64,000 bases of DNA, taken from the NCBI RefSeq assembly GCF_000092505.1, contig NC_014136.1, forward strand, positions 863,501 through 927,500, read 5' to 3'. The stretch is from Leuconostoc kimchii IMSNU 11154. GTDB lineage: Bacteria; Bacillota; Bacilli; Lactobacillales; Lactobacillaceae. The translations under genes and the position numbers were made by a program. The notes beneath the pieces were generated by a model. The model saw only the letters and a list, made by a program, of their open reading frames with translations, searched no databases and was not told the origin of the DNA. Each line of letters starts with the position of its first letter. The stretch's first letter is position 1. This document shows, one piece after another, positions 1 to 64,000 of this stretch.

Positions 1-30
1 GTGGTTTTAATGCACTGTAATCGCTTTCTT

Positions 31-39
31 TGCTATAAT
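31..39 (+). promoter_or_regulatory. extended -10 promoter for the HAD gene
   Basis: TGcTATAAT at 31-39 is a perfect -10 with the extended TG. A weak -35 (TGCACT, 11-16) sits 17 nt upstream. Transcription from here would give a 5' leader of about 100 nt before the first gene. Confidence 0.6.
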
Positions 40-149
40 ATAATTATGATCTTACAAAATGCAAGATTTATGATGATAGAGACTAATGCGTTTATTTTTA
101 ACGAAGGAGAGAAAGTAACTGTGAACGAGTTATTGCCAATTTTCTGACG

Positions 150-1001
150 ATGACGAGTGCTCTGATTACAAAAACGACACACAATATGTCAAAAATTAAA
201 ATTGTTTCCATTGATATTGACGGTACACTACTTAATGATCAACGAGAAATTACCCAAGAAGTGAAATCAAGTATTCAGCAAGCCTTGGAAAACGATGTTA
301 AAATAGTGATTACAACTGGGAGACCTTTACCAGGTGTTCGTGATATTTTATCTGAATTGGGCATTCAAGGTAGTGATCAGTATGTCATCACCTATAATGG
401 TGGTTTGGTTCAAACGGCAGATGGCGAAAAAACATTATTTCGACAACCATTGGGTGTTAAGGCGTTTCAAGAGGTTAACAATTTTATGCGAACGCAAGAT
501 ACTTACGTACAAGTTGAGACGCACGATGCTGCCTATACGACAAACCATAGAATCCATCCTTGGGCAAGTTTTGAAAATAGCCTAGTGAATTTGCCATTAT
601 TTGTTTTGGATACAGAAAACGAGCTAGAGAAGGTTGAATTCATTAAGGCAATTGCTAATGCTGAAAGTAGCGAGTTGGACAAAGTACAAGCGGCAATACC
701 AAATGAAATTTCAAATCATGTTAATGTGATTCGATCGACGGCTAATAACTTAGAATTTATTGACCGCCAAGCTTCTAAAGGAAATGCTTTGCTTGCTTTG
801 GCAGATGTTTTAGACATCGAACACGTACAAACGATGGCTATTGGTGATCAAGCAAATGATTATTCAATGATAGAGCAAGCTGGTGTCGGCGTGGCAATGG
901 GGAATGCAATCCCAGAATTAAAAGCTATTGCTGATTATGAAACAGCTACCAATAATCATTCAGGTGTGGCGCAAGCCATCAAGACTTTTGTGTTGGATTA
1001 A
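150..1001 (+). CDS. Cof-type HAD-superfamily phosphatase
   Basis: Cytosolic Mg-dependent phosphatase of the Cof/YidA subfamily, usually acting on sugar phosphates or similar small phosphoesters; the substrate cannot be told from sequence. Motif I is DIDGT, with nucleophile D22 and acid/base D24. Motif II Thr lies in VITTGRP, Lys in ASKGNAL and motif IV is GDQANDY. A C2-type cap lies between motifs II and III. The family usually begins at MSKIK (ATG 186), but neither that ATG nor ATG 150 has an adjacent ribosome binding site. The only good one, AAGGAG at 104-109, is separated from ATG 150 by a possible hairpin and by an 8-codon GTG ORF (121-147). I therefore keep 150 as the start, with 186 as an alternative. 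Confidence 0.85.
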   Translation: MTSALITKTTHNMSKIKIVSIDIDGTLLNDQREITQEVKSSIQQALENDVKIVITTGRPLPGVRDILSELGIQGSDQYVITYNGGLVQTADGEKTLFRQPLGVKAFQEVNNFMRTQDTYVQVETHDAAYTTNHRIHPWASFENSLVNLPLFVLDTENELEKVEFIKAIANAESSELDKVQAAIPNEISNHVNVIRSTANNLEFIDRQASKGNALLALADVLDIEHVQTMAIGDQANDYSMIEQAGVGVAMGNAIPELKAIADYETATNNHSGVAQAIKTFVLD

Positions 1002-1067
1002 CCCAATATAAAATAATTAATTTTAGAAAACTGTTTTAAATAGAAAAAAATATGCGGAGGTCGCAAA

Positions 1068-1568
1068 ATGAATGTATTATTATCAGGAGAAGTAACAGAA
1101 TTAGTTGGAGAACCCTTAAAGGTTGGTGAAACGTTACCACATTTCAAGTTAGAGGATGAGCGTGGTGATAAAGTTAAGACCGCTGATTTAGTTGGTAAAC
1201 TCACTTTGATCTCTGTTGTGCCAGATCTAAATACCGGTACTTGCTCATTGCAAACACGTCACTTTAATCAATCAGTTGATCAATTTAGTAATGTGCAATT
1301 TTTGACTATTTCGACGAACTCTGTTGCAGAACAACGTGACTGGTGTGCAGCTGAAGGGGTACACAATTTGCGTATGCTATCAGATGAGCAAGAATCATTT
1401 GGTTATGCTACAAAGCTTTATGTACCAGCACAAGGATTCGATGCACGTGCTGTTTATATTGTTGATGAACAAGGTGTCGTCCGTTATGCACAAATTGTCC
1501 CTGAAATATCGGAAGAACCTAATTACGAAGAGGCATTGACGGCATTAAAGTCATTTTTGACAGCATAG
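1068..1568 (+). CDS. tpx: thiol peroxidase (atypical 2-Cys peroxiredoxin)
   Basis: Reduces H2O2 and alkyl hydroperoxides in the cytosol using thioredoxin. Its 166 residues match the usual Tpx length. The peroxidatic cysteine is C59 in P-D-L-N-T-G-T-C, the Tpx form of the PxxxTxxC motif. The resolving cysteine is C93 (RDWCAAEG), giving the roughly 34-residue separation typical of Tpx. The ATG has a clear GCGGAGG site 8 nt upstream. It stands alone between the HAD gene and prs, followed by a terminator at 1628-1670. In catalase-poor Leuconostoc it is a plausible main peroxide-detoxifying enzyme; that role is inference. Confidence 0.93.
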   Translation: MNVLLSGEVTELVGEPLKVGETLPHFKLEDERGDKVKTADLVGKLTLISVVPDLNTGTCSLQTRHFNQSVDQFSNVQFLTISTNSVAEQRDWCAAEGVHNLRMLSDEQESFGYATKLYVPAQGFDARAVYIVDEQGVVRYAQIVPEISEEPNYEEALTALKSFLTA

Positions 1569-1627
1569 TAGCATCGTTTATTTTAGTAAACAGTAACAAT
1601 AATGACGATTAAATCTATTTTTAAAGG

Positions 1628-1670
1628 ATTAACAAAGCGTTGAACGTTAGTGGCTTTTGTTAATTTTTTT
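1628..1670 (+). terminator. intrinsic terminator after tpx
   Basis: ATTAACAAAGC (1628-1638) pairs with GCTTTTGTTAAT (1653-1664) with one bulged T, followed by a run of T. Confidence 0.75.
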
Positions 1671-1721
1671 TGTTAAAATAAACATGGACGTGAATTTCAC
1701 ATAAAATAGTTGGAGCTAAAC

Positions 1722-2702
1722 ATGCCAGAACCTAAATTGAAACTTTTTTCATTAAGCTCAAATGAGCCACTTGCAAAAAAAATTGCTGAATCAGTTGGCG
1801 TGCCTTTGAGCGAGATATCTGTCAAGCGATTTGCTGATGGTGAAGTACAGATTAACATTGAAGAGAGTATTCGTGGCGATAACGTTTTCGTTATCCAATC
1901 GACTTCTGCTCCTGTCAATGATAACTTGATGGAGCTGTTGATTATGATTGATGCGTTGCGTCGTGCATCTGCCAATCAAATTAACGTCGTCTTGCCATAT
2001 TATGGCTACGCACGTCAAGACCGCAAGGCGCGATCACGTGAGCCGATCACAGCAAAGCTTGTTGCCAATATGTTGGAACGCGCAGGAACAACTCGTGTTT
2101 TGGCACTAGATTTGCATGCTGCGCAAATTCAAGGTTTCTTTGATATTCCAATGGACCATCTGCAAGCTGCGCCATTGCTGGCTGACTATTTGATCGAGTC
2201 GGGTATTGCGGATAAGCATAACTCAGTTATTGTTTCCCCAGATCATGGTGGTATGACTCGCGCACGTAATTTAAATAATATGCTATCATTGGAGTCACCT
2301 GTTGCTGTTATTGACAAGCGCCGACCAAAACCAAATGTTGCTGAAATTGGTAGTATTGTTGGTGATGTTCAAGGTAAAACAGCGATTATGATTGATGATA
2401 TGATTGACACTGCTGGGACGATCACGCAAGGTGCTGAATTAATTATGGCTCATGGTGCTAAAGAAGTATATGTTGTTGCCTCGCATGCCGTATTTTCAGG
2501 ACCTGCTGTTGAGCGCCTGCAAAATTCTGTTTTCACAAAAGTTATTTTGACAGATTCTATTAATTTACCAGAAGACAAAAAATTTGACAAACTTGAGATT
2601 GTTTCTGTGGGCGAATTAATTGGTGAGGCTATTCGTCGTATTAGTAATAATGAAGCAATTTCGTCGTTATTCAAGAGTCGTTTCCATCGTCGTTCACATT
2701 AA
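1722..2702 (+). CDS. prs: ribose-phosphate pyrophosphokinase (PRPP synthetase)
   Basis: Makes PRPP from ribose 5-phosphate and ATP for purine, pyrimidine, NAD, His and Trp synthesis. Class I features are all present: the catalytic flexible-loop region [16 protein letters not shown], the metal-binding [12 protein letters not shown] block, and the PRPP-binding loop [11 protein letters not shown]. The start is ATG 1722 (MPEPKLK) because TTGGAG at 1710-1715 is its ribosome binding site; an upstream in-frame TTG overlaps that site. Length is 326 residues, normal for the family. It is monocistronic, with a hairpin terminator after it. Many LAB carry a second prs, so paralogue identity is not settled here. 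Confidence 0.95.
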
Positions 2703-2730
2703 ACAAGAAATATTGTATGATTTTGACATT

Positions 2731-2755
2731 AAAGCCGATTTTATCGGTTTTTTTT
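2731..2755 (+). terminator. intrinsic terminator after prs
   Basis: AAAGCCGAT / ATCGGTTT stem with a 3-nt T loop and a T8 tail. Confidence 0.8.
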
Positions 2756-2765
2756 GTGTTAAATA

Positions 2766-2793
2766 TTACAGAATGACAGAAAAATGATATACT
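2766..2793 (+). promoter_or_regulatory. promoter of the walRKHI operon
   Basis: -35 TTACAG (2766-2771), 16-nt spacer, extended -10 TGaTATACT (2785-2793). About 42 nt lie between the -10 and the walR start. Confidence 0.6.
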
Positions 2794-2835
2794 TAAACAT
2801 AGATAAACTATTAGAAACACGTTAGGAGAACGTCC

Positions 2836-3549
2836 ATGAGTAAAATTTTGGTTGTGGATGATGAGAAGCCAATCTCAGATATCATTAAATTTAATTTAAC
2901 AAAAGAAGGCTATGAAGTTATCACGGCAGCCGATGGTCAGGAAGCGTTGACAATTTTTAACGAAGAAAAGCCGGATCTTGTTTTGCTTGATCAAATGTTG
3001 CCTGAAATTGATGGTGTTGAGGTATTACGGCAAATTCGTTCCAAATCAGAAACGCCAGTCATTATGGTAACAGCTAAGGATTCTGAAATTGATAAAGTTT
3101 TGGGATTAGAAATGGGTGCCGATGATTATGTGACTAAACCATTTTCTAACCGAGAATTGGTAGCGCGAGTGAAGGCTAATTTGCGTAGCCGTAAAGCTGT
3201 AGCGCAGGCACAAAACGCTGATGATTCGGTGGCAAACACAGAAGATATAGAGTTAGGGGATTTGACAATTCATCCTCAAGCTTATATGGTATCTAAGTCA
3301 GGACAAGATATTGAACTGACGCATCGTGAATTTGAGCTATTATATTACTTAGCACAACATATTAGCCAAGTTATGACACGTGAGCATTTATTGCAACAAG
3401 TCTGGGGATATGATTATTTTGGTGATGTCCGAACAGTAGATGTTACAGTAAGACGTTTACGTGAAAAAATTGAAGATAATCCAAGCCATCCTAATTGGTT
3501 GGCAACACGTCGTGGTGTTGGCTATTATTTACGCCCAGATGCGGAGTAA
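2836..3549 (+). CDS. walR: essential cell-wall response regulator WalR (YycF)
   Basis: OmpR-family regulator controlling peptidoglycan hydrolase and wall-homeostasis genes. The receiver domain (about 1-120) has acidic pocket D8/D9, phospho-acceptor D52 (LLDQMLP), T79 and the conserved [10 protein letters not shown]. The winged-helix DNA-binding domain (about 135-235) ends in TRRGVGYYL. The stretch [25 protein letters not shown] is the WalR signature and separates it from PhoP. It starts with TTAGGAG seven nt from ATG and heads walR-walK-walH-walI-htrA. A 110-nt gap separates it from walK, longer than usual, and holds the odd walK initiation region. Confidence 0.96.
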
Positions 3550-3630
3550 GCAATCTCTAAATCACAAATTGCTTTGCTCTGTAATCGGTATGCGTAGCAT
3601 CGTGAAGAGGCTTCTTCTGTTTGATACACT

Positions 3631-3662
3631 AAGGAGACGGACGCAATGCGTCAGCAACTATG
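3631..3662 (+). promoter_or_regulatory. walK translation initiation region: SD, hairpin, AUG
   Basis: AAGGAG (3631-3636) is 23 nt from the walK ATG (3660). GACGC-AAT-GCGTC (3640-3652) can fold between them, leaving 3 + 7 nt of spacer. The same segment also encodes a 5-codon ORF (ATG 3646) whose TGA overlaps the walK ATG, so translational coupling is a rival explanation. Confidence 0.5.
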
Positions 3663-5531
3663 AACAGTAATATGAACTTTTTTAAATCTATACGTTTCCG
3701 CATCACGCTTGTTTTTGTGTTGCTGATGATTATCGCACTCGAACTTTTGGGTGCGTTTTTTGTGCGTCAAATAGAACAACAAAATTTAGCAACGTTTCAG
3801 CAGCAAATTACTTTACCAAAATATGTGACTGACCAAATCACAACAGCACTAAAAGATCGAGATGTTAATGCAGGTAACCATGCTATTCAAGATGTGTTGT
3901 CTGATTTAAATAATACAAATCTTCAAGAGGCACAGGTTATAGATAAGACAGGAACCATTCGTGGTACTCTATCCGTCTCAGGACAACAAACCATTGGTCA
4001 AAAGACAACGGACTTGAACGCACAAAAAGCCATTGCTGGGGAGCAATCTTTTTTAAAGTCACGAACAATTAATGAGAATGGTGAACGTAAGGAGCTTGTG
4101 ACGACAACGCTTGGTGTCACAACGGATCGTGTTCGAGACATCACAGGCATTATTATTGTGAAGGCGAGTCTGTTACCGGTCTATCAAAATGTTAACAATG
4201 TGATGCGACTATTCGTCGTTGCAGGAATCATTGCGTTATTAGTTAGCATTATGTTAGCATTGTTTCTTGCTCGTACGTTGACACAACCTATCGCACAAAT
4301 TGACGAACAAACGACTAAAATTGCGAATGGTGATTATTCTATGGTTAACCATATTTATGGATCGGATGAACTTGGTCATTTGGCGCAATCGGTTAATGAG
4401 TTGTCAACACGCGTTGAAGAGTCAACAGAGACAGTTAATGCTGAACGTAACCGTTTAGATTCAGTTTTGACGCATATGGCAGATGGTGTTTTAGCTGCTA
4501 ATCGTCGCGGTGAGATAACAATTATTAATCAAGCTGCAGCAAATTTTGTTGGTGTTGATCGGGAAGAAGCAATTGGTAAAAATGTCGTCGATCTATTAAG
4601 GTTAAAAGGCAAACGTACATTACGCGATATGTTAGAGAATCTTGAAGATTTTCGCATTGATCTCTCTGATGATAGTAAAGATATACTAGTACAAGCATAT
4701 GTTTCACTCATTAAACGCCAGTCAGGTTTTATTTCTGGTTTAGTCGTTGTTTTACATAATATTACTGAACAGCAACGCATTGATTCAGAGCGGCGTATGT
4801 TTGTTTCTAACGTATCACATGAATTACGAACACCGTTAACTTCAGTAAGATCATATGTTGATGCTTTGGCAGAGGGTGCCATTAATGATCCTGACATGGC
4901 TCAAAATTTTTTGGGTGTTGTACAAGATGAGACACAGCGGATGATCCGTATGATTAATGACTTATTGGCATTATCACGATTAGATCAAGGAACTATGGAA
5001 GTGAAGTTAGAAGTCATTAACTTGAACAGTCTGTTTAATTTCGTCTTAAATCGATTTGATATGATCATTGAAAACGATGCAAAAAACGCAGATACACCGA
5101 ACAAAAGTTATAATATTCAACGTGAATTTACAAACGAAGATGTTTGGGTCGAAGTTGATCCAGATAAGTTTACCCAAGTGTTAGATAATATTATGAATAA
5201 TGCGGTGAAATATTCACCCGATGGTGGTACGATAACTGCACGATTAATTAAAACAAAAACACGGGCTATTTTAAGTATTTCTGATCAAGGGTTAGGTATA
5301 CCACGTAAAGACTTAGATAATATTTTTAATCGCTTTTTCCGTGTTGATAAGTCACGTTCACGTGCGCAAGGTGGGACAGGATTAGGATTGGCAATTTCTA
5401 AAGAAGTGGTTGAAAAGTTTAATGGGCGTATTTGGGTTGATTCCGTAGAAAATAAAGGCTCAACATTTTATATATCGTTAGCCTATGTTGATGATGTTGT
5501 CATTGAGGAGGAAGATTGGGATGCGGAATAG
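3660..5531 (+). CDS. walK: essential cell-wall sensor histidine kinase WalK (YycG)
   Basis: Membrane kinase partner of WalR. Order of parts: short cytoplasmic N-terminus; TM1 (about 14-34); extracytoplasmic Cache-like domain (about 35-180); TM2 (about 181-205); HAMP (about 206-258); PAS (about 265-370); DHp with phospho-acceptor H387 in VSHELRTPL; HATPase with NAVKYSP, DQGLGIP and GGTGLGLAI. Its 623 residues and two-TM architecture match LAB WalK. The ATG lacks a close ribosome binding site (see the 3631-3662 entry). The 3' end overlaps walH by 11 nt, so the genes are translationally linked. Confidence 0.96.
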   Translation: MNSNMNFFKSIRFRITLVFVLLMIIALELLGAFFVRQIEQQNLATFQQQITLPKYVTDQITTALKDRDVNAGNHAIQDVLSDLNNTNLQEAQVIDKTGTIRGTLSVSGQQTIGQKTTDLNAQKAIAGEQSFLKSRTINENGERKELVTTTLGVTTDRVRDITGIIIVKASLLPVYQNVNNVMRLFVVAGIIALLVSIMLALFLARTLTQPIAQIDEQTTKIANGDYSMVNHIYGSDELGHLAQSVNELSTRVEESTETVNAERNRLDSVLTHMADGVLAANRRGEITIINQAAANFVGVDREEAIGKNVVDLLRLKGKRTLRDMLENLEDFRIDLSDDSKDILVQAYVSLIKRQSGFISGLVVVLHNITEQQRIDSERRMFVSNVSHELRTPLTSVRSYVDALAEGAINDPDMAQNFLGVVQDETQRMIRMINDLLALSRLDQGTMEVKLEVINLNSLFNFVLNRFDMIIENDAKNADTPNKSYNIQREFTNEDVWVEVDPDKFTQVLDNIMNNAVKYSPDGGTITARLIKTKTRAILSISDQGLGIPRKDLDNIFNRFFRVDKSRSRAQGGTGLGLAISKEVVEKFNGRIWVDSVENKGSTFYISLAYVDDVVIEEEDWDAE

Positions 5532-6819
5532 ACGTAAATACTTCCAAGGGACACTCTTGAACATCGCCTTAGTTTTGGCCATTGCTTTTTCGGTAATTTT
5601 AACAGGATTTGTGTTCAGTTCATTTGGTAAAAATGAAGCGCCAAGTATATCTGAAAGTCAGCAACCAGAACAACGGTTGTTAGAAATGTTTCGACCAACG
5701 CAGTATATTGTGACCCAATCTAATGGTCAACAAAAGCTCGTGGTTAATGATACTGACGAAAAAATCAAGGGTATTCGACGGGCTGTCACACAGTCTACAT
5801 TGGATGAGGCGCAAACCAAAACAGTCACAACCGGTCAAATAAAAAAAATTTTATCCACAAAAAAATCACAAATTTTCCGTTATCCTGATGTGATTCCTAT
5901 CTCTTATTTTAATACACGGTATGAGCAACATATTGTGGCACAAAAAACTTTTAATTTTAATTATTTTGTATTACCCCTTGATCACAAAAAAGAAGGCTAT
6001 TTTGTGAATACTAAGACGGATCAAGTCACGACAGTTAAAGTGAGTAAGTTGAATAGCGATCAGGTATGGCAACAGGTTAATAAATTACCAACTCATTTGA
6101 CGGTTGATTTTAAAGCCTACAATGGGCGTGTCGTTCTTAATTATCCGCAAAAAATTAAGTTACCAGTGTATTCTTATTTGGTAAATCATCGTGATCCAAA
6201 AACATATGTTTCTTCGCTTTTAGGAACACTGAACCAATTAACAATTACACAAGATGATGCTGAGACGGTGTATACGAATAAATTAAATAATCAGCAGATA
6301 ACCTATGACCCATCTTGGGAAACGGTTAAATTTGAAGATCATAATCCTAAAAACAAATTGCCGAAAACATATCTTGACCGATTAAATTCTAATTTTTCAC
6401 AAATCAATTTATTACAGCTGGATTTAACGGATACGCGTTTTTATGAAAGCCAAGATAACGGTAAGAAAATTACATTTCGAACCTATGTTGAAGGCTTTCC
6501 AGTTTATTTTCAATCACAAAGCGGTGCAATTCATATGACCATGGACAATCATGGTAATTTGACAAGTACGTATTCTCTTAATGAACTAGGTGTGCCTGTT
6601 CCTAATAGGCAAGCGGATGTTGAGCTACCAGCAACTGAGACTGTCATTAAACAGTTAACAGATGCTGGCGTTAAGACAAGTGATTATAATTTTATTACGC
6701 CAGGGTATGAATGGTTAATTAACGAAGACAGTCAGGCAGCAGTTAACATGGAACCAACATGGATGATTGAAACACATGATGGTTGGCAGAGCGTGACATC
6801 ATATTTGCGCAATCGGTAA
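5521..6819 (+). CDS. walH: WalRK regulatory membrane protein WalH (YycH)
   Basis: A single N-terminal TM (about 10-32) anchors a large extracytoplasmic YycH domain that modulates WalK. The start is ATG 5521 (MRNRRKYFQG), preceded by GAGGAGGAAG inside the end of walK; an in-frame upstream start lies well inside walK with no such site. The 432-residue length is typical. Family knowledge: YycH and YycI form a membrane complex with WalK through their TM helices and tune its activity, negatively in B. subtilis and positively in S. aureus. The direction in Leuconostoc is not shown by sequence. Confidence 0.9.
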   Translation: MRNRRKYFQGTLLNIALVLAIAFSVILTGFVFSSFGKNEAPSISESQQPEQRLLEMFRPTQYIVTQSNGQQKLVVNDTDEKIKGIRRAVTQSTLDEAQTKTVTTGQIKKILSTKKSQIFRYPDVIPISYFNTRYEQHIVAQKTFNFNYFVLPLDHKKEGYFVNTKTDQVTTVKVSKLNSDQVWQQVNKLPTHLTVDFKAYNGRVVLNYPQKIKLPVYSYLVNHRDPKTYVSSLLGTLNQLTITQDDAETVYTNKLNNQQITYDPSWETVKFEDHNPKNKLPKTYLDRLNSNFSQINLLQLDLTDTRFYESQDNGKKITFRTYVEGFPVYFQSQSGAIHMTMDNHGNLTSTYSLNELGVPVPNRQADVELPATETVIKQLTDAGVKTSDYNFITPGYEWLINEDSQAAVNMEPTWMIETHDGWQSVTSYLRNR

Positions 6820-6852
6820 ATCCGGTTAACATAAAAACATCAGGAGGAAGAT

Positions 6853-7629
6853 ATGCAATTTAAACGACTAAAAGTATTAATGCTCGTTTTGTTTTTTTTG
6901 TTAGATATTTTTCTGCTTAACTGGTGGCGCGCAGGGCAAGTGCCTAATGAACAGGTGACAGATGCTAATGCTAATATTATTACTGAGATGAAGAAACAAA
7001 AGATTCAACTACCAAAATTTAGTACTACGGTTCACTATAGTGGTTATATTGCGGCGCAACGTGGTAATAAAGATACAATGGCATTACCATCTGGTTTGAA
7101 TGTTACCACCAATCGCCAATCAGACATAGTAACTGTTAAACTCAAAACACCAGAATTACCAGAGAAAGAGACTGCCGTTTCTGAAAATAGTCAGAATCCA
7201 TTGACAATTGCAAAACGGTCAGGGTATCGTTACAATTCTGTGTTAACGGCAGATAAGGCTAACTCTGACCGCGTGTATTCTCAGCGTATTAGAGGTTTAC
7301 CGGTGATTGACGATAACGGAACGATGACATTTCAATATAATAAAGAAGGTAAAATCACTGGATTTATTCAGCGACAGCTTGTTAATGTGCAACGGCTTCG
7401 TGATGATCGTGCAACAATTACCGAAGAAGAAGCTATTGTGGCATTATATCGATATAACGAGTTAGATGGTGGCGATCGGTTATCTGCGGGATATTTATCA
7501 TATGACAAAAGTCTAACTGTTAATGGGTATGATATTTATTTGCCAGTTTGGGCATTTGAGGCGCATAGTGGTAATGAAAAATATGTTTTAAAAATTAACG
7601 CTTTCACTGGTGATAATTTATCGGAATAA
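6853..7629 (+). CDS. walI: WalRK regulatory membrane protein WalI (YycI)
   Basis: A 258-residue protein with one N-terminal TM (about 6-24, LMLVLFFLLDIFLLNWW) and an extracytoplasmic YycI/PepSY-like domain. The FFLLDIFLLNWW segment is characteristic of YycI. CAGGAGG lies 6 nt before the ATG. It is last in the walRKHI run and probably acts with WalH on WalK. The metallo-hydrolase gene yycJ/walJ, often next in other Firmicutes, is absent; htrA follows directly. Confidence 0.9.
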   Translation: MQFKRLKVLMLVLFFLLDIFLLNWWRAGQVPNEQVTDANANIITEMKKQKIQLPKFSTTVHYSGYIAAQRGNKDTMALPSGLNVTTNRQSDIVTVKLKTPELPEKETAVSENSQNPLTIAKRSGYRYNSVLTADKANSDRVYSQRIRGLPVIDDNGTMTFQYNKEGKITGFIQRQLVNVQRLRDDRATITEEEAIVALYRYNELDGGDRLSAGYLSYDKSLTVNGYDIYLPVWAFEAHSGNEKYVLKINAFTGDNLSE

Positions 7630-7691
7630 TTTAATTTAATATTAATTTTTATACGTTATAATAACAATAATTCAATTAGTGGGTGATTAAA

Positions 7692-8831
7692 ATGGCACAA
7701 AAATCATTAACAACAATCATAGTAACTGGCGCAATCGCGGGGATTATCGGCGGGGGTGTTGTTTTATATGGACAAAATAGTCTTGAAAATTTACAAACAT
7801 CAACTCAAAAAGTAAATACAAAAGCGGACAAAACAGTCAAAATAGCCAACAATGCTACCGCAACGACAGCATACAATAAAATTTCTGATGCTGTCGTTTC
7901 TGTACTGAATTTCTCTAGGGATGGTAGCAATACTTATCAAGAATCATCTGAAGGATCAGGTGTTATTTATAAAAAAGCAGGCAGTGATGCTTATATTGTG
8001 ACAAACAATCATGTTATTGATGGTGCTGCGCAATTACAAGTGATGCTGCATGATGGTAAGAAAGTAATTGCCACGCTTGTTGGTAAAGATGCAATGACTG
8101 ATTTAGCAGTTCTAAAAATCAGTTCAGAAAATGTGAAAGCAACGGCAGAATTTGGTGATTCTAATAATATACAAGTTGGACAAAAGGTGCTTGCAATTGG
8201 CTCGCCTTTAGGCTCAGAGTACGCTTCTTCAGTCACTGAGGGAATTATCTCTGCTAAAAAGCGTTTGGTCGCAACAACTTCAGAGAATGGTCAAAATTAT
8301 GGCGGGTCAACTGTTATTCAAACGGATGCTGCCATTAATCCTGGAAATTCTGGTGGTCCGCTGGTGAACTTTGCTGGGCAAGTTGTTGGTATTAATTCGA
8401 TGAAGTTATCATCATCGTCTTCTGGCACAAGTGTTGAGGGGATGGGGTTTGCTATTCCGTCAGATCAAGTCGTAGATATTGTCAATAAATTAGTTAAAGA
8501 GGGCAAGGTAACGCGGCCGGCAATTGGTATCGGATTGGTTGAACTTTCTGCAGTTACTGTGGATGATCAAAAATCATTGCTTAAAATTCCGGCAAATATT
8601 ACTGGTGGCGTGGTTGTAATGAGTACGACAAAAGACGGCCCAGCAGACAGAGCTGGATTGACAAAATATGATGTTATTACTGAAATTGATGGTAAAAAAG
8701 TCATGGGACAAGCTGAGTTAAGAGAAGCGCTATATAAGCATGACTTAAACGACACAGCCACCATTACTTATTATCATCATGAAACTAAAAAGACAGTGAA
8801 AGTTAAATTAACTCAAAAACTTGCAAACTAA
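7692..8831 (+). CDS. htrA: surface serine protease HtrA (DegP-like)
   Basis: Membrane-anchored quality-control protease. An N-terminal TM/signal anchor (about 6-26) is followed by a Ser/Thr/Lys-rich linker, the trypsin-like domain with catalytic triad H107 (TNNHVID), D137 (TDLAVLK) and S220 (NPGNSGGPL), and one PDZ domain (about 275-370). The start is ATG 7692, with GGGTGA 5 nt upstream; an in-frame GTG at 7683 overlaps that site. Length is 379 residues. It is placed directly after walI, as in many Lactobacillales, and ends at a strong terminator. Confidence 0.95.
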   Translation: MAQKSLTTIIVTGAIAGIIGGGVVLYGQNSLENLQTSTQKVNTKADKTVKIANNATATTAYNKISDAVVSVLNFSRDGSNTYQESSEGSGVIYKKAGSDAYIVTNNHVIDGAAQLQVMLHDGKKVIATLVGKDAMTDLAVLKISSENVKATAEFGDSNNIQVGQKVLAIGSPLGSEYASSVTEGIISAKKRLVATTSENGQNYGGSTVIQTDAAINPGNSGGPLVNFAGQVVGINSMKLSSSSSGTSVEGMGFAIPSDQVVDIVNKLVKEGKVTRPAIGIGLVELSAVTVDDQKSLLKIPANITGGVVVMSTTKDGPADRAGLTKYDVITEIDGKKVMGQAELREALYKHDLNDTATITYYHHETKKTVKVKLTQKLAN

Positions 8832-8850
8832 CGAATTTCGTTAGTTTTTT
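8825..8850 (+). terminator. intrinsic terminator after htrA
   Basis: AAACTAACGAA / TTCGTTAGTTT stem with a T-rich tail. Confidence 0.85.
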
Positions 8851-9184
8851 CTTTACCTTTTATTGACAAACTGATGAAAATAGGCGTTTTCTGATAATGT
8901 TGAAAACTAATGTAAAAATGTTGATAATCAATTGGAAACGTGAATAATTTGTTGATAACTAATATAATGTGTGTGGAAAACTACTGAAAAACATAAAGAA
9001 AGGTTAAAAATCGTAATAATCATACTTTGAAATGCGAATATTTACGGTAAAGTCGGGGTGATCTGTTTAATGTACGTGTTTAAGTCAAATAAGTGCGGGT
9101 TAAAGTGTTTAATTGTTAAATAAACGTCGTAAATATTAACGTTCTGTTTTATAATTATTTGTATCGTCAAGGGAACAAATGTGC

Positions 9185-9442
9185 TTATCCACAGTTGTGG
9201 ATAAAAAAGTGGAAAACTGTGGATAAGTATTAATTAATAGGACATAATTTGTCCAAATAGCCGTAAAGAGGCTTTTAAAACTTATCCACAATTTTGTTTA
9301 AAAATAGAAAAAAATGTGGATAAATAATCATACGAACATGTAAATAACTGGTATAATAGCTTTACATAGTTTTTACAAACAAGTTGTTCGTGTGGATAAT
9401 TGTGGATAAGTCAAACAACACAAATGTTTGCGCTATGGATAA
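9185..9442. other. cluster of seven perfect DnaA boxes in an AT-rich intergenic region
   Basis: The 640-nt gap between htrA and rlmH holds no gene. It carries TTATCCACA on + at 9185-9193 and 9282-9290, and on - at 9196-9204, 9218-9226, 9315-9323, 9391-9399 and 9401-9409. Near-matches lie at 8972-8980, 9208-9216 and 9434-9442. The first two perfect boxes form a close inverted pair. The density is origin-like, but dnaA/dnaN are not in this window and genes on both sides are on the same strand, so an active bidirectional origin here is unlikely. A DnaA-titrating or DnaA-regulated site, or an origin remnant, fits better. Confidence 0.85.
9349..9357 (+). promoter_or_regulatory. extended -10 promoter upstream of rlmH, inside the DnaA-box cluster
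   Basis: TGgTATAAT at 9349-9357, with DnaA boxes on both sides (9315 and 9391/9401). If used, its transcript would run through the last two boxes, so DnaA binding could control rlmH. That control is inference. Confidence 0.5.
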
Positions 9443-9471
9443 TATGATTAAGAAAGTTTAAAGTTGGCAGA

Positions 9472-9951
9472 ATGAACATCAAATTAATTACAGTTGGTAA
9501 ATTAAAAGAAAATTACCTTCGAGCGGGTATTGCAGAGTATACTAAACGGCTATCACGCTTTGCTAAAATAAACATGATTGAATTAGCTGATGAAAAGACA
9601 CCTGAAAAAGCTAGTGATGCCCAGAATCAGCAAATTATGTCTAAAGAAGGACAACGTATTCAGGAAAAAATTGGCACGCGAGACTTTGTCATTGTATTAG
9701 CTATTGAAGGGCAACAATTAGCATCAGAGGATTTTTCAAAAAAAATGACTGATATTACAGTAGATGGGTACTCAGATATAACATTTATTATTGGTGGGTC
9801 ACTCGGACTTGATCCAATGATTAAACAACGTGCTAATTTAAAAATGAGTTTTGGACTATTAACATTACCGCATCAACTCATGCGACTTGTCCTCATTGAA
9901 CAAATATATCGTGCTTTTATGATCCAACAAGGTTCGCCCTATCATAAATGA
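9472..9951 (+). CDS. rlmH: 23S rRNA (pseudouridine1915-N3)-methyltransferase
   Basis: SPOUT-class enzyme that methylates pseudouridine 1915 in helix 69 of 23S rRNA in assembled 70S ribosomes. Its 159 residues match the family. The SAM-binding trefoil-knot motifs [10 protein letters not shown] and [19 protein letters not shown] are intact. In low-GC Gram-positives rlmH lies near the origin beside htrA, as here. The start has only a poor ribosome binding site (AGAAAG about 17 nt upstream). The gene is downstream of the DnaA-box cluster. Confidence 0.95.
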
Positions 9952-10030
9952 TTATAACCAATTAGCTAATCCAACTGTGTTGTTCTATAATATAGTAAAC
10001 TATAATTTATTAAAAAGAGGTTAGATAATT

Positions 10031-10837
10031 ATGAATGAATTTCCACAGGTCTTAACAATTGCCGGATCAGATTCAGATGGCTCAGCAGGTTTACAAGCTG
10101 ATTTACATACATTTTTTATTCGAAAAACATATGGTATGAGTGTCTTAGTCGCCGCTGTGGCTGGAAATTCATATGGTATTCATGCATCTGAAACATTACC
10201 ATTAGCGTTTATTGAGAAACAGTTTGACGTCTTATCTGATGATTTCAAGATTCGTGCTAGTAAAACAGGCATGCTATCTGATGCTACTTTAATTAAAACT
10301 GTTGTTCAAGCCTATCAGAAGTATGATTTTGGTCCACTAGTAGTTGATCCTGTCATTACTACGAAACATGGCGCGCAGCTTTTAGTTGACAGTGCGTTTC
10401 AGGCATTGAAAGAGTTACTGTTGCCTTTGGCTGAGGTGGCAACACCCAATTTTTTTGAAGCACAATTGCTGACAGGGGTGACAATCAGTTCAGAAGCAGA
10501 CCAACGTGAGGCAGCTAAAGCGATTCAAAGTTTGGGTGTGAAAAACGTTGTTGTTAAAGGCTGGCATAATCAAATAGACCAATCTGAAGTGGCTGATTAT
10601 GTTTTGCTAGCAGATGGCAGTGATTTTTGGTTGCGGCATCGTTATTTTGATACGACACATATTAATGGCACAGGTGATACATTAAGTGCCACAATTGCAG
10701 CCGAACTTGCTAAAGGAGAAACCGTCGAACAAGCCATTCGTGTTGGTCATGAAGTGACGACAACGGCTATCGAAAATGAGATTGCAGTTGGTCATCAGTT
10801 TGGTCCGATTAATCATTGGGCGGCGGCGAAAATATAA
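10031..10837 (+). CDS. ThiD/PdxK-type hydroxymethylpyrimidine or pyridoxal kinase
   Basis: Ribokinase-fold vitamin kinase of 268 residues. The N-terminal AGSDSDGSAGLQADLHTF is the ThiD-like substrate loop (usual form AGSDSGGGAGIQAD). The anion hole and catalytic base are in NGTGDTLSA. No thiamine genes lie nearby. In Firmicutes this ThiD-like subgroup includes enzymes acting as pyridoxal kinase, so PLP salvage is at least as likely as thiamine synthesis. It is monocistronic with AAGAGG before ATG, and ends at a bidirectional terminator shared with the convergent exporter gene. Confidence 0.8.
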   Translation: MNEFPQVLTIAGSDSDGSAGLQADLHTFFIRKTYGMSVLVAAVAGNSYGIHASETLPLAFIEKQFDVLSDDFKIRASKTGMLSDATLIKTVVQAYQKYDFGPLVVDPVITTKHGAQLLVDSAFQALKELLLPLAEVATPNFFEAQLLTGVTISSEADQREAAKAIQSLGVKNVVVKGWHNQIDQSEVADYVLLADGSDFWLRHRYFDTTHINGTGDTLSATIAAELAKGETVEQAIRVGHEVTTTAIENEIAVGHQFGPINHWAAAKI

Positions 10838-10844
10838 GTGAATG

Positions 10845-10889
10845 AAAGCATCAAAAAAGACGCTAATAAGGCGTCTTTTTTGATGCTTT
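10845..10889. terminator. bidirectional terminator
   Basis: AAAGCATCAAAAAAGACGC and its complement around a 7-nt loop (TAATAAG). Both strands have a T-run, so it serves the two convergent genes. Confidence 0.85.
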
Positions 10890-10920
10890 AGTTATTTTCA
10901 ACTGTTAGTATATGCTTTTC

Positions 10921-12324
10921 TCATACGCGATCGATAGGTGCTTTATTACGGAATAAACACGTTAACGCTGCAGCAACAAGCATTAACAAGGCAGCTACGA
11001 AGAATGTTGTTTTAATACCATGTAGTTGAATGAGCGTATCTAGAAAACTTTTGTGGGTGGCCCCATAATTCATGGCAGATTTTGTCATAATTGTTACTAA
11101 TGTTGCTGTACCGAATGACGCAGCAAGTTGTCGGACAGTTGTAAACATTGCTGAACCATCAGGCATAAGTGACAATGGTAAGGCATTGAAGGCTTCTGTT
11201 TGAATTGGCATGAGGACAAGTACCAAACCAAGTTGTCGAATAAATTGGCCACTGACAATAATCCAGAATGGGGTTATTAGGGTTAAAGTGGATAGAATAA
11301 ATGTACCTAGCGCGGTAATTAAGATACCAGTTAAAGTGAGGTATTTAACACCATAGCGATCGTATAAACGACCGCTCCAAGGTGATAAGAATGCGGTAAT
11401 TAAAGCGCCCGGGAATAAAACAAGACCTGATATAAAGGCAGAAGAACCACGAACAGTTTGCATGTAAAGCGGTAGCATTAGGGCACCACCGTACATTGAA
11501 ATCATTAAAACAACGTTAATCAGCATGGCAAGCACAAATTCGCGATGCATGAAAACAGTCATATTAAGCAATGGTGTTTCGGTTACAAACTGGCGCCAAA
11601 CAAACAACGCTGTGACAAGAATACCAATAATGATAAATCCCCAGACAGTAAAATTTGACCAAGGTGTTGCACCAGCGTTTGAAAAGCCATACAGCATTGA
11701 ACCGAGGCCGATACTGGATAAAATGACGCTCAAAAAGTCAAATTTGAGCATTTTTGGTTCACCAATATTTTGTAATAAAAAATAAGCGAGTATAAAATTA
11801 GCAATAATCAAAGGTGCAACAATAAAGAATAAGAAACGCCACGAAAGATTGGTTACAATCAGACCAGATAGTGTTGGACCTAGTGTCGGTGCAAAATTAA
11901 GGGCTAAGCCAATGAGACCCATGGCACCACCACGTTTGTCTGGTGTGAAAAGATTCATAACAACGACATTCATGAGCGGACCGAATACGCCAGCACCCAT
12001 TGCTTGGATCATACGTCCTGTGATTAGTATTGTAAAGTTAGGTGCAAATCCTGCTATTAATGTACCAACAGCAAATAAGCCAACGGCTGCCAAGTATAAT
12101 CGCCGTGTTGTTAGTCGTTGAATTAAAAAGGCAGTTAGTGGCACCATGATGCCGTTGACAAGCATATAACCGTTTGTGAGCCACTGTCCTGTGCCGGTAT
12201 TGATGTGGAACTCATTCATAATATTAGGTAACGCGACATTCATTAATGTTTGGTTTAAGAAACCTAAGAATGTGCCAATCACTAATATGGTAAGAATTGA
12301 CTTTTGCTTTTGTGATATATTCAA
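10921..12324 (-). CDS. MFS drug:H+ exporter, DHA2 (EmrB/QacA) family
   Basis: Membrane antiporter of 467 residues with about 14 predicted TM helices. Motif A-like GRMIQAMGAGVFGP and motif C-like GLALNFAPTLGPTLSG (antiporter signature) are present. The start codon is TTG at 12324 (MNISQKQKS), with AAAGGATGG upstream on the minus strand; no ATG is available nearby. The substrate is unknown, typically lipophilic drugs or bile-type compounds. It is a single gene, convergent with the kinase. Confidence 0.85.
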   Translation of the reverse strand: MNISQKQKSILTILVIGTFLGFLNQTLMNVALPNIMNEFHINTGTGQWLTNGYMLVNGIMVPLTAFLIQRLTTRRLYLAAVGLFAVGTLIAGFAPNFTILITGRMIQAMGAGVFGPLMNVVVMNLFTPDKRGGAMGLIGLALNFAPTLGPTLSGLIVTNLSWRFLFFIVAPLIIANFILAYFLLQNIGEPKMLKFDFLSVILSSIGLGSMLYGFSNAGATPWSNFTVWGFIIIGILVTALFVWRQFVTETPLLNMTVFMHREFVLAMLINVVLMISMYGGALMLPLYMQTVRGSSAFISGLVLFPGALITAFLSPWSGRLYDRYGVKYLTLTGILITALGTFILSTLTLITPFWIIVSGQFIRQLGLVLVLMPIQTEAFNALPLSLMPDGSAMFTTVRQLAASFGTATLVTIMTKSAMNYGATHKSFLDTLIQLHGIKTTFFVAALLMLVAAALTCLFRNKAPIDRV

Positions 12325-12396
12325 ATGTTAGCCATCCTTTCTTATTAAGTAAAGTATAACAAAATATTATCAGTAATATCAGAATAAGGTGTAAAT

Positions 12397-12424
12397 AAAA
12401 AACCAGTAAATTTACTGGTTTTTT
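12397..12424. terminator. palindromic terminator between exporter and small basic gene
   Basis: AAAAAACCAGTAAA / TTTACTGGTTTTTT, a perfect 28-nt palindrome. On the minus strand it terminates the 47-residue gene. Confidence 0.75.
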
Positions 12425-12440
12425 GTCCAAAGCAATTAGA

Positions 12441-12584
12441 TTACTTTGTTACAGGTAATTCTTCTGTTTTACCCTTTGCCCATTGTTGCAGCTTTGCGAT
12501 AGCAGTTTGACGTTGCTTTTTGGCTGAGTTGTGTCCGACCTTGCGAGCACGGGCGAATGAATTAAGCGGCTTCTTTAATGCCAT
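12441..12584 (-). CDS. 47-residue basic protein of unknown function
   Basis: A short ORF starting MALKKPLNSFARARKVGHNS and ending EELPVTK. It has an excellent AAAAAGGAG site 9-10 nt upstream of ATG and its own terminator (12397-12424), so it looks like a real monocistronic gene. It is rich in Lys/Arg/Gln, with a predicted central helix (KKQRQTAIAKLQQWAKG), one Trp and no Cys, and is not membrane-like. The charge and size would suit an RNA- or ribosome-associated protein, but I recognise no family. Confidence 0.8.
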   Translation of the reverse strand: MALKKPLNSFARARKVGHNSAKKQRQTAIAKLQQWAKGKTEELPVTK

Positions 12585-12710
12585 GATGGGTACTCCTTTT
12601 TAAAATGTTTTACATACAAGATATTATTATACGTTATATATCTCAAAAAATCAAGGTTTAAACTTCATAAGAGTTTCTAAAAATCATGAAAACTAGGGTA
12701 CAATAGATAT

Positions 12711-13733
12711 ATGGAAATATGGTCTGAACAAACAATTAAAGATTTTCAACGTACGCTGCTTGATTGGTATGATAAAGACGGGCGAGCTAATTTACCTTGG
12801 CGACTGAATCATGAACCCTATCGTGTCCTTGTTTCTGAGATTATGTTGCAGCAAACACAAGTTGATACAGTTCTACCTTATTATGAACGTTTCATGGCAA
12901 TATTGCCAACTGTACAGGATTTAGCGCAGGCACCAGAGGAACAAGTTCTTAAACTTTGGGAAGGTCTAGGCTACTATTCACGTGCACGTAATTTACAAAA
13001 GGCGGCGCAGTATATTACTAATGATTTGAACGGTCATTGGCCAGAAAGTGCTGATGATTTACAGGCATTACCAGGGGTTGGGCCGTATACTTCAGCTGCA
13101 ATTGCCTCGATTAGTTTTGGCGAGGTCGTGCCAGCTGTTGATGGTAATGCTTATCGTGTCTTTAGTCGTTTACTTAAGATTGATGACGATATTGCTAATA
13201 CAAAAGCGCGCAAGGTTTTTTATGATGCCATCTTACCGATTGTTGACCCACTACGCCCTGGTGATTTTAACCAAGCAATCATGGATTTAGGATCAAGTTA
13301 TATGACAGCGAAAAACCCTGATAGTCAGGGTTCACCTGTTCGCGCATTCAATGCTGCTTTTCGTGATGGTGTGGAGTTGTCTTATCCAGTTAAAACAAAA
13401 AAGAAAAAACCGGTAAAACAACAGTACATGGCGATTGTGTCTGAAAAGCAAGGTAATTTATTATTTGAGCATCGACCTGATAAAGGGTTGTTAGCGGGAT
13501 TTTGGACTTTTCCACTAGTAGAAATTAATAGTATTGATGAAATTAATGGGCAACAGCTTAACATTAAGCCGATTATTCACGTGTTCACGCATCGACGTTG
13601 GGAAATTTGGTTAGTGCGACAGCAATTGAAGCCCAGTGAAAATCAACAGTATCTATCATCAGATGATTGGCAAAAGTTATCACTGCCGACAATTCAGCAT
13701 AAATTGCTTAAAGCACTGGGAGAATTAGAGTGA
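12711..13733 (+). CDS. mutY: A/G-specific adenine glycosylase, clusterless type
   Basis: Removes adenine mispaired with 8-oxoG. The N-terminal catalytic domain has catalytic E43 (SEIMLQQTQV), the HhH loop LPGVGPYTSAAI and catalytic D144 (VPAVDGNAYRV). The C-terminal Nudix-like 8-oxoG recognition domain is about 230-335. The normal Cys-X6-Cys-X2-Cys-X5-Cys 4Fe-4S loop is replaced by SSYMTAKNPDSQGSPVRAFN, and the whole 340-residue protein contains no cysteine. The ATG lies 6 nt after TACAAT (12699-12704) with no ribosome binding site at normal spacing, suggesting a leaderless or near-leaderless mRNA. It overlaps the next gene by 1 nt (TGATG). Confidence 0.95.
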   Translation: MEIWSEQTIKDFQRTLLDWYDKDGRANLPWRLNHEPYRVLVSEIMLQQTQVDTVLPYYERFMAILPTVQDLAQAPEEQVLKLWEGLGYYSRARNLQKAAQYITNDLNGHWPESADDLQALPGVGPYTSAAIASISFGEVVPAVDGNAYRVFSRLLKIDDDIANTKARKVFYDAILPIVDPLRPGDFNQAIMDLGSSYMTAKNPDSQGSPVRAFNAAFRDGVELSYPVKTKKKKPVKQQYMAIVSEKQGNLLFEHRPDKGLLAGFWTFPLVEINSIDEINGQQLNIKPIIHVFTHRRWEIWLVRQQLKPSENQQYLSSDDWQKLSLPTIQHKLLKALGELE

Positions 13734-14845
13734 TGTTTTTAAACCAAAAATTAAAAAAGTTGTTTTTTTGGACGATTGAGTTGCTGGCATTAGCGTTATT
13801 AATTTTGATTGTATCGGGATTTGATTTTTTAATGCGGCCAATTTCGGTATTTATATCAACGGTATTTGTACCACTATTGGTCGCGGGATTTCTTTATTAT
13901 GTCTTAAAACCTATTTTAAAGCTCGTCCAAAAAATAAAAATTCATGGTTGGCAGATACCACGTCAAGCAGCCGTTATTTTAACTTTCTTATTCTTCCTAT
14001 CAGTGATTGCTGGTGTTATAGTTGTATTGGTACCGACATTAGTGCGTGAAATTACAAATTTAATTACCGCACTACCAGGATTTGCACAAGATATGCAGCG
14101 ATTTACGACTGAAACGATTAATAGTAAGTGGTTTGAAAATTTGAATTTATCAATTAATGTTAACCAAGTGCGAGATGCTGTTGGTAAATATGCCGCATCA
14201 TTTTTGACTATTACAGCTGGCACTTTAGGATCAATTGTGTCTACTGTGACTTCTGTCACTATTAATTTAGTAACCATCCCCGTTGTTTTGTTCTATATGT
14301 TAAGTGATGGGGAGCGTTTGGTACCTGCTATCAAAAAAATGTTCCCAGAACGCCATGCAGACAAAATAACTGAATTAACAACTAAAATGGATAATACCAT
14401 AGAGCGGTATATTTCTGGTCAAGCTATTGAAATGTTATTTGTTGGTGTGACCATGGCGATTGGTTATTTTATTATAGGACAACCATATGCTTGGCTTCTT
14501 GCAGTTATAGCAGGTATTACGAATATTGTGCCTTATATCGGTCCATGGATAGGTGTTATACCAGCATTACTTGTTGCTAGTACACAGTCGTGGGAGCAGT
14601 GCTTGTTTGTTTTAATTGTAATGACAGTGGTTCAACAACTTGATGGTAACTTTATTTATCCTAACGTCATTGGTAAATCATTAGCAATTCACCCATTAAC
14701 CATTATGATATTGTTAATGGTGGCAGGCAACTTGTGGGGCATTGTTGGCATGATTTTAGTTGTGCCAGTCTACGCGGTATTCCGAGTGATTATTAAGTTT
14801 GTCTTTGAATTGATTTTACTAACAAAAAGTAAGGATGTGTTATAA
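13733..14845 (+). CDS. AI-2E family (TqsA/YdbI-like) membrane transporter
   Basis: A 370-residue polytopic membrane protein with about 8 TM helices: two hairpins near the N-terminus, a soluble stretch around 95-150, then four or more helices. Late motifs YAWLLAVIAGITNIVPYIGPWIG and PNVIGKSLAIHPLTIMILLMVAG are diagnostic of the AI-2E transporter family (PF01594). Members include autoinducer-2 exporters and Na+/H+ antiporters, so the substrate is open. The start is ATG 13733, overlapping the mutY stop; GGGAGAATTAG serves as ribosome binding site. It is cotranscribed with mutY without obvious functional link. Confidence 0.85.
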   Translation: MFLNQKLKKLFFWTIELLALALLILIVSGFDFLMRPISVFISTVFVPLLVAGFLYYVLKPILKLVQKIKIHGWQIPRQAAVILTFLFFLSVIAGVIVVLVPTLVREITNLITALPGFAQDMQRFTTETINSKWFENLNLSINVNQVRDAVGKYAASFLTITAGTLGSIVSTVTSVTINLVTIPVVLFYMLSDGERLVPAIKKMFPERHADKITELTTKMDNTIERYISGQAIEMLFVGVTMAIGYFIIGQPYAWLLAVIAGITNIVPYIGPWIGVIPALLVASTQSWEQCLFVLIVMTVVQQLDGNFIYPNVIGKSLAIHPLTIMILLMVAGNLWGIVGMILVVPVYAVFRVIIKFVFELILLTKSKDVL

Positions 14846-14859
14846 TAACCTTATAACAC
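14837..14859. promoter_or_regulatory. inverted repeat overlapping an extended -10 (candidate operator)
   Basis: GTGTTATAA (14837-14845) and TTATAACAC (14851-14859) flank a 5-nt centre. TGtTATAAT (14838-14846) inside the left arm is a perfect extended -10 for the gene at 14887. The same half-site forms the palindrome at 18535-18546 in front of the small HTH gene. Confidence 0.5.
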
Positions 14860-14886
14860 GATAATTGTTAAGTGAGGTTATAAAAC

Positions 14887-15279
14887 ATGACGACATTTGA
14901 TTTTGAAAAAAATATTGCTGTTTTACAGGATGCCAAAGGCAAGGAAATAGAGTGGCGTGGTAGTCATTATCCAGCTTATTCAACTGGTATTTTAGTTTTT
15001 GCCCAAAGTTATTTTAAATCAGATGCTTATGATCGTTATTTTGATCGAACATTGCGCCAATATGGTTTCCGTGAAGGTATCCCAGAAGTTAAGGTAGCAG
15101 AAATTGCCAAAAAATCAGATAATTACGATCTTGTGCGCGCCTTAATGTCTGCCGTTATTCGTGGCGAAAAGTATACATCAGGTATGTGGCAGGTACTCGT
15201 TTACAATGGTATCATGCTGGACTTATTAGTACGCCAGTACCAACTTAAAACAAATATTCAATTAGCTATTGACGTATGA
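14887..15279 (+). CDS. conserved-looking 130-residue cytosolic protein, unknown function
   Basis: Soluble, mixed alpha/beta protein with no signal or TM. Aromatic-rich clusters SHYPAYSTG, AYDRYFDRTLRQYGF and YTSGMWQVLVYNG suggest a folded ligand- or partner-binding domain. It may belong to a DUF seen in lactobacilli (possibly DUF6508), but I cannot confirm this. GTGAGG lies about 10 nt before the ATG. Its promoter has a -10 embedded in a perfect inverted repeat, so it is probably repressor-controlled. It is immediately followed by a tRNA pair. Confidence 0.75.
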   Translation: MTTFDFEKNIAVLQDAKGKEIEWRGSHYPAYSTGILVFAQSYFKSDAYDRYFDRTLRQYGFREGIPEVKVAEIAKKSDNYDLVRALMSAVIRGEKYTSGMWQVLVYNGIMLDLLVRQYQLKTNIQLAIDV

Positions 15280-15323
15280 GCTTTTTTCAAGTAAACTAAT
15301 ATAGTTGCGTAATCAACAAAGAT

Positions 15324-15405
15324 GCGGGTGTGGCGGAACTGGCAGACGCGCTGGATTTAGGTTCCAGTGCCGCAAGGCGTGCAGGTTCGATTCCTGTCAC
15401 CCGTA
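15324..15405 (+). tRNA. tRNA-Leu (anticodon UAG)
   Basis: Type II tRNA with a long variable arm. Acceptor GCGGGTG/CACCCGT, anticodon stem CTGGA/TCCAG with loop TTTAGGT giving anticodon TAG, T-arm loop TTCGATT. CCA is not encoded. Confidence 0.95.
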
Positions 15406-15468
15406 TAAGAGGATGATTGTTCTCTGGGGTATCTGGTATGATTTAGGCATACCTGAGTACTTGGCGTT

Positions 15469-15541
15469 GCCGACTTAGCTCAGTTGGTAGAGCATCTCAC
15501 TAGTAATGAGGGGGTCAACGGTTCGATTCCGCTAGTCGGCA
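15469..15541 (+). tRNA. tRNA-Thr (anticodon AGU)
   Basis: Acceptor GCCGACT/AGTCGGC. Anticodon stem TCTCA/TGAGG with loop CTAGTAA gives anticodon AGT. The T-stem has an apparent A-C mismatch (position 50-64). A34 tRNAs other than tRNA-Arg(ACG) are uncommon in bacteria. A terminator follows at 15548-15580. Confidence 0.9.
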
Positions 15542-15547
15542 TGATGT

Positions 15548-15580
15548 AAAAAGTAGTGATACATTGTATCACTACTTTTT
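15548..15580 (+). terminator. terminator after the tRNA pair
   Basis: AAAAAGTAGTGATACA / TGTATCACTACTTTTT with a minimal loop. Confidence 0.85.
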
Positions 15581-15600
15581 ATTTGCTAATCTAGTATGCT

Positions 15601-15651
15601 TTACAAACTAGTAAATGTATTATATACTGATAATATGTTAAACATACTAGT
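15601..15651 (+). promoter_or_regulatory. padR promoter and candidate PadR operator
   Basis: -35 TTACAA (15601-15606), 16 nt, -10 TATACT (15623-15628). Downstream lies the perfect dyad TATGTT-A-AACATA (15634-15646), and ACTAGT occurs twice (15607-15612, 15646-15651). PadR proteins usually autoregulate through such dyads. Confidence 0.55.
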
Positions 15652-15665
15652 CGAAAGGTTGAAAA

Positions 15666-16022
15666 ATGAAATCAAATACTTCTAGTCAAATGCTTAAAGG
15701 TATTTTACAAGGCGTAATGTTAATTATTTTAGAAAAAAAACCAGACTATGGTTATGGTATTAGTAAACAAATCAATCAATATGATCTATCTGATATACCG
15801 AAGGGGACAATTTATCCTTTACTGACAACGATGGAGAGACGTGGGTTAATTGAAGGGAAAATGAAGTCCTCATTAGAAGGCCCAGATCGCAAATACTATT
15901 TCATTACAAATGCAGGTATACAGGCAAAAAAAGATTTTATTAATGAATGGCAATTTCTAGAACATGCAGTGAATCAATTGATTGATGAAAGGAATCATAA
16001 TGAAAACCAAGGAAATGACTGA
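15666..16022 (+). CDS. PadR-family transcriptional regulator
   Basis: A 118-residue winged-helix repressor. The N-terminal MLKGILQGVMLIILEKKPDYGYGISKQI and the wing region GTIYPLLTTMERRGLIEG...GPDRKYYFIT are canonical PadR. A C-terminal helix (about 90-115) would mediate dimerisation. It overlaps the next ORF by 23 nt (ATG 16000). PadR plus a HAAS-domain membrane protein is a common Firmicute pair for envelope-stress or antimicrobial response. GAAAGG precedes the ATG. It is probably autoregulated from the dyad at 15634-15646. Confidence 0.93.
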   Translation: MKSNTSSQMLKGILQGVMLIILEKKPDYGYGISKQINQYDLSDIPKGTIYPLLTTMERRGLIEGKMKSSLEGPDRKYYFITNAGIQAKKDFINEWQFLEHAVNQLIDERNHNENQGND

Positions 16023-16848
16023 AGCAAATAACTTACTACGTGAAAGTTTAAACAAAGAAAATAAAGTATTTTATGAAAACTTATTGTTGTATATCAGAAT
16101 CGAAGGTTTTGCACGCGATGAACACAAAATAGAGACACAACTATTAAGCATATTACAGGATATTTTGGAAGCACAAAACGAAGGTGTTTCAGCAGCTGGT
16201 TATTTGGGTAAGGATCCCAAAATAGTTGCTGATGAAATATTATCTGAGATGCCACGTCATATCTGGGAAGTTATTAGAGTAGGTCTATATATGTTGTTAA
16301 CGTATATTTATATTTGCTTATTACCATCCTTGATGATAGCAGAGAGGCCACTGGATGTGGGCATGTTAGGAATTTCAGGAGCTTTGTTATACATTGACAT
16401 TTTGATTGGTTTTAAATATTCAGGACGAGCAATATATCAAGTCAATACGACATTAAAAAATAAATATTTACGATATTTTGTGATTTGGATAGTAGCCAGT
16501 GTTGCTATTGCACCAATTTACTTAGTGAATATATTTCTGAAAACACCATTGCGTTTAAGGTTGGATGGTGGATTGGGCATCGCTGTTATTTTATTAGCGT
16601 TAATAAGTGGACTATATTTTATCCTCCGTGCAAAAGATAAAACATTACTTTGGCCCTTTGCCGTCTTTTTAGTCAGTGCAGGGGTTATGGGAATCGTGAC
16701 ACGACTACCTAAATTAAATGATTTGTTACTGCATACGACAAATGGCCGATACTGGATAGCTGGCATAATAATGGTGTTGTTATTATTATTTTACCTATTA
16801 AGTTTTATAGCACTGAAAAAAATTAAAAAACAGAATCAAAGTTATTAA
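16000..16848 (+). CDS. HAAS-like membrane protein paired with PadR
   Basis: A 282-residue protein. The N-terminal soluble alpha-helical domain (about 1-88) is HAAS/DUF1048-like, with KDPKIVADEILSEMPR at its end. About six TM helices follow from residue 90. The start is ATG 16000 with GAAAGGA upstream, inside the end of padR, so translation is coupled. The partner-sensor or transport function is unknown. HAAS domains typically interact with PadR or associated ABC components, but no ABC gene is present here. Confidence 0.75.
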   Translation: MKTKEMTEANNLLRESLNKENKVFYENLLLYIRIEGFARDEHKIETQLLSILQDILEAQNEGVSAAGYLGKDPKIVADEILSEMPRHIWEVIRVGLYMLLTYIYICLLPSLMIAERPLDVGMLGISGALLYIDILIGFKYSGRAIYQVNTTLKNKYLRYFVIWIVASVAIAPIYLVNIFLKTPLRLRLDGGLGIAVILLALISGLYFILRAKDKTLLWPFAVFLVSAGVMGIVTRLPKLNDLLLHTTNGRYWIAGIIMVLLLLFYLLSFIALKKIKKQNQSY

Positions 16849-16892
16849 AAAAAGCAGGCGCTACGTTTAAAACCGTAGCGCCTGCTTTTTTT
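16847..16892. terminator. bidirectional terminator
   Basis: AAAAAAAGCAGGCGCTACG and its complement around an 8-nt loop (TTTAAAAC). It lies between convergent genes, with T-runs on both strands. Confidence 0.9.
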
Positions 16893-18393
16893 ATGAATGA
16901 TCACGTCTTGTCAACTTCACGACACCTTCCCAGCGTGCTGTTTGTGGGAACATATCAATACTTTGAATATACTCAACTTTGTACGCTTTCGTTAGGTCAA
17001 CTAAATCACGGGCCAAAGTTGAAGCATTACATGAAATATAAACAAATTTTTCTGGTTGCGTGCGCAGAATTTCACGACGTAAGGCAGTATCTAATCCAGT
17101 TCGTGGTGGATCAACGACCAGTGCATCAGCTAACCAACCTTCTGATTGCCATTTTGGAAATAGTTCTTCTGCTGTGCCTATTTCGTAATGTGCATTTTCA
17201 ATATGATTGATTTTAGCATTAATATTAGCATCATCAACTGCTTCGGGAATAATCTCCATACCGCGAACTTCCCCAACTTTATCAGCCAAGCTTAAACCAA
17301 TTGTACCAACACCAGAGTAGGCATCGACTAACTTATCAGCATGGGTCAAATTAAGCGCACTTAGTGCCTCTTTGTAGACCACAGACATCTGTGTATGGTT
17401 CAATTGCATGAAGGCACGTGGCGACAACTGGAAAGTTTTACCCATAACAGTTTCTTCGATGTAATCTTTACCCCACAATTTGATTGTTTCGTCGCCCCAA
17501 ACTAGGCTAGTACGGCCGGGATTAAAGTTTTGGAAAATACCTGTCACTTCTGGTAAAGCTTGATTAATGGCTGCAATTAGTGCGGTGTCGCCTGGAAAAC
17601 CATCGGTGTTGGTGACAAAGGTGAGTTGTACGTCACCTGTAGTATGTGAGACACGTGCAACAATTGTTTTGACTGTGCCACGGTTTTTGTCTTCATTATA
17701 GATAGAGACAGATAATTTATCGAGCAATTCACGAATTGTGCGAAGCACTTTCATTGTTGCGGGATTTTGTGTATGAACAACAGGTAAATCTACCAGATCA
17801 TGGCTGCTACGTTTATACATACCCACCCGCAATTGATCACCGATTTTTCGAACAGGGAATTGTGCTTTGTTACGATATTCGTACGGGTTTTCCATACCAA
17901 TTGTGTTGCGCAAATCATAAGTAGACCAGCCTTTGGGCTGAAACTTTTCCAATGATTGGACAAGGACATCTTTTTTAAACGCTAATTGTGCAGCATAGGT
18001 CATGTGTTCAAGTTCAAAACCACCAACTTCATCAGCAAACTCATCTAATGGTTTAACACGGTTAGGGGATTTTTCACGAATTTTTAATACTTTAGCTGCG
18101 ATGTATTTTGGTTGCACCTCGGTTACCTTAACGACGGCGACTTCATCTGGCAAAGCGCCAGGGACAAAGACAATTTTACGTTTAAAGTAGCCAATGCCTT
18201 CACCGTTGATACCTAAACGTTTGATCGTTAAAGGAAAATTTTGACCAACGCGAACATCAACACCTTCGCTAGTCTTTTGACTATGTCCTCCTTGTTTACG
18301 AGGATTAAATTTTTTGCCGTAGTATGGCTTTTGACCATTTGTGGTACGAGCCTTTTGTTGATAGGGTCGTTTTTTATTAGAATTTTCTGTCAT
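16891..18393 (-). CDS. rlmCD: 23S rRNA (uracil-C5)-methyltransferase, RlmCD/RumA family, clusterless
   Basis: Makes m5U in 23S rRNA; one Gram-positive enzyme can do both U747 and U1939. Parts: basic low-complexity tail (about 1-45), TRAM RNA-binding domain (about 52-112), central domain, SAM-binding fold with DAYSGVGTIGL and VDPPRTGLD, and catalytic Cys in YISCNAS. The family's N-terminal C-x-CGGC cluster motif reads DEVGGFELEHM here. The only cysteine in all 500 residues is the catalytic one, so no Fe-S cluster can form. The start is ATG 18393. Its ribosome binding site AGAAAGGA is 43 nt upstream, beyond a 9-bp hairpin. Confidence 0.9.
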   Translation of the reverse strand: MTENSNKKRPYQQKARTTNGQKPYYGKKFNPRKQGGHSQKTSEGVDVRVGQNFPLTIKRLGINGEGIGYFKRKIVFVPGALPDEVAVVKVTEVQPKYIAAKVLKIREKSPNRVKPLDEFADEVGGFELEHMTYAAQLAFKKDVLVQSLEKFQPKGWSTYDLRNTIGMENPYEYRNKAQFPVRKIGDQLRVGMYKRSSHDLVDLPVVHTQNPATMKVLRTIRELLDKLSVSIYNEDKNRGTVKTIVARVSHTTGDVQLTFVTNTDGFPGDTALIAAINQALPEVTGIFQNFNPGRTSLVWGDETIKLWGKDYIEETVMGKTFQLSPRAFMQLNHTQMSVVYKEALSALNLTHADKLVDAYSGVGTIGLSLADKVGEVRGMEIIPEAVDDANINAKINHIENAHYEIGTAEELFPKWQSEGWLADALVVDPPRTGLDTALRREILRTQPEKFVYISCNASTLARDLVDLTKAYKVEYIQSIDMFPQTARWEGVVKLTRRDHS

Positions 18394-18444
18394 GATATGT
18401 GTGTATTTACAGTGTGTGCCATATAGTAAATACAATTCCTTTCT
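18391..18444 (-). promoter_or_regulatory. rlmCD initiation region: SD, 9-bp hairpin, AUG
   Basis: AGAAAGGA occupies 18437-18444 (8 nt complementary to the 16S tail). TGTATTTAC (18426-18434) pairs perfectly with GTAAATACA (18402-18410) across a 15-nt loop. ATG is 18391-18393. Effective spacing with the hairpin folded is 2 + 8 = 10 nt. A 10-codon ORF (18422-18390) ending in an ATGA overlap with the start is a rival explanation. Confidence 0.6.
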
Positions 18445-18532
18445 GCATTGCAATGCCCTGGTGACGTGAGTACTTATTAAGTATAACAGCTCAAAAAATA
18501 TAAAATAGTTTACATATATGAATGTTTTACAC

Positions 18533-18560
18533 TTGTGTTATAACACGTATGTGGTATAAT
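18533..18560 (+). promoter_or_regulatory. promoter with palindromic operator before the small HTH gene
   Basis: -35 TTGTGT (18533-18538), 16 nt, extended -10 TGgTATAAT (18552-18560). The perfect palindrome GTGTTATAACAC (18535-18546) overlaps the -35 and spacer, a typical repressor position. Confidence 0.65.
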
Positions 18561-18586
18561 TGTAGTTGTAAAGGAGATGTGGAAAA

Positions 18587-18673
18587 ATGATCAGAAGCAA
18601 CAACTTTATGAACCGCAATCACGATCGTGTGCGTGGACAAACTATAAACTGGAGTGATGATGATGAGATTTGA
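18587..18673 (+). CDS. 28-codon leader ORF before the HTH gene
   Basis: Starts MIRSNNFMNRNHDRVRGQ and ends WSDDDEI. It has the best ribosome binding site of the locus (AAGGAG, 18571-18576, 10 nt before ATG). Its last codons overlap the HTH gene start, so the two are translationally coupled. The peptide is polar and charged with no TM. A hairpin (CGCA..CAC/GTG..TGCG) lies within it. It may be a real small protein or only a coupling leader; I recognise no family. Confidence 0.55.
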   Translation: MIRSNNFMNRNHDRVRGQTINWSDDDEI

Positions 18674-18896
18674 TATTAAAGCGTATTTGGATGATAATTC
18701 GCTGACAATTTACCGTGTAGCGAAAGATTCTGGGTATGGTTATACGACAATTCATAAATCATTCAATAAAACGCAATCAGATGCGACGAGTCTAAACATG
18801 CGGGATCTTGATGCATTGGCTAAGGCACAACATCAAGCGATGTGGGAGGTGCTACGTGACCTTGAGAGACTATATTTCAACTCTGATGAAAATTGA
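18663..18896 (+). CDS. small XRE-like helix-turn-helix protein
   Basis: A 77-residue protein made almost entirely of a Cro/XRE-type HTH: FDIKAYLDDNSLTIYRVAKDSG is helices 1-2, YGYTTIHKSFNK the recognition region, and NMRDLDALAKAQHQAMWEVLRDLE helices 4-5. The start is ATG 18663 by spacing from GGAG at 18651-18654; three in-frame ATGs are adjacent. It probably autoregulates through the palindrome at 18535-18546. The same half-site occurs at 14837-14859. It lies 77 nt upstream of clpL with no terminator between, so clpL may be partly cotranscribed. Confidence 0.8.
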   Translation: MRFDIKAYLDDNSLTIYRVAKDSGYGYTTIHKSFNKTQSDATSLNMRDLDALAKAQHQAMWEVLRDLERLYFNSDEN

Positions 18897-18950
18897 CATA
18901 GGACACATATTAAAACGTATGTCATAGATGGCATTACCGACAGAGGTAAT
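18894..18950 (+). promoter_or_regulatory. clpL upstream inverted repeats
   Basis: TGACATA (18894-18900) and TATGTCA (18918-18924) form a spaced dyad. ATTACC-GACAGA-GGTAAT (18933-18950) is a hairpin just before the clpL ribosome binding site. I see no CtsR (AGTCAAA repeats) or CIRCE site here, so heat control, if any, is by another route. Confidence 0.45.
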
Positions 18951-18973
18951 TCAATAGTAAAGGAGAATTTTAA

Positions 18974-21097
18974 ATGGCTAACGATAACTTTTTTAATGAT
19001 CCATTTGGATCAAATATGAACGATATTTTTAACAATATGATGGGTAATATGAATGGTTACAATTCTGAAAACAGGCGTTATTTAATTAATGGGCAAGAAG
19101 TGACACCAGAACAGTTTGCGCAATATCGACAAGGTGGACAGTTACCAAACGGTCAACAACAGGCCCCAACAGCTGGGAACGGGCGTATGGTAGCACCACA
19201 ACAACCAGGTCAAGTTAAGCAGGAAGGTATGCTTGCTAAATTAGGTCGTAATTTAACACAAGAAGCACGTGACGGGCTGCTCGATCCAGTCATTGGCCGT
19301 AATAAGGAGATTCAGGAAACGGCAGAAATTTTGGGTCGTCGTACGAAGAATAATCCAGTGTTAGTTGGTGACGCTGGCGTAGGTAAAACTGCTGTAGTTG
19401 AAGGACTTGCGCAAGCAATTGTTAACGGGGATGTACCAGCTGCTATTAAAGATAAGGAAATTTATTCGATTGATATTTCTAGCTTGGAAGCAGGGACACA
19501 ATTCCGTGGTGCTTTTGAAGAAAATATTCAAAATTTGATGAAAGAAGTTAAGACAGCTGGTAATGTCATCTTATTCTTTGATGAAATTCACCAAATTTTA
19601 GGTGCTGGATCAACAGGTGGCGAAGATGGTGGTAAAGGATTGGCTGATATAATTAAGCCAGCTTTGAGTCGAGGTGAAATCTCGGTTATTGGTGCCACGA
19701 CGCAAGATGAATATCGTAACACGATTATGAAGAATGCAGCCCTAGCACGTCGCTTTAACGAAGTAACAGTTAACGCACCATCACCACAAGACACGTTACA
19801 GATTTTGAAGGGTATAGCTGCCTTGTATGAGAAGCATCATCATGTGTCGTTGCCTGACAGTGTCTTAAAAGCAGCGGTAGATTATGCGGTTCAGTATATT
19901 CCACAACGGTCATTGCCAGATAAGGCTATTGATTTGTTAGATATGACAGCGGCACATTTAAGTGCTAAAAATCCAGTCACAGACAAGGTGAGTCTGGAGA
20001 AGCAGTTGAATGATACAAAAGCAAAGCAAGAAAGGGCTGTTACTGAAGAAGATTTTGAGGCAGCGCTAAAGTACAAAAATACAATTGCTGAATTAGAAAA
20101 AAAGATTTCAGGGGCAGATGAGGCAACTAAAGTCATTGCAACTGCTAATGACGTGGCTCAGTCTGTCGAGCGGTTAACGGGTATACCTGTATCACAAATG
20201 GGTGCTTCGGATATTGAGCGTTTGAAGACGATTGGTACACGTTTGGCCGGCAAAGTTATCGGACAAGATGAGGCGGTTAATATGGTCGCTCGCGCAATTC
20301 GCCGTAATCGTGCCGGCTTTGATGAAGGTAATCGTCCAATTGGTAGTTTCTTATTTGTTGGCCCAACTGGTGTTGGTAAGACAGAACTTGCTAAGCAGTT
20401 AGCATTAGATATGTTTGGTAGTAAAGAAAATATTGTACGGTTAGATATGTCAGAATATGCTGATTTGACAGCGGTTTCAAAATTAATTGGAACCACGGCC
20501 GGATATGTAGGTTATGATGATAACAGTAACACATTGACTGAGAAGGTACGTCGAAATCCCTATTCAATTGTCTTGTTAGATGAAATTGAAAAAGCCAATC
20601 CACAAGTTTTGACGTTGCTCCTGCAGGTCATGGATGATGGTCGATTGACCGATGGTCAGGGAAATGTGGTTAACTTCAAGAACACTGTAATCATTGCAAC
20701 ATCAAATGCCGGGTTCTCAGATAAAAGTGACGGTGAGTTGATGGACCGTTTGGCTCCTTATTTCCGTCCTGAATTCTTAAACCGGTTCAATGGTGTGATT
20801 GAATTCTCCGCCTTGAGTAAAGATGATTTGAAGCAAATTGTGGATTTGATGTTAGCAGATGTCAATCAAACATTGGCTAAGAAATCATTGACTTTACAAG
20901 TTTCTGATGCTGTTAAGAATCAACTTATTGAATCTGGTTATGATGAGGCACTCGGTGCACGACCATTACGTCGTGTGATTGAACAACAAATTCGTGATCA
21001 AGTGACTGATTTTTATCTAGATAATCCAGGCGAAAAACAACTTAGTGCAGATTTAATTGATGGTAAAGTTGTTATTTCAGCTGTTGTGAGTCAATAA
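18974..21097 (+). CDS. clpL: AAA+ disaggregase ClpL
   Basis: HSP100 chaperone of 707 residues. The N-terminal Asn/Gln-rich ClpL segment with [20 protein letters not shown] replaces the ClpC/ClpE N-domains, and the ClpE zinc finger is absent. NBD1 has Walker A GDAGVGKT and Walker [10 protein letters not shown] short coiled-coil middle region (about 335-375) follows. NBD2 has GPTGVGKTE and [10 protein letters not shown]. ClpL acts without ClpP and supports heat, acid and membrane-stress tolerance in LAB. The ATG has TAAAGGAG 9 nt upstream. A strong terminator follows. Confidence 0.93.
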
Positions 21098-21103
21098 ATT
21101 AAA

Positions 21104-21143
21104 GAGAGCCAGTTAACCTTGAGCAGGTTAACTGGCTTTTTTA
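21104..21143 (+). terminator. intrinsic terminator after clpL
   Basis: GCCAGTTAACCT / AGGTTAACTGGC with loop TGAGC and a T6 tail. Confidence 0.88.
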
Positions 21144-21193
21144 TGTTTTTGGTTGTGACAAATTGTTAGAGGGAATCTTAATGTCAAAAAATC

Positions 21194-21252
21194 TTGTCTA
21201 GACGACAATGCTTATTACCATTGCGTGTATTTAAACTTGTCTATACATAGAC
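21194..21252 (+). promoter_or_regulatory. two candidate TreR operators
   Basis: TTGTC-TAGAC-GACAA (21194-21208) and GTCTAT-AC-ATAGAC, preceded by TT (21237-21252), share TTGTCTA and dyad symmetry. They resemble the TTGTATATACAA type of GntR/TreR site. Both lie upstream of treR. Confidence 0.55.
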
Positions 21253-21274
21253 CTAAAAATAGCCATTTAGATTA

Positions 21275-21290
21275 TTGTAAGCGCTTACAA
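21275..21290 (+). promoter_or_regulatory. perfect CcpA cre site
   Basis: TTGTAAGCGCTTACAA is a fully palindromic match to the cre consensus TGWNANCGNTNWCA. It indicates carbon catabolite repression of the trehalose operon. Confidence 0.85.
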
Positions 21291-21336
21291 ATGATGTTAT
21301 ATTTGACGTGTAGACATCGGTAAAGGAGGACTAGTG

Positions 21337-22038
21337 ATGAACAAATATCAGATAATCCATGATGAACTACTCAAGGACATTAATAATGGAAAGTATCCTG
21401 ATAATGCCAGATTGCCCAGTGATTTTGCACTGATGAATCGTTACCATGTTGCTCGCGAGACGTCGCGAAAAGCAGTGGCTATGTTAGTGGACGAGGGTTA
21501 TGTTATACGCATCAAGGGTCGTGGAACATTTGTTATTAATCAGAATCGTTATTCTTTTCCGATATCACATGTCGAAAGTTATCGTGAGTTAGCGGCACGA
21601 TTAAAATTAGATGAACGGACGCAACTTATTTCAATTTCAGACAAAAATGTACCGACATATTTTGATTATGGTAAAGATGCAGTATTGCCAGCGACAGAAA
21701 TTGTTCGCGTGCGTAATGTTGATAATGAGCCTGTCATTATTGATCGTGATTATGTATTAAAAACAGTTGTGCCAGAAATTAAGCACTTGTCAACATCACT
21801 GTCTTTATTTGAACTGTTTGAACAACGGTTAGGCCTAGTGATTAGTTATGCCAAAAAAACAATCACAATTGAGGCGGCTAATGCTGTTGATAAGCAACTT
21901 ATGCTGGTTAAGGAACCTATGGCAATTGTGGTGATTCGTTCGGAAACCTTTTTAAATGATGGCAGAATCATTTCGTTTACAGAGTCTAGGCATCGTGCCG
22001 ATCGCTTTAAAAGTGTTGAATTTTCTAGACGACACTGA
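21337..22038 (+). CDS. treR: GntR-family trehalose operon repressor TreR
   Basis: A 233-residue regulator. The N-terminal winged HTH (LPSDFALMNRYHVARETSRKAVAMLVDEGYVIRIKGRGTFV) is classic GntR/HutC. The C-terminal UTRA effector domain (about 85-230) would sense trehalose 6-phosphate. AAAGGAGG is 7 nt from ATG 21337. It is first in an operon with PTS, trePP and pgmB, downstream of two candidate operators and a cre site. The C-terminal codons contain TCTAGACGACA, which resembles the operator half-site; this could be a further binding site or chance. Confidence 0.9.
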   Translation: MNKYQIIHDELLKDINNGKYPDNARLPSDFALMNRYHVARETSRKAVAMLVDEGYVIRIKGRGTFVINQNRYSFPISHVESYRELAARLKLDERTQLISISDKNVPTYFDYGKDAVLPATEIVRVRNVDNEPVIIDRDYVLKTVVPEIKHLSTSLSLFELFEQRLGLVISYAKKTITIEAANAVDKQLMLVKEPMAIVVIRSETFLNDGRIISFTESRHRADRFKSVEFSRRH

Positions 22039-22105
22039 TTCGAATAACTATTCGAATCAATCATGCTATTGAGATAATGTGCTAGGTATGCATAGGAGAA
22101 AAGAA

Positions 22106-24162
22106 ATGACAAATATAAAAATTTTAGCGCCTCTTGCTGGTCAACTGATACCATTAACAGAGGTTGAGGATCCGATTTTTAGTCAAAAGACAATGGGTGA
22201 AGGTTTTGGCATAAAACCAACTGGAGACCGTATTTTGGCACCAGTGACAGGCGCGAAGTGATTGCCCTGCAGGGACATGCATTTGGTTTACGGACACCCG
22301 ATGGTTTAGAAATTTTAACACATATTGGTCTGGAAACTGTAAGCCTAGCGGGTAAGCCGTTTTCTTGGACAATTAAAATAGGTGATCATGTGACGGCTGG
22401 TGATCAGGTAGGTGTTGTTGATTTAAAGCAAATTAGCGCGGCAAACCTACCAACGACGACAATTGTTGTGTTTACTAATACAGCTGAAAAGCTATCAAAA
22501 TTAGAAATTAACAATTACCGATCCGTCGCAACAGGTGAAAGTGTTGCTGTTGCGACAGTTAGAACAACCACAAACATGACAGAGAACACTAATAAGCCGT
22601 CGACTGGGAAGTCAGGCAATCAATATACGGATTTGGCAACTGATATTATTGCAGGTGTTGGTGGCGGACAGAATGTGGATAAGGTGATTCACTGTATCAC
22701 AAGATTACGTTTTTATTTAAAAGATCATACAGCTGCTGATAAGCAAGTTCTCGAAAAATTAACTGGTGTAGCAGGTGTCAATTACGCAGAATCTTTAGGA
22801 CAATATCAAGTGGTTATCGGTCCTGCTGTGACTGATGTCTATGATGAAGTTGTCGCACAGTTAGGTGACGAGGTCGTTGATAGTGAAGCAACAGATGAAG
22901 CAGTTGCTGAAACAACGGCAGCCAACAACAGTTCTAAAAACCCAATCGTGCATGCGTTCCAAGCAGTAATTGGCACAATTACTGGTGCGATGATGCCAAT
23001 TATTGGTTTACTGGCTGCCGGCGGTATGTTAAATGGATTCTTGAGTTTAGTATCTAACAAGGCATCATTTTCTGCTATTTATTTTATTGATCCAGCGTCA
23101 AGTACGTTTACAATTTTACAATCAATGGCTATGGCACCGTTTTATTTCTTACCAATCTTAGTTGGGTTCTCGGCGGCACAGCAGCTTAAAAGTGATCCAT
23201 TTGTTGTTGCAGCAATTGGCGCCTTCTTAGTTAAGCCTGAGTTTATTAATTTAACTAATGTACATGTTGTTGACGATAAGATTGTTCAACCAGCCCAAGC
23301 GTTAGGTAATTTGTTTGGTGTCAGTCTTAATTCAAGTTTCTTTGGGTTACCAATTAATATTCCAAGCTATGCTTATTCTATTTTTCCAATTATCTTTGCG
23401 GCGTGGCTAGCACGTCCGGTAGGTAATTGGCTTAAAAAGAAGATACCGTTGGTGTTGCGTTCAATTTTCCAACCTTTGTTGACCTTATTTATTGTTGGGT
23501 CTGTCGTTTTGATTATCGTTGGACCAGCCATTACGTTGACTTCTCAAGGTATCTCTACTATTGTAAATTGGTTATTGCACCTGAACTATCCTTTGTCCGG
23601 CTTGATCATTGGTGGTTTGTACCAAGCCTTAGTTATCTTTGGTTTGCATTGGATGGTTGTGCCATTGATTGCTAATGAAATTGCGCAGACTGGTCACTCT
23701 ACTTTGAATGCAATTGTGAACTTTACAATGATTGCACAGGGTGCTGGTGCCTTGGCAGTTTGGGCTAAAACAAAGATACCATCACTTAAAGGATTGGCTG
23801 GTGCTGGTTTCTTATCAGCTATGGCAGGTATTACAGAACCAGCGATGTATGGCATTAATTTGAAGTATGGTCGTGTGTTCTGGATGGCTAACATTGGTGG
23901 CGCAGTTGGTGGTCTAATTGCCGGTTTGTTTAATTTAAATATGTATGGTTTCACCGGTTCATTGATTGGCTTTCCATCGTTTGCTGTGCCAAAGGGTCAA
24001 GAAGGCATTGCAAATAATATGTTGATATTCTGGCTTGCTTCAGCAGCAACAATTGTTGTCTCATTTGCAATGGTTTACTTCTTCGGATTTAAGGATTCAG
24101 ATACAAACGAAATTAAGTCAGTTGAGAAGAAAAATGCCTTTAAAGACGCAGCTGGTAAGTAA
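22106..24162 (+). pseudogene. treB: trehalose PTS permease EIIABC, frameshifted in EIIA
   Basis: Would import and phosphorylate trehalose. The first piece (ATG 22106 to TGA 22261, 51 codons) holds the EIIA(Glc-type) N-terminus. The second (from GTG 22258) resumes at VIALQGHAFGL, with the EIIA active-site HIGLETV, EIIB (Cys in VIHCITRLRFYL) and the EIIC membrane domain (about 10 TM). Deleting one GC from GGCGCGAAG restores TGEVIAL, the expected family sequence, so a 2-bp duplication is the likely cause. The EIIBC part is intact and could still be made by reinitiation at the overlapping GTG, with EIIA supplied in trans. The A-B-C domain order is itself not the usual TreB one. Confidence 0.85.
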
Positions 24163-24186
24163 CGACTAACGTTTTAAGGAGAAAAC

Positions 24187-26559
24187 ATGACAGAGCAAAA
24201 TTGGTTATTATCTTATCATGATATTGTAAACGGTGTGAAAAATTATGGTCGTGAAAGCTTATTGAGCTTAGGAAATGGCTTTCTAGGTTGGCGTGGCTCA
24301 TTAGTGACAAGCACATACGGGGATGACTTTTATCCGGGATTATACGCAGCCGGCGTTTTCAACCAAACATCTACACCAGTTGCTGGGCGTTCCGTTGTTA
24401 ATGAAGATTTAGTTAACTTACCAAATGTGCAATTGATGCGTATTGAAGTTGATGGTAAACCGTTAATTATTAATAACGAAACAATCATATCTTTAAATCG
24501 ATACCTTAACTTCAATACTGGTGAATTGGTTGACCAGTATCGTGTTGTTGTAAATAATGAACCAGCACATTACATTGATATTGAAACAACTAAGGTGATA
24601 GATCCCATCGCCTGGCATCGTTTAGCATTAGAATTTAAAGTAACACCGAGTTATGACGTTCACTTGACTATTGCAGCAGAAATTGATGGTCAAATTGAAA
24701 ACAAAAATGTTGCCCGTTATCGTGATTTTGACTCGAAAGAATTTATTGTTAAAGCCGTGACTGATCATGTGATGACAGTTCAAACGCGAACGACTGGTGT
24801 GACAGTTGCTTTAGCTTCTCAATCAAGTGGGGATAACGTGATTGACAAACACGTGTTGTCCACAGGAACAACAGTTGCAGATTATTATAACGTCTCTGGG
24901 CGAGCGAATCATACGATAACAATTCATCGAGTTATGGCTGTTGCAAGTACACTTGAAACTAAAACAGATGTTGTTAAGTTTGTTAAAAACGAGATTAGTC
25001 AAAGCACTTTCGAAGATGTTCAAAAAAATAGTCAAGACTATTGGCATAAATTGTGGTTAACAAAAGACATTGAAATTACTGGTGATGATGATATGCAACA
25101 ACTCACTCGTATGAATATTTTTCACCTGAATCAGATGGCGAATCCAAATGCGAACCCGCTTTTAGACGCGTCGGTGGGATCTCGTGGGTTAACAGGTGAG
25201 GGATACCGTGGTCACATTTTCTGGGATGAAATCTTTGCCATACCTTATTATTCGGCGAATGAACCTCGTGTTGCGCGCGCAATCCTAAAGTATCGTACAA
25301 ATCGTTTGTTAGCAGCTAAACGTAATGCTGTTTCTGAAAATGAGATAGGCGCAATGTATCCCTGGCAGTCGGGGATGTATGGGGATGAACAAAGCCAATT
25401 AATCCACCTGAACACTGTTGACAATACGTGGATTCCCGATAATTCACGGTTACAGCGGCATGTGTCTTTGGCAGTTGCGTACAATATGTGGGTATATCAA
25501 AAAATATCAGGTCAAGTGGATCAACTTGATCAGAATGGGTTAGAGATGTTAATCCAAATTGCGCGTTTCTGGATAAATAAGGCGAAATTAGCAGACGGTC
25601 GTTATACAATTGCTGGCGTGATGGGACCGAACGAGTTCCATGAGGCAGCGCCTGGTGCGCATGTCGGTGGTTTGAAAAATAACGCCTATACAAATTTGAT
25701 GGTTGTTTGGTTATTAAATTATATTGATGACTTATCACATCAATCGGCGATTAACTTTGAAAAGGTCGCACAAAAATCTGGTTTTACAAGTGAAGAGCAA
25801 GAAAAAGCATGGCAATTACGACATCACTTAAAACTATCTATCAATAAAGATGGTGTTGTGGAGCAGTATGAGGGGTTCTTTAAATTAGCGCAACTTGATT
25901 TTTCAGCATATGAGGCAAAGTATGGCGATATTCACCGTATTGATCGTTTATTGAAATCTGAAGGAAAATCACCAGATGATTATCAGGTAATCAAACAGGC
26001 TGATTTCTTGATGTTAATATACAATTTTGGTGCAACGCAGACACGTCAGTTAATTGAACAATTGGGTTATGCGCTGCCTGATCAATGGCTAGCTAGAAAC
26101 ACAGCTTATTATTTAAAGCGAACGACTCATGGATCAACAACTTCACGACCAGTATTTGCTGGAATTTATCTCGCACTTGCACGACTAGGCGAAACCACAT
26201 ATGAAGCGGATGCCTATAAATTTTTAACCGATGCGATCCGATCCGATTATGATGATATACAAGGTGGCACGACGGCAGAAGGTGTGCATATGGGCGTTAT
26301 GGGTGAAACATTAGCAGTCATTCAAAATGATTATGCTGGTGTAGACATGCGACATGAGCAGTTCACATTAGACCCCCGTTTGCCAAAGCAATGGTCAGCG
26401 TTACAATTTTCACAACTTTATCATGGTGCGCACTTAAAGATTAATATCACACCGCAAACGGTTTCAATTATGAGTGACCAAGCAATGGCAATTAAGGTCT
26501 GTGATGAAATAGTTGCTGTTAAGGCGAACGAAACTAGAAAGGTTGTTTATCATGGTTAA
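24187..26559 (+). CDS. trePP: GH65 trehalose-6-phosphate phosphorylase
   Basis: Splits imported trehalose 6-phosphate with phosphate into beta-glucose 1-phosphate and glucose 6-phosphate. The 790-residue GH65 architecture has an N-terminal beta-sandwich (about 1-270), a linker and an (alpha/alpha)6 barrel with catalytic acid E483 in MGPNEFHE. The phosphate-site block is THGSTTSRP. Maltose and kojibiose phosphorylases share these motifs. The TrePP assignment rests on treR, the PTS and pgmB beside it, as in Lactococcus lactis. It overlaps pgmB by 8 nt. Substrate phosphorylation state is inference. Confidence 0.85.
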   Translation: MTEQNWLLSYHDIVNGVKNYGRESLLSLGNGFLGWRGSLVTSTYGDDFYPGLYAAGVFNQTSTPVAGRSVVNEDLVNLPNVQLMRIEVDGKPLIINNETIISLNRYLNFNTGELVDQYRVVVNNEPAHYIDIETTKVIDPIAWHRLALEFKVTPSYDVHLTIAAEIDGQIENKNVARYRDFDSKEFIVKAVTDHVMTVQTRTTGVTVALASQSSGDNVIDKHVLSTGTTVADYYNVSGRANHTITIHRVMAVASTLETKTDVVKFVKNEISQSTFEDVQKNSQDYWHKLWLTKDIEITGDDDMQQLTRMNIFHLNQMANPNANPLLDASVGSRGLTGEGYRGHIFWDEIFAIPYYSANEPRVARAILKYRTNRLLAAKRNAVSENEIGAMYPWQSGMYGDEQSQLIHLNTVDNTWIPDNSRLQRHVSLAVAYNMWVYQKISGQVDQLDQNGLEMLIQIARFWINKAKLADGRYTIAGVMGPNEFHEAAPGAHVGGLKNNAYTNLMVVWLLNYIDDLSHQSAINFEKVAQKSGFTSEEQEKAWQLRHHLKLSINKDGVVEQYEGFFKLAQLDFSAYEAKYGDIHRIDRLLKSEGKSPDDYQVIKQADFLMLIYNFGATQTRQLIEQLGYALPDQWLARNTAYYLKRTTHGSTTSRPVFAGIYLALARLGETTYEADAYKFLTDAIRSDYDDIQGGTTAEGVHMGVMGETLAVIQNDYAGVDMRHEQFTLDPRLPKQWSALQFSQLYHGAHLKINITPQTVSIMSDQAMAIKVCDEIVAVKANETRKVVYHG

Positions 26560-27229
26560 TTTTTCAGATATTAAGGGATTTACTTTTGATTTAGATGGGG
26601 TGATTACTGATACAGCAAAGTTTCATGAACAAGCGTGGCATGATTTAGCAACAGAACTAGGTGTTGAATGGTCTGACACATTAGGTAGTCAATTGAAAGG
26701 TATTGGTCGGATGGATTCTTTGAATATGATTCTGGCTGCAGGTGGTAAGCAAAATCAGTTCAGTGATGATGAAAAAATGATGTTTGCTCATAAAAAAAAT
26801 ACCCATTATGTTGCACTCATACAAAGCCTCACACCAGATGATATTTTACCGGGCATAACCGCATTTTTAGGGGAAATTAGGGCTGGTGGGTTTCTTGCAA
26901 GCATTGCAAGTGCTTCAAAAAACGCCCCTCAGATACTTAAAAAGCTAGAGATTACAAATTATTTTGTTGGTATTGTTGATCCATCAACAGTGTCACATGG
27001 TAAACCAGATCCTGAAATCTTCGTTAGAGCTGGTGAACTATTGAACCTGCAACCCAAACAAATTATTGGGATTGAAGACGCGAGTGCCGGTGTCCAAGCT
27101 ATTAAAGCGGCTGGACAAACAGCACTTGGCGTTGGCGCAGCAACGCAATCAGCCAAGCCACATTTATGGGTTCGTGACACAGCAGACATTTCTCTTAAGA
27201 CGATAGCTATGAAATTAAGTAGTGACTGA
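26552..27229 (+). CDS. pgmB: beta-phosphoglucomutase
   Basis: Converts the beta-glucose 1-phosphate released by the GH65 enzyme to glucose 6-phosphate for the phosphoketolase pathway. It is a HAD-superfamily enzyme of 225 residues. Motif I is FDLDGVITDTA (nucleophile and acid/base Asp), the cap specificity loop includes KGIGRMDSL, Ser is in IASASKNA, Lys in HGKPDPEIF, and Asp in GIEDASAG. The start is ATG 26552 (MVNFSDIKG), inside the end of the phosphorylase gene with AGAAAGG upstream. It is last in the trehalose operon. Confidence 0.93.
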   Translation: MVNFSDIKGFTFDLDGVITDTAKFHEQAWHDLATELGVEWSDTLGSQLKGIGRMDSLNMILAAGGKQNQFSDDEKMMFAHKKNTHYVALIQSLTPDDILPGITAFLGEIRAGGFLASIASASKNAPQILKKLEITNYFVGIVDPSTVSHGKPDPEIFVRAGELLNLQPKQIIGIEDASAGVQAIKAAGQTALGVGAATQSAKPHLWVRDTADISLKTIAMKLSSD

Positions 27230-27273
27230 TAAATAAAATAATAATCATTAAAAATGATGTAACGCACAAGCAT

Positions 27274-27311
27274 AGCACGAGACGTTTTGATTAAAACGTC
27301 TCGTGCTGTTT
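27274..27311 (+). terminator. strong hairpin after pgmB
   Basis: Perfect 15-bp stem AGCACGAGACGTTTT / AAAACGTCTCGTGCT with loop GATT, followed by GTTTTAG. The tail is short on T but the stem is very stable. Confidence 0.7.
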
Positions 27312-27516
27312 TAGTTTATAAATAGGTCATTAGGGAGATAGATTGATATATCAGTGTTTATGGATTAGTAACGCTTTATTCAACAGCATAATAAAAGGTT
27401 ATTCAACACGTTACATAAGTTACATAAATTACTTTAGTTTCTTTTTGTTATTTAATTCACAAATTTAAGCTATTATAGTCTTTGAAAAGTAAAAGGAATT
27501 TATTGGAGGCTTTAAA

Positions 27517-28581
27517 ATGAACTTTTTGAACGCGTTGGAGAAGACATTTACAAATGTAAATATTGTGAGTGCGATCACATCTACGGTTTTTATTATTTTA
27601 ATTGGTTACGGCATGCGAAAAAAAGGTGTGTTTACGGATACATTCGCTAAAACATTAACCAAAGTTGTATTAAGTGTCGCATTACCTGCATTAGCATTTA
27701 CATCGTTTATGCAACCTATCGATGCTAAAACACTGAGTCAAAGTACGAATGTTTTAATTTGGGGCATTGTGATGTACGTGGTTCTAATCTTTATTATGAA
27801 TCCTTTTTTTACCATGTATAAAACACAAGGCGACAGGCAGATGACTTTGAAAGTTTTGTCTATTTTTGGATCAACAACATTTTTTGGATTACCTATTGTC
27901 GGTGCAGTGTGGGGAGCTAAGGGTATTCTATATGGTTCGATTTTTAATATAGGTTACCGTATATTTCTTTACTCATACGCTTATATAAAAATGTCTGGTC
28001 TAAAAATGGAATTATCAAATATTAAAAAAATGTTTCTTAATCCAATCGTTATTGCCACCTTTGTTGGTTTAATACTATGGCTTATTCAAGGCATTGTACC
28101 AACAGTTAGCGTGATAGATGTAGCCGGGAAAACACAAAATGTTGCTTTTTATCGCATTGATTTGACAGCATTATGGTTAATGAAACCCTTAACTTACTTA
28201 TCAGGATTGGCTTCGCCCTTAGCTTGGTTAGCGATTGGATCAACCCTGGGGTCAATATCATTTGGAAAGGCATTTTCAGACAAAACTTCATGGTACTATA
28301 CTTTTATTAAAATTATTGTTGTACCAGTTATTAATATTATTTTATTAACACTATTATCAGTAACACATATTTTACCAGTTGATCAGACAGCACTAGCCGT
28401 GATTGTCATTATGATGGCGACACCACCAGCGACAGTTGCGGTGTCATATGCTATTAGTTTTGATCGAGAGGCGTTATTGGCATCTAACACATCATTACTT
28501 GCAACATTAGCTGCCGTAGTCATGACACCCGTTTGGATTGTCGTATTAACGATTATTGCACACACTGGTTTATTTAAATAA
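27517..28581 (+). CDS. AEC-family organic acid carrier
   Basis: A 354-residue membrane protein with about 10 TM helices in two halves, of the auxin efflux carrier family (PF03547). LAB malate permease MleP belongs to this family. Typical residues include GYGMRKKGVF at the first loop and MATPPATVAVSYA near the C-terminus. TTGGAGG precedes the ATG. It is followed 12 nt after its stop by a D-2-hydroxyacid dehydrogenase and then a CitA/CitB-like two-component system, so the likely cargo is a 2-hydroxy- or 2-oxo-carboxylate. The exact substrate is unknown. Confidence 0.85.
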   Translation: MNFLNALEKTFTNVNIVSAITSTVFIILIGYGMRKKGVFTDTFAKTLTKVVLSVALPALAFTSFMQPIDAKTLSQSTNVLIWGIVMYVVLIFIMNPFFTMYKTQGDRQMTLKVLSIFGSTTFFGLPIVGAVWGAKGILYGSIFNIGYRIFLYSYAYIKMSGLKMELSNIKKMFLNPIVIATFVGLILWLIQGIVPTVSVIDVAGKTQNVAFYRIDLTALWLMKPLTYLSGLASPLAWLAIGSTLGSISFGKAFSDKTSWYYTFIKIIVVPVINIILLTLLSVTHILPVDQTALAVIVIMMATPPATVAVSYAISFDREALLASNTSLLATLAAVVMTPVWIVVLTIIAHTGLFK

Positions 28582-28593
28582 TTGGAGGATAAC

Positions 28594-29604
28594 ATGTTCA
28601 AAATAACAGCTTACGGTGTTCGAGAAAATGAAGTTGCTTATTTTCGTAAACTCAATATTTTCAATTATGATTTAAACTTGATTCCTGAAAATCTCACGCA
28701 ATCAAATATTGGCACTGCAAAAGGTTCTGACGGCATACTATTACGTGCCAATAATGATGGTTCAGAACCAGTATTGCGTCAATTAAAAGATTGGGGGATT
28801 AAATATGTATTCACGCGAACTGTAGGATATGATCATATTGATCTTGAAGCAGCAGCAAAACTAGGAATTATAGTAGCACGTGTCCCTGCATATTCACCCT
28901 ACGCTGTTGCCGACTTAGCCATGAATTTAGGCATTACTTTAGTTCGCCGTACGGCAATTGCCACGTCACGCGCGGCATTGGCTGATTTTAAAATTGAAAC
29001 TGATTTATTTGGTCGAGAAATTCACGACTTAACAATTGGCATTATTGGCACAGGAAAAATTGGCTTAGCAGAAGCAAAACTTTATAAGGGACTCGGTGCT
29101 AAAGTTGTGGGATATGATGTTTTTGAATCTGACGTTGCGAAAGGAATTTTAACGTTTGTATCACAAGATGAACTGCTAAAAATGTCAGATATTGTCAGTT
29201 TGCATGTTCCTCATTTCCCAAACAAAAATGATCATTTTTTTAATGATCAAGTAATTAGTAAAATGAAGAAAGGCGCAATTTTAGTCAATACATCTCGAGC
29301 AGAAATAACAGATCAATCAGCAATTATTCAAGCTATCAAGAGTGGCCATTTAGGTGGGTTCGGGGCTGATGTTGTATTACGCGAAAAAGAAATATTTGGA
29401 CATCAATTTGATGAGAATCATATTTTAAAGGATGAAGAAGTGACCGAATTATTAGATCTTTATCCTAAAGTGCTACTAACACCACATATTGGTTCATATA
29501 CGGAAGAAGCATTAACGGACATGATTAATATTAGTTATCAAAATTTCAATGACGTGCTTATTAAAGGCACGACAGTTAATCAAGTCGCACTGACATCGGC
29601 ATAG
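28594..29604 (+). CDS. D-2-hydroxyacid dehydrogenase (D-lactate/D-HicDH type)
   Basis: NAD-dependent enzyme of 336 residues in the D-LDH/D-hydroxyisocaproate branch. The Rossmann motif is GIIGTGKIG. Catalytic Arg is in NTSRAEI and catalytic His in TPHIGSYTEE. The catalytic-Glu region (VVLREKEIFG) departs from the DxYExE pattern of true D-LDH, which suggests a different 2-oxoacid substrate. The start is ATG 28594 with TTGGAGG upstream. It is in an operon with the AEC carrier. Leuconostoc makes D-lactate with a dedicated ldhD, so this is probably a paralogue. Confidence 0.85.
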   Translation: MFKITAYGVRENEVAYFRKLNIFNYDLNLIPENLTQSNIGTAKGSDGILLRANNDGSEPVLRQLKDWGIKYVFTRTVGYDHIDLEAAAKLGIIVARVPAYSPYAVADLAMNLGITLVRRTAIATSRAALADFKIETDLFGREIHDLTIGIIGTGKIGLAEAKLYKGLGAKVVGYDVFESDVAKGILTFVSQDELLKMSDIVSLHVPHFPNKNDHFFNDQVISKMKKGAILVNTSRAEITDQSAIIQAIKSGHLGGFGADVVLREKEIFGHQFDENHILKDEEVTELLDLYPKVLLTPHIGSYTEEALTDMINISYQNFNDVLIKGTTVNQVALTSA

Positions 29605-29612
29605 ACATCACT

Positions 29613-29642
29613 TAAAGATTCAGGGCAACTGAATCTTTTTTA
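29613..29642 (+). terminator. intrinsic terminator after the dehydrogenase
   Basis: AAAGATTCAG / CTGAATCTTT with loop GGCAA and a T6 tail. Confidence 0.85.
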
Positions 29643-29684
29643 TGCTATATTCAACGGTATAGGACAGATGTTAAGAGGGTTAGA

Positions 29685-31277
29685 ATGCATAGAATTAAAA
29701 AAGTGCCATTACAATTGATTATTATCGCTATTGTTCTTTTGGCTACTGTAATTTCTTTAGGGACAACGGGTATTTTGTTACAACAAGTGATTGAAAGCAA
29801 TGAGCGGCAAATTATTAATATACGGTTGAAAAATATTGCACAAATGGCTGCTAAAGACTCGACGGTTGTCAACAGTTTGTCTTCGGGCGCAAGTCAAGCG
29901 GACAGAAGTGCTGTTCAAAGCTATGCGCAGCGCCTGACAAAATCTGAAAATATTGATTTTGTTGTGGTGTTAAACAGCGATCTTGTTCGGTTATCTCATC
30001 CTAATGTGAAGCAAATTGGGAAAAAATTTAGCTCACCGCGAGATGCGGCACCGACATTACGAGGTCAATCTCATTTTTCAAAAAAAATGGGCATATTAGG
30101 GTTAGGTTATCGTTATTTTGTGCCAGTATATAGTGATACTCACAATATTATAGGTGTAGTTAGTGTGGGATTGACTGAGGATACAATTTCTCAGTCAATA
30201 AAAACAGCACGGCGTCCAATTTTAATGGGACTTATTATTGGCTTATTAATTGGTATTATCGGATCAATACTGTTAGCTAAGCGATTGAAAAAGGTACTAT
30301 TAAATATGGAACCCCATGTTATTGCTAAAAAATTAGTTGAAAAAAACACCATTGAAAACAGTATGATGGAGGGGCTATTAGTTATTGATGATGACCACAC
30401 AATAATTGCGACTAACAGTATGGCTAATCAATTACTACCCGATATAGGCCATGTTGGAGATAAATTAGCGGTAGCTATTTATCAAACGTTTTTTACGGTT
30501 ATATCGCGTGACAATAATACCCACAGGGTGGTGTTTAATGCGCGAGAATATCTGTGCTCTGCTGCCAAATTGACATATCCTGAAGTCGGAGCACTTGTTT
30601 TGTTTCGTGATATTACTGATTTGAAAGAGATTGTTGAAGAGCTGGATGGCACCAAACAATATGCTCAAGCGTTGAGAGCACAGACGCATGAGTTCATGAA
30701 TAAATTGCAAGCCATTTCTGGATTAATAGAATTAAATAAATACGATCAAGTGATGGCACTTATCCCACAATTAACCAATGATTACCATCAGAATGTTGGC
30801 TATGTGACGTCGCATATTAAAATGCCAGTAATTGCTGGGTTCCTAATTGGCAAGATTAATTATGCCAAAGAACATGAGGTGAGTTTAATATTGCGGGAAA
30901 CATCTAGTATGCCAGAGTTATCTATTTCGGGTAAAGAGATAACAAATGTTATTAAAATTGTCGGAAACCTTATTGATAACGCCGTTGATGCTGTAGCATT
31001 TCAAAATACACAAACGATTGATTTATTGATACAGTATGATGAAGATGGGCGGGCATTGATTATAGAAATTATAGATAGTGGAATAGGTATGCCAATTGAA
31101 CAGTATGACCTCATTTTGAGCGCTGGTTTTTCAACAAAAGGGGCACATCGTGGTTATGGTTTGGCTACAATCAATGATATTATAATGGCGCACCAAGGAT
31201 TTATTGATATTAACTCGGAGCCAAATAAAGGTACAAGAATTTATATAGAATACCCATTAGAGATACGAGGAGCCTAG
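29685..31277 (+). CDS. CitA/DcuS-family sensor histidine kinase
   Basis: A 530-residue dicarboxylate/citrate-type sensor. TM1 is about 10-32. The extracytoplasmic PDC/Cache domain (about 33-175) carries the family signature SENIDFVVVLNSDLVRLSHP and GLGYRYFVPVY. TM2 is about 180-200. A PAS domain (about 220-315) follows, then the DHp box HEFMNKL with phospho-acceptor H335 and HATPase boxes NLIDNAVDAV, DSGIGMP and GYGLATI. The LAB homologue MaeK senses malate. The response regulator begins 4 nt after the stop, and a carrier and dehydrogenase operon lies just upstream. Confidence 0.92.
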   Translation: MHRIKKVPLQLIIIAIVLLATVISLGTTGILLQQVIESNERQIINIRLKNIAQMAAKDSTVVNSLSSGASQADRSAVQSYAQRLTKSENIDFVVVLNSDLVRLSHPNVKQIGKKFSSPRDAAPTLRGQSHFSKKMGILGLGYRYFVPVYSDTHNIIGVVSVGLTEDTISQSIKTARRPILMGLIIGLLIGIIGSILLAKRLKKVLLNMEPHVIAKKLVEKNTIENSMMEGLLVIDDDHTIIATNSMANQLLPDIGHVGDKLAVAIYQTFFTVISRDNNTHRVVFNAREYLCSAAKLTYPEVGALVLFRDITDLKEIVEELDGTKQYAQALRAQTHEFMNKLQAISGLIELNKYDQVMALIPQLTNDYHQNVGYVTSHIKMPVIAGFLIGKINYAKEHEVSLILRETSSMPELSISGKEITNVIKIVGNLIDNAVDAVAFQNTQTIDLLIQYDEDGRALIIEIIDSGIGMPIEQYDLILSAGFSTKGAHRGYGLATINDIIMAHQGFIDINSEPNKGTRIYIEYPLEIRGA

Positions 31278-31281
31278 TGAA

Positions 31282-32001
31282 ATGACTTACAGTGTTTTAA
31301 TAATTGAAGATGACCCAATGGTTGCAGATATTATCAGCCAATTTTTAAATCAGACAGCACATGCATTATTTGCCCCTATTACAATAGTTGGACGTCTAGA
31401 AGAGGTTCAAGATCGGGTTGATTTTTCAACAATAGACCTATTATTGATAGATGTCTATTTACCTGATGGTCAAGGAACAACGTTTTTGACTGAGTTACGA
31501 AATAAACGTATTTCAGTTGCAACAATTATGATTACAGCTGCAGATGATCGCGAAACTTTCAGACAAGCAATGACAAATGGTGTGATTGATTATTTGATTA
31601 AGCCATTCCAAATGCAGCGTTTTAACCAAGCAATACAAAAATTTTTAGTTTTAGAAGAAATCGCTTTGCGAAAAGAAAAACTATCTCAGCAAGACGTTAA
31701 TCAATATTTTCAGAGTGAAACAAAAAATGAACCGTTAGCTATGGATTTACCAAAGGGCATTTCTGAATTAACTTTGAAGTTAATTATTACAACAATATTT
31801 TCTTTTTCAAAGACTTTTTCCAATCAATCACTTTCTCAGCGGGTCAAGTTATCACGTGTGACAACAAAAAAATATCTAGATTATTTAGTAGAAAATGCGT
31901 TTTTAACTGTTAAAGTAACCTATCTAGATGTTGGACGTCCGTTATCAAGCTATAAGATCAATCCTTTAAAATATGAAGCGCTACGCCATTTCACAATCTG
32001 A
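31282..32001 (+). CDS. CitB/DcuR-family response regulator
   Basis: A 239-residue regulator. The receiver domain has D10/D11, phospho-acceptor D57 (LLIDVYLPDG), T in MITAADD and K in LIKPF. The C-terminal HTH (about 165-235, SQRVKLSRVTTKKYLDYL) is CitB/MaeR-like. It is partner to the kinase directly upstream. The probable target is the carrier-dehydrogenase operon at 27.5-29.6 kb, in response to an external carboxylate. The promoter of the next gene lies just past its stop codon. Confidence 0.92.
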   Translation: MTYSVLIIEDDPMVADIISQFLNQTAHALFAPITIVGRLEEVQDRVDFSTIDLLLIDVYLPDGQGTTFLTELRNKRISVATIMITAADDRETFRQAMTNGVIDYLIKPFQMQRFNQAIQKFLVLEEIALRKEKLSQQDVNQYFQSETKNEPLAMDLPKGISELTLKLIITTIFSFSKTFSNQSLSQRVKLSRVTTKKYLDYLVENAFLTVKVTYLDVGRPLSSYKINPLKYEALRHFTI

Positions 32002-32013
32002 AGGTATAGACCA

Positions 32014-32022
32014 TGATATAAT
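32014..32022 (+). promoter_or_regulatory. extended -10 promoter for the nucleoid-associated gene
   Basis: TGaTATAAT at 32014-32022, just after the response regulator stop. The next gene is therefore probably transcribed separately. Confidence 0.55.
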
Positions 32023-32050
32023 AAAATCATTAAATTTAAAGGGATATATG

Positions 32051-33043
32051 ATGATTATTCAACAAGCTATTTTGCACATTTTGGATACAAATACAGGTAA
32101 CTTGATTGCTTCTCAAGGCGAAATGTCTGTTGAAAATCCAGGCATTCATGATTATATTGAAAAATTAGTTAACAAAATATATCATGGTGATGTTAAAACT
32201 GGTCTGTTAGCTTCTGAAACATATTTACAAAGGATGCTCTCAAATCAAAATTTTCCAGAGATGACCACACAACTAGCTACCAAGTTATTTGATATCATTG
32301 CGGGTAGTGATGCAATTCAGTCAGGTGATTTATTAAGTTTCAGAGCTATAACAGATGATGGTCCAATTTTTGGTTTGATTAAATTAAACTATTCACCACG
32401 ATATGCACATGCTGTGGCATATGTTGCAGATCAAATGGTGAATAGTTTAGTTTTGAATCAAACAGTACTACCTGCTGCAACGCAAAGTGTTGAAGAAGCA
32501 ATTTTAGTGAATACAGAGACGAATCGCTATCATTTACTTGAAAAAAAGCATCTCATTGATGGTCAGCGTGTGGCTTATTTTTCAGAAAAATTTTTAAATA
32601 TCACACCTGAAATTTCTTTGAAGGAAAACATTCAAGTGATTAAACGTACAGTTAAAAGTGTTACTGAAAAATACGATAGTATGCCGGAACATGAGACATT
32701 GGCTTTAACACAGTCAGCCATTTATGATGCATTAGAGACCGGTAGCATTGATACTGATGTGATTGCTGAAAAAGTCTTTTCAGACAATACTTCAGCCAAG
32801 GTGTTATACCAGGAAAAAATTGCTGATAAAATTGCGCATAAAGCGATATCAGTTGAAAATGTTGAAAAATATGAAAAGAAATATCGTGTTCAAAAGTTTA
32901 AACTAGATTCAGGTATTGAAATCTCTATTCCAATGTCTGTATACCAAGATCATACGAAGGTTGAGTTTGTTAACAATGCTAATGGGACAACGTCACTAGT
33001 GATTAAAGATATTGAAACGATTTTAAATAAGTTTACGAGTTAA
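32051..33043 (+). CDS. nucleoid-associated protein, YejK/NdpA family
   Basis: A 330-residue soluble protein of PF04245 (37-kDa nucleoid-associated protein). Recognisable segments are the N-terminal IIQQAILHILDTNTGN, the central FGLIKLNYSPRYAHAV and the C-terminal YRVQKFKLDSGIEISIPM. The family is often linked with defence islands or nucleoid structure, but its function is undefined; no defence gene is nearby. The start is ATG 32051, chosen by 7-nt spacing from AAAGGG; the adjacent ATG 32048 is possible. Confidence 0.8.
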   Translation: MIIQQAILHILDTNTGNLIASQGEMSVENPGIHDYIEKLVNKIYHGDVKTGLLASETYLQRMLSNQNFPEMTTQLATKLFDIIAGSDAIQSGDLLSFRAITDDGPIFGLIKLNYSPRYAHAVAYVADQMVNSLVLNQTVLPAATQSVEEAILVNTETNRYHLLEKKHLIDGQRVAYFSEKFLNITPEISLKENIQVIKRTVKSVTEKYDSMPEHETLALTQSAIYDALETGSIDTDVIAEKVFSDNTSAKVLYQEKIADKIAHKAISVENVEKYEKKYRVQKFKLDSGIEISIPMSVYQDHTKVEFVNNANGTTSLVIKDIETILNKFTS

Positions 33044-33077
33044 TTTTATCGAATTAGTGGTGTGATACAGAGCTGAA

Positions 33078-33098
33078 TTGTGTTATTTATTGGTATAA
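33078..33098 (+). promoter_or_regulatory. promoter of the Nudix-DUF1810 gene
   Basis: -10 TATAAT (33093-33098) with extended TGG directly before it and TTGTGT (33078-33083) upstream at a short 9-nt gap. The extended -10 is the convincing part. The start site would be near 33105. Confidence 0.5.
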
Positions 33099-33111
33099 TA
33101 AAATGAATACG

Positions 33112-33165
33112 AAAGGACAGCATCAATGTTTACTACTTGTAAACGTTGATCGTGATGAAAATATG
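33112..33165 (+). promoter_or_regulatory. nudix initiation region: SD, 12-bp hairpin, AUG
   Basis: AAAGGA (33112-33117). ATCAATGTTTAC (33122-33133) pairs with GTAAACGTTGAT (33139-33150), one U-G pair, loop TACTT. ATG is 33163. Effective spacing is 4 + 12 nt. A 7-codon ORF (33126-33149) is also encoded in the stem. Confidence 0.5.
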
Positions 33166-34095
33166 CCATATAAAGATTCCTATGTTGCTAAAATTCGTGA
33201 ACGAGTTGGGCATGAATTTGAGTTAGTTATGCCGACAACAGATGTTGTGATTGAAAATGAACAGGGCGAATTATTAATGATTTTTAATCGCGATTTTCAA
33301 GGGTGGGCTTTTCCCGGCGGCTATGTTGAACCAGAAATGTCCTGGCCGGAAAATGCTGCGCGCGAAGTGTTAGAAGAAGCTGGTGTACATGCTGATGCTG
33401 ATGATTTGAAGCTCATTGGTACGATATCTGGTCGAAACTATAAAGCACAGTATCCCAATGGCGATATTGCTAAGTTATATAGTAATATTTTTCTACTAGA
33501 CCAGTGGGATGCCGAAACTAGCAAAATAGATGTAACAGAAATTGATGCGAAAAAATGGGTTTCACCGAAAACAATTGACCATATGCATCTCACTTTCTCA
33601 GGGCAAGCAACCTATCGTTTGTATCGTGCGTACAAAAAAAATGGGAACGCACAAGTTTTAACGATCGATCGTGAAATTCAACGTTTTTTGGATGCTCAGA
33701 ATGGCGAAATCGTTGGCGTTAATAATTATCAAGATGCTTTAAAAGAACTTTCAAATGGTAAAAAGTTGACACACTGGATGTGGTTTGTGTTACCACAACT
33801 ACGTGCTTTAGGACGTAGTGAACGTGCGATTTATTATGGCATTAAAGGACTGCATGAGGCACATGAATATTTAGCTGATGACATCTTAAATACGCGCTTA
33901 GAGAAAATTGTGGCAACAACATTATCTTTACAGGGAAATGATCCCATTGCCTTATTTGGTGAGATTGATGCTATCAAATTTCAAGCCAGTCTGACCTTAT
34001 TTGCTCAAGTTGCTGATACAAAACTGTATCACAGTGCATTGGACAAGTACTTTAATGGACAGCCGCATGCTGAAACGCTTAAATTACTAAAATAA
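33163..34095 (+). CDS. Nudix hydrolase fused to a DUF1810 domain
   Basis: A 310-residue two-domain cytosolic protein. The N-terminal Nudix domain (about 1-165) has GGYVEPEMSWPENAAREVLEEAGV; the REVLEEAG half of the Nudix box is intact, but the first conserved Glu of GX5E is Met, preceded by a Glu. The C-terminal DUF1810 domain (about 175-310) has IQRFLDAQ, THWMWFVLPQLRALGRSERAIYYGI and DAIKFQASLTLFA. The fusion hints that DUF1810 acts on a nucleotide-type molecule; function is not established. The start is ATG 33163, set by Nudix domain limits; an in-frame ATG 33103 falls on the promoter. Confidence 0.85.
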   Translation: MPYKDSYVAKIRERVGHEFELVMPTTDVVIENEQGELLMIFNRDFQGWAFPGGYVEPEMSWPENAAREVLEEAGVHADADDLKLIGTISGRNYKAQYPNGDIAKLYSNIFLLDQWDAETSKIDVTEIDAKKWVSPKTIDHMHLTFSGQATYRLYRAYKKNGNAQVLTIDREIQRFLDAQNGEIVGVNNYQDALKELSNGKKLTHWMWFVLPQLRALGRSERAIYYGIKGLHEAHEYLADDILNTRLEKIVATTLSLQGNDPIALFGEIDAIKFQASLTLFAQVADTKLYHSALDKYFNGQPHAETLKLLK

Positions 34096-34098
34096 AAG

Positions 34099-34137
34099 AC
34101 GCAAAGCTTCTAGAAATTAAGGCTTTGCGTTTTTTTG
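34099..34137. terminator. bidirectional terminator
   Basis: ACGCAAAGC (34099-34107) / GCTTTGCGT (34122-34130) with T7 on + and an A-rich flank giving T on -. It lies between convergent genes. Confidence 0.75.
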
Positions 34138-34145
34138 AAAATACA

Positions 34146-35141
34146 TTATGCACCGGTATAGTCGGGTGCTAGTTTATTAATTGGAGGTGTGAATTCACGC
34201 ATTGATTCTGCAAGGTGCACAAAGTTTGTGACCAAATGATGATTTGGTGCCTGTGTGCCGTTCTTATCTGCTAAATTAGCAATCCAACCATTGATATAAT
34301 CGACCTCTGTTGGACGTCCCTTAACGAAATCTTGATACATCGAAGGAAAATGTAGTGGGTTAGCAACATTTGATACATAGTCAACTTGGGCGACCATGTC
34401 GTCGCGTGATTCAATTAGCTTGATACCGGCTGCTTCAGCTGCATCATATGCTTCGTTAATCAGTGGGCGAGCGATACCTTCTAAAAAGCCATCATAAGCC
34501 ATTAATTGTCCCATTCGTGATTGGAACATGGTTGCAATTGAATTTTCTACCGCGTTGAAAAAGACTTTTGTTAGTAAAGTCCCCATAAAGTTTTCAGTAT
34601 AACTTGGATTTAAGTGTGCCGCTTTAAAATCAGCTTGTAAGGCGTCCATTGTTGCAGACGGTTTTTCAGTTAGATTCGCGTAGACGGATGAACCAGCGCC
34701 CTCGTTACCCATAAAATCAACATCACCAAAATCATTTAAAACAGTAGCAATCATAGCAGTACCACCGATAATGTGTGCGTTGTCAAAATATTTTTGCAAC
34801 TTTTCGATGTGTCCCATGCCATTCATAGCACCTAAAGCTGTCTGTCCGTTTTTGAACTTAGGCGCTAAGCGTTCAAGTGTATCTTTTAATTGCATTTGTT
34901 TCATAAAGAAAATCCAGACGTCTGGAGAACCTTCATATGATTCAGGTGAGAAAATATTAATCTTTATTTTGTGTCGATCTTTATGATCTCGCGACTTCCA
35001 AACGTTATGGTCTTGTCCGATGATTTTATCAAGACTGGCCTGCGTTGGTTCGATAAAGTCAACTGGTACACCAGCATTTTCTTGGAGTAAAATACCATAT
35101 CGCAACCCCATCGCTCCAGCGCCAACTATTGCATATTTCAT
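34146..35141 (-). CDS. ketopantoate reductase (PanE/ApbA) family protein
   Basis: A 331-residue NADP-dependent reductase-like protein. The Rossmann motif is GAGAMGLRYG at the N-terminus, with a Lys in LLTKVFFNAVENSI and the C-terminal helical domain with RPTEVDYINGW. True PanE reduces 2-dehydropantoate for CoA synthesis, but many LAB have several paralogues, some being 2-hydroxyacid dehydrogenases acting on branched-chain oxoacids. No pantothenate genes are adjacent. It has AAAGGAG 9 nt before ATG. The specific substrate is uncertain. Confidence 0.85.
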   Translation of the reverse strand: MKYAIVGAGAMGLRYGILLQENAGVPVDFIEPTQASLDKIIGQDHNVWKSRDHKDRHKIKINIFSPESYEGSPDVWIFFMKQMQLKDTLERLAPKFKNGQTALGAMNGMGHIEKLQKYFDNAHIIGGTAMIATVLNDFGDVDFMGNEGAGSSVYANLTEKPSATMDALQADFKAAHLNPSYTENFMGTLLTKVFFNAVENSIATMFQSRMGQLMAYDGFLEGIARPLINEAYDAAEAAGIKLIESRDDMVAQVDYVSNVANPLHFPSMYQDFVKGRPTEVDYINGWIANLADKNGTQAPNHHLVTNFVHLAESMREFTPPINKLAPDYTGA

Positions 35142-35287
35142 ATGTATATTCTCCTTTTGATTATTAATGTTATTATTCTAATCTAATTCACATTTTAAGT
35201 CAACCGTAATCTAATTTTTTAAACTAGGAACTCGTATTAATTTACCGTATAATAATAACCATAGTGTCATTTTAACGTTGTAGATAA

Positions 35288-36316
<1,029 letters not shown>

Positions 36317-36319
36317 TAT

Positions 36320-36361
36320 AAGTAAAAGGCAATAACTCTTTTGAGTTATTGCCTTTTACTT
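36320..36361. terminator. bidirectional terminator
   Basis: AAGTAAAAGGCAATAACTC and its complement with loop TTTT. It lies between convergent trpS and the LCP gene. Confidence 0.85.
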
Positions 36362-37568
36362 ATTCGCCTGTTGTATTGTCAATATTTGTTTCCTCATCAC
36401 TTGTTAAAGATGAGGATGTTGTGCTTGCACTATTATCGCCAACGGGACGTAACGAGGTTGCGATGGCTGAAAGTTCAGTTGGTATTTTACCACCATACGG
36501 TAAACCAGTTTTTTTAGATTTTAATCCCAAAGCTTTTCGCGCCAAATTTGTTGTACGTTGTTTCTCTTTTTGAGGAATGACTTCATAAGATACATTATTA
36601 CCTTCAGAGTCAGGATAACTTGTGCCAATACCTTGCATGTGCTCAGTAACAATATTATTTTTGGCGTCGATATACTTACTTGCTAATGTTGTTAAATCAC
36701 CAAATGTTAAGTCTGTACGAACATTTTTAGAAATCGTAGACATGAATTTTTCATTCAACAGCGTAGAAACACTCGCTGATTTTTTAATAAGGCCCTCTAA
36801 AACAATGCGTTGTCGTTTCTGGCGACCGTAATCACCATCGGGGTCATCATAACGCATACGTGAAAATGCTAAAGCAGCATCGCCATTCATACGTGTTTTT
36901 GATGCTGACCAAGTTTGACCATTGTCGTCAGAATGTTCATATTTGTTACTGTTTTTGTGAAAACGATAAAGGTTAGGACCATAATCATGAGCTGTTTCCT
37001 GACTGTAGGTAAAGTCAATTGGTGAATCGACTGAGATACCACCGACCTGATCAACCATATTTGCTAGACCGCCCATATTGACTAAGGCATAGTAGTCTAT
37101 TGGAATATTTAGAAAAGCTTCAACGGTCTTGATAGAGGTAGCAGTTGAACCATATGCGTAAGCAGCATTGAGTTTTTGTGGGAAGGTATCCTCGTAACCA
37201 ACAATTGATACCATGGCATCACGAGGTAATGAAATCATTGTGGTTTTTTTTGTTTTGGGGTTAATAAGAAGCAACATCATCGAGTCTGTCCGACCACGAT
37301 AGGTACGTCCTAGTTCGCCCGTGTCTGTCCCATAAAGCAAGACGGATATTGGTCGTCCACTTTTAATAATATTAGACACATTACGAGATTTTGTTAGTCC
37401 GGCACCGGCATATGACTTATCAATAACGCCTTTTGTATTATTAATTGTACGCCAAACAAAGAAACTGCCAATAATTGTAACAATTGCAATGATAAAAAAA
37501 ATTGTGTTACGTAATTTGTGATTAGGACTCTGGTAACGTTTTGAACGTGACTCTGGTTTAGAAGCCAT
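36360..37568 (-). CDS. LytR-CpsA-Psr family wall-polymer ligase
   Basis: Transfers teichoic acid or polysaccharide from undecaprenyl carriers to peptidoglycan at the outer membrane face. It has 402 residues with a basic cytoplasmic N-terminus, one TM (about 22-42) and an extracellular LCP domain. The conserved Arg/Asp residues are in YGTDTGELGRTYRGRTDSMML, SLPRDAMV and ALAFSRMRYDDPDGDYGRQKRQR. The C-terminal tail is Ser/Thr/Asp-rich. CAGGAGAG precedes the ATG. No wall-polymer genes are adjacent. Confidence 0.92.
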   Translation of the reverse strand: MASKPESRSKRYQSPNHKLRNTIFFIIAIVTIIGSFFVWRTINNTKGVIDKSYAGAGLTKSRNVSNIIKSGRPISVLLYGTDTGELGRTYRGRTDSMMLLLINPKTKKTTMISLPRDAMVSIVGYEDTFPQKLNAAYAYGSTATSIKTVEAFLNIPIDYYALVNMGGLANMVDQVGGISVDSPIDFTYSQETAHDYGPNLYRFHKNSNKYEHSDDNGQTWSASKTRMNGDAALAFSRMRYDDPDGDYGRQKRQRIVLEGLIKKSASVSTLLNEKFMSTISKNVRTDLTFGDLTTLASKYIDAKNNIVTEHMQGIGTSYPDSEGNNVSYEVIPQKEKQRTTNLARKALGLKSKKTGLPYGGKIPTELSAIATSLRPVGDNSASTTSSSLTSDEETNIDNTTGE

Positions 37569-37769
37569 TAGGGTAGCTCTCCTGATGTTTAATGATGGTA
37601 GATGTTATACAGATACAAGTATACATAGGTGGCATAAAATCAATTATTAACACTATAATTGATAGAGATAAAGACAATATTAAATTATAACTGATATTAG
37701 TAGATTTAAAAGAAACTAATGTATATAATGTTACAATTATTGTGATGAATAAACAAGAGAGTTAAGAAA

Positions 37770-38303
37770 ATGTTAATCCAGCCTGATAAATTAAGAAAAG
37801 TACTCATACTAATTTTTAGTCTACTATTTGTATTTCTAGCGATTCAAGTGAGATTTGATATGTTGTTTATACATGTCATTGATAACGGCGCTACGTTAAT
37901 CATACAAAATTTAATGCCGCGGCATTTACAGTGGTGGATTACTTTTGGTGCTTCATTTGCTCACTATTGGATTGCTTTGCCAATTATGGGTATTTTAGCG
38001 AGTTTACTTTATTTGATGAATTACAAAATTGCTATGTGGTGGTTACAAATTTTTGCGATATGTGAAGTAGTTATTGTACCACGTCTCATTAGTGATCAAC
38101 GTGTTCGTCTATTCATGACGGTATGCGCTGTGATGTTATGGATGGCGATGTTGGTTGCATGTATACAAAAGTATAATATACCACTATCAAGTGGTTTAGG
38201 TTCGTTATTTTTTGGTTATTTTTGGTGGCAATTCAGTGAGGAACAGTACCGAAAACGTGCCAATCACTGGCGACGTGTATTAGAAATTGACACACTTATT
38301 TAA
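37770..38303 (+). CDS. polytopic membrane protein of unknown function
   Basis: A 177-residue protein with about 4-5 TM helices (about 11-30, 52-66, 68-90, 100-112, 116-134) and a basic C-terminal tail (EEQYRKRANHWRRVLEID). The spacing and the FGASFAHYWIALPIMGILA segment recall the N-terminal half of PAP2-type phosphatases, but the histidine signatures are missing, so a remnant or divergent relative is possible. A weak ribosome binding site AAGAGAG precedes the ATG. It has no operon partner. Confidence 0.7.
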   Translation: MLIQPDKLRKVLILIFSLLFVFLAIQVRFDMLFIHVIDNGATLIIQNLMPRHLQWWITFGASFAHYWIALPIMGILASLLYLMNYKIAMWWLQIFAICEVVIVPRLISDQRVRLFMTVCAVMLWMAMLVACIQKYNIPLSSGLGSLFFGYFWWQFSEEQYRKRANHWRRVLEIDTLI

Positions 38304-38315
38304 AAATGATATGAT
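38287..38315 (+). promoter_or_regulatory. promoter of the lysP riboswitch transcript
   Basis: TTGACA (38287-38292), 17-nt spacer, extended -10 TGaTATGAT (38307-38315). This is near-consensus. Confidence 0.85.
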
Positions 38316-38321
38316 ATTCAA

Positions 38322-38543
38322 GTTATCAAAGAGGTTGCAACCAACATAAATCGCGTAAATGAGCCTGCCATGGGCGTTGAGGTTACGTTAAAGGGGCGGT
38401 TGCCGAAATAACATTCTTGGCAAAATGTTATTGGGCTAATAATTAATAGTTGTTAGACTGTCACGGCAGCGTGGTGTGCTTTGAAAAGTTGATGATATAA
38501 TGACTTTTTAAACCTCTTTCTATGTGTTAGAAAGGGGCTTTTT
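38322..38543 (+). ncRNA. lysine riboswitch (L-box) with terminator
   Basis: Conserved L-box blocks occur in order: AGAGGTTGC (38330), AAAGGGGC (38390), GCCGAAA (38402), TTGGGCT (38431) and ACTGTCAC (38457). The intrinsic terminator CCTCTTTCTA / TAGAAAGGGG (38513-38537) plus a T-run lies just before lysP. With lysine bound, termination should reduce permease expression. Confidence 0.88.
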
Positions 38544-38570
38544 ATTTGCCCCGACCAGGGAGAATTTTTC

Positions 38571-40010
38571 ATGAGTGAACAAAATAATAGTATGAAACGT
38601 AATCTAAAAACGCGCCATGTATCAATGATAGCTCTTGGTGGTTCAATTGGTACTGGATTATTTGTTGCATCAGGTGCAACCGTTGCACAAGCAGGACCAT
38701 TTGGAGCCATCGTGGCTTATTTGGCTATTGGTGTTATGGTGTATTTTCTAATGACAAGTTTGGGTGAAATGGCGACTTATTCACCAACTTCAGGTTCGTT
38801 TTCTGACTATGCAGGGAAATATGTCGATCCAGCTCTAGGATTTGCTATGGGATGGAACTATTGGTTTAATTGGGCAATTACGTTAGCAGTTGATATTGTG
38901 GCAGTTGGTTTAGTTGCCGAATTTTGGTTTCCAGATACACCGGGGTGGATTTTCTCTGCTGTCGCTTTGCTCTTTATTTTTTTAATTAACTTATTTTCTG
39001 TAGGTGCATTTGGGGAAGCTGAATTTTGGCTTTCAATGATTAAAGTCGTCACAATTATTGCTTTCTTAGTTGTTGGATTAGCTACAATATTGGGTGTCAT
39101 TCATTCTGATGTTGATGTCATTAAGAATCTATCAGTAGGTAATCATGGTTTTGTTGGTGGACCTCAAGCTATTTTATCAGTCTTTGTTGTTGCTGGTTTT
39201 TCATTTCAAGGCACAGAATTAATTGGTATTACTGCAGGTGAAGCACAAAATCCGGATAAATCCGTACCAAAGGCTATCAATCAAGTATTCTGGCGTATTT
39301 TATTGTTTTATATCTTAGCCATTTTTGTTATTTCAGCATTAGTGTATTATCAAGATCCGCGTTTATTAAGTTCATCAACAGAAAATGTTGCTGTATCACC
39401 GTTTACAATTGTCTTTAAGAACGCCGGTATCGCTTTTGCAGCAAGTTTAATGAATGCCGTTATTTTAACGTCTATTGTTTCTTCAGCTAATTCTGGTTCA
39501 TATGCTTCAACACGTATGTTGTATGCTATGGCACGTAAAGGCGAAGCACCCAAAATATTTGCTAAAGTTTCAAAACGCGGTGTGCCTGTTGCAGCATTAA
39601 TCCTAACCACGGCTATTGGTTTGCTGGCATTTATTGCAAATACCAAAGGCGGCGCTGTGGCTTATACGTGGTTGGTCAATGCGTCTGGATTAACTGGATT
39701 TATAGCATGGGTGGGTATTGCCATATCACATTACCGTTTTCGACGGGCGTACTTGGCTCAAGGTAAGCAATTGAGTGATCTTAAATATAAAGCAAAGTGG
39801 TTCCCTTTTGGACCGATTTTTGCATTAATTATTTCAATTGGTGTGATTATTGGTCAAGACCCGGCAAGCTTCACAAAATTAAATTGGGAAAAAATTGGTG
39901 TGACTTATTTATCTGTACCATTATTTGTGATCTTGTATGTGGGATATAAGCTGCGTTACAAGACAAAAAAAATAAAGTTAGAAGATGTTGATTTGACACA
40001 AAATCGTTAA
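38571..40010 (+). CDS. lysP: lysine-specific permease
   Basis: APC-superfamily proton symporter of 479 residues with about 12 TM helices. The N-terminal MKRNLKTRHVSMIALGGSIGTGLFVASG and GEMATYSPTSGSFSDYAGKYVDPALGFAMGWNYWFNW are the amino-acid permease signature shared by LysP and its relatives. Lysine specificity is strongly supported by the lysine riboswitch immediately upstream. CAGGGAG lies 9 nt before ATG. It is monocistronic; topA follows after about 190 nt. Confidence 0.92.
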   Translation: MSEQNNSMKRNLKTRHVSMIALGGSIGTGLFVASGATVAQAGPFGAIVAYLAIGVMVYFLMTSLGEMATYSPTSGSFSDYAGKYVDPALGFAMGWNYWFNWAITLAVDIVAVGLVAEFWFPDTPGWIFSAVALLFIFLINLFSVGAFGEAEFWLSMIKVVTIIAFLVVGLATILGVIHSDVDVIKNLSVGNHGFVGGPQAILSVFVVAGFSFQGTELIGITAGEAQNPDKSVPKAINQVFWRILLFYILAIFVISALVYYQDPRLLSSSTENVAVSPFTIVFKNAGIAFAASLMNAVILTSIVSSANSGSYASTRMLYAMARKGEAPKIFAKVSKRGVPVAALILTTAIGLLAFIANTKGGAVAYTWLVNASGLTGFIAWVGIAISHYRFRRAYLAQGKQLSDLKYKAKWFPFGPIFALIISIGVIIGQDPASFTKLNWEKIGVTYLSVPLFVILYVGYKLRYKTKKIKLEDVDLTQNR

Positions 40011-40199
40011 AAATTATCAGTTGGTATATTAGCTTGTTAAAGCTAATATACTTTTTTGCTATTATGAGGTTAAAAATTTTTCGGATCATTTATCAGTCAA
40101 TAATTGATAAAAAAGGGTGATTATAGATTAAAATAGCAATTATTTGGTAGAATCTGATATGCTATATTTAGTAGTTAAGTAAATTGTGAGGTTTACAAC

Positions 40200-42329
40200 A
40201 TGGTAGAACCAGGTAAAGTTGCTAAAAAACCAGCAGCTAAAAAAACAACAAAACGAAAAAAATCAAAAAATCAAAAAAAGCTTGTTGTTGTAGAAAGCCC
40301 AGCAAAAGCGAAAACAATTGAAAAATATCTTGGCAGTACCTATAAGGTTGTTGCTAGTTTGGGGCATATTCGCGATTTGCCAAAATCAACTCTTGGTGTT
40401 GACGTGGATAATGACTATGATCCTAAATATATTAACATACGTGGTAAGGGTGATCTAATCAAAGGATTACGAAAAGAAGCTAAAGCCGCTAAAGTCGTTT
40501 ATTTAGCAAGCGATCCGGATCGTGAAGGAGAAGCTATTTCTTGGCATTTACAACACATTTTAGGTTTAGATCCTGATCAACCCAATCGTGTTGTTTTCAA
40601 TGAAATTACAAAAGATGCGATTAAAAATGCTTTTAAAACACCTCGTAAAATTAACCAAGATCTTGTCGATGCGCAGCAGGCGCGACGAATTTTAGACCGA
40701 TTGGTTGGTTACTCAATTTCACCAATTCTTTGGAAAACGGTTAAACGTGGTCTATCAGCAGGGCGTGTGCAATCTGTTGCGCTGGGATTAATTATTGCGC
40801 GTGAACGTGAGATTCAAGCATTTGAGCCAGAGGAATACTGGTCTCTGGATTCTGAATTTCAAAAATCACGTCAAAAATTCAAAGCAACATTTTATGGATT
40901 TGACGCTAAAAAACAAGTGCTACCGGACAATGATAGTGTTCAAAGCGTATTAAAAAATATTGATCAATCAGCTGATTTTGATGTCATGAAGGTGAACGCT
41001 AAAGAGCGTAAGCGTAATCCACAACCAGCATTTACGACAGCAACAATGCAACAAACAGCCAATACACAATTGAATTTTCGTACACGTAAGACGATGATGG
41101 CAGCCCAACAATTGTATGAGGGCATTAACTTAGGCCGTGGTATTGGACAGATTGGCTTGATTACTTACATGCGTACAGATTCAACACGTATTTCTTCAGT
41201 TGCTCGTCATGCTGCCGCTGTCTATATTCACGATACATGGGGCGAAGAGTATTCACAGCACAAATTAGTACAAGGCAAACTACCTGAAGGCGCGCAAGAT
41301 GCCCATGAGGCAATACGACCTTCCGATGTAACCATCACACCTAGCAGCATTAAAGACAAGTTAACTCCAGACCAATTTAAACTCTATTCATTAATTTGGT
41401 CACGTTTCGTTGCCAGTCAAATGACCCCAGAAATTTTAGATACAATGGCTGTGACAATTGAACAAAACGGTGTTATTTTTCGAGCAAATGGGTCTAAAAC
41501 GAAATTCCAAGGATTTACAAAAGCCTATCCTGCTGCTAAAGAAAAAGATAATGCCTTACCAGACTTAGCAGAAGGTGATCGAGTTAAGTTAGCAAATATT
41601 AATCCGGAGCAACATTTTACGTTACCTCCTGCGCGCTATTCTGAAGCAGCACTAATAAAAGCATTGGAAGAAAATGGTGTCGGACGACCTTCGACATATG
41701 CGCCAACACTGGATACGATTCAACGTCGTAATTACGTTCGAATCGATGCACGTAAGTTCGTTCCCACAGAACTTGGTGAAATTGTTCAAACCATTGTTGA
41801 AAATAGTTTTCCAGATGTGACAAATATGAAGTTCACGGCGCGTGTCGAACATGAATTAGATGAAATTGAAACTGGTGATAAACAATGGGTGCCAGTGATT
41901 GATTCGTTTTTTAAACCCTTTTCGAAAGAACTTGAAATTGCGGAAACTACCCTTGAAAAAGTGGTTATGCATGATGAATTGGCAGGAATGGATTGTGACA
42001 TTTGTGGTGCGCCAATGCTTGTTAAAATGGGTCGTTATGGCAAATTTCATGCATGTTCACGTTTCCCAGATTGTCGTCATACACAAACAATTGTTAAAGA
42101 GATTGGATTAATCTGTCCAAAGTGTGGCAAAGGGCAAATCATTGAACGTAAAACAAAACGACAGCGTACATTTTATGGCTGCTCACGTTATCCAGACTGT
42201 GATTTTGTATCATGGGAAAAGCCAACAGAAAAAACATTGCCAGATGGCACAACGCCTAAAGATGATGAGATGTCTGATGGGCAGCAAAACAGTCAGCAGC
42301 CGACAGACAATAAAGAGGAAGCAACATGA
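40200..42329 (+). CDS. topA: DNA topoisomerase I
   Basis: Type IA enzyme relaxing negative supercoils. It has 709 residues: a Lys-rich N-terminal tail (about 1-24), the TOPRIM domain (VVVESPAKAKTIEKYL and SDPDREGEAISWHL), catalytic Y323 in GLITYMRTDSTRIS, and two C-terminal C4 zinc ribbons (CDICGAPM...CSRFPDC and CPKCGKG...CSRYPDC). GTGAGG precedes the ATG. The stop overlaps the next gene by 4 nt (ATGA). The acidic C-terminal tail (about 685-709) is typical of LAB TopA. Confidence 0.97.
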   Translation: MVEPGKVAKKPAAKKTTKRKKSKNQKKLVVVESPAKAKTIEKYLGSTYKVVASLGHIRDLPKSTLGVDVDNDYDPKYINIRGKGDLIKGLRKEAKAAKVVYLASDPDREGEAISWHLQHILGLDPDQPNRVVFNEITKDAIKNAFKTPRKINQDLVDAQQARRILDRLVGYSISPILWKTVKRGLSAGRVQSVALGLIIAREREIQAFEPEEYWSLDSEFQKSRQKFKATFYGFDAKKQVLPDNDSVQSVLKNIDQSADFDVMKVNAKERKRNPQPAFTTATMQQTANTQLNFRTRKTMMAAQQLYEGINLGRGIGQIGLITYMRTDSTRISSVARHAAAVYIHDTWGEEYSQHKLVQGKLPEGAQDAHEAIRPSDVTITPSSIKDKLTPDQFKLYSLIWSRFVASQMTPEILDTMAVTIEQNGVIFRANGSKTKFQGFTKAYPAAKEKDNALPDLAEGDRVKLANINPEQHFTLPPARYSEAALIKALEENGVGRPSTYAPTLDTIQRRNYVRIDARKFVPTELGEIVQTIVENSFPDVTNMKFTARVEHELDEIETGDKQWVPVIDSFFKPFSKELEIAETTLEKVVMHDELAGMDCDICGAPMLVKMGRYGKFHACSRFPDCRHTQTIVKEIGLICPKCGKGQIIERKTKRQRTFYGCSRYPDCDFVSWEKPTEKTLPDGTTPKDDEMSDGQQNSQQPTDNKEEAT

Positions 42330-42553
42330 ATCCGATTGCGATGATAAGCATTAATTTGTTAGCAGTTTATTTTGTATTTTGGTTAATTAGACCAATTAAT
42401 TTTGCTAAATTTATGCCGTACACGCCGACACAAGCCATGTTTTTAAAAATTGTCATAGCGATTATTTGTGGATACTTGTTAGCTAGTTTCTTTATGTCAA
42501 TGACTAATTGGGTCTTAGATATGCCGAATATGGTTAATAACTTGTCTAAATGA
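42326..42553 (+). CDS. DUF1146 small membrane protein
   Basis: A 75-residue protein with two TM helices (about 5-22 and 40-60), like YwzB. Position upstream of mreB-type cell-shape genes is the usual LAB context for DUF1146, although here a methionine gene intervenes. It starts within the topA stop (ATGA), so translation is coupled. Function is unknown. Confidence 0.75.
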   Translation: MNPIAMISINLLAVYFVFWLIRPINFAKFMPYTPTQAMFLKIVIAIICGYLLASFFMSMTNWVLDMPNMVNNLSK

Positions 42554-42613
42554 TTTTAGAGTTGAGCTAATTTTTGAGTGTGACTAATAACTGGAAAAAT
42601 ATCTGCAACATGA

Positions 42614-42642
42614 TTGACAACAATATCTTGATAGTTTATTGT
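42614..42642 (+). promoter_or_regulatory. promoter of the T-box leader
   Basis: TTGACA (42614-42619), 17-nt spacer, TATTGT (42637-42642). Confidence 0.6.
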
Positions 42643-42648
42643 TAGTAA

Positions 42649-42974
42649 CAATATAAACGTTGAAAAGATAAGTACTTTGTATCGTCTTGATAGAGAGCTC
42701 GTGATAGGTGAAAGCGAGTAAGACGGTGGATCGGAAAATGGTCTTGGAGTTTCTCACCGATACGAGCAAACGGACACTCATATGTGTCACGTGTAAGTTA
42801 AGGACGGGTGTTTCCGTTAGCAAACAACGTATAACCGATAATTGCTACAGATGTTCTCGAAGGTAGTTAAAGGCGTACGTTTGAAGGTATATATGCGAGA
42901 GCTCTATACAAAGACCGGGTGGTAACACGTCATTTAACGTCCCGTAGTATCGATTGATACTACGGGATTTTTTG
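42649..42974 (+). ncRNA. T-box leader (probably tRNA-Met responsive)
   Basis: AGTA (42671-42674) sits in the Stem I position. The T-box core ACCGGGTGGTAACACG (42914-42929) is followed by the terminator CCCGTAGTATC / GATACTACGGG with a T6 tail (42941-42973). The gene downstream is MetE-like, and Lactobacillales are known to use Met-T-boxes for methionine genes. I could not place the specifier codon with certainty. Confidence 0.85.
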
Positions 42975-43046
42975 TTGCCGAAAGGTAGCGTATGCCACAA
43001 ATGTTTATATCATTAATCAAAAATATCAATTTGAAAGGGGGATAAC

Positions 43047-43145
43047 ATGAAAGTACATTGTCAAATACCCACACATTTGCATGGCAACCATATTGTTATA
43101 GCTGTTTTTTTAAGGGGCAGTGGTGCCGTTGATGTTATCATGTGA
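43047..43145 (+). CDS. 32-codon small ORF between T-box and MetE-like gene
   Basis: It begins MKVHCQIPTHLHGNHI and ends GAVDVIM. It has a very strong ribosome binding site (AAAGGGGG, 43034-43040, 6 nt from ATG), better than many real genes nearby. It has four His and one Cys in the first 16 residues, then a hydrophobic stretch VIAVFL. It is under T-box control with the next gene. The His/Cys content suggests metal binding, but this is speculative; it may be only a leader. Confidence 0.5.
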   Translation: MKVHCQIPTHLHGNHIVIAVFLRGSGAVDVIM

Positions 43146-43204
43146 TGTATAGAATGAATATACATATGACTAACACATTGAAATATTATTTAGGAGAAAA
43201 TACT

Positions 43205-44355
43205 ATGACAACCAAGACATCAACGCAATACAAAAACGCACCATACATTCATGATCATGTCGGCTCATTTTTAAGACCAAATGCCTTACGTGAGGCACGT
43301 TTGAATACCCCTTTGGATCAACAATTAGCAGATGCTGACTTTGAATTACAACAAACAGCTATCAAAGATATTGTTTCAAAACAAGTTGCGTTAGGCTATC
43401 AAGCGATAACTGATGGTGAATTTTCACGTAAATGGTTTCATGCTGATTTCTTAGTTGGTTTATCGGGTGTTGATTTTTACCTATCAAAAGGCTATGGATT
43501 TGAAGGTGTTGATACAACAGCTGAAGATTTTAAAATTGGTGGCAAAGTGGCTTTCAATCCTGATCATCCATTTTTCAAATCATACCTCTATTTACAAGAT
43601 TTGGTGAAGTCATACAATGATTCATCAATTCAAGCTAAACAAACGATTCCCGCACCTTCATTCTTGATTTTTGATTCAGGACGGACGAATACTTAAATGG
43701 CTATTCTGAACATTACACTGATCGTCAAGAATTTTTAGATGATGTGGCGCAAGCTTACATTGACACAGCGTTACATTTTTATGAACTAGGAAATCGTTAT
43801 TTGCAAATTGATGATGTCCCATGGGCAAATATTGCACAAACGTTAGCAACTTCAAAAGATCCCGAAAAACGCGCTAAGTTTGATCAGTATGCCGAAGAAA
43901 TCATATATGTGAATAACAAAATTTCTGATGCGCTGCCAGAAGACTATACATTTACAACGCATATTTGTCGTGGTAATTTCCGATCAACATGGTTATTTAC
44001 TGGTGGCTATGATGCAATCTCAACATTTTTAGGACAGCTGCATGTTGATGGTTTGTTCTTGGAATTTGATGATGAACGTTCGGGTGATTTTGAAAAATTA
44101 GGAGACATCTGGCACGGTGATGAAAATAAAAAGCTTGTACTTGGGTTAGTAACAACTAAAAATAGTGATTTAGAAGATAAAGATGTGATTAAAGCACGCT
44201 TGGCTGATGCTGCAAACCACGTACCCTTGGCAAATTTGGCACTGTCTCCACAGTGTTGTTTTGCATCAACTGTTGAGGGGAATGATGTATCCAGTGAAAG
44301 CCAATGGGCTAAATTAAATTTAATTAAGGAAATTGCCCAAGAAGTTTGGTCATGA
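43205..44355 (+). pseudogene. MetE-like cobalamin-independent methionine synthase family gene, frameshifted
   Basis: YxjG/YxjH-type relative of the MetE C-terminal domain, which methylates homocysteine. The N-terminal half (43205-43696) has HDHVGSFLRP and ITDGEFSRKWFHADF. It ends early at TAA 43694. The second half continues in the -1 frame as TDEYLNGYSEHYTDRQEF from about 43681. It contains the zinc ligands: HIC (His and Cys), the Glu in LFLEFDDE, and Cys in LSPQCCFAS. One missing base (or two extra) near 43679-43690 explains the break. TTAGGAG precedes ATG 43205. The T-box upstream shows the locus was methionine-regulated. Confidence 0.85.
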
Positions 44356-44420
44356 AAACACGTTGCCGAGATGAGTAAAGTGGTTGTATGTCATAGAGAA
44401 TTCACGTTTGGTGCCGTACT

Positions 44421-44458
44421 ATAAAAAGCAAAATACAATTAGTGTTTTGCTTTTTATA
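44421..44458 (+). terminator. terminator after the MetE-like gene
   Basis: AAAAAGCAAAATAC / GTGTTTTGCTTTTT with loop AATTA and a T-rich 3' arm. It lies in the 318-nt gap before mreB. The rest of that gap holds the mreB promoter and a small leader hairpin. Confidence 0.75.
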
Positions 44459-44593
44459 AGTGTAATAATGTTTAATGAATGGTGCACCTTTTTCAGAGCC
44501 TATATAACTCATGTTTCTCAAGTAAGTACTGTCAATTAACAATTATTAGTCAGTTAGAGTATTTTGAAAATAGCCAAAAACAGTGACTAACTA

Positions 44594-44640
44594 TGGTATA
44601 ATTGATTAGATTATATAGGCAAGTTGGCACAACAAGTGCC
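44594..44640 (+). promoter_or_regulatory. mreB promoter and leader hairpin
   Basis: Extended -10 TGgTATAAT (44594-44602). GGCAC-AACAA-GTGCC (44626-44640) forms a small hairpin in the 5' leader. Confidence 0.6.
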
Positions 44641-44672
44641 CGTTTATCAAAATAATAATTTGGAGAATAAAC

Positions 44673-45665
44673 ATGGCAAAAGATATAGGCATTGACTTAG
44701 GAACAGCCAATGTACTCATTTATGTTGAAGGCAAGGGGATCGTATTAAATGAACCCTCCGTTGTTGCGGTAGATGATAAAACAGATCGCGTATTAGCTGT
44801 CGGTTCAGAGGCTTATCGTATGGTTGGCCGTACACCAGGAAATATTCGCGCTGTTAGGCCTTTAAAAGATGGTGTCATTTCAGATTTTGATGTTACCGAG
44901 GCGATGTTGACTTACTTTGTGGACAAGCTAAACGTGAAAGGCTTTATGTCAAAGCCTAATATTATGATTTGCGCCCCAACTAACATTACAGAAATTGAAC
45001 GTAAAGCAATTATTCAAGCAGCCGAAAAGGCTGGTGGCGCAAAAGTTTACCTAGAATATGAACCTAAAGTAGCTGCTGTAGGCGCAGGCTTAGATATTTT
45101 TAAGCCCATTGGCTCAATGGTTATTGACATGGGTGGTGGTACTTCTGATATTGCAGTACTGTCTTTGGGCGATATTGTCGTTTCTGAGTCAATCCGTGTA
45201 GCAGGTGACAAGATGAATTTTGACATTGTTGGTTATTTGAAACGTCGACATAATTTGATTGTTGGCGAACGAACAGCTGAAACAATTAAGATTCAAATTG
45301 GATCTGCGTTACCTGTCGATGAACCATTGACAATGGAGGTCCGTGGTCGTGACAATTTTGAGGGTATGCCCAAAACAATTACCATTCATTCTAATGAAGT
45401 TGAAGAGGCGTTGCATGATACATTACAGCAAATTGTTCGTGCTGCGCATTCTGTTTTAGCTAAACTACCACCTGAATTGGCCGCTGATATCATTGATCGT
45501 GGTATTATGTTGACGGGTGGTGGTGCATTGTTACATGGTATGGATCAATTATTAGCGGATGCACTAGAAGTACCAGTAGTTGTTTCGGATTCTCCGCTTG
45601 ATAATGTTGCTAAGGGTGCTGGTGCGCTGCTTGAACACATGAAATCAAACCATAAAGGGTTATAA
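44673..45665 (+). CDS. mreB: rod-shape actin homologue MreB/Mbl
   Basis: Bacterial actin that guides lateral wall synthesis by the RodA/PBP2 elongasome at the membrane. It has 330 residues. Phosphate 1 motif is IGIDLGTANVLIYV, phosphate 2 IDMGGGTSDIAVL and adenosine motif MLTGGGALLHG. It is single here and followed by DUF2969 and rodA, the usual LAB order. The mreCD genes are not adjacent. TTTGGAG lies 9 nt before ATG. Leuconostoc cells are ovoid, so the role is short peripheral elongation rather than rods. Confidence 0.95.
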   Translation: MAKDIGIDLGTANVLIYVEGKGIVLNEPSVVAVDDKTDRVLAVGSEAYRMVGRTPGNIRAVRPLKDGVISDFDVTEAMLTYFVDKLNVKGFMSKPNIMICAPTNITEIERKAIIQAAEKAGGAKVYLEYEPKVAAVGAGLDIFKPIGSMVIDMGGGTSDIAVLSLGDIVVSESIRVAGDKMNFDIVGYLKRRHNLIVGERTAETIKIQIGSALPVDEPLTMEVRGRDNFEGMPKTITIHSNEVEEALHDTLQQIVRAAHSVLAKLPPELAADIIDRGIMLTGGGALLHGMDQLLADALEVPVVVSDSPLDNVAKGAGALLEHMKSNHKGL

Positions 45666-45667
45666 GA

Positions 45668-45877
45668 ATGCGTAAAAAAAATCAAAATTTTGATGTTGAT
45701 CTCGTAGAAGGCGACAAACAAATACAAGTATTGGTTGATAAAAAGCCAGTTGGGCACATTGAGCAGGCTGATCGTGGCTTTGTTGGCTACTTTGGTCAAC
45801 AGGCAGTTATTAATCAAGCAAAAAATCAAGATGAAGCGCTTCAAGCTATTTTGGCAAGTTTTAATTTGTATCAATAA
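45668..45877 (+). CDS. DUF2969 small protein
   Basis: A 69-residue soluble protein beginning MRKKNQNFDVDLVEGDKQIQVLVD, matching the LAB-specific DUF2969 family always found between mreB and rodA. It begins 2 nt after the mreB stop, so it is translationally coupled. Function is unknown; the context implies peripheral wall growth. Confidence 0.85.
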   Translation: MRKKNQNFDVDLVEGDKQIQVLVDKKPVGHIEQADRGFVGYFGQQAVINQAKNQDEALQAILASFNLYQ

Positions 45878-45947
45878 TATTAATTATGACAAAAACCCTT
45901 ATCATATTAAATGATGAGGGTTTATACATAAACGAGGTAACACCAAC

Positions 45948-47167
45948 ATGCAACAGATACCATCAAGACAAATGAGTAATCGCACATCAGCTTCAGAATT
46001 AGACTGGGGTATTATTTTAGCGCTTCTGTTATTTATGATCATTGGTTTGAGCTCTGTTTATCAAGCAGCACTACATTCACAATATGGTACAGTGCAAATG
46101 GCGGTCCGAACAACTATTGTACAAGGGTTATTTTGGGTTATTGGCGCAATAATCATATTGTTCTTGTTACGCTTTGATGCCTCACAACTTTGGCGATTAG
46201 CGCCAGTCGCTTATGGTTTGGGTGTTTTTCTGCTTGTTGCCGTGTTGATTTTCTATAATAAGCCAATGGCCGATGCAACGGGTGCTAAATCATGGTTTGT
46301 GTTAGGACCTATTTCGTTCCAACCGTCAGAGGTGGTTAAACCCGCGTTTATTTTGATGCTTAGTCGTGTTGTAGCAGAGCATAATCGTCTATACGAACAA
46401 CATAACACAATGACTGATTGGCTTCTGTTGGGTAAAATGGCACTCTGGTTCTTGCCTGTTGCTGCATTAATTGCTTTACAAAATGACTTAGGAACCTTGC
46501 TGGTATTTATTGCTATTTTTGGTGGTGTTGCGCTAGTATCAGGTGTTACTTGGCGAATTTTAGCACCAGTTATCGCGGCTGCGGCAGTCGTTGGTGCGAC
46601 GCTATTAGCCTTAGTTACTTCAGCTACAGGGAAAGTCATTCTAGATGCATTGGGTTTTAAGTTATACCAATTTGATCGTATTCAAACTTGGCTGCATCCT
46701 GATCAAGACACATCAGCCTCAGGTTATCAGACATATCAAAGTTTAAAAGCAATTGGTTCTGGTCAGTTAACGGGAAATGGTTTTGGTGATTTAAAAGTCT
46801 ATGTTCCCGTTCGAGAGTCTGATATGATCTTTTCAGTTATTGGAGAGAGTTTCGGATTTATTGGTGGCGCGCTATTGATTGCATTATATTTTGGATTAAT
46901 CTATCGATTGATTCGTGCGACATTTAAAGCACAAAATGCTTTTTATGCTTACATTGCAACTGGTGTCGTCATGATGGTGCTTTTCCATGTATTTGAAAAT
47001 ATTGGTATGAGCATTGGATTGTTGCCCTTGACCGGTATCCCATTACCCTTTATTTCACAGGGTGGCTCGTCACTATTGGGTAACTTAATCGGTGTTGGAT
47101 TAATATTAACAATAGGTTATCAGCAGCAAAACGCTACATTTACAGAATTGACAGGATTTTCAATTTA

Positions 47168-47168
<1 letters not shown>
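45948..47168 (+). CDS. rodA: SEDS peptidoglycan glycosyltransferase RodA
   Basis: A 406-residue membrane enzyme with 10 TM helices that polymerises lipid II in the elongasome. SEDS hallmarks: FQPSEVVKPAFILMLSR, LQNDLGTLLVF with the catalytic Asp of the WDR-like loop, QSLKAIGSGQLTGNGFG, ESDMIFSVIGESFGFIGG, and PLPFISQGGSSLLGNLIGVG. Placement after mreB and DUF2969 supports RodA rather than FtsW. GAGG lies upstream of ATG. The stop codon overlaps the next gene start. Confidence 0.94.
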
Positions 47169-49361
<2,193 letters not shown>

Positions 49362-49362
<1 letters not shown>

Positions 49363-50228
49363 TGGTAAAAAATAGTAGAAAAGATAATTTTGATGGTAAA
49401 GCAATTCGCGCAGCGCGTAAAAAAATGAGCTTGTCACAAGTGGAGTTAGCCGAAGGGATTACAACACAAGCTACGATTTCTTTGGTTGAAAATCAAAATC
49501 GTGTGCCTAATGCTGATGTTTTGTTGGCGATACTTGATCGACTAAACTTAGATATATCAGAGTTTGTATCGGGAGACTTTTTGACGCAAAAAGCTAAAGA
49601 ATTGTTAGGTAAAGTTATTTTGCAAATGAAGCATGATGCATTATCTGAGTTTGCAGAATTTGAAAAGGCTTTAAGTCAAAACCAACCTACGATTCAAGCT
49701 TATTATATTTTAAAAGCAGCAGATGCTTGTTACAATAAGAAAGATTTTGAACAGGTTATTCATTTCACTAATTTGGCTGTTGATAAGAAAACACCATCTT
49801 TGGGTGATTTTTACTTATTCTATGCATATCGTCAAATGGCAACAAGCTATTATCTACAAGGAGATATACAAGAAGCTAAAGATAAGTTTAAATTAGCTTT
49901 TGAACTAGAACCAGATCTGCTAACAGCAAATGAATTAGAGTTTCATGGTGCATTGCAGGGGCGTCAGTACTACGCTGAATTCTTGGTTGAACAAAATGAG
50001 CTTGATAAGGCGGCTGACTTGTTAGAAGAAGGATTATTAGCTCTACGTAAGCGTGTTGACTTGTTCTGGGCACCAGATCTAGGTGAGATGTTAGGCAACA
50101 TTGAGAAAAAAAGAGGCAATGAACTTGCTGCACAGCGTCATATACACTATGCACATATTGCAGCTTTCTTGTCTAATCGTCAAGTTGCAGAAGAGCGATT
50201 AGCAGCATTAGATACAGTACAATTTTAA
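49362..50228 (+). CDS. XRE-family regulator with TPR domain (Rgg/PlcR-like)
   Basis: A 288-residue regulator. The N-terminal HTH (about 12-68) has SLSQVELAEGITTQATISLVENQNRVPNADVLLAILDRL. The C-terminal TPR-like helical repeats (about 75-285) include two clear units around 140-175 and 205-235. The layout fits RNPP-type peptide-responsive regulators, but no pheromone gene is visible next to it. ATG overlaps the ddl stop by 1 nt, so it is translated with ddl. Targets are unknown. Confidence 0.8.
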
Positions 50229-50261
50229 CTGTTATCGTAGAGACCATTAATAAGTCGTAAT

Positions 50262-50299
50262 AAAAAAGCCGAAAGTTGCTTTAACTTTCGGCTTTTTTT
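50262..50299 (+). terminator. terminator after the XRE-TPR gene
   Basis: AAAAAAGCCGAAAGTT / AACTTTCGGCTTTTTT with loop GCTTT. Confidence 0.88.
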
Positions 50300-50320
50300 A
50301 TTGTGATGAAACACAAATTA

Positions 50321-50357
50321 AAAAGCCAACTACCATTCAACAAGGATGGTAGTTGGC
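50321..50357 (-). terminator. terminator after uspA (minus strand)
   Basis: GCCAACTACCAT / ATGGTAGTTGGC hairpin followed on the minus strand by a T-run. Confidence 0.8.
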
Positions 50358-50409
50358 AAATAATGAAAAATGTTTGTGTAAACTACTGAGACAGTTAATA
50401 ACTGATGGA

Positions 50410-50853
50410 TTAGCCACGAACAACTAAGACATCAACCTTAGCTGTTCGTGTAACGAATTCTGTTACAGAACCGATAACTAGGCGTTCAACGGCGTTTAAA
50501 CCGGTGGCACCAATAACAATAATATCAGCATTAACTTCATTTGGTACATCCTTGGCGATCAACGCCTTGGGAGAACCATATTCAATCAAATAATCGACGT
50601 TTTTAATGCCAGCATCAAGCGCTTGTTGCTTATAGCGATCAAGTGTCTTACGTGTCTCGTCAGAAACAGCTTCAACCATTGTATCATCGAAGCTTGCGAC
50701 ATTTTGAAAAGCACGTGTATCAATGACGTTCAAAATTGACAAAATACCACTATCACCAGCATCTTTGGTCAATTCAATAGCACGAACGAGTGCTGCTTCT
50801 GATTCCTTAGAACCATCCATAGGCACTAAAATGTTGTTATAGTTTGCTGTCAT
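50410..50853 (-). CDS. universal stress protein, UspA family
   Basis: A 147-residue single USP domain. The N-terminal NILVPMDGSKESEAALVRAI and the ATP-binding pattern VIGATGLNAVERLVIGSVTEFVTRTAKVDVLVVRG (G-x2-G-x9-GS) are intact, so it is an ATP-binding-type Usp. AAAGGAGAA lies before the ATG on the minus strand. It lies next to the probable 6S RNA and rarA, a conserved Lactobacillales neighbourhood. Confidence 0.9.
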   Translation of the reverse strand: MTANYNNILVPMDGSKESEAALVRAIELTKDAGDSGILSILNVIDTRAFQNVASFDDTMVEAVSDETRKTLDRYKQQALDAGIKNVDYLIEYGSPKALIAKDVPNEVNADIIVIGATGLNAVERLVIGSVTEFVTRTAKVDVLVVRG

Positions 50854-50939
50854 GAGAATTCTCCTTTAGTTTGTTTATACATTAAGTATACCGCTTACAT
50901 TGAAAAAATAATAGCGTTTTGCTATCTAAATTTTATTAA

Positions 50940-51170
50940 TAAAAAAGCGCCTACAATTGTAGACGCACGGGACATGCCCGGAATACTCGTGGTACCGTTA
51001 ATCGTTACGCAGGTTTTCCTCGAAATTGTCGAGGTGGTTGGTTCATCTTGTTCATCAGATTACCGAATGAAAGGGCAGATCTTTTGAATCAAAAATTCCC
51101 ATCCGTGAAATAAAGGTTGTAAGGAAAAAGCTGATGATGTAACAATGCGTATACCTGGGTAATTCATTAT
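50940..51170 (-). ncRNA. ssrS: probable 6S RNA
   Basis: This 370-nt gap has no ORF. The minus strand carries a promoter (TGGTTG, 17 nt, TATAAT near 51175-51205) and about 200 nt of structured sequence. It ends in the terminator GCGTCTACAATTGTAGGCGC plus T6 (about 50941-50968). An internal hairpin CCTCGACAATTTCGAGG lies around 51020-51040, and 5'/3' ends share short complementarities (ACGCA/TGCGT). The uspA-[RNA]-rarA order is the known location of ssrS in lactobacilli. Assignment is by synteny and form, not by covariance search. Confidence 0.6.
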
Positions 51171-51224
51171 ATATTATACAGCTAAAATGTTATGACAACC
51201 AGTCTTGACATTTTAAAACAATCG

Positions 51225-52511
51225 CTATTTTAATCCCTTGCTTTGCTGTTGTTTTAATGAGTTATAAATATCTTTAAATGCTTGTTCAATTTTGGAATTT
51301 CCCTTTGGTTGAAAATATTTTGCTTGTTTAATACTGTCTGGGAGATACTGTTGAGGCACCCAATCATTATCAAAATCATGCGGATAACTATAATTTGTAC
51401 CATGGCCCAAATCAGCTGCGCCTTTATAGTGGGAATCTTTTAAATGGTTGGGGATATCTGATGTTTTCCCGGCGTTAATATCACTTATTGCACTGTCAAT
51501 GGCTAAATAAGCAGCATTAGATTTTGGTGAAAGAGCTAACTCGATAATAGCATTAGCGAAAGGAATGCGTGCTTCAGGAAGGCCTAGTGATTGGGCAGCA
51601 TTGATTGCTGTAACAGCATGTTGCGCAGCAGCCGGATTAGCCAAACCAATATCTTCATAAGCGATAACGGTTAGTCGTCGGGCTAAAATCGCTAAATCGC
51701 CAGACATAATAATACGAGCAGCATAATGGAGTGCAGCATCAACATCAGAGCCACGAATAGATTTCTGTAGAGCAGAAATGACATCATAATGTGCATCACC
51801 ATTTTTATCAGCAGATAAAGCTTTGCGTTGGACGGTTTCTTCGATAATAGGTAATGTAATATGAATAATGTTATCGTCATTAGCTGGCTTGGTTGATAAA
51901 ACAGCTAATTCTAAGCCATTTAGTGCACTACGTAAATCACCATTAGTCGCACGTGATAAATGTGACATGGCGTTATCTTCGAGCATAACATTATATTCAC
52001 CAAGGCCGTTTTTTTTGTCAGCTAGTGCACGTACAATAGCTGCTTGAATATCCGCCTCAGTAAGTGGATTGACTTGAAAAATTTGTGTTCGAGATCGAAT
52101 AGCAGGTGTGACATTAATGTATGGGTTTTCTGTTGTGGCACCAATGAGAATGATGCTACCAGATTCTAAATGTGGTAATAAAAAATCCTGTTTCACCTTA
52201 TTTAAACGATGAATTTCATCAAGTAATAGGACAACTGTCCCTGACATTTTCGCTTCCTCAGCAACAATTTGCAGATCTTTTTGACTGTCTGTTGCAGCGT
52301 TTAACATACGAAAAGCGTATTTCGAAGATCCAGCAATCGCTGAAGCAATCGAGGTTTTGCCAGTTCCGGGTGGACCATATAAAATCATGGAACTTAGCCG
52401 CATCGCATCAACCATGCGCCGGATAATTTTTCCTTCACCAACTAAGTGTGTTTGACCAACAATGTCTTCAATTTTAGTAGGGCGCATACGATACGCAAGA
52501 GGTTGCTGCAT
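51225..52511 (-). CDS. rarA: replication-associated recombination protein A
   Basis: AAA+ ATPase acting at stalled replication forks. It has 428 residues: Walker A GPPGTGKTS, Walker B LLLDEIHRL, sensor 1 GATTENP and the C-terminal MgsA/RarA tetramerisation domain (KSIRGSDVDAALHYAARI, RLTVIAYEDIGLANP). The ATG (52511) has no nearby ribosome binding site. AGAAAGGAG is 77 nt upstream, with a long hairpin filling the interval (see 52509-52597). The gene lies between the probable 6S RNA and yueI. Confidence 0.95.
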   Translation of the reverse strand: MQQPLAYRMRPTKIEDIVGQTHLVGEGKIIRRMVDAMRLSSMILYGPPGTGKTSIASAIAGSSKYAFRMLNAATDSQKDLQIVAEEAKMSGTVVLLLDEIHRLNKVKQDFLLPHLESGSIILIGATTENPYINVTPAIRSRTQIFQVNPLTEADIQAAIVRALADKKNGLGEYNVMLEDNAMSHLSRATNGDLRSALNGLELAVLSTKPANDDNIIHITLPIIEETVQRKALSADKNGDAHYDVISALQKSIRGSDVDAALHYAARIIMSGDLAILARRLTVIAYEDIGLANPAAAQHAVTAINAAQSLGLPEARIPFANAIIELALSPKSNAAYLAIDSAISDINAGKTSDIPNHLKDSHYKGAADLGHGTNYSYPHDFDNDWVPQQYLPDSIKQAKYFQPKGNSKIEQAFKDIYNSLKQQQSKGLK

Positions 52512-52597
52512 AATATAAAAGCGTCACTAGTGACTAGACAACTGTTAGTTGTATCATAAACAGCTTGCCTAGTCATATAGTGAACGCACTCCTTTCT
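52509..52597 (-). promoter_or_regulatory. rarA initiation region: SD, long hairpin, AUG
   Basis: AGAAAGGAG is at 52589-52597 and ATG at 52509-52511. The 67 nt between positions 52587 and 52521 fold end to end: GCGT, CACTA and TGACTAG pair with CGC/ACGC-side partners AGTG and CTAGTCA, and an inner CAA-CTGTT pairs with AACAG-TTG. That is about 24 bp with small bulges and a 12-nt loop. The linear spacing is 77 nt; the folded spacing is 1 + 9 = 10 nt. Confidence 0.7.
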
Positions 52598-52608
52598 ATC
52601 AAGAGTAG

Positions 52609-52980
52609 TTAGCTTAAATAAATATGATCAATGTTGATTGCAGTGTCGGCTGCTAATAAAACAGCAATAGGATCCTCTTCATTTGAAGATTCATCCGTAT
52701 GAGATAATAGTGTAAAAGGATGTTTTGTACGTGTGGCAATGGCAACATAAGTTGTAAAATTATCTTGAGCAAGTTGTTGGTTAATCAGTACTTTACCTAT
52801 GCTGTGTGACTTTAAAGCTGTTTCAAATTGTGTTTGAATTTGAGTGCTATTGAGTTGTGATGTTTTTATTGCAACAATCACACGTTCGCGAAAAGTACCG
52901 AGATAGCGTCGTTGTTCATCTGGATTAATTTGTGAGTGACCGCCATGCTGGTCTTGCTGTATGCGTTCATTGATATCCAT
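52609..52980 (-). CDS. YueI family protein (DUF1694)
   Basis: A 123-residue soluble protein starting MDINERIQQDQHGGHSQINPDEQRRYLGTF, with FRERVIVAI and DPIAVLLAADTAIN, both DUF1694 hallmarks. It resembles L7Ae-like alpha/beta folds by pattern, but no function is known. The start is ATG 52980, supported by TGGAG; the open frame extends further upstream without a better site. It sits between rpsD and rarA on the minus strand. Its transcript may continue into rarA. Confidence 0.8.
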   Translation of the reverse strand: MDINERIQQDQHGGHSQINPDEQRRYLGTFRERVIVAIKTSQLNSTQIQTQFETALKSHSIGKVLINQQLAQDNFTTYVAIATRTKHPFTLLSHTDESSNEEDPIAVLLAADTAINIDHIYLS

Positions 52981-53093
52981 AGATTTTCTCCATTGCGTTT
53001 TGATAAGTCTATTATACGTTATATTCAAATGGCAATACAAACAAAACAAAAACGCCACCGAAAGGTGACGTTTCAATTGCATGAATTAAGATA

Positions 53094-53705
53094 TTAACCC
53101 AAACGGTTGTAGTATTCGACAATCAACGCTTCGTTGATGTCAGCATCTAATTCTTCACGTTCTGGCAAACGAACTAATGAGCCTTCAAGTTTTTCAGAAT
53201 CAAATGAAACGAATTGTGGATGTGCCACAACTGATTCAACAGCTACTTGTATAGGCACAATAGTTTTTGACTTATCGCGAACTGAGATAACTTGACCAGG
53301 TGTTACACTGAATGAAGGAATATCAACGCGCTTACCATCAACTAAAATATGACCATGGTTTACTAATTGACGAGCTTGTTGACGTGTTGTAGCCAAACCT
53401 AAACGGTAAACAAGTGAGTCTAGACGTTGTTCCAACAAGATCATGAAGTTAGTACCATGTGTACCCTTACGAATCTTACCAGCTTTGTTAAACAAAGAGT
53501 GGAATTGACGTTCAGTCAAACCATAAGTGAAACGCAACTTTTGCTTTTCACGCAATTGTGTACCATATTCAGAAACCTTGGCACGACGGCCTGCACCGTG
53601 ATCACCAGGCGCGTAGGCGCGACGTGATAATTCTTTTCCAGTACCAGACAATGAAACACCTAAGCGACGTGAAATACGCCACTTTGGACCTGTATAACGT
53701 GACAT
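53094..53705 (-). CDS. rpsD: 30S ribosomal protein S4
   Basis: Primary 16S-binding assembly protein, 203 residues, non-zinc form. The start [26 protein letters not shown] is canonical, with TTGGAGG 8 nt upstream; the open frame runs further upstream but that part is leader. The S4 RNA-binding domain [38 protein letters not shown] is intact. It stands alone, as is typical for Firmicute rpsD. Confidence 0.97.
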
Positions 53706-53865
53706 GTATATGTCCTCCAAAATGTAATTTGTCGCACTTTGAGGGGTAAACACCAGATGCGTGCAGCGCCGAACTTGACGTTTCTCAGAACCAGTAGCAA
53801 TGGCCTTACTAACGATTTGGGGCGTTGTTGACGCGCTTCTTTGTTTACTGCTACTCAATTAACAA
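53706..53865 (-). promoter_or_regulatory. rpsD 5' leader, probable S4 autoregulatory region
   Basis: About 160 nt of leader, open by chance in the rpsD frame, with GC-richer structured parts (GGCGCTGC, AGGCCATTGCTACTGG). Firmicute rpsD genes are autoregulated by S4 binding to a leader pseudoknot. I infer the same here from position, not from a demonstrated fold. Confidence 0.4.
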
Positions 53866-54016
53866 CTTCTTTCAATGGTAACAGAAAGTGTGTTAATAAG
53901 CAAGTTATTAAGAAAGGTGTAAACCATTTTAGATTTGTCAAAAAAATACACATATTCGGCATTACCTGAGGTGGCGTGATAGAATAGGGTTATCAATAAA
54001 ACTGGGATAAAAACAC

Positions 54017-55729
54017 ATGAATTTAACGATATTAGCAGTTGTTTTAGGTATTGTTGTCATTGCATATTTGGCGATTTTTGTCATGCAGCGTACAACGATA
54101 AGCAAAGTTAACACATTTAAAACTAAAAAAGAGCAATTAGAGTCTTTGAAGGTTCGCGAGGAATTGGTTGAAGGCCGTAAATTAGCGTTAACTGGACAAT
54201 CTTTGAAAGAATATCAGAGTTTAGAAAGTGCTTTTAATGATGTTAAGAATAATAAGTTTCTAAAAATTGATCAACAGGTCAACCTTGTGCTTTTTGAGGC
54301 GCGTGGGATTAATTTTATTAAGACAAGGCATGAATTAATTCGTTTGGAATCTATGGTAGATGACACGGAAAATACAATTAATTCAGTGCGTAGCGGCTTA
54401 ACGGAATTAAAGAAAATTAATGAAGCGCATCGTGAGGCCATTAATGATTTGAAAAAGAAATATGATGACTTGCGCAAACGATTATTGGCTGAAAATTTTA
54501 AGTTTGGTCCAGCAAATAAAGCGTTAGACACATTCTTAAAACAGCTTGAAGCCGATTACGACGAATTTACACGCCTGACGGAAGAGGGCGATCACGCTAC
54601 AGCTTCTGATATATATGAACAACTGGCCATGGAAACCACACAGATGGAAAATATGATGGCTGATATTCCAGCGTTGTTTGAAAAATTAGACACAGTTTAT
54701 GTCGACCAATTGAATGAATTAGTTCAGGGTCATGCAGACTTGGTTGAAAAGGGTTATGTTTTCCCAAACGATACGCTTGAACAAGAGTTACATGCCATCG
54801 ATGAACAGAGACAACAGGTATTACAATTGTTAGGCGAATTAAAGCTAAAAGAGGTTTCAGAACAAAACGGCTATATTGAGCGACGTATCGAAACATTATA
54901 CGATATGATGGAAACAGAAATTAGTGCACGCAAGCAAGTGATTAAAAATGCTGATCAGTTATCTTCAACGTTATTGCGATTGCGTGAACAAAATAGTCAA
55001 TTAGCATTAGAATTAGATCAGTTAGGACAAGTTTTCCAATTCAATCACAAGGAGCTAGAAACGAGACGGAACCTATTAGAGCAAATTAATGCTTTAGAAG
55101 AACAAGTTAATCACAATGACGACCTACTTGAAGCTTCTGAAATGTCGTTTAGTGAATTAAGAGCCAAACAAGATGGGCAATTACAGCATTTTTCTGAAAT
55201 TGAGGCGCAACAAGTTGAAATTTGGGAAAAAATATCAGGACTTGAAAAAGCACAACATTCTGCACGACAGCTTGGTGGTGAATATCAACATCAAATTGAG
55301 GATATTAAACAAGCGGTTGAGCGTATGAACTTACCAGGATTACCGGCCAATTACTTGGAATATTTCTTTGCTGTATCTAATGAGCTAGAAAGATTGGCAA
55401 AATCTTTACAGGCACATCTCATAGACATGGACGAGGTGCAGAGACAACTTAATATTGTTTCAGCAGACATTGACACACTAAAAGAAAAGACAAATACTCT
55501 AGTTGATCAAGCAACGTTAACAGAGCAATTGTTGCAATATGCCAATCGATATCGTACGACAAGTGATCGTGTGGCCGCAGCGAGTGAACAAGCACGGATG
55601 TTCTATGAACGCGATTATAATTTCGATAAAGCAATGGACGTTTTGGGACCTGCATTAGATAGTGTTGAACCTGGAATTTATGAAAAGTTAGTTGAATCAT
55701 ATTTACGTCGTAAAACACCATTATTATAA
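54017..55729 (+). CDS. ezrA: septation ring formation regulator EzrA
   Basis: A 570-residue membrane-anchored spectrin-like protein. It has an N-terminal TM (about 4-22) with the cytoplasmic domain following, then long coiled-coil repeats (about 25-510) and the QNR-like patch near the C-terminus (QLLQYANRYRTTSDRVAAASEQARMFYERDYNFDKAMDVLGPALDSVEPG). It binds FtsZ and prevents extra Z-rings, and recruits division PBPs in cocci. It is monocistronic with its own terminator. Confidence 0.95.
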   Translation: MNLTILAVVLGIVVIAYLAIFVMQRTTISKVNTFKTKKEQLESLKVREELVEGRKLALTGQSLKEYQSLESAFNDVKNNKFLKIDQQVNLVLFEARGINFIKTRHELIRLESMVDDTENTINSVRSGLTELKKINEAHREAINDLKKKYDDLRKRLLAENFKFGPANKALDTFLKQLEADYDEFTRLTEEGDHATASDIYEQLAMETTQMENMMADIPALFEKLDTVYVDQLNELVQGHADLVEKGYVFPNDTLEQELHAIDEQRQQVLQLLGELKLKEVSEQNGYIERRIETLYDMMETEISARKQVIKNADQLSSTLLRLREQNSQLALELDQLGQVFQFNHKELETRRNLLEQINALEEQVNHNDDLLEASEMSFSELRAKQDGQLQHFSEIEAQQVEIWEKISGLEKAQHSARQLGGEYQHQIEDIKQAVERMNLPGLPANYLEYFFAVSNELERLAKSLQAHLIDMDEVQRQLNIVSADIDTLKEKTNTLVDQATLTEQLLQYANRYRTTSDRVAAASEQARMFYERDYNFDKAMDVLGPALDSVEPGIYEKLVESYLRRKTPLL

Positions 55730-55736
55730 TAAATCA

Positions 55737-55760
55737 CCCCGAAAACTATTTTCGGGGTTT
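55737..55760 (+). terminator. intrinsic terminator after ezrA
   Basis: CCCCGAAAA / TTTTCGGGG with loop CTA and TTTT. Confidence 0.85.
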
Positions 55761-55777
55761 TCCTATCAAAAGGCAAA

Positions 55778-56311
55778 ATGAAGACAATCGAGCATTATAA
55801 AACAATCACAACAGAACGTCTGTTATTAAGAAATGTTTTGCTAACTGACGCACCACAGATGTACCAATGGTTAGGTGATGAAGCTACTGCTAAATGGTTA
55901 TCTGGTACGTTGAGTCATAGCATCGCAGACGTCGAGAACCGGGCGATTAAAGGCTATTTTTGGCAAGATGTTGTAGGCACTAAAAAATATGGTATTGCTT
56001 TACGTGGTACCAATAAACTTATAGGCAGTATTGATTTTCGCCAAAAAATTGATAACAGGACTGCTGAAATAGGTTACGTTTTGACGCCGGTTCAGCGAGG
56101 ACAGGGTTTCATGAATGAAGCCATAGGCAAGTTACTAAAAATTGGTTTTGATGAATTGGGTCTAAATTACATTTGGCTAAGTCATGACATTGATAATATC
56201 CAAAGTCGCCATGTGGCTGAACGTTTGGGTTTTAAACAACGAGAAACGCCAGATAGTCAAGGACATTTAATTTGGTCAATGGCACATGAATGGTATGATA
56301 ATCAAAAATAA
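55778..56311 (+). CDS. GNAT acetyltransferase, RimJ/RimL-like
   Basis: A 177-residue N-acetyltransferase (Acetyltransf_3). The start TTERLLLRNVLLTDAPQMYQWLGDE is typical. The acetyl-CoA loop lies in VLTPVQRGQGFMNEAIGKLL (Q/RxxGxG/A pattern R-G-Q-G). The C-terminal NIQSRHVAERLGFKQRET is also conserved. The substrate (ribosomal protein, other protein or small amine) cannot be told. It has a weak ribosome binding site, and transcription may partly read through from ezrA. Confidence 0.85.
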   Translation: MKTIEHYKTITTERLLLRNVLLTDAPQMYQWLGDEATAKWLSGTLSHSIADVENRAIKGYFWQDVVGTKKYGIALRGTNKLIGSIDFRQKIDNRTAEIGYVLTPVQRGQGFMNEAIGKLLKIGFDELGLNYIWLSHDIDNIQSRHVAERLGFKQRETPDSQGHLIWSMAHEWYDNQK

Positions 56312-56312
56312 A

Positions 56313-56350
56313 AACGTAGTTGGAATTTTCCAACTACGTTTTTATTTTAT
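56313..56350. terminator. bidirectional terminator
   Basis: AAAAACGTAGTTGGAA / TTCCAACTACGTTTTT with loop TT. It serves the GNAT gene and the convergent permease. Confidence 0.85.
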
Positions 56351-57747
56351 GATAGTTTTGAATGACGGATACCATAAGCAAAGTACCAGATAATACCCAG
56401 AACTAACCAAACACTAAATAATTCTAGTGTTTCTACAGGTAATTTTGTAATCAGTAGTAAACTGATCACGCCTGCAACAAGTGGGACTAAAGGATAACCG
56501 GGTACTTTAAAGCCATCATGTGATAAATCTTTTCGACGGCGCAATATTAGGATGCCGAAGTTAATAAACATGAAGGCCAATAATGTGCCAGCATTAATTA
56601 GGCTAGCTAATGTGTTCAACGGGATTAGGCCAGCAAAAATGGATTCAACAATCACAGCAAGAATTAATGCGTTCACTGGTAACCGTGATCCTCCTGATAT
56701 CTTACCCAAGCCACGTGGTAGTAGGCCATCACGACCAAATGAGTAGGTGAGTCGCGATGACGCATAAACCAGCGCTAGAATAGCGGTGAACATACCAACA
56801 AGAGCCCCTACGGTAATAACAACAGAGAATTGTGTTTGGTGAATAGCTTGTAGAGCAAACGCAGCAGGGTCATCAACGCCAAGTTTTTTGTAGTTCACGA
56901 TACCTGTTAGAACGATTGAGAACAGGACGTAAAGTAAGGCTGAAATAATAACTGTGCCGATAATACCACGAGCCATTGTTTTTTGTGGGTTTTTCACTTC
57001 GGCAGCATGTGCGGCAATTGTATCAAATCCGAGAAAGGCAAAGATAATACTGGCAGTAGCTGCCCATATACCATTTAAACCACCAAAACCAGAATGGAAT
57101 TCTTTAGGATAAAAGGGGACGTAATTTGTATGTTTAATGAAAAATGAGCCACCGATAATAAATAAGGCGAGAATGACAACTTTTAAGATTACAGCACCAT
57201 TTTCAATTTTTTTGGAAGCATTTAAACCGCGTGATAAAATAACAGTAACTAGCAAGATGATTAAGACGGCAAATAAATTAACAATACCACCTTCCATTGG
57301 ACCGGCGAGTAAAGACTTTGGTATATGAATACCAAATGTGATTAATAGATTATTCAGATAAGCAGAAAAACCAGTAGCAATAGCGGAAACGGCTAGAAAA
57401 TATTCCAAAATTAAAGACCAACCAAGTAACCAGCCAATAATTTCGCCATAAACAACTGTACCATAAGAATACGCGGATCCAGCAACAGGCATGGCGGATG
57501 AAAATTCAGCAAATGCCATACCTGATAACCCTGAAAATATAGCGGCAATTAAGAATGCAACAGATACGGCCGGTCCTGCATTCTGCGCAGCTTCATGGCC
57601 TGGTAAAATAAATATACCGGTACCAATGACTGTGCCAACGCCTAAGCCAATCAAATCTCTTGTTGTTAAAACACGTGTCATATGAGAATCTGCTTGTATA
57701 TAACTATCAACAGATTCTCGTTTAAATGCTCTCGAAAAGATGGACAT
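56347..57747 (-). CDS. APC-superfamily amino acid permease (YfnA/CAT-like)
   Basis: A 466-residue transporter with about 12 TM helices. The first-helix motif GLGVGTVIGTGIFILPG and SSAMPVAGSAYSYGTVVYGE place it in the cationic amino acid transporter branch, as does FLGFDTIAAHAAEVKNPQKTMARGI. B. subtilis YfnA-type members transport branched-chain or other neutral amino acids, so specificity is open. GGGAG precedes ATG. It is monocistronic. Confidence 0.88.
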   Translation of the reverse strand: MSIFSRAFKRESVDSYIQADSHMTRVLTTRDLIGLGVGTVIGTGIFILPGHEAAQNAGPAVSVAFLIAAIFSGLSGMAFAEFSSAMPVAGSAYSYGTVVYGEIIGWLLGWSLILEYFLAVSAIATGFSAYLNNLLITFGIHIPKSLLAGPMEGGIVNLFAVLIILLVTVILSRGLNASKKIENGAVILKVVILALFIIGGSFFIKHTNYVPFYPKEFHSGFGGLNGIWAATASIIFAFLGFDTIAAHAAEVKNPQKTMARGIIGTVIISALLYVLFSIVLTGIVNYKKLGVDDPAAFALQAIHQTQFSVVITVGALVGMFTAILALVYASSRLTYSFGRDGLLPRGLGKISGGSRLPVNALILAVIVESIFAGLIPLNTLASLINAGTLLAFMFINFGILILRRRKDLSHDGFKVPGYPLVPLVAGVISLLLITKLPVETLELFSVWLVLGIIWYFAYGIRHSKLS

Positions 57748-57867
57748 AAAGTTTCTCCCATATTATTTTAATTTAATCATAACTATTATTTTAACAATTT
57801 AGGTACTGAATGTCTAACTTTGAATGGCAAGATACGTTACAATAGAAAAAGTAAGGAATGAAGGTAA

Positions 57868-58449
57868 ATGAAAAACAATAAGGTCTTTGTAATTACAGGC
57901 GCAACTGGTGTCGGTAAGACAACAATTGCACGATATTTACAAGATAATTATCGTATGCCACGCGTTATTACCCATACAACGCGTGCACCTCGTGATAGAG
58001 AAATGGATGGCGTGTCCTATTATTTCGAGAACGAGGTTTCTTTTGAAAAGAAACACTTTCTGGAACGTGTGACATATGCAGGTTCACAATATGGTTCTTC
58101 TTATGAAGGTCTTGAGCTAGCGTGGCAAAAAAATCCATACATTACTATCGTATTGGACACTGCTGGTGCAATTACCTACGCCAAAGAGTTGGGGGAGCAA
58201 GCGATCATTATTTTTGTGACTGTTACTAGCCCTGACGTTTTAGTGGAACGGGTACAAGTGCGCGGGGATGATCCTACTGCTGTTAAGCAACGGGTCTCGT
58301 CACCTGAATTCTTGCGTGATGTCACGTTACCAACTGCATTGCAACATATCGCCTATGAACTAGAGAATGATGACTGGTCACGTACTAAGGTCCGGCTTGA
58401 TCTATTAGTCAATGATATTATGAACGGGCGTAGCATTCCTCAAAAGTGA
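57868..58449 (+). CDS. guanylate-kinase family protein
   Basis: A 193-residue P-loop protein with Walker A GATGVGKTT, the GMP-binding pattern TTRAPRDREMDGVSYYF (family TTRxPRxGExxGxxYxF) and an adenine-binding region in VTSPDVLVERVQVRGDD. It lacks the Ser of the usual GPSGxGK loop and is less basic near the lid, so it is probably a second GMK paralogue. The housekeeping gmk normally sits with rpoZ/priA, not here. The weak site AAGGAATGAAGG precedes the ATG. Confidence 0.75.
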   Translation: MKNNKVFVITGATGVGKTTIARYLQDNYRMPRVITHTTRAPRDREMDGVSYYFENEVSFEKKHFLERVTYAGSQYGSSYEGLELAWQKNPYITIVLDTAGAITYAKELGEQAIIIFVTVTSPDVLVERVQVRGDDPTAVKQRVSSPEFLRDVTLPTALQHIAYELENDDWSRTKVRLDLLVNDIMNGRSIPQK

Positions 58450-58573
58450 CCGCTTTTGAGGAATGGTACATAGTTCAATTTTATGCTAGAACTACTACGT
58501 TATAATTTTTATTTGACAAATACATTAAAAAATATTATAATTATCTCATAAAAAAATTGAAGGTTTTTAACAA

Positions 58574-58630
58574 ATGACAAACATGTGTAAAAAAAATTCA
58601 AATCAATTTTACTTTTGGTATTTCGGGTAG
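58574..58630 (+). CDS. 18-residue aromatic leader peptide
   Basis: The ORF reads MTNMCKKNSNQFYFWYFG and stops at TAG 58628. Residues 12-17 are F-Y-F-W-Y-F, six aromatic codons in a row. GAAGG lies about 10 nt before the ATG. It is placed directly before a set of alternative RNA helices and the araT gene, so its role is to sense charged Phe/Tyr/Trp tRNA by ribosome stalling. The peptide itself is unlikely to have another function. Confidence 0.85.
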   Translation: MTNMCKKNSNQFYFWYFG

Positions 58631-58748
58631 CCCTCTGATTACCAAAAGCATTTTGCAGTGGTATTTAGATGGTAACAGACATCGAATGCCGCAGTGAGTT
58701 CAGCTATAGAACTAACGCACATTCGGAATGGTCCGTATGTGCGTTTTT
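58612..58748 (+). promoter_or_regulatory. translation-controlled transcription attenuator for araT
   Basis: Helix 1:2 is CTTTTGGTA (58612-58620, over the Tyr-Phe-Trp-Tyr codons) with TACCAAAAG (58640-58648). Alternative 2:3 is TACCA (58640-58644) with TGGTA (58659-58663). Helix 3:4 is GGTATT (58660-58665) with AATGCC (58685-58690), plus inner GATG/CATC. Antiterminator 4:5 is CGAATG (58683-58688) with CATTCG (58720-58725), enclosing AGTTC/GAACT. Terminator 5:6 is ACGCACAT-T-CGGA with TCCG-T-ATGTGCGT plus T5 (58715-58748). Stalling on aromatic codons favours 2:3 and 4:5, allowing readthrough. Confidence 0.8.
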
Positions 58749-58775
58749 GTTAGATTAGAATGTAGGAGAAAAAAT

Positions 58776-59972
58776 ATGCCCGTAGCAAAACAAACACTAT
58801 TATCAGGATTGAATCATAATTTGGCGCGTGTGCAACCAAGTGCCATTCGTGCTTTTGATAATGAAGTCAGCGCGATTCCTGGTATTTTAAAGTTAACACT
58901 TGGTGAACCAGACTTTAATGTGCCAGAGCACATCAAACAGGCTGCTGTAAAGTCAATTTTAGAAAATGATTCACACTATGCAGCTTCAAATGGGACACTG
59001 GCGGTTCGTCAAGCGGCAACGCATTTCTTAAAGGATCGTTATGATGTCACCTATGATGCAGAAAGTGAGATCATTGTAACAGTTGGCGCCACAGAAGCCA
59101 TCTATACTGTACTTACGTCGCTATTAAACAAAGGTGATAAGGTCATATTACCAACGCCAATTTTCCCCCTATACATTCCTATTACACTGGTTGGCGGTGG
59201 CGAGCCGGTATTCGTTGATACATCAAGTAACGATTTTGTTTTGAGTCCGGAAATGTTAAAGGAAGCCATTAAAACGCATGGGGAGAGTATTAAAGCTATT
59301 GTATTAAACTTTCCTTCAAATCCAACAGGTGTAACGTATAGTGCACAAGAAATTCAGGCACTCGCTGATGTCTTGCGTGACACAAATATTGTCATTATTT
59401 CAGACGAAATATATTCCGAACTGACTTATGAAACAACGCATGTGTCGATGGCTAAGTACTTACCGGAACAAACAATTATTTTAAATGGCGTATCTAAGTC
59501 GCATGCAATGACCGGCTATCGAATTGGCTTTTTAGCAGCACCAGCCGAGTTAGTGACCAAGTTTAGTCTTATTCACCAATTCACCATTACAACAGCTAAT
59601 AACACTGCTATGGCTGCGGCAGCCGAAGCATTAGGAACTGAAACTGGCCGTCAAGATACACTGACGATGAAAGCTGCTTATCAGGAACGTCGTGACTTTG
59701 TTTATCAAACGATGACGAACTTAGGATTTAAAATACCAAAACCAGCAGGTGCTTTTTATATTTTTGCTAAAATACCAGCAGGTTATCATCAGAATGATGT
59801 TGAATTCGCACGTGATTTGGCATTCAAAAACAAGCTTGCGGTAGTACCAGGGAGTGCTTTTGGTCCAGGGGGTGAGGGATATATTCGATTAAGCTATGCG
59901 GCCTCGTTAGCAACTTTGCAAGAGGCAATGTCAAGATTGAGTGACTACCTTCAGGATAATCGAATCATCTAA
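58776..59972 (+). CDS. araT: aromatic amino acid aminotransferase (AraT-like)
   Basis: PLP class I aminotransferase of 398 residues. It converts Phe, Tyr or Trp to the 2-oxoacids, or makes them from arogenate-pathway precursors. The PLP Schiff-base lysine is K241 in NGVSKSHAMTGYRIGF. TLGEPDFNVPEH, VTVGATEAIY, FPSNPTGVTYS and SDEIYSELTY closely follow Lactococcus AraT. The DapX/PatA-type aminotransferases share these motifs; the aromatic leader peptide upstream decides for an aromatic substrate. The start is ATG 58776 with GTAGGAG upstream; the frame is open to 58728, but that part is the terminator. Confidence 0.9.
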   Translation: MPVAKQTLLSGLNHNLARVQPSAIRAFDNEVSAIPGILKLTLGEPDFNVPEHIKQAAVKSILENDSHYAASNGTLAVRQAATHFLKDRYDVTYDAESEIIVTVGATEAIYTVLTSLLNKGDKVILPTPIFPLYIPITLVGGGEPVFVDTSSNDFVLSPEMLKEAIKTHGESIKAIVLNFPSNPTGVTYSAQEIQALADVLRDTNIVIISDEIYSELTYETTHVSMAKYLPEQTIILNGVSKSHAMTGYRIGFLAAPAELVTKFSLIHQFTITTANNTAMAAAAEALGTETGRQDTLTMKAAYQERRDFVYQTMTNLGFKIPKPAGAFYIFAKIPAGYHQNDVEFARDLAFKNKLAVVPGSAFGPGGEGYIRLSYAASLATLQEAMSRLSDYLQDNRII

Positions 59973-60194
59973 ATTAATATCTAGACAGTCAAATATGATG
60001 CACGCGTGTGATATCAAGAGGTTTGATTAACTGAGGGAGTGTCGAAATTATACAAAAGGATCGTATATTGTTCTTTATGTAATACTTGTGATGATACATG
60101 GTGTGTAGTGATATACAAGAAAAAATTACTAATTTGAACATGAAGTATAACTAAGCGCTTTTTGCGCATACATATTAATAATGAGGGAAAATAG

Positions 60195-61277
60195 ATGAAT
60201 AGAAGGATACGAAACACAGTAGAAACTATGCATAACACGCCATCATATCGTGTTCGAAAGTTTGTTGTCAAAGTTTTAAATGGTACGAGTTTGGGGATTG
60301 TCATTACATTAATACCCAGTGCTTTAGTTAGTCAGTTGCTTTTGTTATTTGCGGGAAATCCTGTGGCAGCTAAAGTTGCTTTCATGACGACACTTATTCA
60401 GAGCACCTTACCACTTGTGGCTGGTTTTGCTGTCGGACAAATTTTTAAATTGTCATCAATTGATTCAGGTTCTATTGCACTAGCTATGTTTGTATCATCA
60501 GCTGTTGTTACACAAGCAAAAGATGGCATGGTTATAGCTGGTACTGGTGTTATCTTAAATATTTTACTTATTGCAGTTATTGCAACAGCACTTGTTAAGT
60601 TGACAGAAAATATATTTGGTCACTTGAAAATGTTATTACAACCCTTAGTTGTTTTAATTGTTGCGGGTGGTATTGGGTTAGCAACGCTAGACCCATTGCG
60701 TCAAGTTCAGGTGTTTATTGGTACGACAATCGCATATGCAACAGAATTTACCCCAATAGTTCTGGGTGCAGTTCTTGGTGGTACTTTTGCATTTTTAATT
60801 GTTTCACCATTGTCGTCGGTAGGTATTGCGATGGCCATAAATTTGACAGGCATCGGGTCGGGTGCTGCTAATGCAGGCATCGTCGTTGCTAGTTTTACCT
60901 TAGCCGCAATGGGTGCACAAGTAAATCCTATTGGTGGCACTTTGGCACATTTTATTGGTTCCCCTAAAATACAGATGGCTAACATGTTAACAAAGCCAAA
61001 ACTATTTATTCCCACAACAATCGGTGCTATGATGATGGGTGTCGTGGCAACACTTTTCAATATTAAAGGGACGCCGGCTTCAGCTGGGTTTGGCTTTTCA
61101 GGATTAATTGGACCCTTAACTGCATTTAATTTATCAGATAAATCAGTCAGCGCTGTATTTAGTGTTTTGATTACATTCATTGTCTTGCCTATTATATTGG
61201 CGTTTTTCCTAAAATGGTTATTTATGACAAGATTTAAGTTGATTCGACCGGATGATTTGAAATTAACGTTACAATAA
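60195..61277 (+). CDS. PTS-type EIIC-like membrane transporter (PF13303)
   Basis: A 360-residue membrane protein with about 10 TM helices. Segments LNGTSLGIVITLIPSALVSQLL, SPLSSVGIAMAINLTGIGSGAANAGIVVASFTLAAMGAQVNPIGGTLAHFIGSPKIQMAN and GFGFSGLIGPLTAF are the EIIC_2 family pattern. No EIIA/EIIB partner is encoded nearby, so it may work with other PTS proteins or as a non-phosphorylating carrier. The substrate is unknown. GAGGG precedes ATG. Confidence 0.8.
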   Translation: MNRRIRNTVETMHNTPSYRVRKFVVKVLNGTSLGIVITLIPSALVSQLLLLFAGNPVAAKVAFMTTLIQSTLPLVAGFAVGQIFKLSSIDSGSIALAMFVSSAVVTQAKDGMVIAGTGVILNILLIAVIATALVKLTENIFGHLKMLLQPLVVLIVAGGIGLATLDPLRQVQVFIGTTIAYATEFTPIVLGAVLGGTFAFLIVSPLSSVGIAMAINLTGIGSGAANAGIVVASFTLAAMGAQVNPIGGTLAHFIGSPKIQMANMLTKPKLFIPTTIGAMMMGVVATLFNIKGTPASAGFGFSGLIGPLTAFNLSDKSVSAVFSVLITFIVLPIILAFFLKWLFMTRFKLIRPDDLKLTLQ

Positions 61278-61282
61278 AATAT

Positions 61283-61425
61283 TAAGGAAGAGTAAAGGGG
61301 AAATAAATAAAGCGAATGTAAAAAAGAAAGGAAGGGGAAAAAGAGGGGTAAAAGACGAACGGTAATCAGTAAAGTGGCGGTTAAAGAAAGAGAAAAGCGA
61401 TAGGATAAAAAAGGGGAGCGAAAGT
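61283..61425 (+). other. purine-rich tract upstream of the rrn promoters
   Basis: About 140 nt in which the + strand is overwhelmingly A and G, with very few pyrimidines. There is no ORF. It lies directly upstream of rrn P1, where UP elements or activator sites are expected. Confidence 0.6.
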
Positions 61426-61427
61426 AG

Positions 61428-61456
61428 TTGACGGGTGGGGAAAAAGTTGGTATATT
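61428..61456 (+). promoter_or_regulatory. rrn promoter P1
   Basis: TTGACG (61428-61433), 17-nt spacer, extended -10 TGgTATATT (61448-61456). Confidence 0.8.
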
Positions 61457-61535
61457 AATATATGTTCTTACGAAGGACGCGAGGCGATAGAGGCAACTAA
61501 TTCAAGAAGTTCTGAGAAAGAGTTAAAAGAAGTAG

Positions 61536-61564
61536 TTGACAAAGCGAGTTGAGCGTGGTAAGAT
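61536..61564 (+). promoter_or_regulatory. rrn promoter P2
   Basis: TTGACA (61536-61541), 17-nt spacer, extended -10 TGgTAAGAT (61556-61564). About 210 nt of leader precede 16S. Confidence 0.85.
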
Positions 61565-61774
61565 AATATAGTTGTCTCAGAGAGATAACGCGTAGCACAT
61601 TGAAAACTGAACAAAACTTTGAACAAACGAATCTGTCGCTGTTACGAGAGTAACAGAAACAAATTTGCGAAGTCAATTCGTAACAAACAATAAACGGATA
61701 GTCGTTATAGAGATATAGCAATTAGTCAGTTTAATCGAAGAGTACATCTTCAAACAATGAATTTAAATTCATTT

Positions 61775-63332
<1,558 letters not shown>

Positions 63333-63435
63333 AACGGAAAGTGACAGGGACTTAAGTGTCAAGCGTTTGAATCAAAGTTTTGTTTAGTTTTGAGTGTGAT
63401 ACCGAAATAGGTGTCATGGTCAAAGATGAACCTAT

Positions 63436-63508
63436 GGGGAATTAGCTCAGCTGGGAGAGCACCTGCTTTGCAAGCAGGGGGTCAGCGGTTCGATCCCGCT
63501 ATTCTCCA
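63436..63508 (+). tRNA. tRNA-Ala (anticodon UGC)
   Basis: Acceptor GGGGAAT/ATTCTCC, anticodon stem CCTGC/GCAGG with loop TTTGCAA, discriminator A. It lies in the 16S-23S spacer, as is usual in Leuconostoc; no tRNA-Ile is present. Confidence 0.97.
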
Positions 63509-63693
63509 TTGGTGGCCGCGAGGTGACCAAGGGTTGTACATTGAAAACTGAATAGTAACAAATTCTTTTAAATAATTAAAAATTATTAAATTGAACCGAG
63601 AAACAACACAAAAAGTTCTGAAACAAGAACGGTTTAATCGCAGGTCTGAAAAATGACCAACTCATAAACTTAAAGCACAACTACGGTTGTGAC

Positions 63694-64000
63694 GGTTAAG
63701 TTAATAAGGGCGCGTGGTGGATGCCTTGGCACTAGGAGCCGATGAAGGACGTGACTAACTACGATAAGCTTTGGTGAGCGGTAAGTACGCTATGACCCAG
63801 AGATTTCCGAATGGGGAAACCCAACTCGAAAAGAGTTGTCAATAGTTGAATACATAGGCTATTGACGGAATACGCTGTGAACTGAAACATCTCATTAGCA
63901 GCAGGAGCAGAAAGAAAAATCGATTCCCTAAGTAGCGGCGAGCGAAATGGGAAGAGCCCAAACCAACGTGCTTGCATGTTGGGGTTGTAGGACTGATAAA
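63694..64000 (+). rRNA. rrl: 23S ribosomal RNA, 5' part
   Basis: Begins at GGTTAAGTTAATAAGGGCGC and includes GTGGATGCCTTGGCAC. It continues beyond the window edge. Confidence 0.97.

Follow-up and report, generated by a model that had tools for sequence, protein, structure and literature searches.

An aromatic leader peptide predicted to control araT by transcription attenuation in Leuconostoc kimchii, and related leaders in Lactobacillales

Introduction

In the window, by which we mean the whole analysed stretch of 64,000 nucleotides of Leuconostoc kimchii IMSNU 11154, the leader of an araT-like aminotransferase gene is very probably a ribosome-mediated transcription attenuator. It combines an ORF, a promoter, covarying folds, codon conservation, a predicted positional response and linkage to aromatic genes, and we infer from these that ribosome stalling, termination and readthrough take place at the araT leader in the cell. 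By its mode of action it belongs with trp/his-type ribosome-mediated attenuation, within which it makes up a new family, and the surprise lies in the reach of the family, not in the principle. We consider it fairly probable that one homologous leader-peptide attenuator family forms an order-wide aromatic regulon in Lactobacillales, with proportions of Phe, Tyr and Trp codons that are adapted to the substrate of the respective target (araT, shikimate operon, TrpX-like, APC, PTS_EIIC_2), with sRNA_2410 and the gbs2033 element as its terminated leaders, and with PF13303 transporters carrying aromatic amino acids or hydroxy/keto acids. Leader-peptide attenuation is textbook knowledge for proteobacteria, and Lactobacillales are known for T-boxes. 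The family links genes by which aromatic amino acids are made, converted and imported. It would change the type of one Rfam sRNA and probably that of a published riboswitch as well, and its leader codons would give substrate predictions for poorly defined transporters. Moreover, it predicts control of an aromatic aminotransferase, an enzyme relevant to flavour compounds and to phenyllactic acid in food fermentations.

Results

The araT leader contains a short ORF with six aromatic codons

The araT-like class I aminotransferase gene, which is predicted to be the controlled gene, is located at 58776..59972 of the window on the plus strand, like all features of the leader described below. Its product matches NCBIfam PRK07309 with 561.5 bits, below the curated 576, and the best matches among solved structures are 4my5 (putative aminotransferase) as well as 1gd9 and 1dju (aromatic aminotransferase). 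For the region in front of this gene, an earlier note made from the sequence alone had claimed an 18-codon ORF with six successive aromatic codons at 58607-58624, and direct reading confirmed this base for base. The leader ORF MTNMCKKNSNQFYFWYFG plus TAG spans 58574..58630 (ATG 58574, TAG 58628-58630), ends with FYFWYFG and carries the six consecutive control codons TTT TAC TTT TGG TAT TTC (F Y F W Y F) at 58607..58624. By its sequence it could be translated into a short peptide, and its control codons correspond to the amino acids that the downstream enzyme is predicted to handle. The promoter TTGACA-17-TATAAT (58513..58541) agrees with the consensus in 12/12 positions, transcription would start near 58548 as judged from the -10 box, and TGAAGG (58558..58566) probably serves the leader ORF as ribosome binding site. 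A search of the plasmid collection with 58500-58780 gave no match.

AraT is present in 19/19 Leuconostoc genomes searched, the AraT of the window being 93% identical to that of L. rapi, and the 18-codon leader with its aromatic run is kept in 18/19 of them. All 18 genus leaders are 18 codons long, with the run variants FYFWYF (11), FYFKYF (4), YYFKYF (2) and FYFWCF (1), so that the fourth position of the run is Trp in 12 and Lys in 6. A promoter with 10-12/12 consensus matches and a spacing of 17 was found in 19/19 leaders (18 Leuconostoc and L031), and AAGG, GAGG or AGG ends 9-11 nt 5' of the leader ATG in 18/18 genus leaders. Loss of the ORF in relatives that keep the terminator had been named beforehand as the case that would speak against attenuation. 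The sole exception, L. carnosum (L012 = L058), touches on this case: ATG and aromatic run are lost and a terminator-like remnant is left, but this remnant is weaker than the terminator of the window folded alone (-9.9 vs -17.5 kcal/mol), and it looks like decay of the whole element.

The same remnant without an ORF is what could be expected if the region were a plain terminator of an unrelated transcript with a chance ORF beside it. This is extremely improbable, since the leader has its own consensus promoter and a covarying antiterminator, the ORF recurs in 18/19 genomes, and when 58450-58775 was dinucleotide-shuffled 5000 times, 0.06% of the shuffles had an ATG ORF of 8-45 codons with 6 successive aromatic codons. 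By the same criteria, 0.08 aromatic-run ORFs are found per shuffled 64-kb window on both strands.

The leader RNA can form two mutually exclusive folds

The leader comprises six segments that form five overlapping helices, alternating and with the terminator last, and this corresponds to a his-type six-segment relay. Segment 1 (58612..58620) forms 9 pairs with segment 2 (58640..58648), with 100% of cells paired and 3 double-changed pairs, and the stop codon of the leader lies in the loop of this helix 1:2, in agreement with the earlier claim that the ORF ends inside it. Segment 2 can alternatively pair via 58640-58645 with segment 3 (58658..58668), which uses 58658-58663 for segment 2 and 58660-58668 for segment 4 (58682..58690). 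Segment 4 pairs either with segment 3 or, via 58682-58688, with 58720-58726 of segment 5 (58714..58726), and segment 5 pairs either with segment 4 or with segment 6 (58733-58745). Together with its T tail, segment 6 is the 3' half of the intrinsic terminator (58733..58748), and 98.7% of cells are paired in 5:6, with 5 double-changed pairs. The 12-bp terminator with a T tail that had been described before was found as 12 pairs plus one T/T mismatch and a T run at 58744-58748; a consensus terminator scan listed none in the 58733-58748 region, probably owing to this mismatch. A small hairpin GTTC/GAAC between segments 4 and 5 (58698..58712) fits both folds and has double changes in 3/4 of its pairs. 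The fold of 58574-58760 is more stable than expected (z = -5.6), with 0/200 shuffles equally stable.

Alignment A1 consists of 18 leaders, namely 17 from Leuconostoc and the MAG locus L087, L007 being omitted because its leader is identical to that of L006. A conserved-helix search of A1 returned all five helices that had been proposed, together with an additional small hairpin and numerous pairings that were partial or due to chance. The terminator fold has 99.0% and the antiterminator fold 96.7% of cells paired, percentages that are inflated as the structures were derived from the same sequences. Double changes occur in 13/35 pairs of the terminator fold vs 4.9 in shuffles (0/500), and in 7/17 pairs of the antiterminator fold vs 2.5 in shuffles (0/500); on any of five measures, 0/500 shuffles were as high, and shifting the partner by 1-3 columns lets the pairing fall to 21-47%. 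The shared small hairpin supplies 3 double-changed pairs in each fold count, which leaves 2 in 2:3 and 2 in 4:5. Within A1, the most telling covariation evidence is given by columns with two partners. Column 41 covaries with column 13 (1:2) and column 56 (2:3), and both partners change along in six sequences; column 130 covaries with column 82 (4:5) and column 143 (5:6) in four sequences. Terminator and antiterminator fold are mutually exclusive and both conserved, and both pass the covariation check that the earlier note had suggested, although few evolutionary events stand behind the double changes: the Trp-to-Lys change is common to 6 related sequences and the column-130 change to 4.

T-boxes had been called the usual device for such genes in these bacteria, and this agrees with 27 T-box matches in this genome, of which 9 are above the cut-off. 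A T-box leader misread as a peptide leader would not be out of place in such a genome, but the T-box covariance model (RF00230), which finds a match at another place of the window, gives none at the araT leader. Furthermore, a search of Rfam with 58450-58800 up to E = 5 gave as sole match another family with E = 1.3, far below threshold, and the probability of a misread T-box is close to nil. With T-boxes and a predicted leader-peptide attenuator in one genome, both strategies would coexist.

The predicted fold responds to the position of the ribosome

According to the attenuation mechanism, the ribosome would reach the stop codon of the 18-codon leader and depart as long as charged Phe, Tyr and Trp tRNA is ample. 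With the ribosome gone, 1:2 and 3:4 would form, the free segment 5 would pair with segment 6 and transcription would end around position 58748. If charged aromatic tRNA runs short, the ribosome would halt on codons 12-17 and cover segment 1, leaving segment 2 exposed. Helix 2:3 would then form, segment 4 would be freed, and 4:5 would capture the 5' half of the terminator. Termination would be prevented in this way, and araT, perhaps also the transporter gene behind it, would be transcribed.

The switch was modelled by equilibrium folding, which leaves aside kinetics and tertiary contacts. With the RNA cut off behind segment 5, 3:4 prevails in 18/18 aligned leaders without masking, 4:5 in 12/18 (window included) when region 1 is masked, with 6/18 unflipped, and 3:4 is back in 18/18 when regions 1 and 2 are masked. 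For RNA ended after segment 3, 2:3 is formed in 18/18 leaders with region 1 masked and is already above 0.5 in 4/18 without masking. Since 2:3 is formed in 18/18 before segment 4 exists, the six non-flipping leaders may rely on the order of synthesis. The earlier proposal that masking of region 1 leads to 2:3 and then to 4:5 thus holds by predicted fold for 12/18 leaders, the window among them, but not for the remaining six.

A ribosome footprint of -12 to +15 from the P codon was walked along the leader of the window. P(4:5) rose from 0.04 with the A site on Q11 to 0.95, 0.98, 0.98, 1.00, 1.00 and 0.89 on codons 12-17 and fell to 0.09 on G18 and 0.01 on the stop codon. Six footprints were tried for the window; with +13, +14 and +15 the switch at P 0.5 is confined precisely to the aromatic codons, and with the other three its edges shift by one codon. 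When the 18 leaders are pooled, 54/100 aromatic codons vs 11/223 others (stop included) switch the fold. Per position, 7 to 12 of the 18 leaders switch at the six aromatic codons, 3/18 at the codon before and none at the codon after. One of the 18 favours 4:5 without a ribosome, and one with a ribosome at the stop codon. In the prediction, a stall on the control codons frees the antiterminator in 12/18 leaders, and a ribosome at the stop codon or no ribosome leads to the terminator.

Related leaders occur in many Lactobacillales

Model R1 was built from alignment A1. In its own genome it matched the araT leader, the antisense of its terminator (E 0.019) and one weak locus (E 0.118), which leaves a single clear copy. 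Matches at E <= 0.01 were obtained in 96/397 genomes of the window's family, and 40 lower-scoring loci fetched from this family contained an aromatic leader in 28 cases and none in 12, which were dropped. Across the order, R1 matched in 37/395 genomes, 20 of them outside the window's family; loci were read from 16 of these 20, with a leader in 9 and 7 dropped without an aromatic leader. Further AraT loci (L031-L091, n=61) had an aromatic leader in 32 cases and none in 29. Apart from L. carnosum, most of the 29 leaderless loci belong to more distant homologues or to paralogues, and among the 32 others 11 duplicate loci of the first genus set and L060 repeats L031.

Model R2, made from eight leaders from outside the window's family and L132, with ends like QLNNYYFSYFR, matched at E <= 0.001 in 247/395 genomes of the order and 59/80 sampled genera. 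An aromatic leader was present in 56 of 60 R2 loci read, which are mostly strong matches, 30 from the match list and 30 from 20 hand-picked genomes; dropped were L207 and L266 (near contig ends) and L262 and L264 (without aromatic leader). The core helix 1:2 of R2 is near-invariant, with double changes in 0/10 pairs, and for both R2 helices together the number of double-changed pairs is reached by 9/500 shuffles and that of pair types by 123/500. R2 thus rests more on sequence than on covariation. One alignment of ten trpX-type leaders recovered 1:2, 3:4, 4:5 and the terminator with extra hairpins 3' of the stop codon; 2:3 was not among the helices returned from these ten, and there were almost no double changes. 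For ten aroE-type leaders the downstream part aligns less clearly. The two types are probably homologous, as they have the core sequence in common and the models match across them. The start codons of some leaders are the choice of the parser, as in L217, which is listed with TTG and has a more probable start in an inner ATG.

Directly outside helix 1:2 stands a codon that is aromatic in 34/38 distinct leaders, with Phe/Tyr swaps, vs 4/38 and 2/38 for the next two codons, figures that choice of loci favours because R2 spans these columns. That the aromatic run is merely demanded by helix 1:2 was considered as well and rejected, as the codon outside the helix stays aromatic. The same codons bear on the question whether the leader is a metabolite-binding riboswitch with alternative folds in which the ORF is incidental, a reading given in a streptococcal study to the probably related element gbs2033 (PMC4448216). 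We regard it as very unlikely for the araT leader, as ORF and aromatic codons are conserved, Phe and Tyr replace one another outside the helix, and the predicted switch positions coincide with the aromatic codons.

In 44 leaders, e.g., L208, L210, L195 and L141, a Q-L-N (or K-L-N) motif precedes the aromatic run on its 5' side, and its Leu, Gln and Asn codons vary synonymously. The conservation of Q-L-N goes beyond what tRNA sensing alone explains, and it would fit an arrest peptide, in which the nascent aromatic chain senses the free amino acid in the ribosome tunnel. TnaC is such an arrest peptide and senses Trp in the ribosome tunnel. In the leaders described here, identity and number of the aromatic residues vary widely (FFFSFFR, YYSYYR, FYFKYF, FFSRYF), variation that known arrest peptides would hardly bear, and several A-site positions across the run all switch the model; an arrest peptide is therefore very unlikely.

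Leader codons differ between target genes

The pooled leaders come from 132 loci with 129 distinct sequences. Among the latter, 54 precede AraT genes, 39 genes for TrpX-like binding proteins, 15 AroE, 10 APC permease and 5 PTS_EIIC_2 genes, and 6 are unassigned, so that these five target types account for 123/129 leaders (one of the APC assignments is weak). The set was found by similarity to known members and is not a random sample. Behind four of the six unassigned leaders are one 3-dehydroquinate synthase-like protein, two SBP_bac_3 binding proteins and one CitMHS transporter; L137 is cut off by the end of its contig, and in L233 a transposase-like ORF was noted by eye. In L189 and L201, AroE is followed by a DAHP-synthase-like gene (by eye). 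The examples of AroE (TIGR00507) and PTS_EIIC_2 (Pfam) pass their cut-offs, whereas those of TrpX (296-354 vs 390), AraT (561.5 vs 576) and APC (531 vs 690) all score below the curated ones. L145 has a Phe-only leader, FFNFTFFG, with a transposase-like ORF shortly downstream (by eye) and a weak APC match (41 residues, E 1e-5).

Phe codons are present in 128/129 leaders and Tyr codons in 123/129, with Tyr and Trp counted over the whole peptide. A Trp codon is contained in 48/59 AraT or PTS_EIIC_2 leaders, 0/64 TrpX-like, AroE or APC leaders and 1/6 unassigned ones, a contrast for which shared ancestry voids the Fisher value as a probability. Counting only the last 12 residues, Trp is found in 46/59 AraT/PTS_EIIC_2 leaders, L134 and L135 being missed. 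Judged by this codon content, Phe and Tyr are the core signals, and Trp is an added signal in most araT- and PTS-type leaders. Of the three signals that had been proposed for the araT leader, Phe and Tyr thus stand as the core, but Trp is not essential, as the genus leaders with Lys in its place indicate. A leader reading all three aromatic residues at once had been called unusual, but leaders for several amino acids are in themselves no rarity, examples being the ilv and thr leaders of enterobacteria.

None of the 39 TrpX-like leaders holds a Trp codon. The leader of L244 has Phe only (FFFSFFR) and that of L260 Tyr only (YYSYYR), both before TrpX-like genes, and in each of the two genomes a TrpX-like paralogue has a mixed leader (L259 for L244, L241 for L260). 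The codon mix suggests that the leaders are tuned to the substrate of the target, and the differing leaders of TrpX-like paralogues may tell their substrates apart.

Comparison with known systems and earlier designations

The enterobacterial trp and phe (pheL) leaders have control codons for the amino acid that is the product of the operon, and the stalled ribosome selects the antiterminator. The araT leader resembles them in its short control-codon leader, the stop codon between segments 1 and 2 and the antiterminator predicted to be selected by a stall, but it differs by its mixed Phe-Tyr-Trp codons, by its predicted control of an aminotransferase instead of a biosynthetic operon and by its occurrence in lactic acid bacteria. 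With the attenuator of the his operon it shares, at the level of the fold, the six-segment relay of 1:2, 3:4 and 5:6 vs 2:3 and 4:5, and its codons are aromatic instead of His. Within Firmicutes, leader-peptide attenuation has been described for His leaders in bacilli and others (PMC2965389, PMC9413887), and a leucine-rich attenuator peptide for Staphylococcus aureus (PMC5794164). The principle is the same as for the araT leader, but amino acids and lineages are others. The trpX of Streptococcus suis is run by a Trp-specific T-box (PMC9382623). It is like the leader family in that a TrpX-type transporter is under a transcription attenuator and unlike it in being controlled by a T-box without a leader peptide, and therefore not every trpX of the order is run by the leader family.

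RF02863 (sRNA_2410, Enterococcus sRNA) scored above its gathering score in 8/20 loci of the leader family given to Rfam, and three more were below. The matches are L188, L132, L189, L208 and L231 (5/10 of the first batch) and L237, L239 and L241 (3/10 of the second). All eight precede TrpX-like or aroE genes, and L132, L239 and L241 are in the window's own family. RF02863 matched neither the window nor, up to E 0.01, L092, which holds the window's leader. E. faecium sRNA_2410 has a length of 195 nt and was detected as two transcripts (PMC5593968), and the words "leader", "attenuat-" and "shikimate" are absent from the main text of that paper. Unlike the araT leader, RF02863 is described as an sRNA; judging from the loci that it matches, which are leader-peptide attenuators by their sequence, it looks mis-typed.

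In S. agalactiae, RNA-seq revealed both long transcripts and short terminated ones upstream of two paralogous operons for ABC transporters (PMC4448216). The gbs2033 and gbs1262 elements were called putative aromatic riboswitches there, read as ligand-binding and as conserved in Lactobacillales, and the gbs2033 element has a relative before the aroFBC-tyrA operon of E. faecium (PMC4448216). The term "leader peptide" is absent from the main text of this study. Judged by targets and taxa, the gbs2033 "riboswitch" probably belongs to the leader-peptide family. A 2003 study on aromatic regulation in low-GC Gram-positives is cited in PMC2494555; in the open-licence literature, no description of a leader peptide for these aromatic genes was found.

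The neighbourhood of araT

A PTS_EIIC_2 (PF13303) gene at 60195..61277 on the plus strand is a conserved neighbour of araT, being downstream of it in 18/18 Leuconostoc loci whose sequence extends that far (L012 breaks off 266 bases past araT), and on the basis of this arrangement it is probably in the same regulon. Moreover, PTS_EIIC_2 genes are found directly behind an aromatic leader in L113, L115, L120, L123 and L150. As they adjoin araT or aromatic leaders, the encoded proteins are candidates for the transport of aromatic amino acids or of the corresponding hydroxy/keto acids. An ORF of about 330 codons lies between araT and PTS_EIIC_2 in nine loci read (L008, L010, L013, L014, L017, L060, L087, L038, L074); it is a D-2-hydroxyacid dehydrogenase in L008 (2690-3679), and the other eight are alike by eye. 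It is absent from the window and, by spacing, from L002-L007. A starvation-induced salvage route of import, oxidation and transamination of aromatic hydroxy/keto acids would fit this neighbourhood, which is speculation.

The window also contains a T-box leader at 42651-42947 and a lysine riboswitch at 38321-38489. A guanylate-kinase-like protein of 193 aa (57868-58449, below the curated cut-off) is encoded 5' of the leader in 19/19 Leuconostoc loci, and the divergent APC permease of the window (56347-57747) is 50-53% identical to leader-preceded APC permeases (L124-L131, L161).
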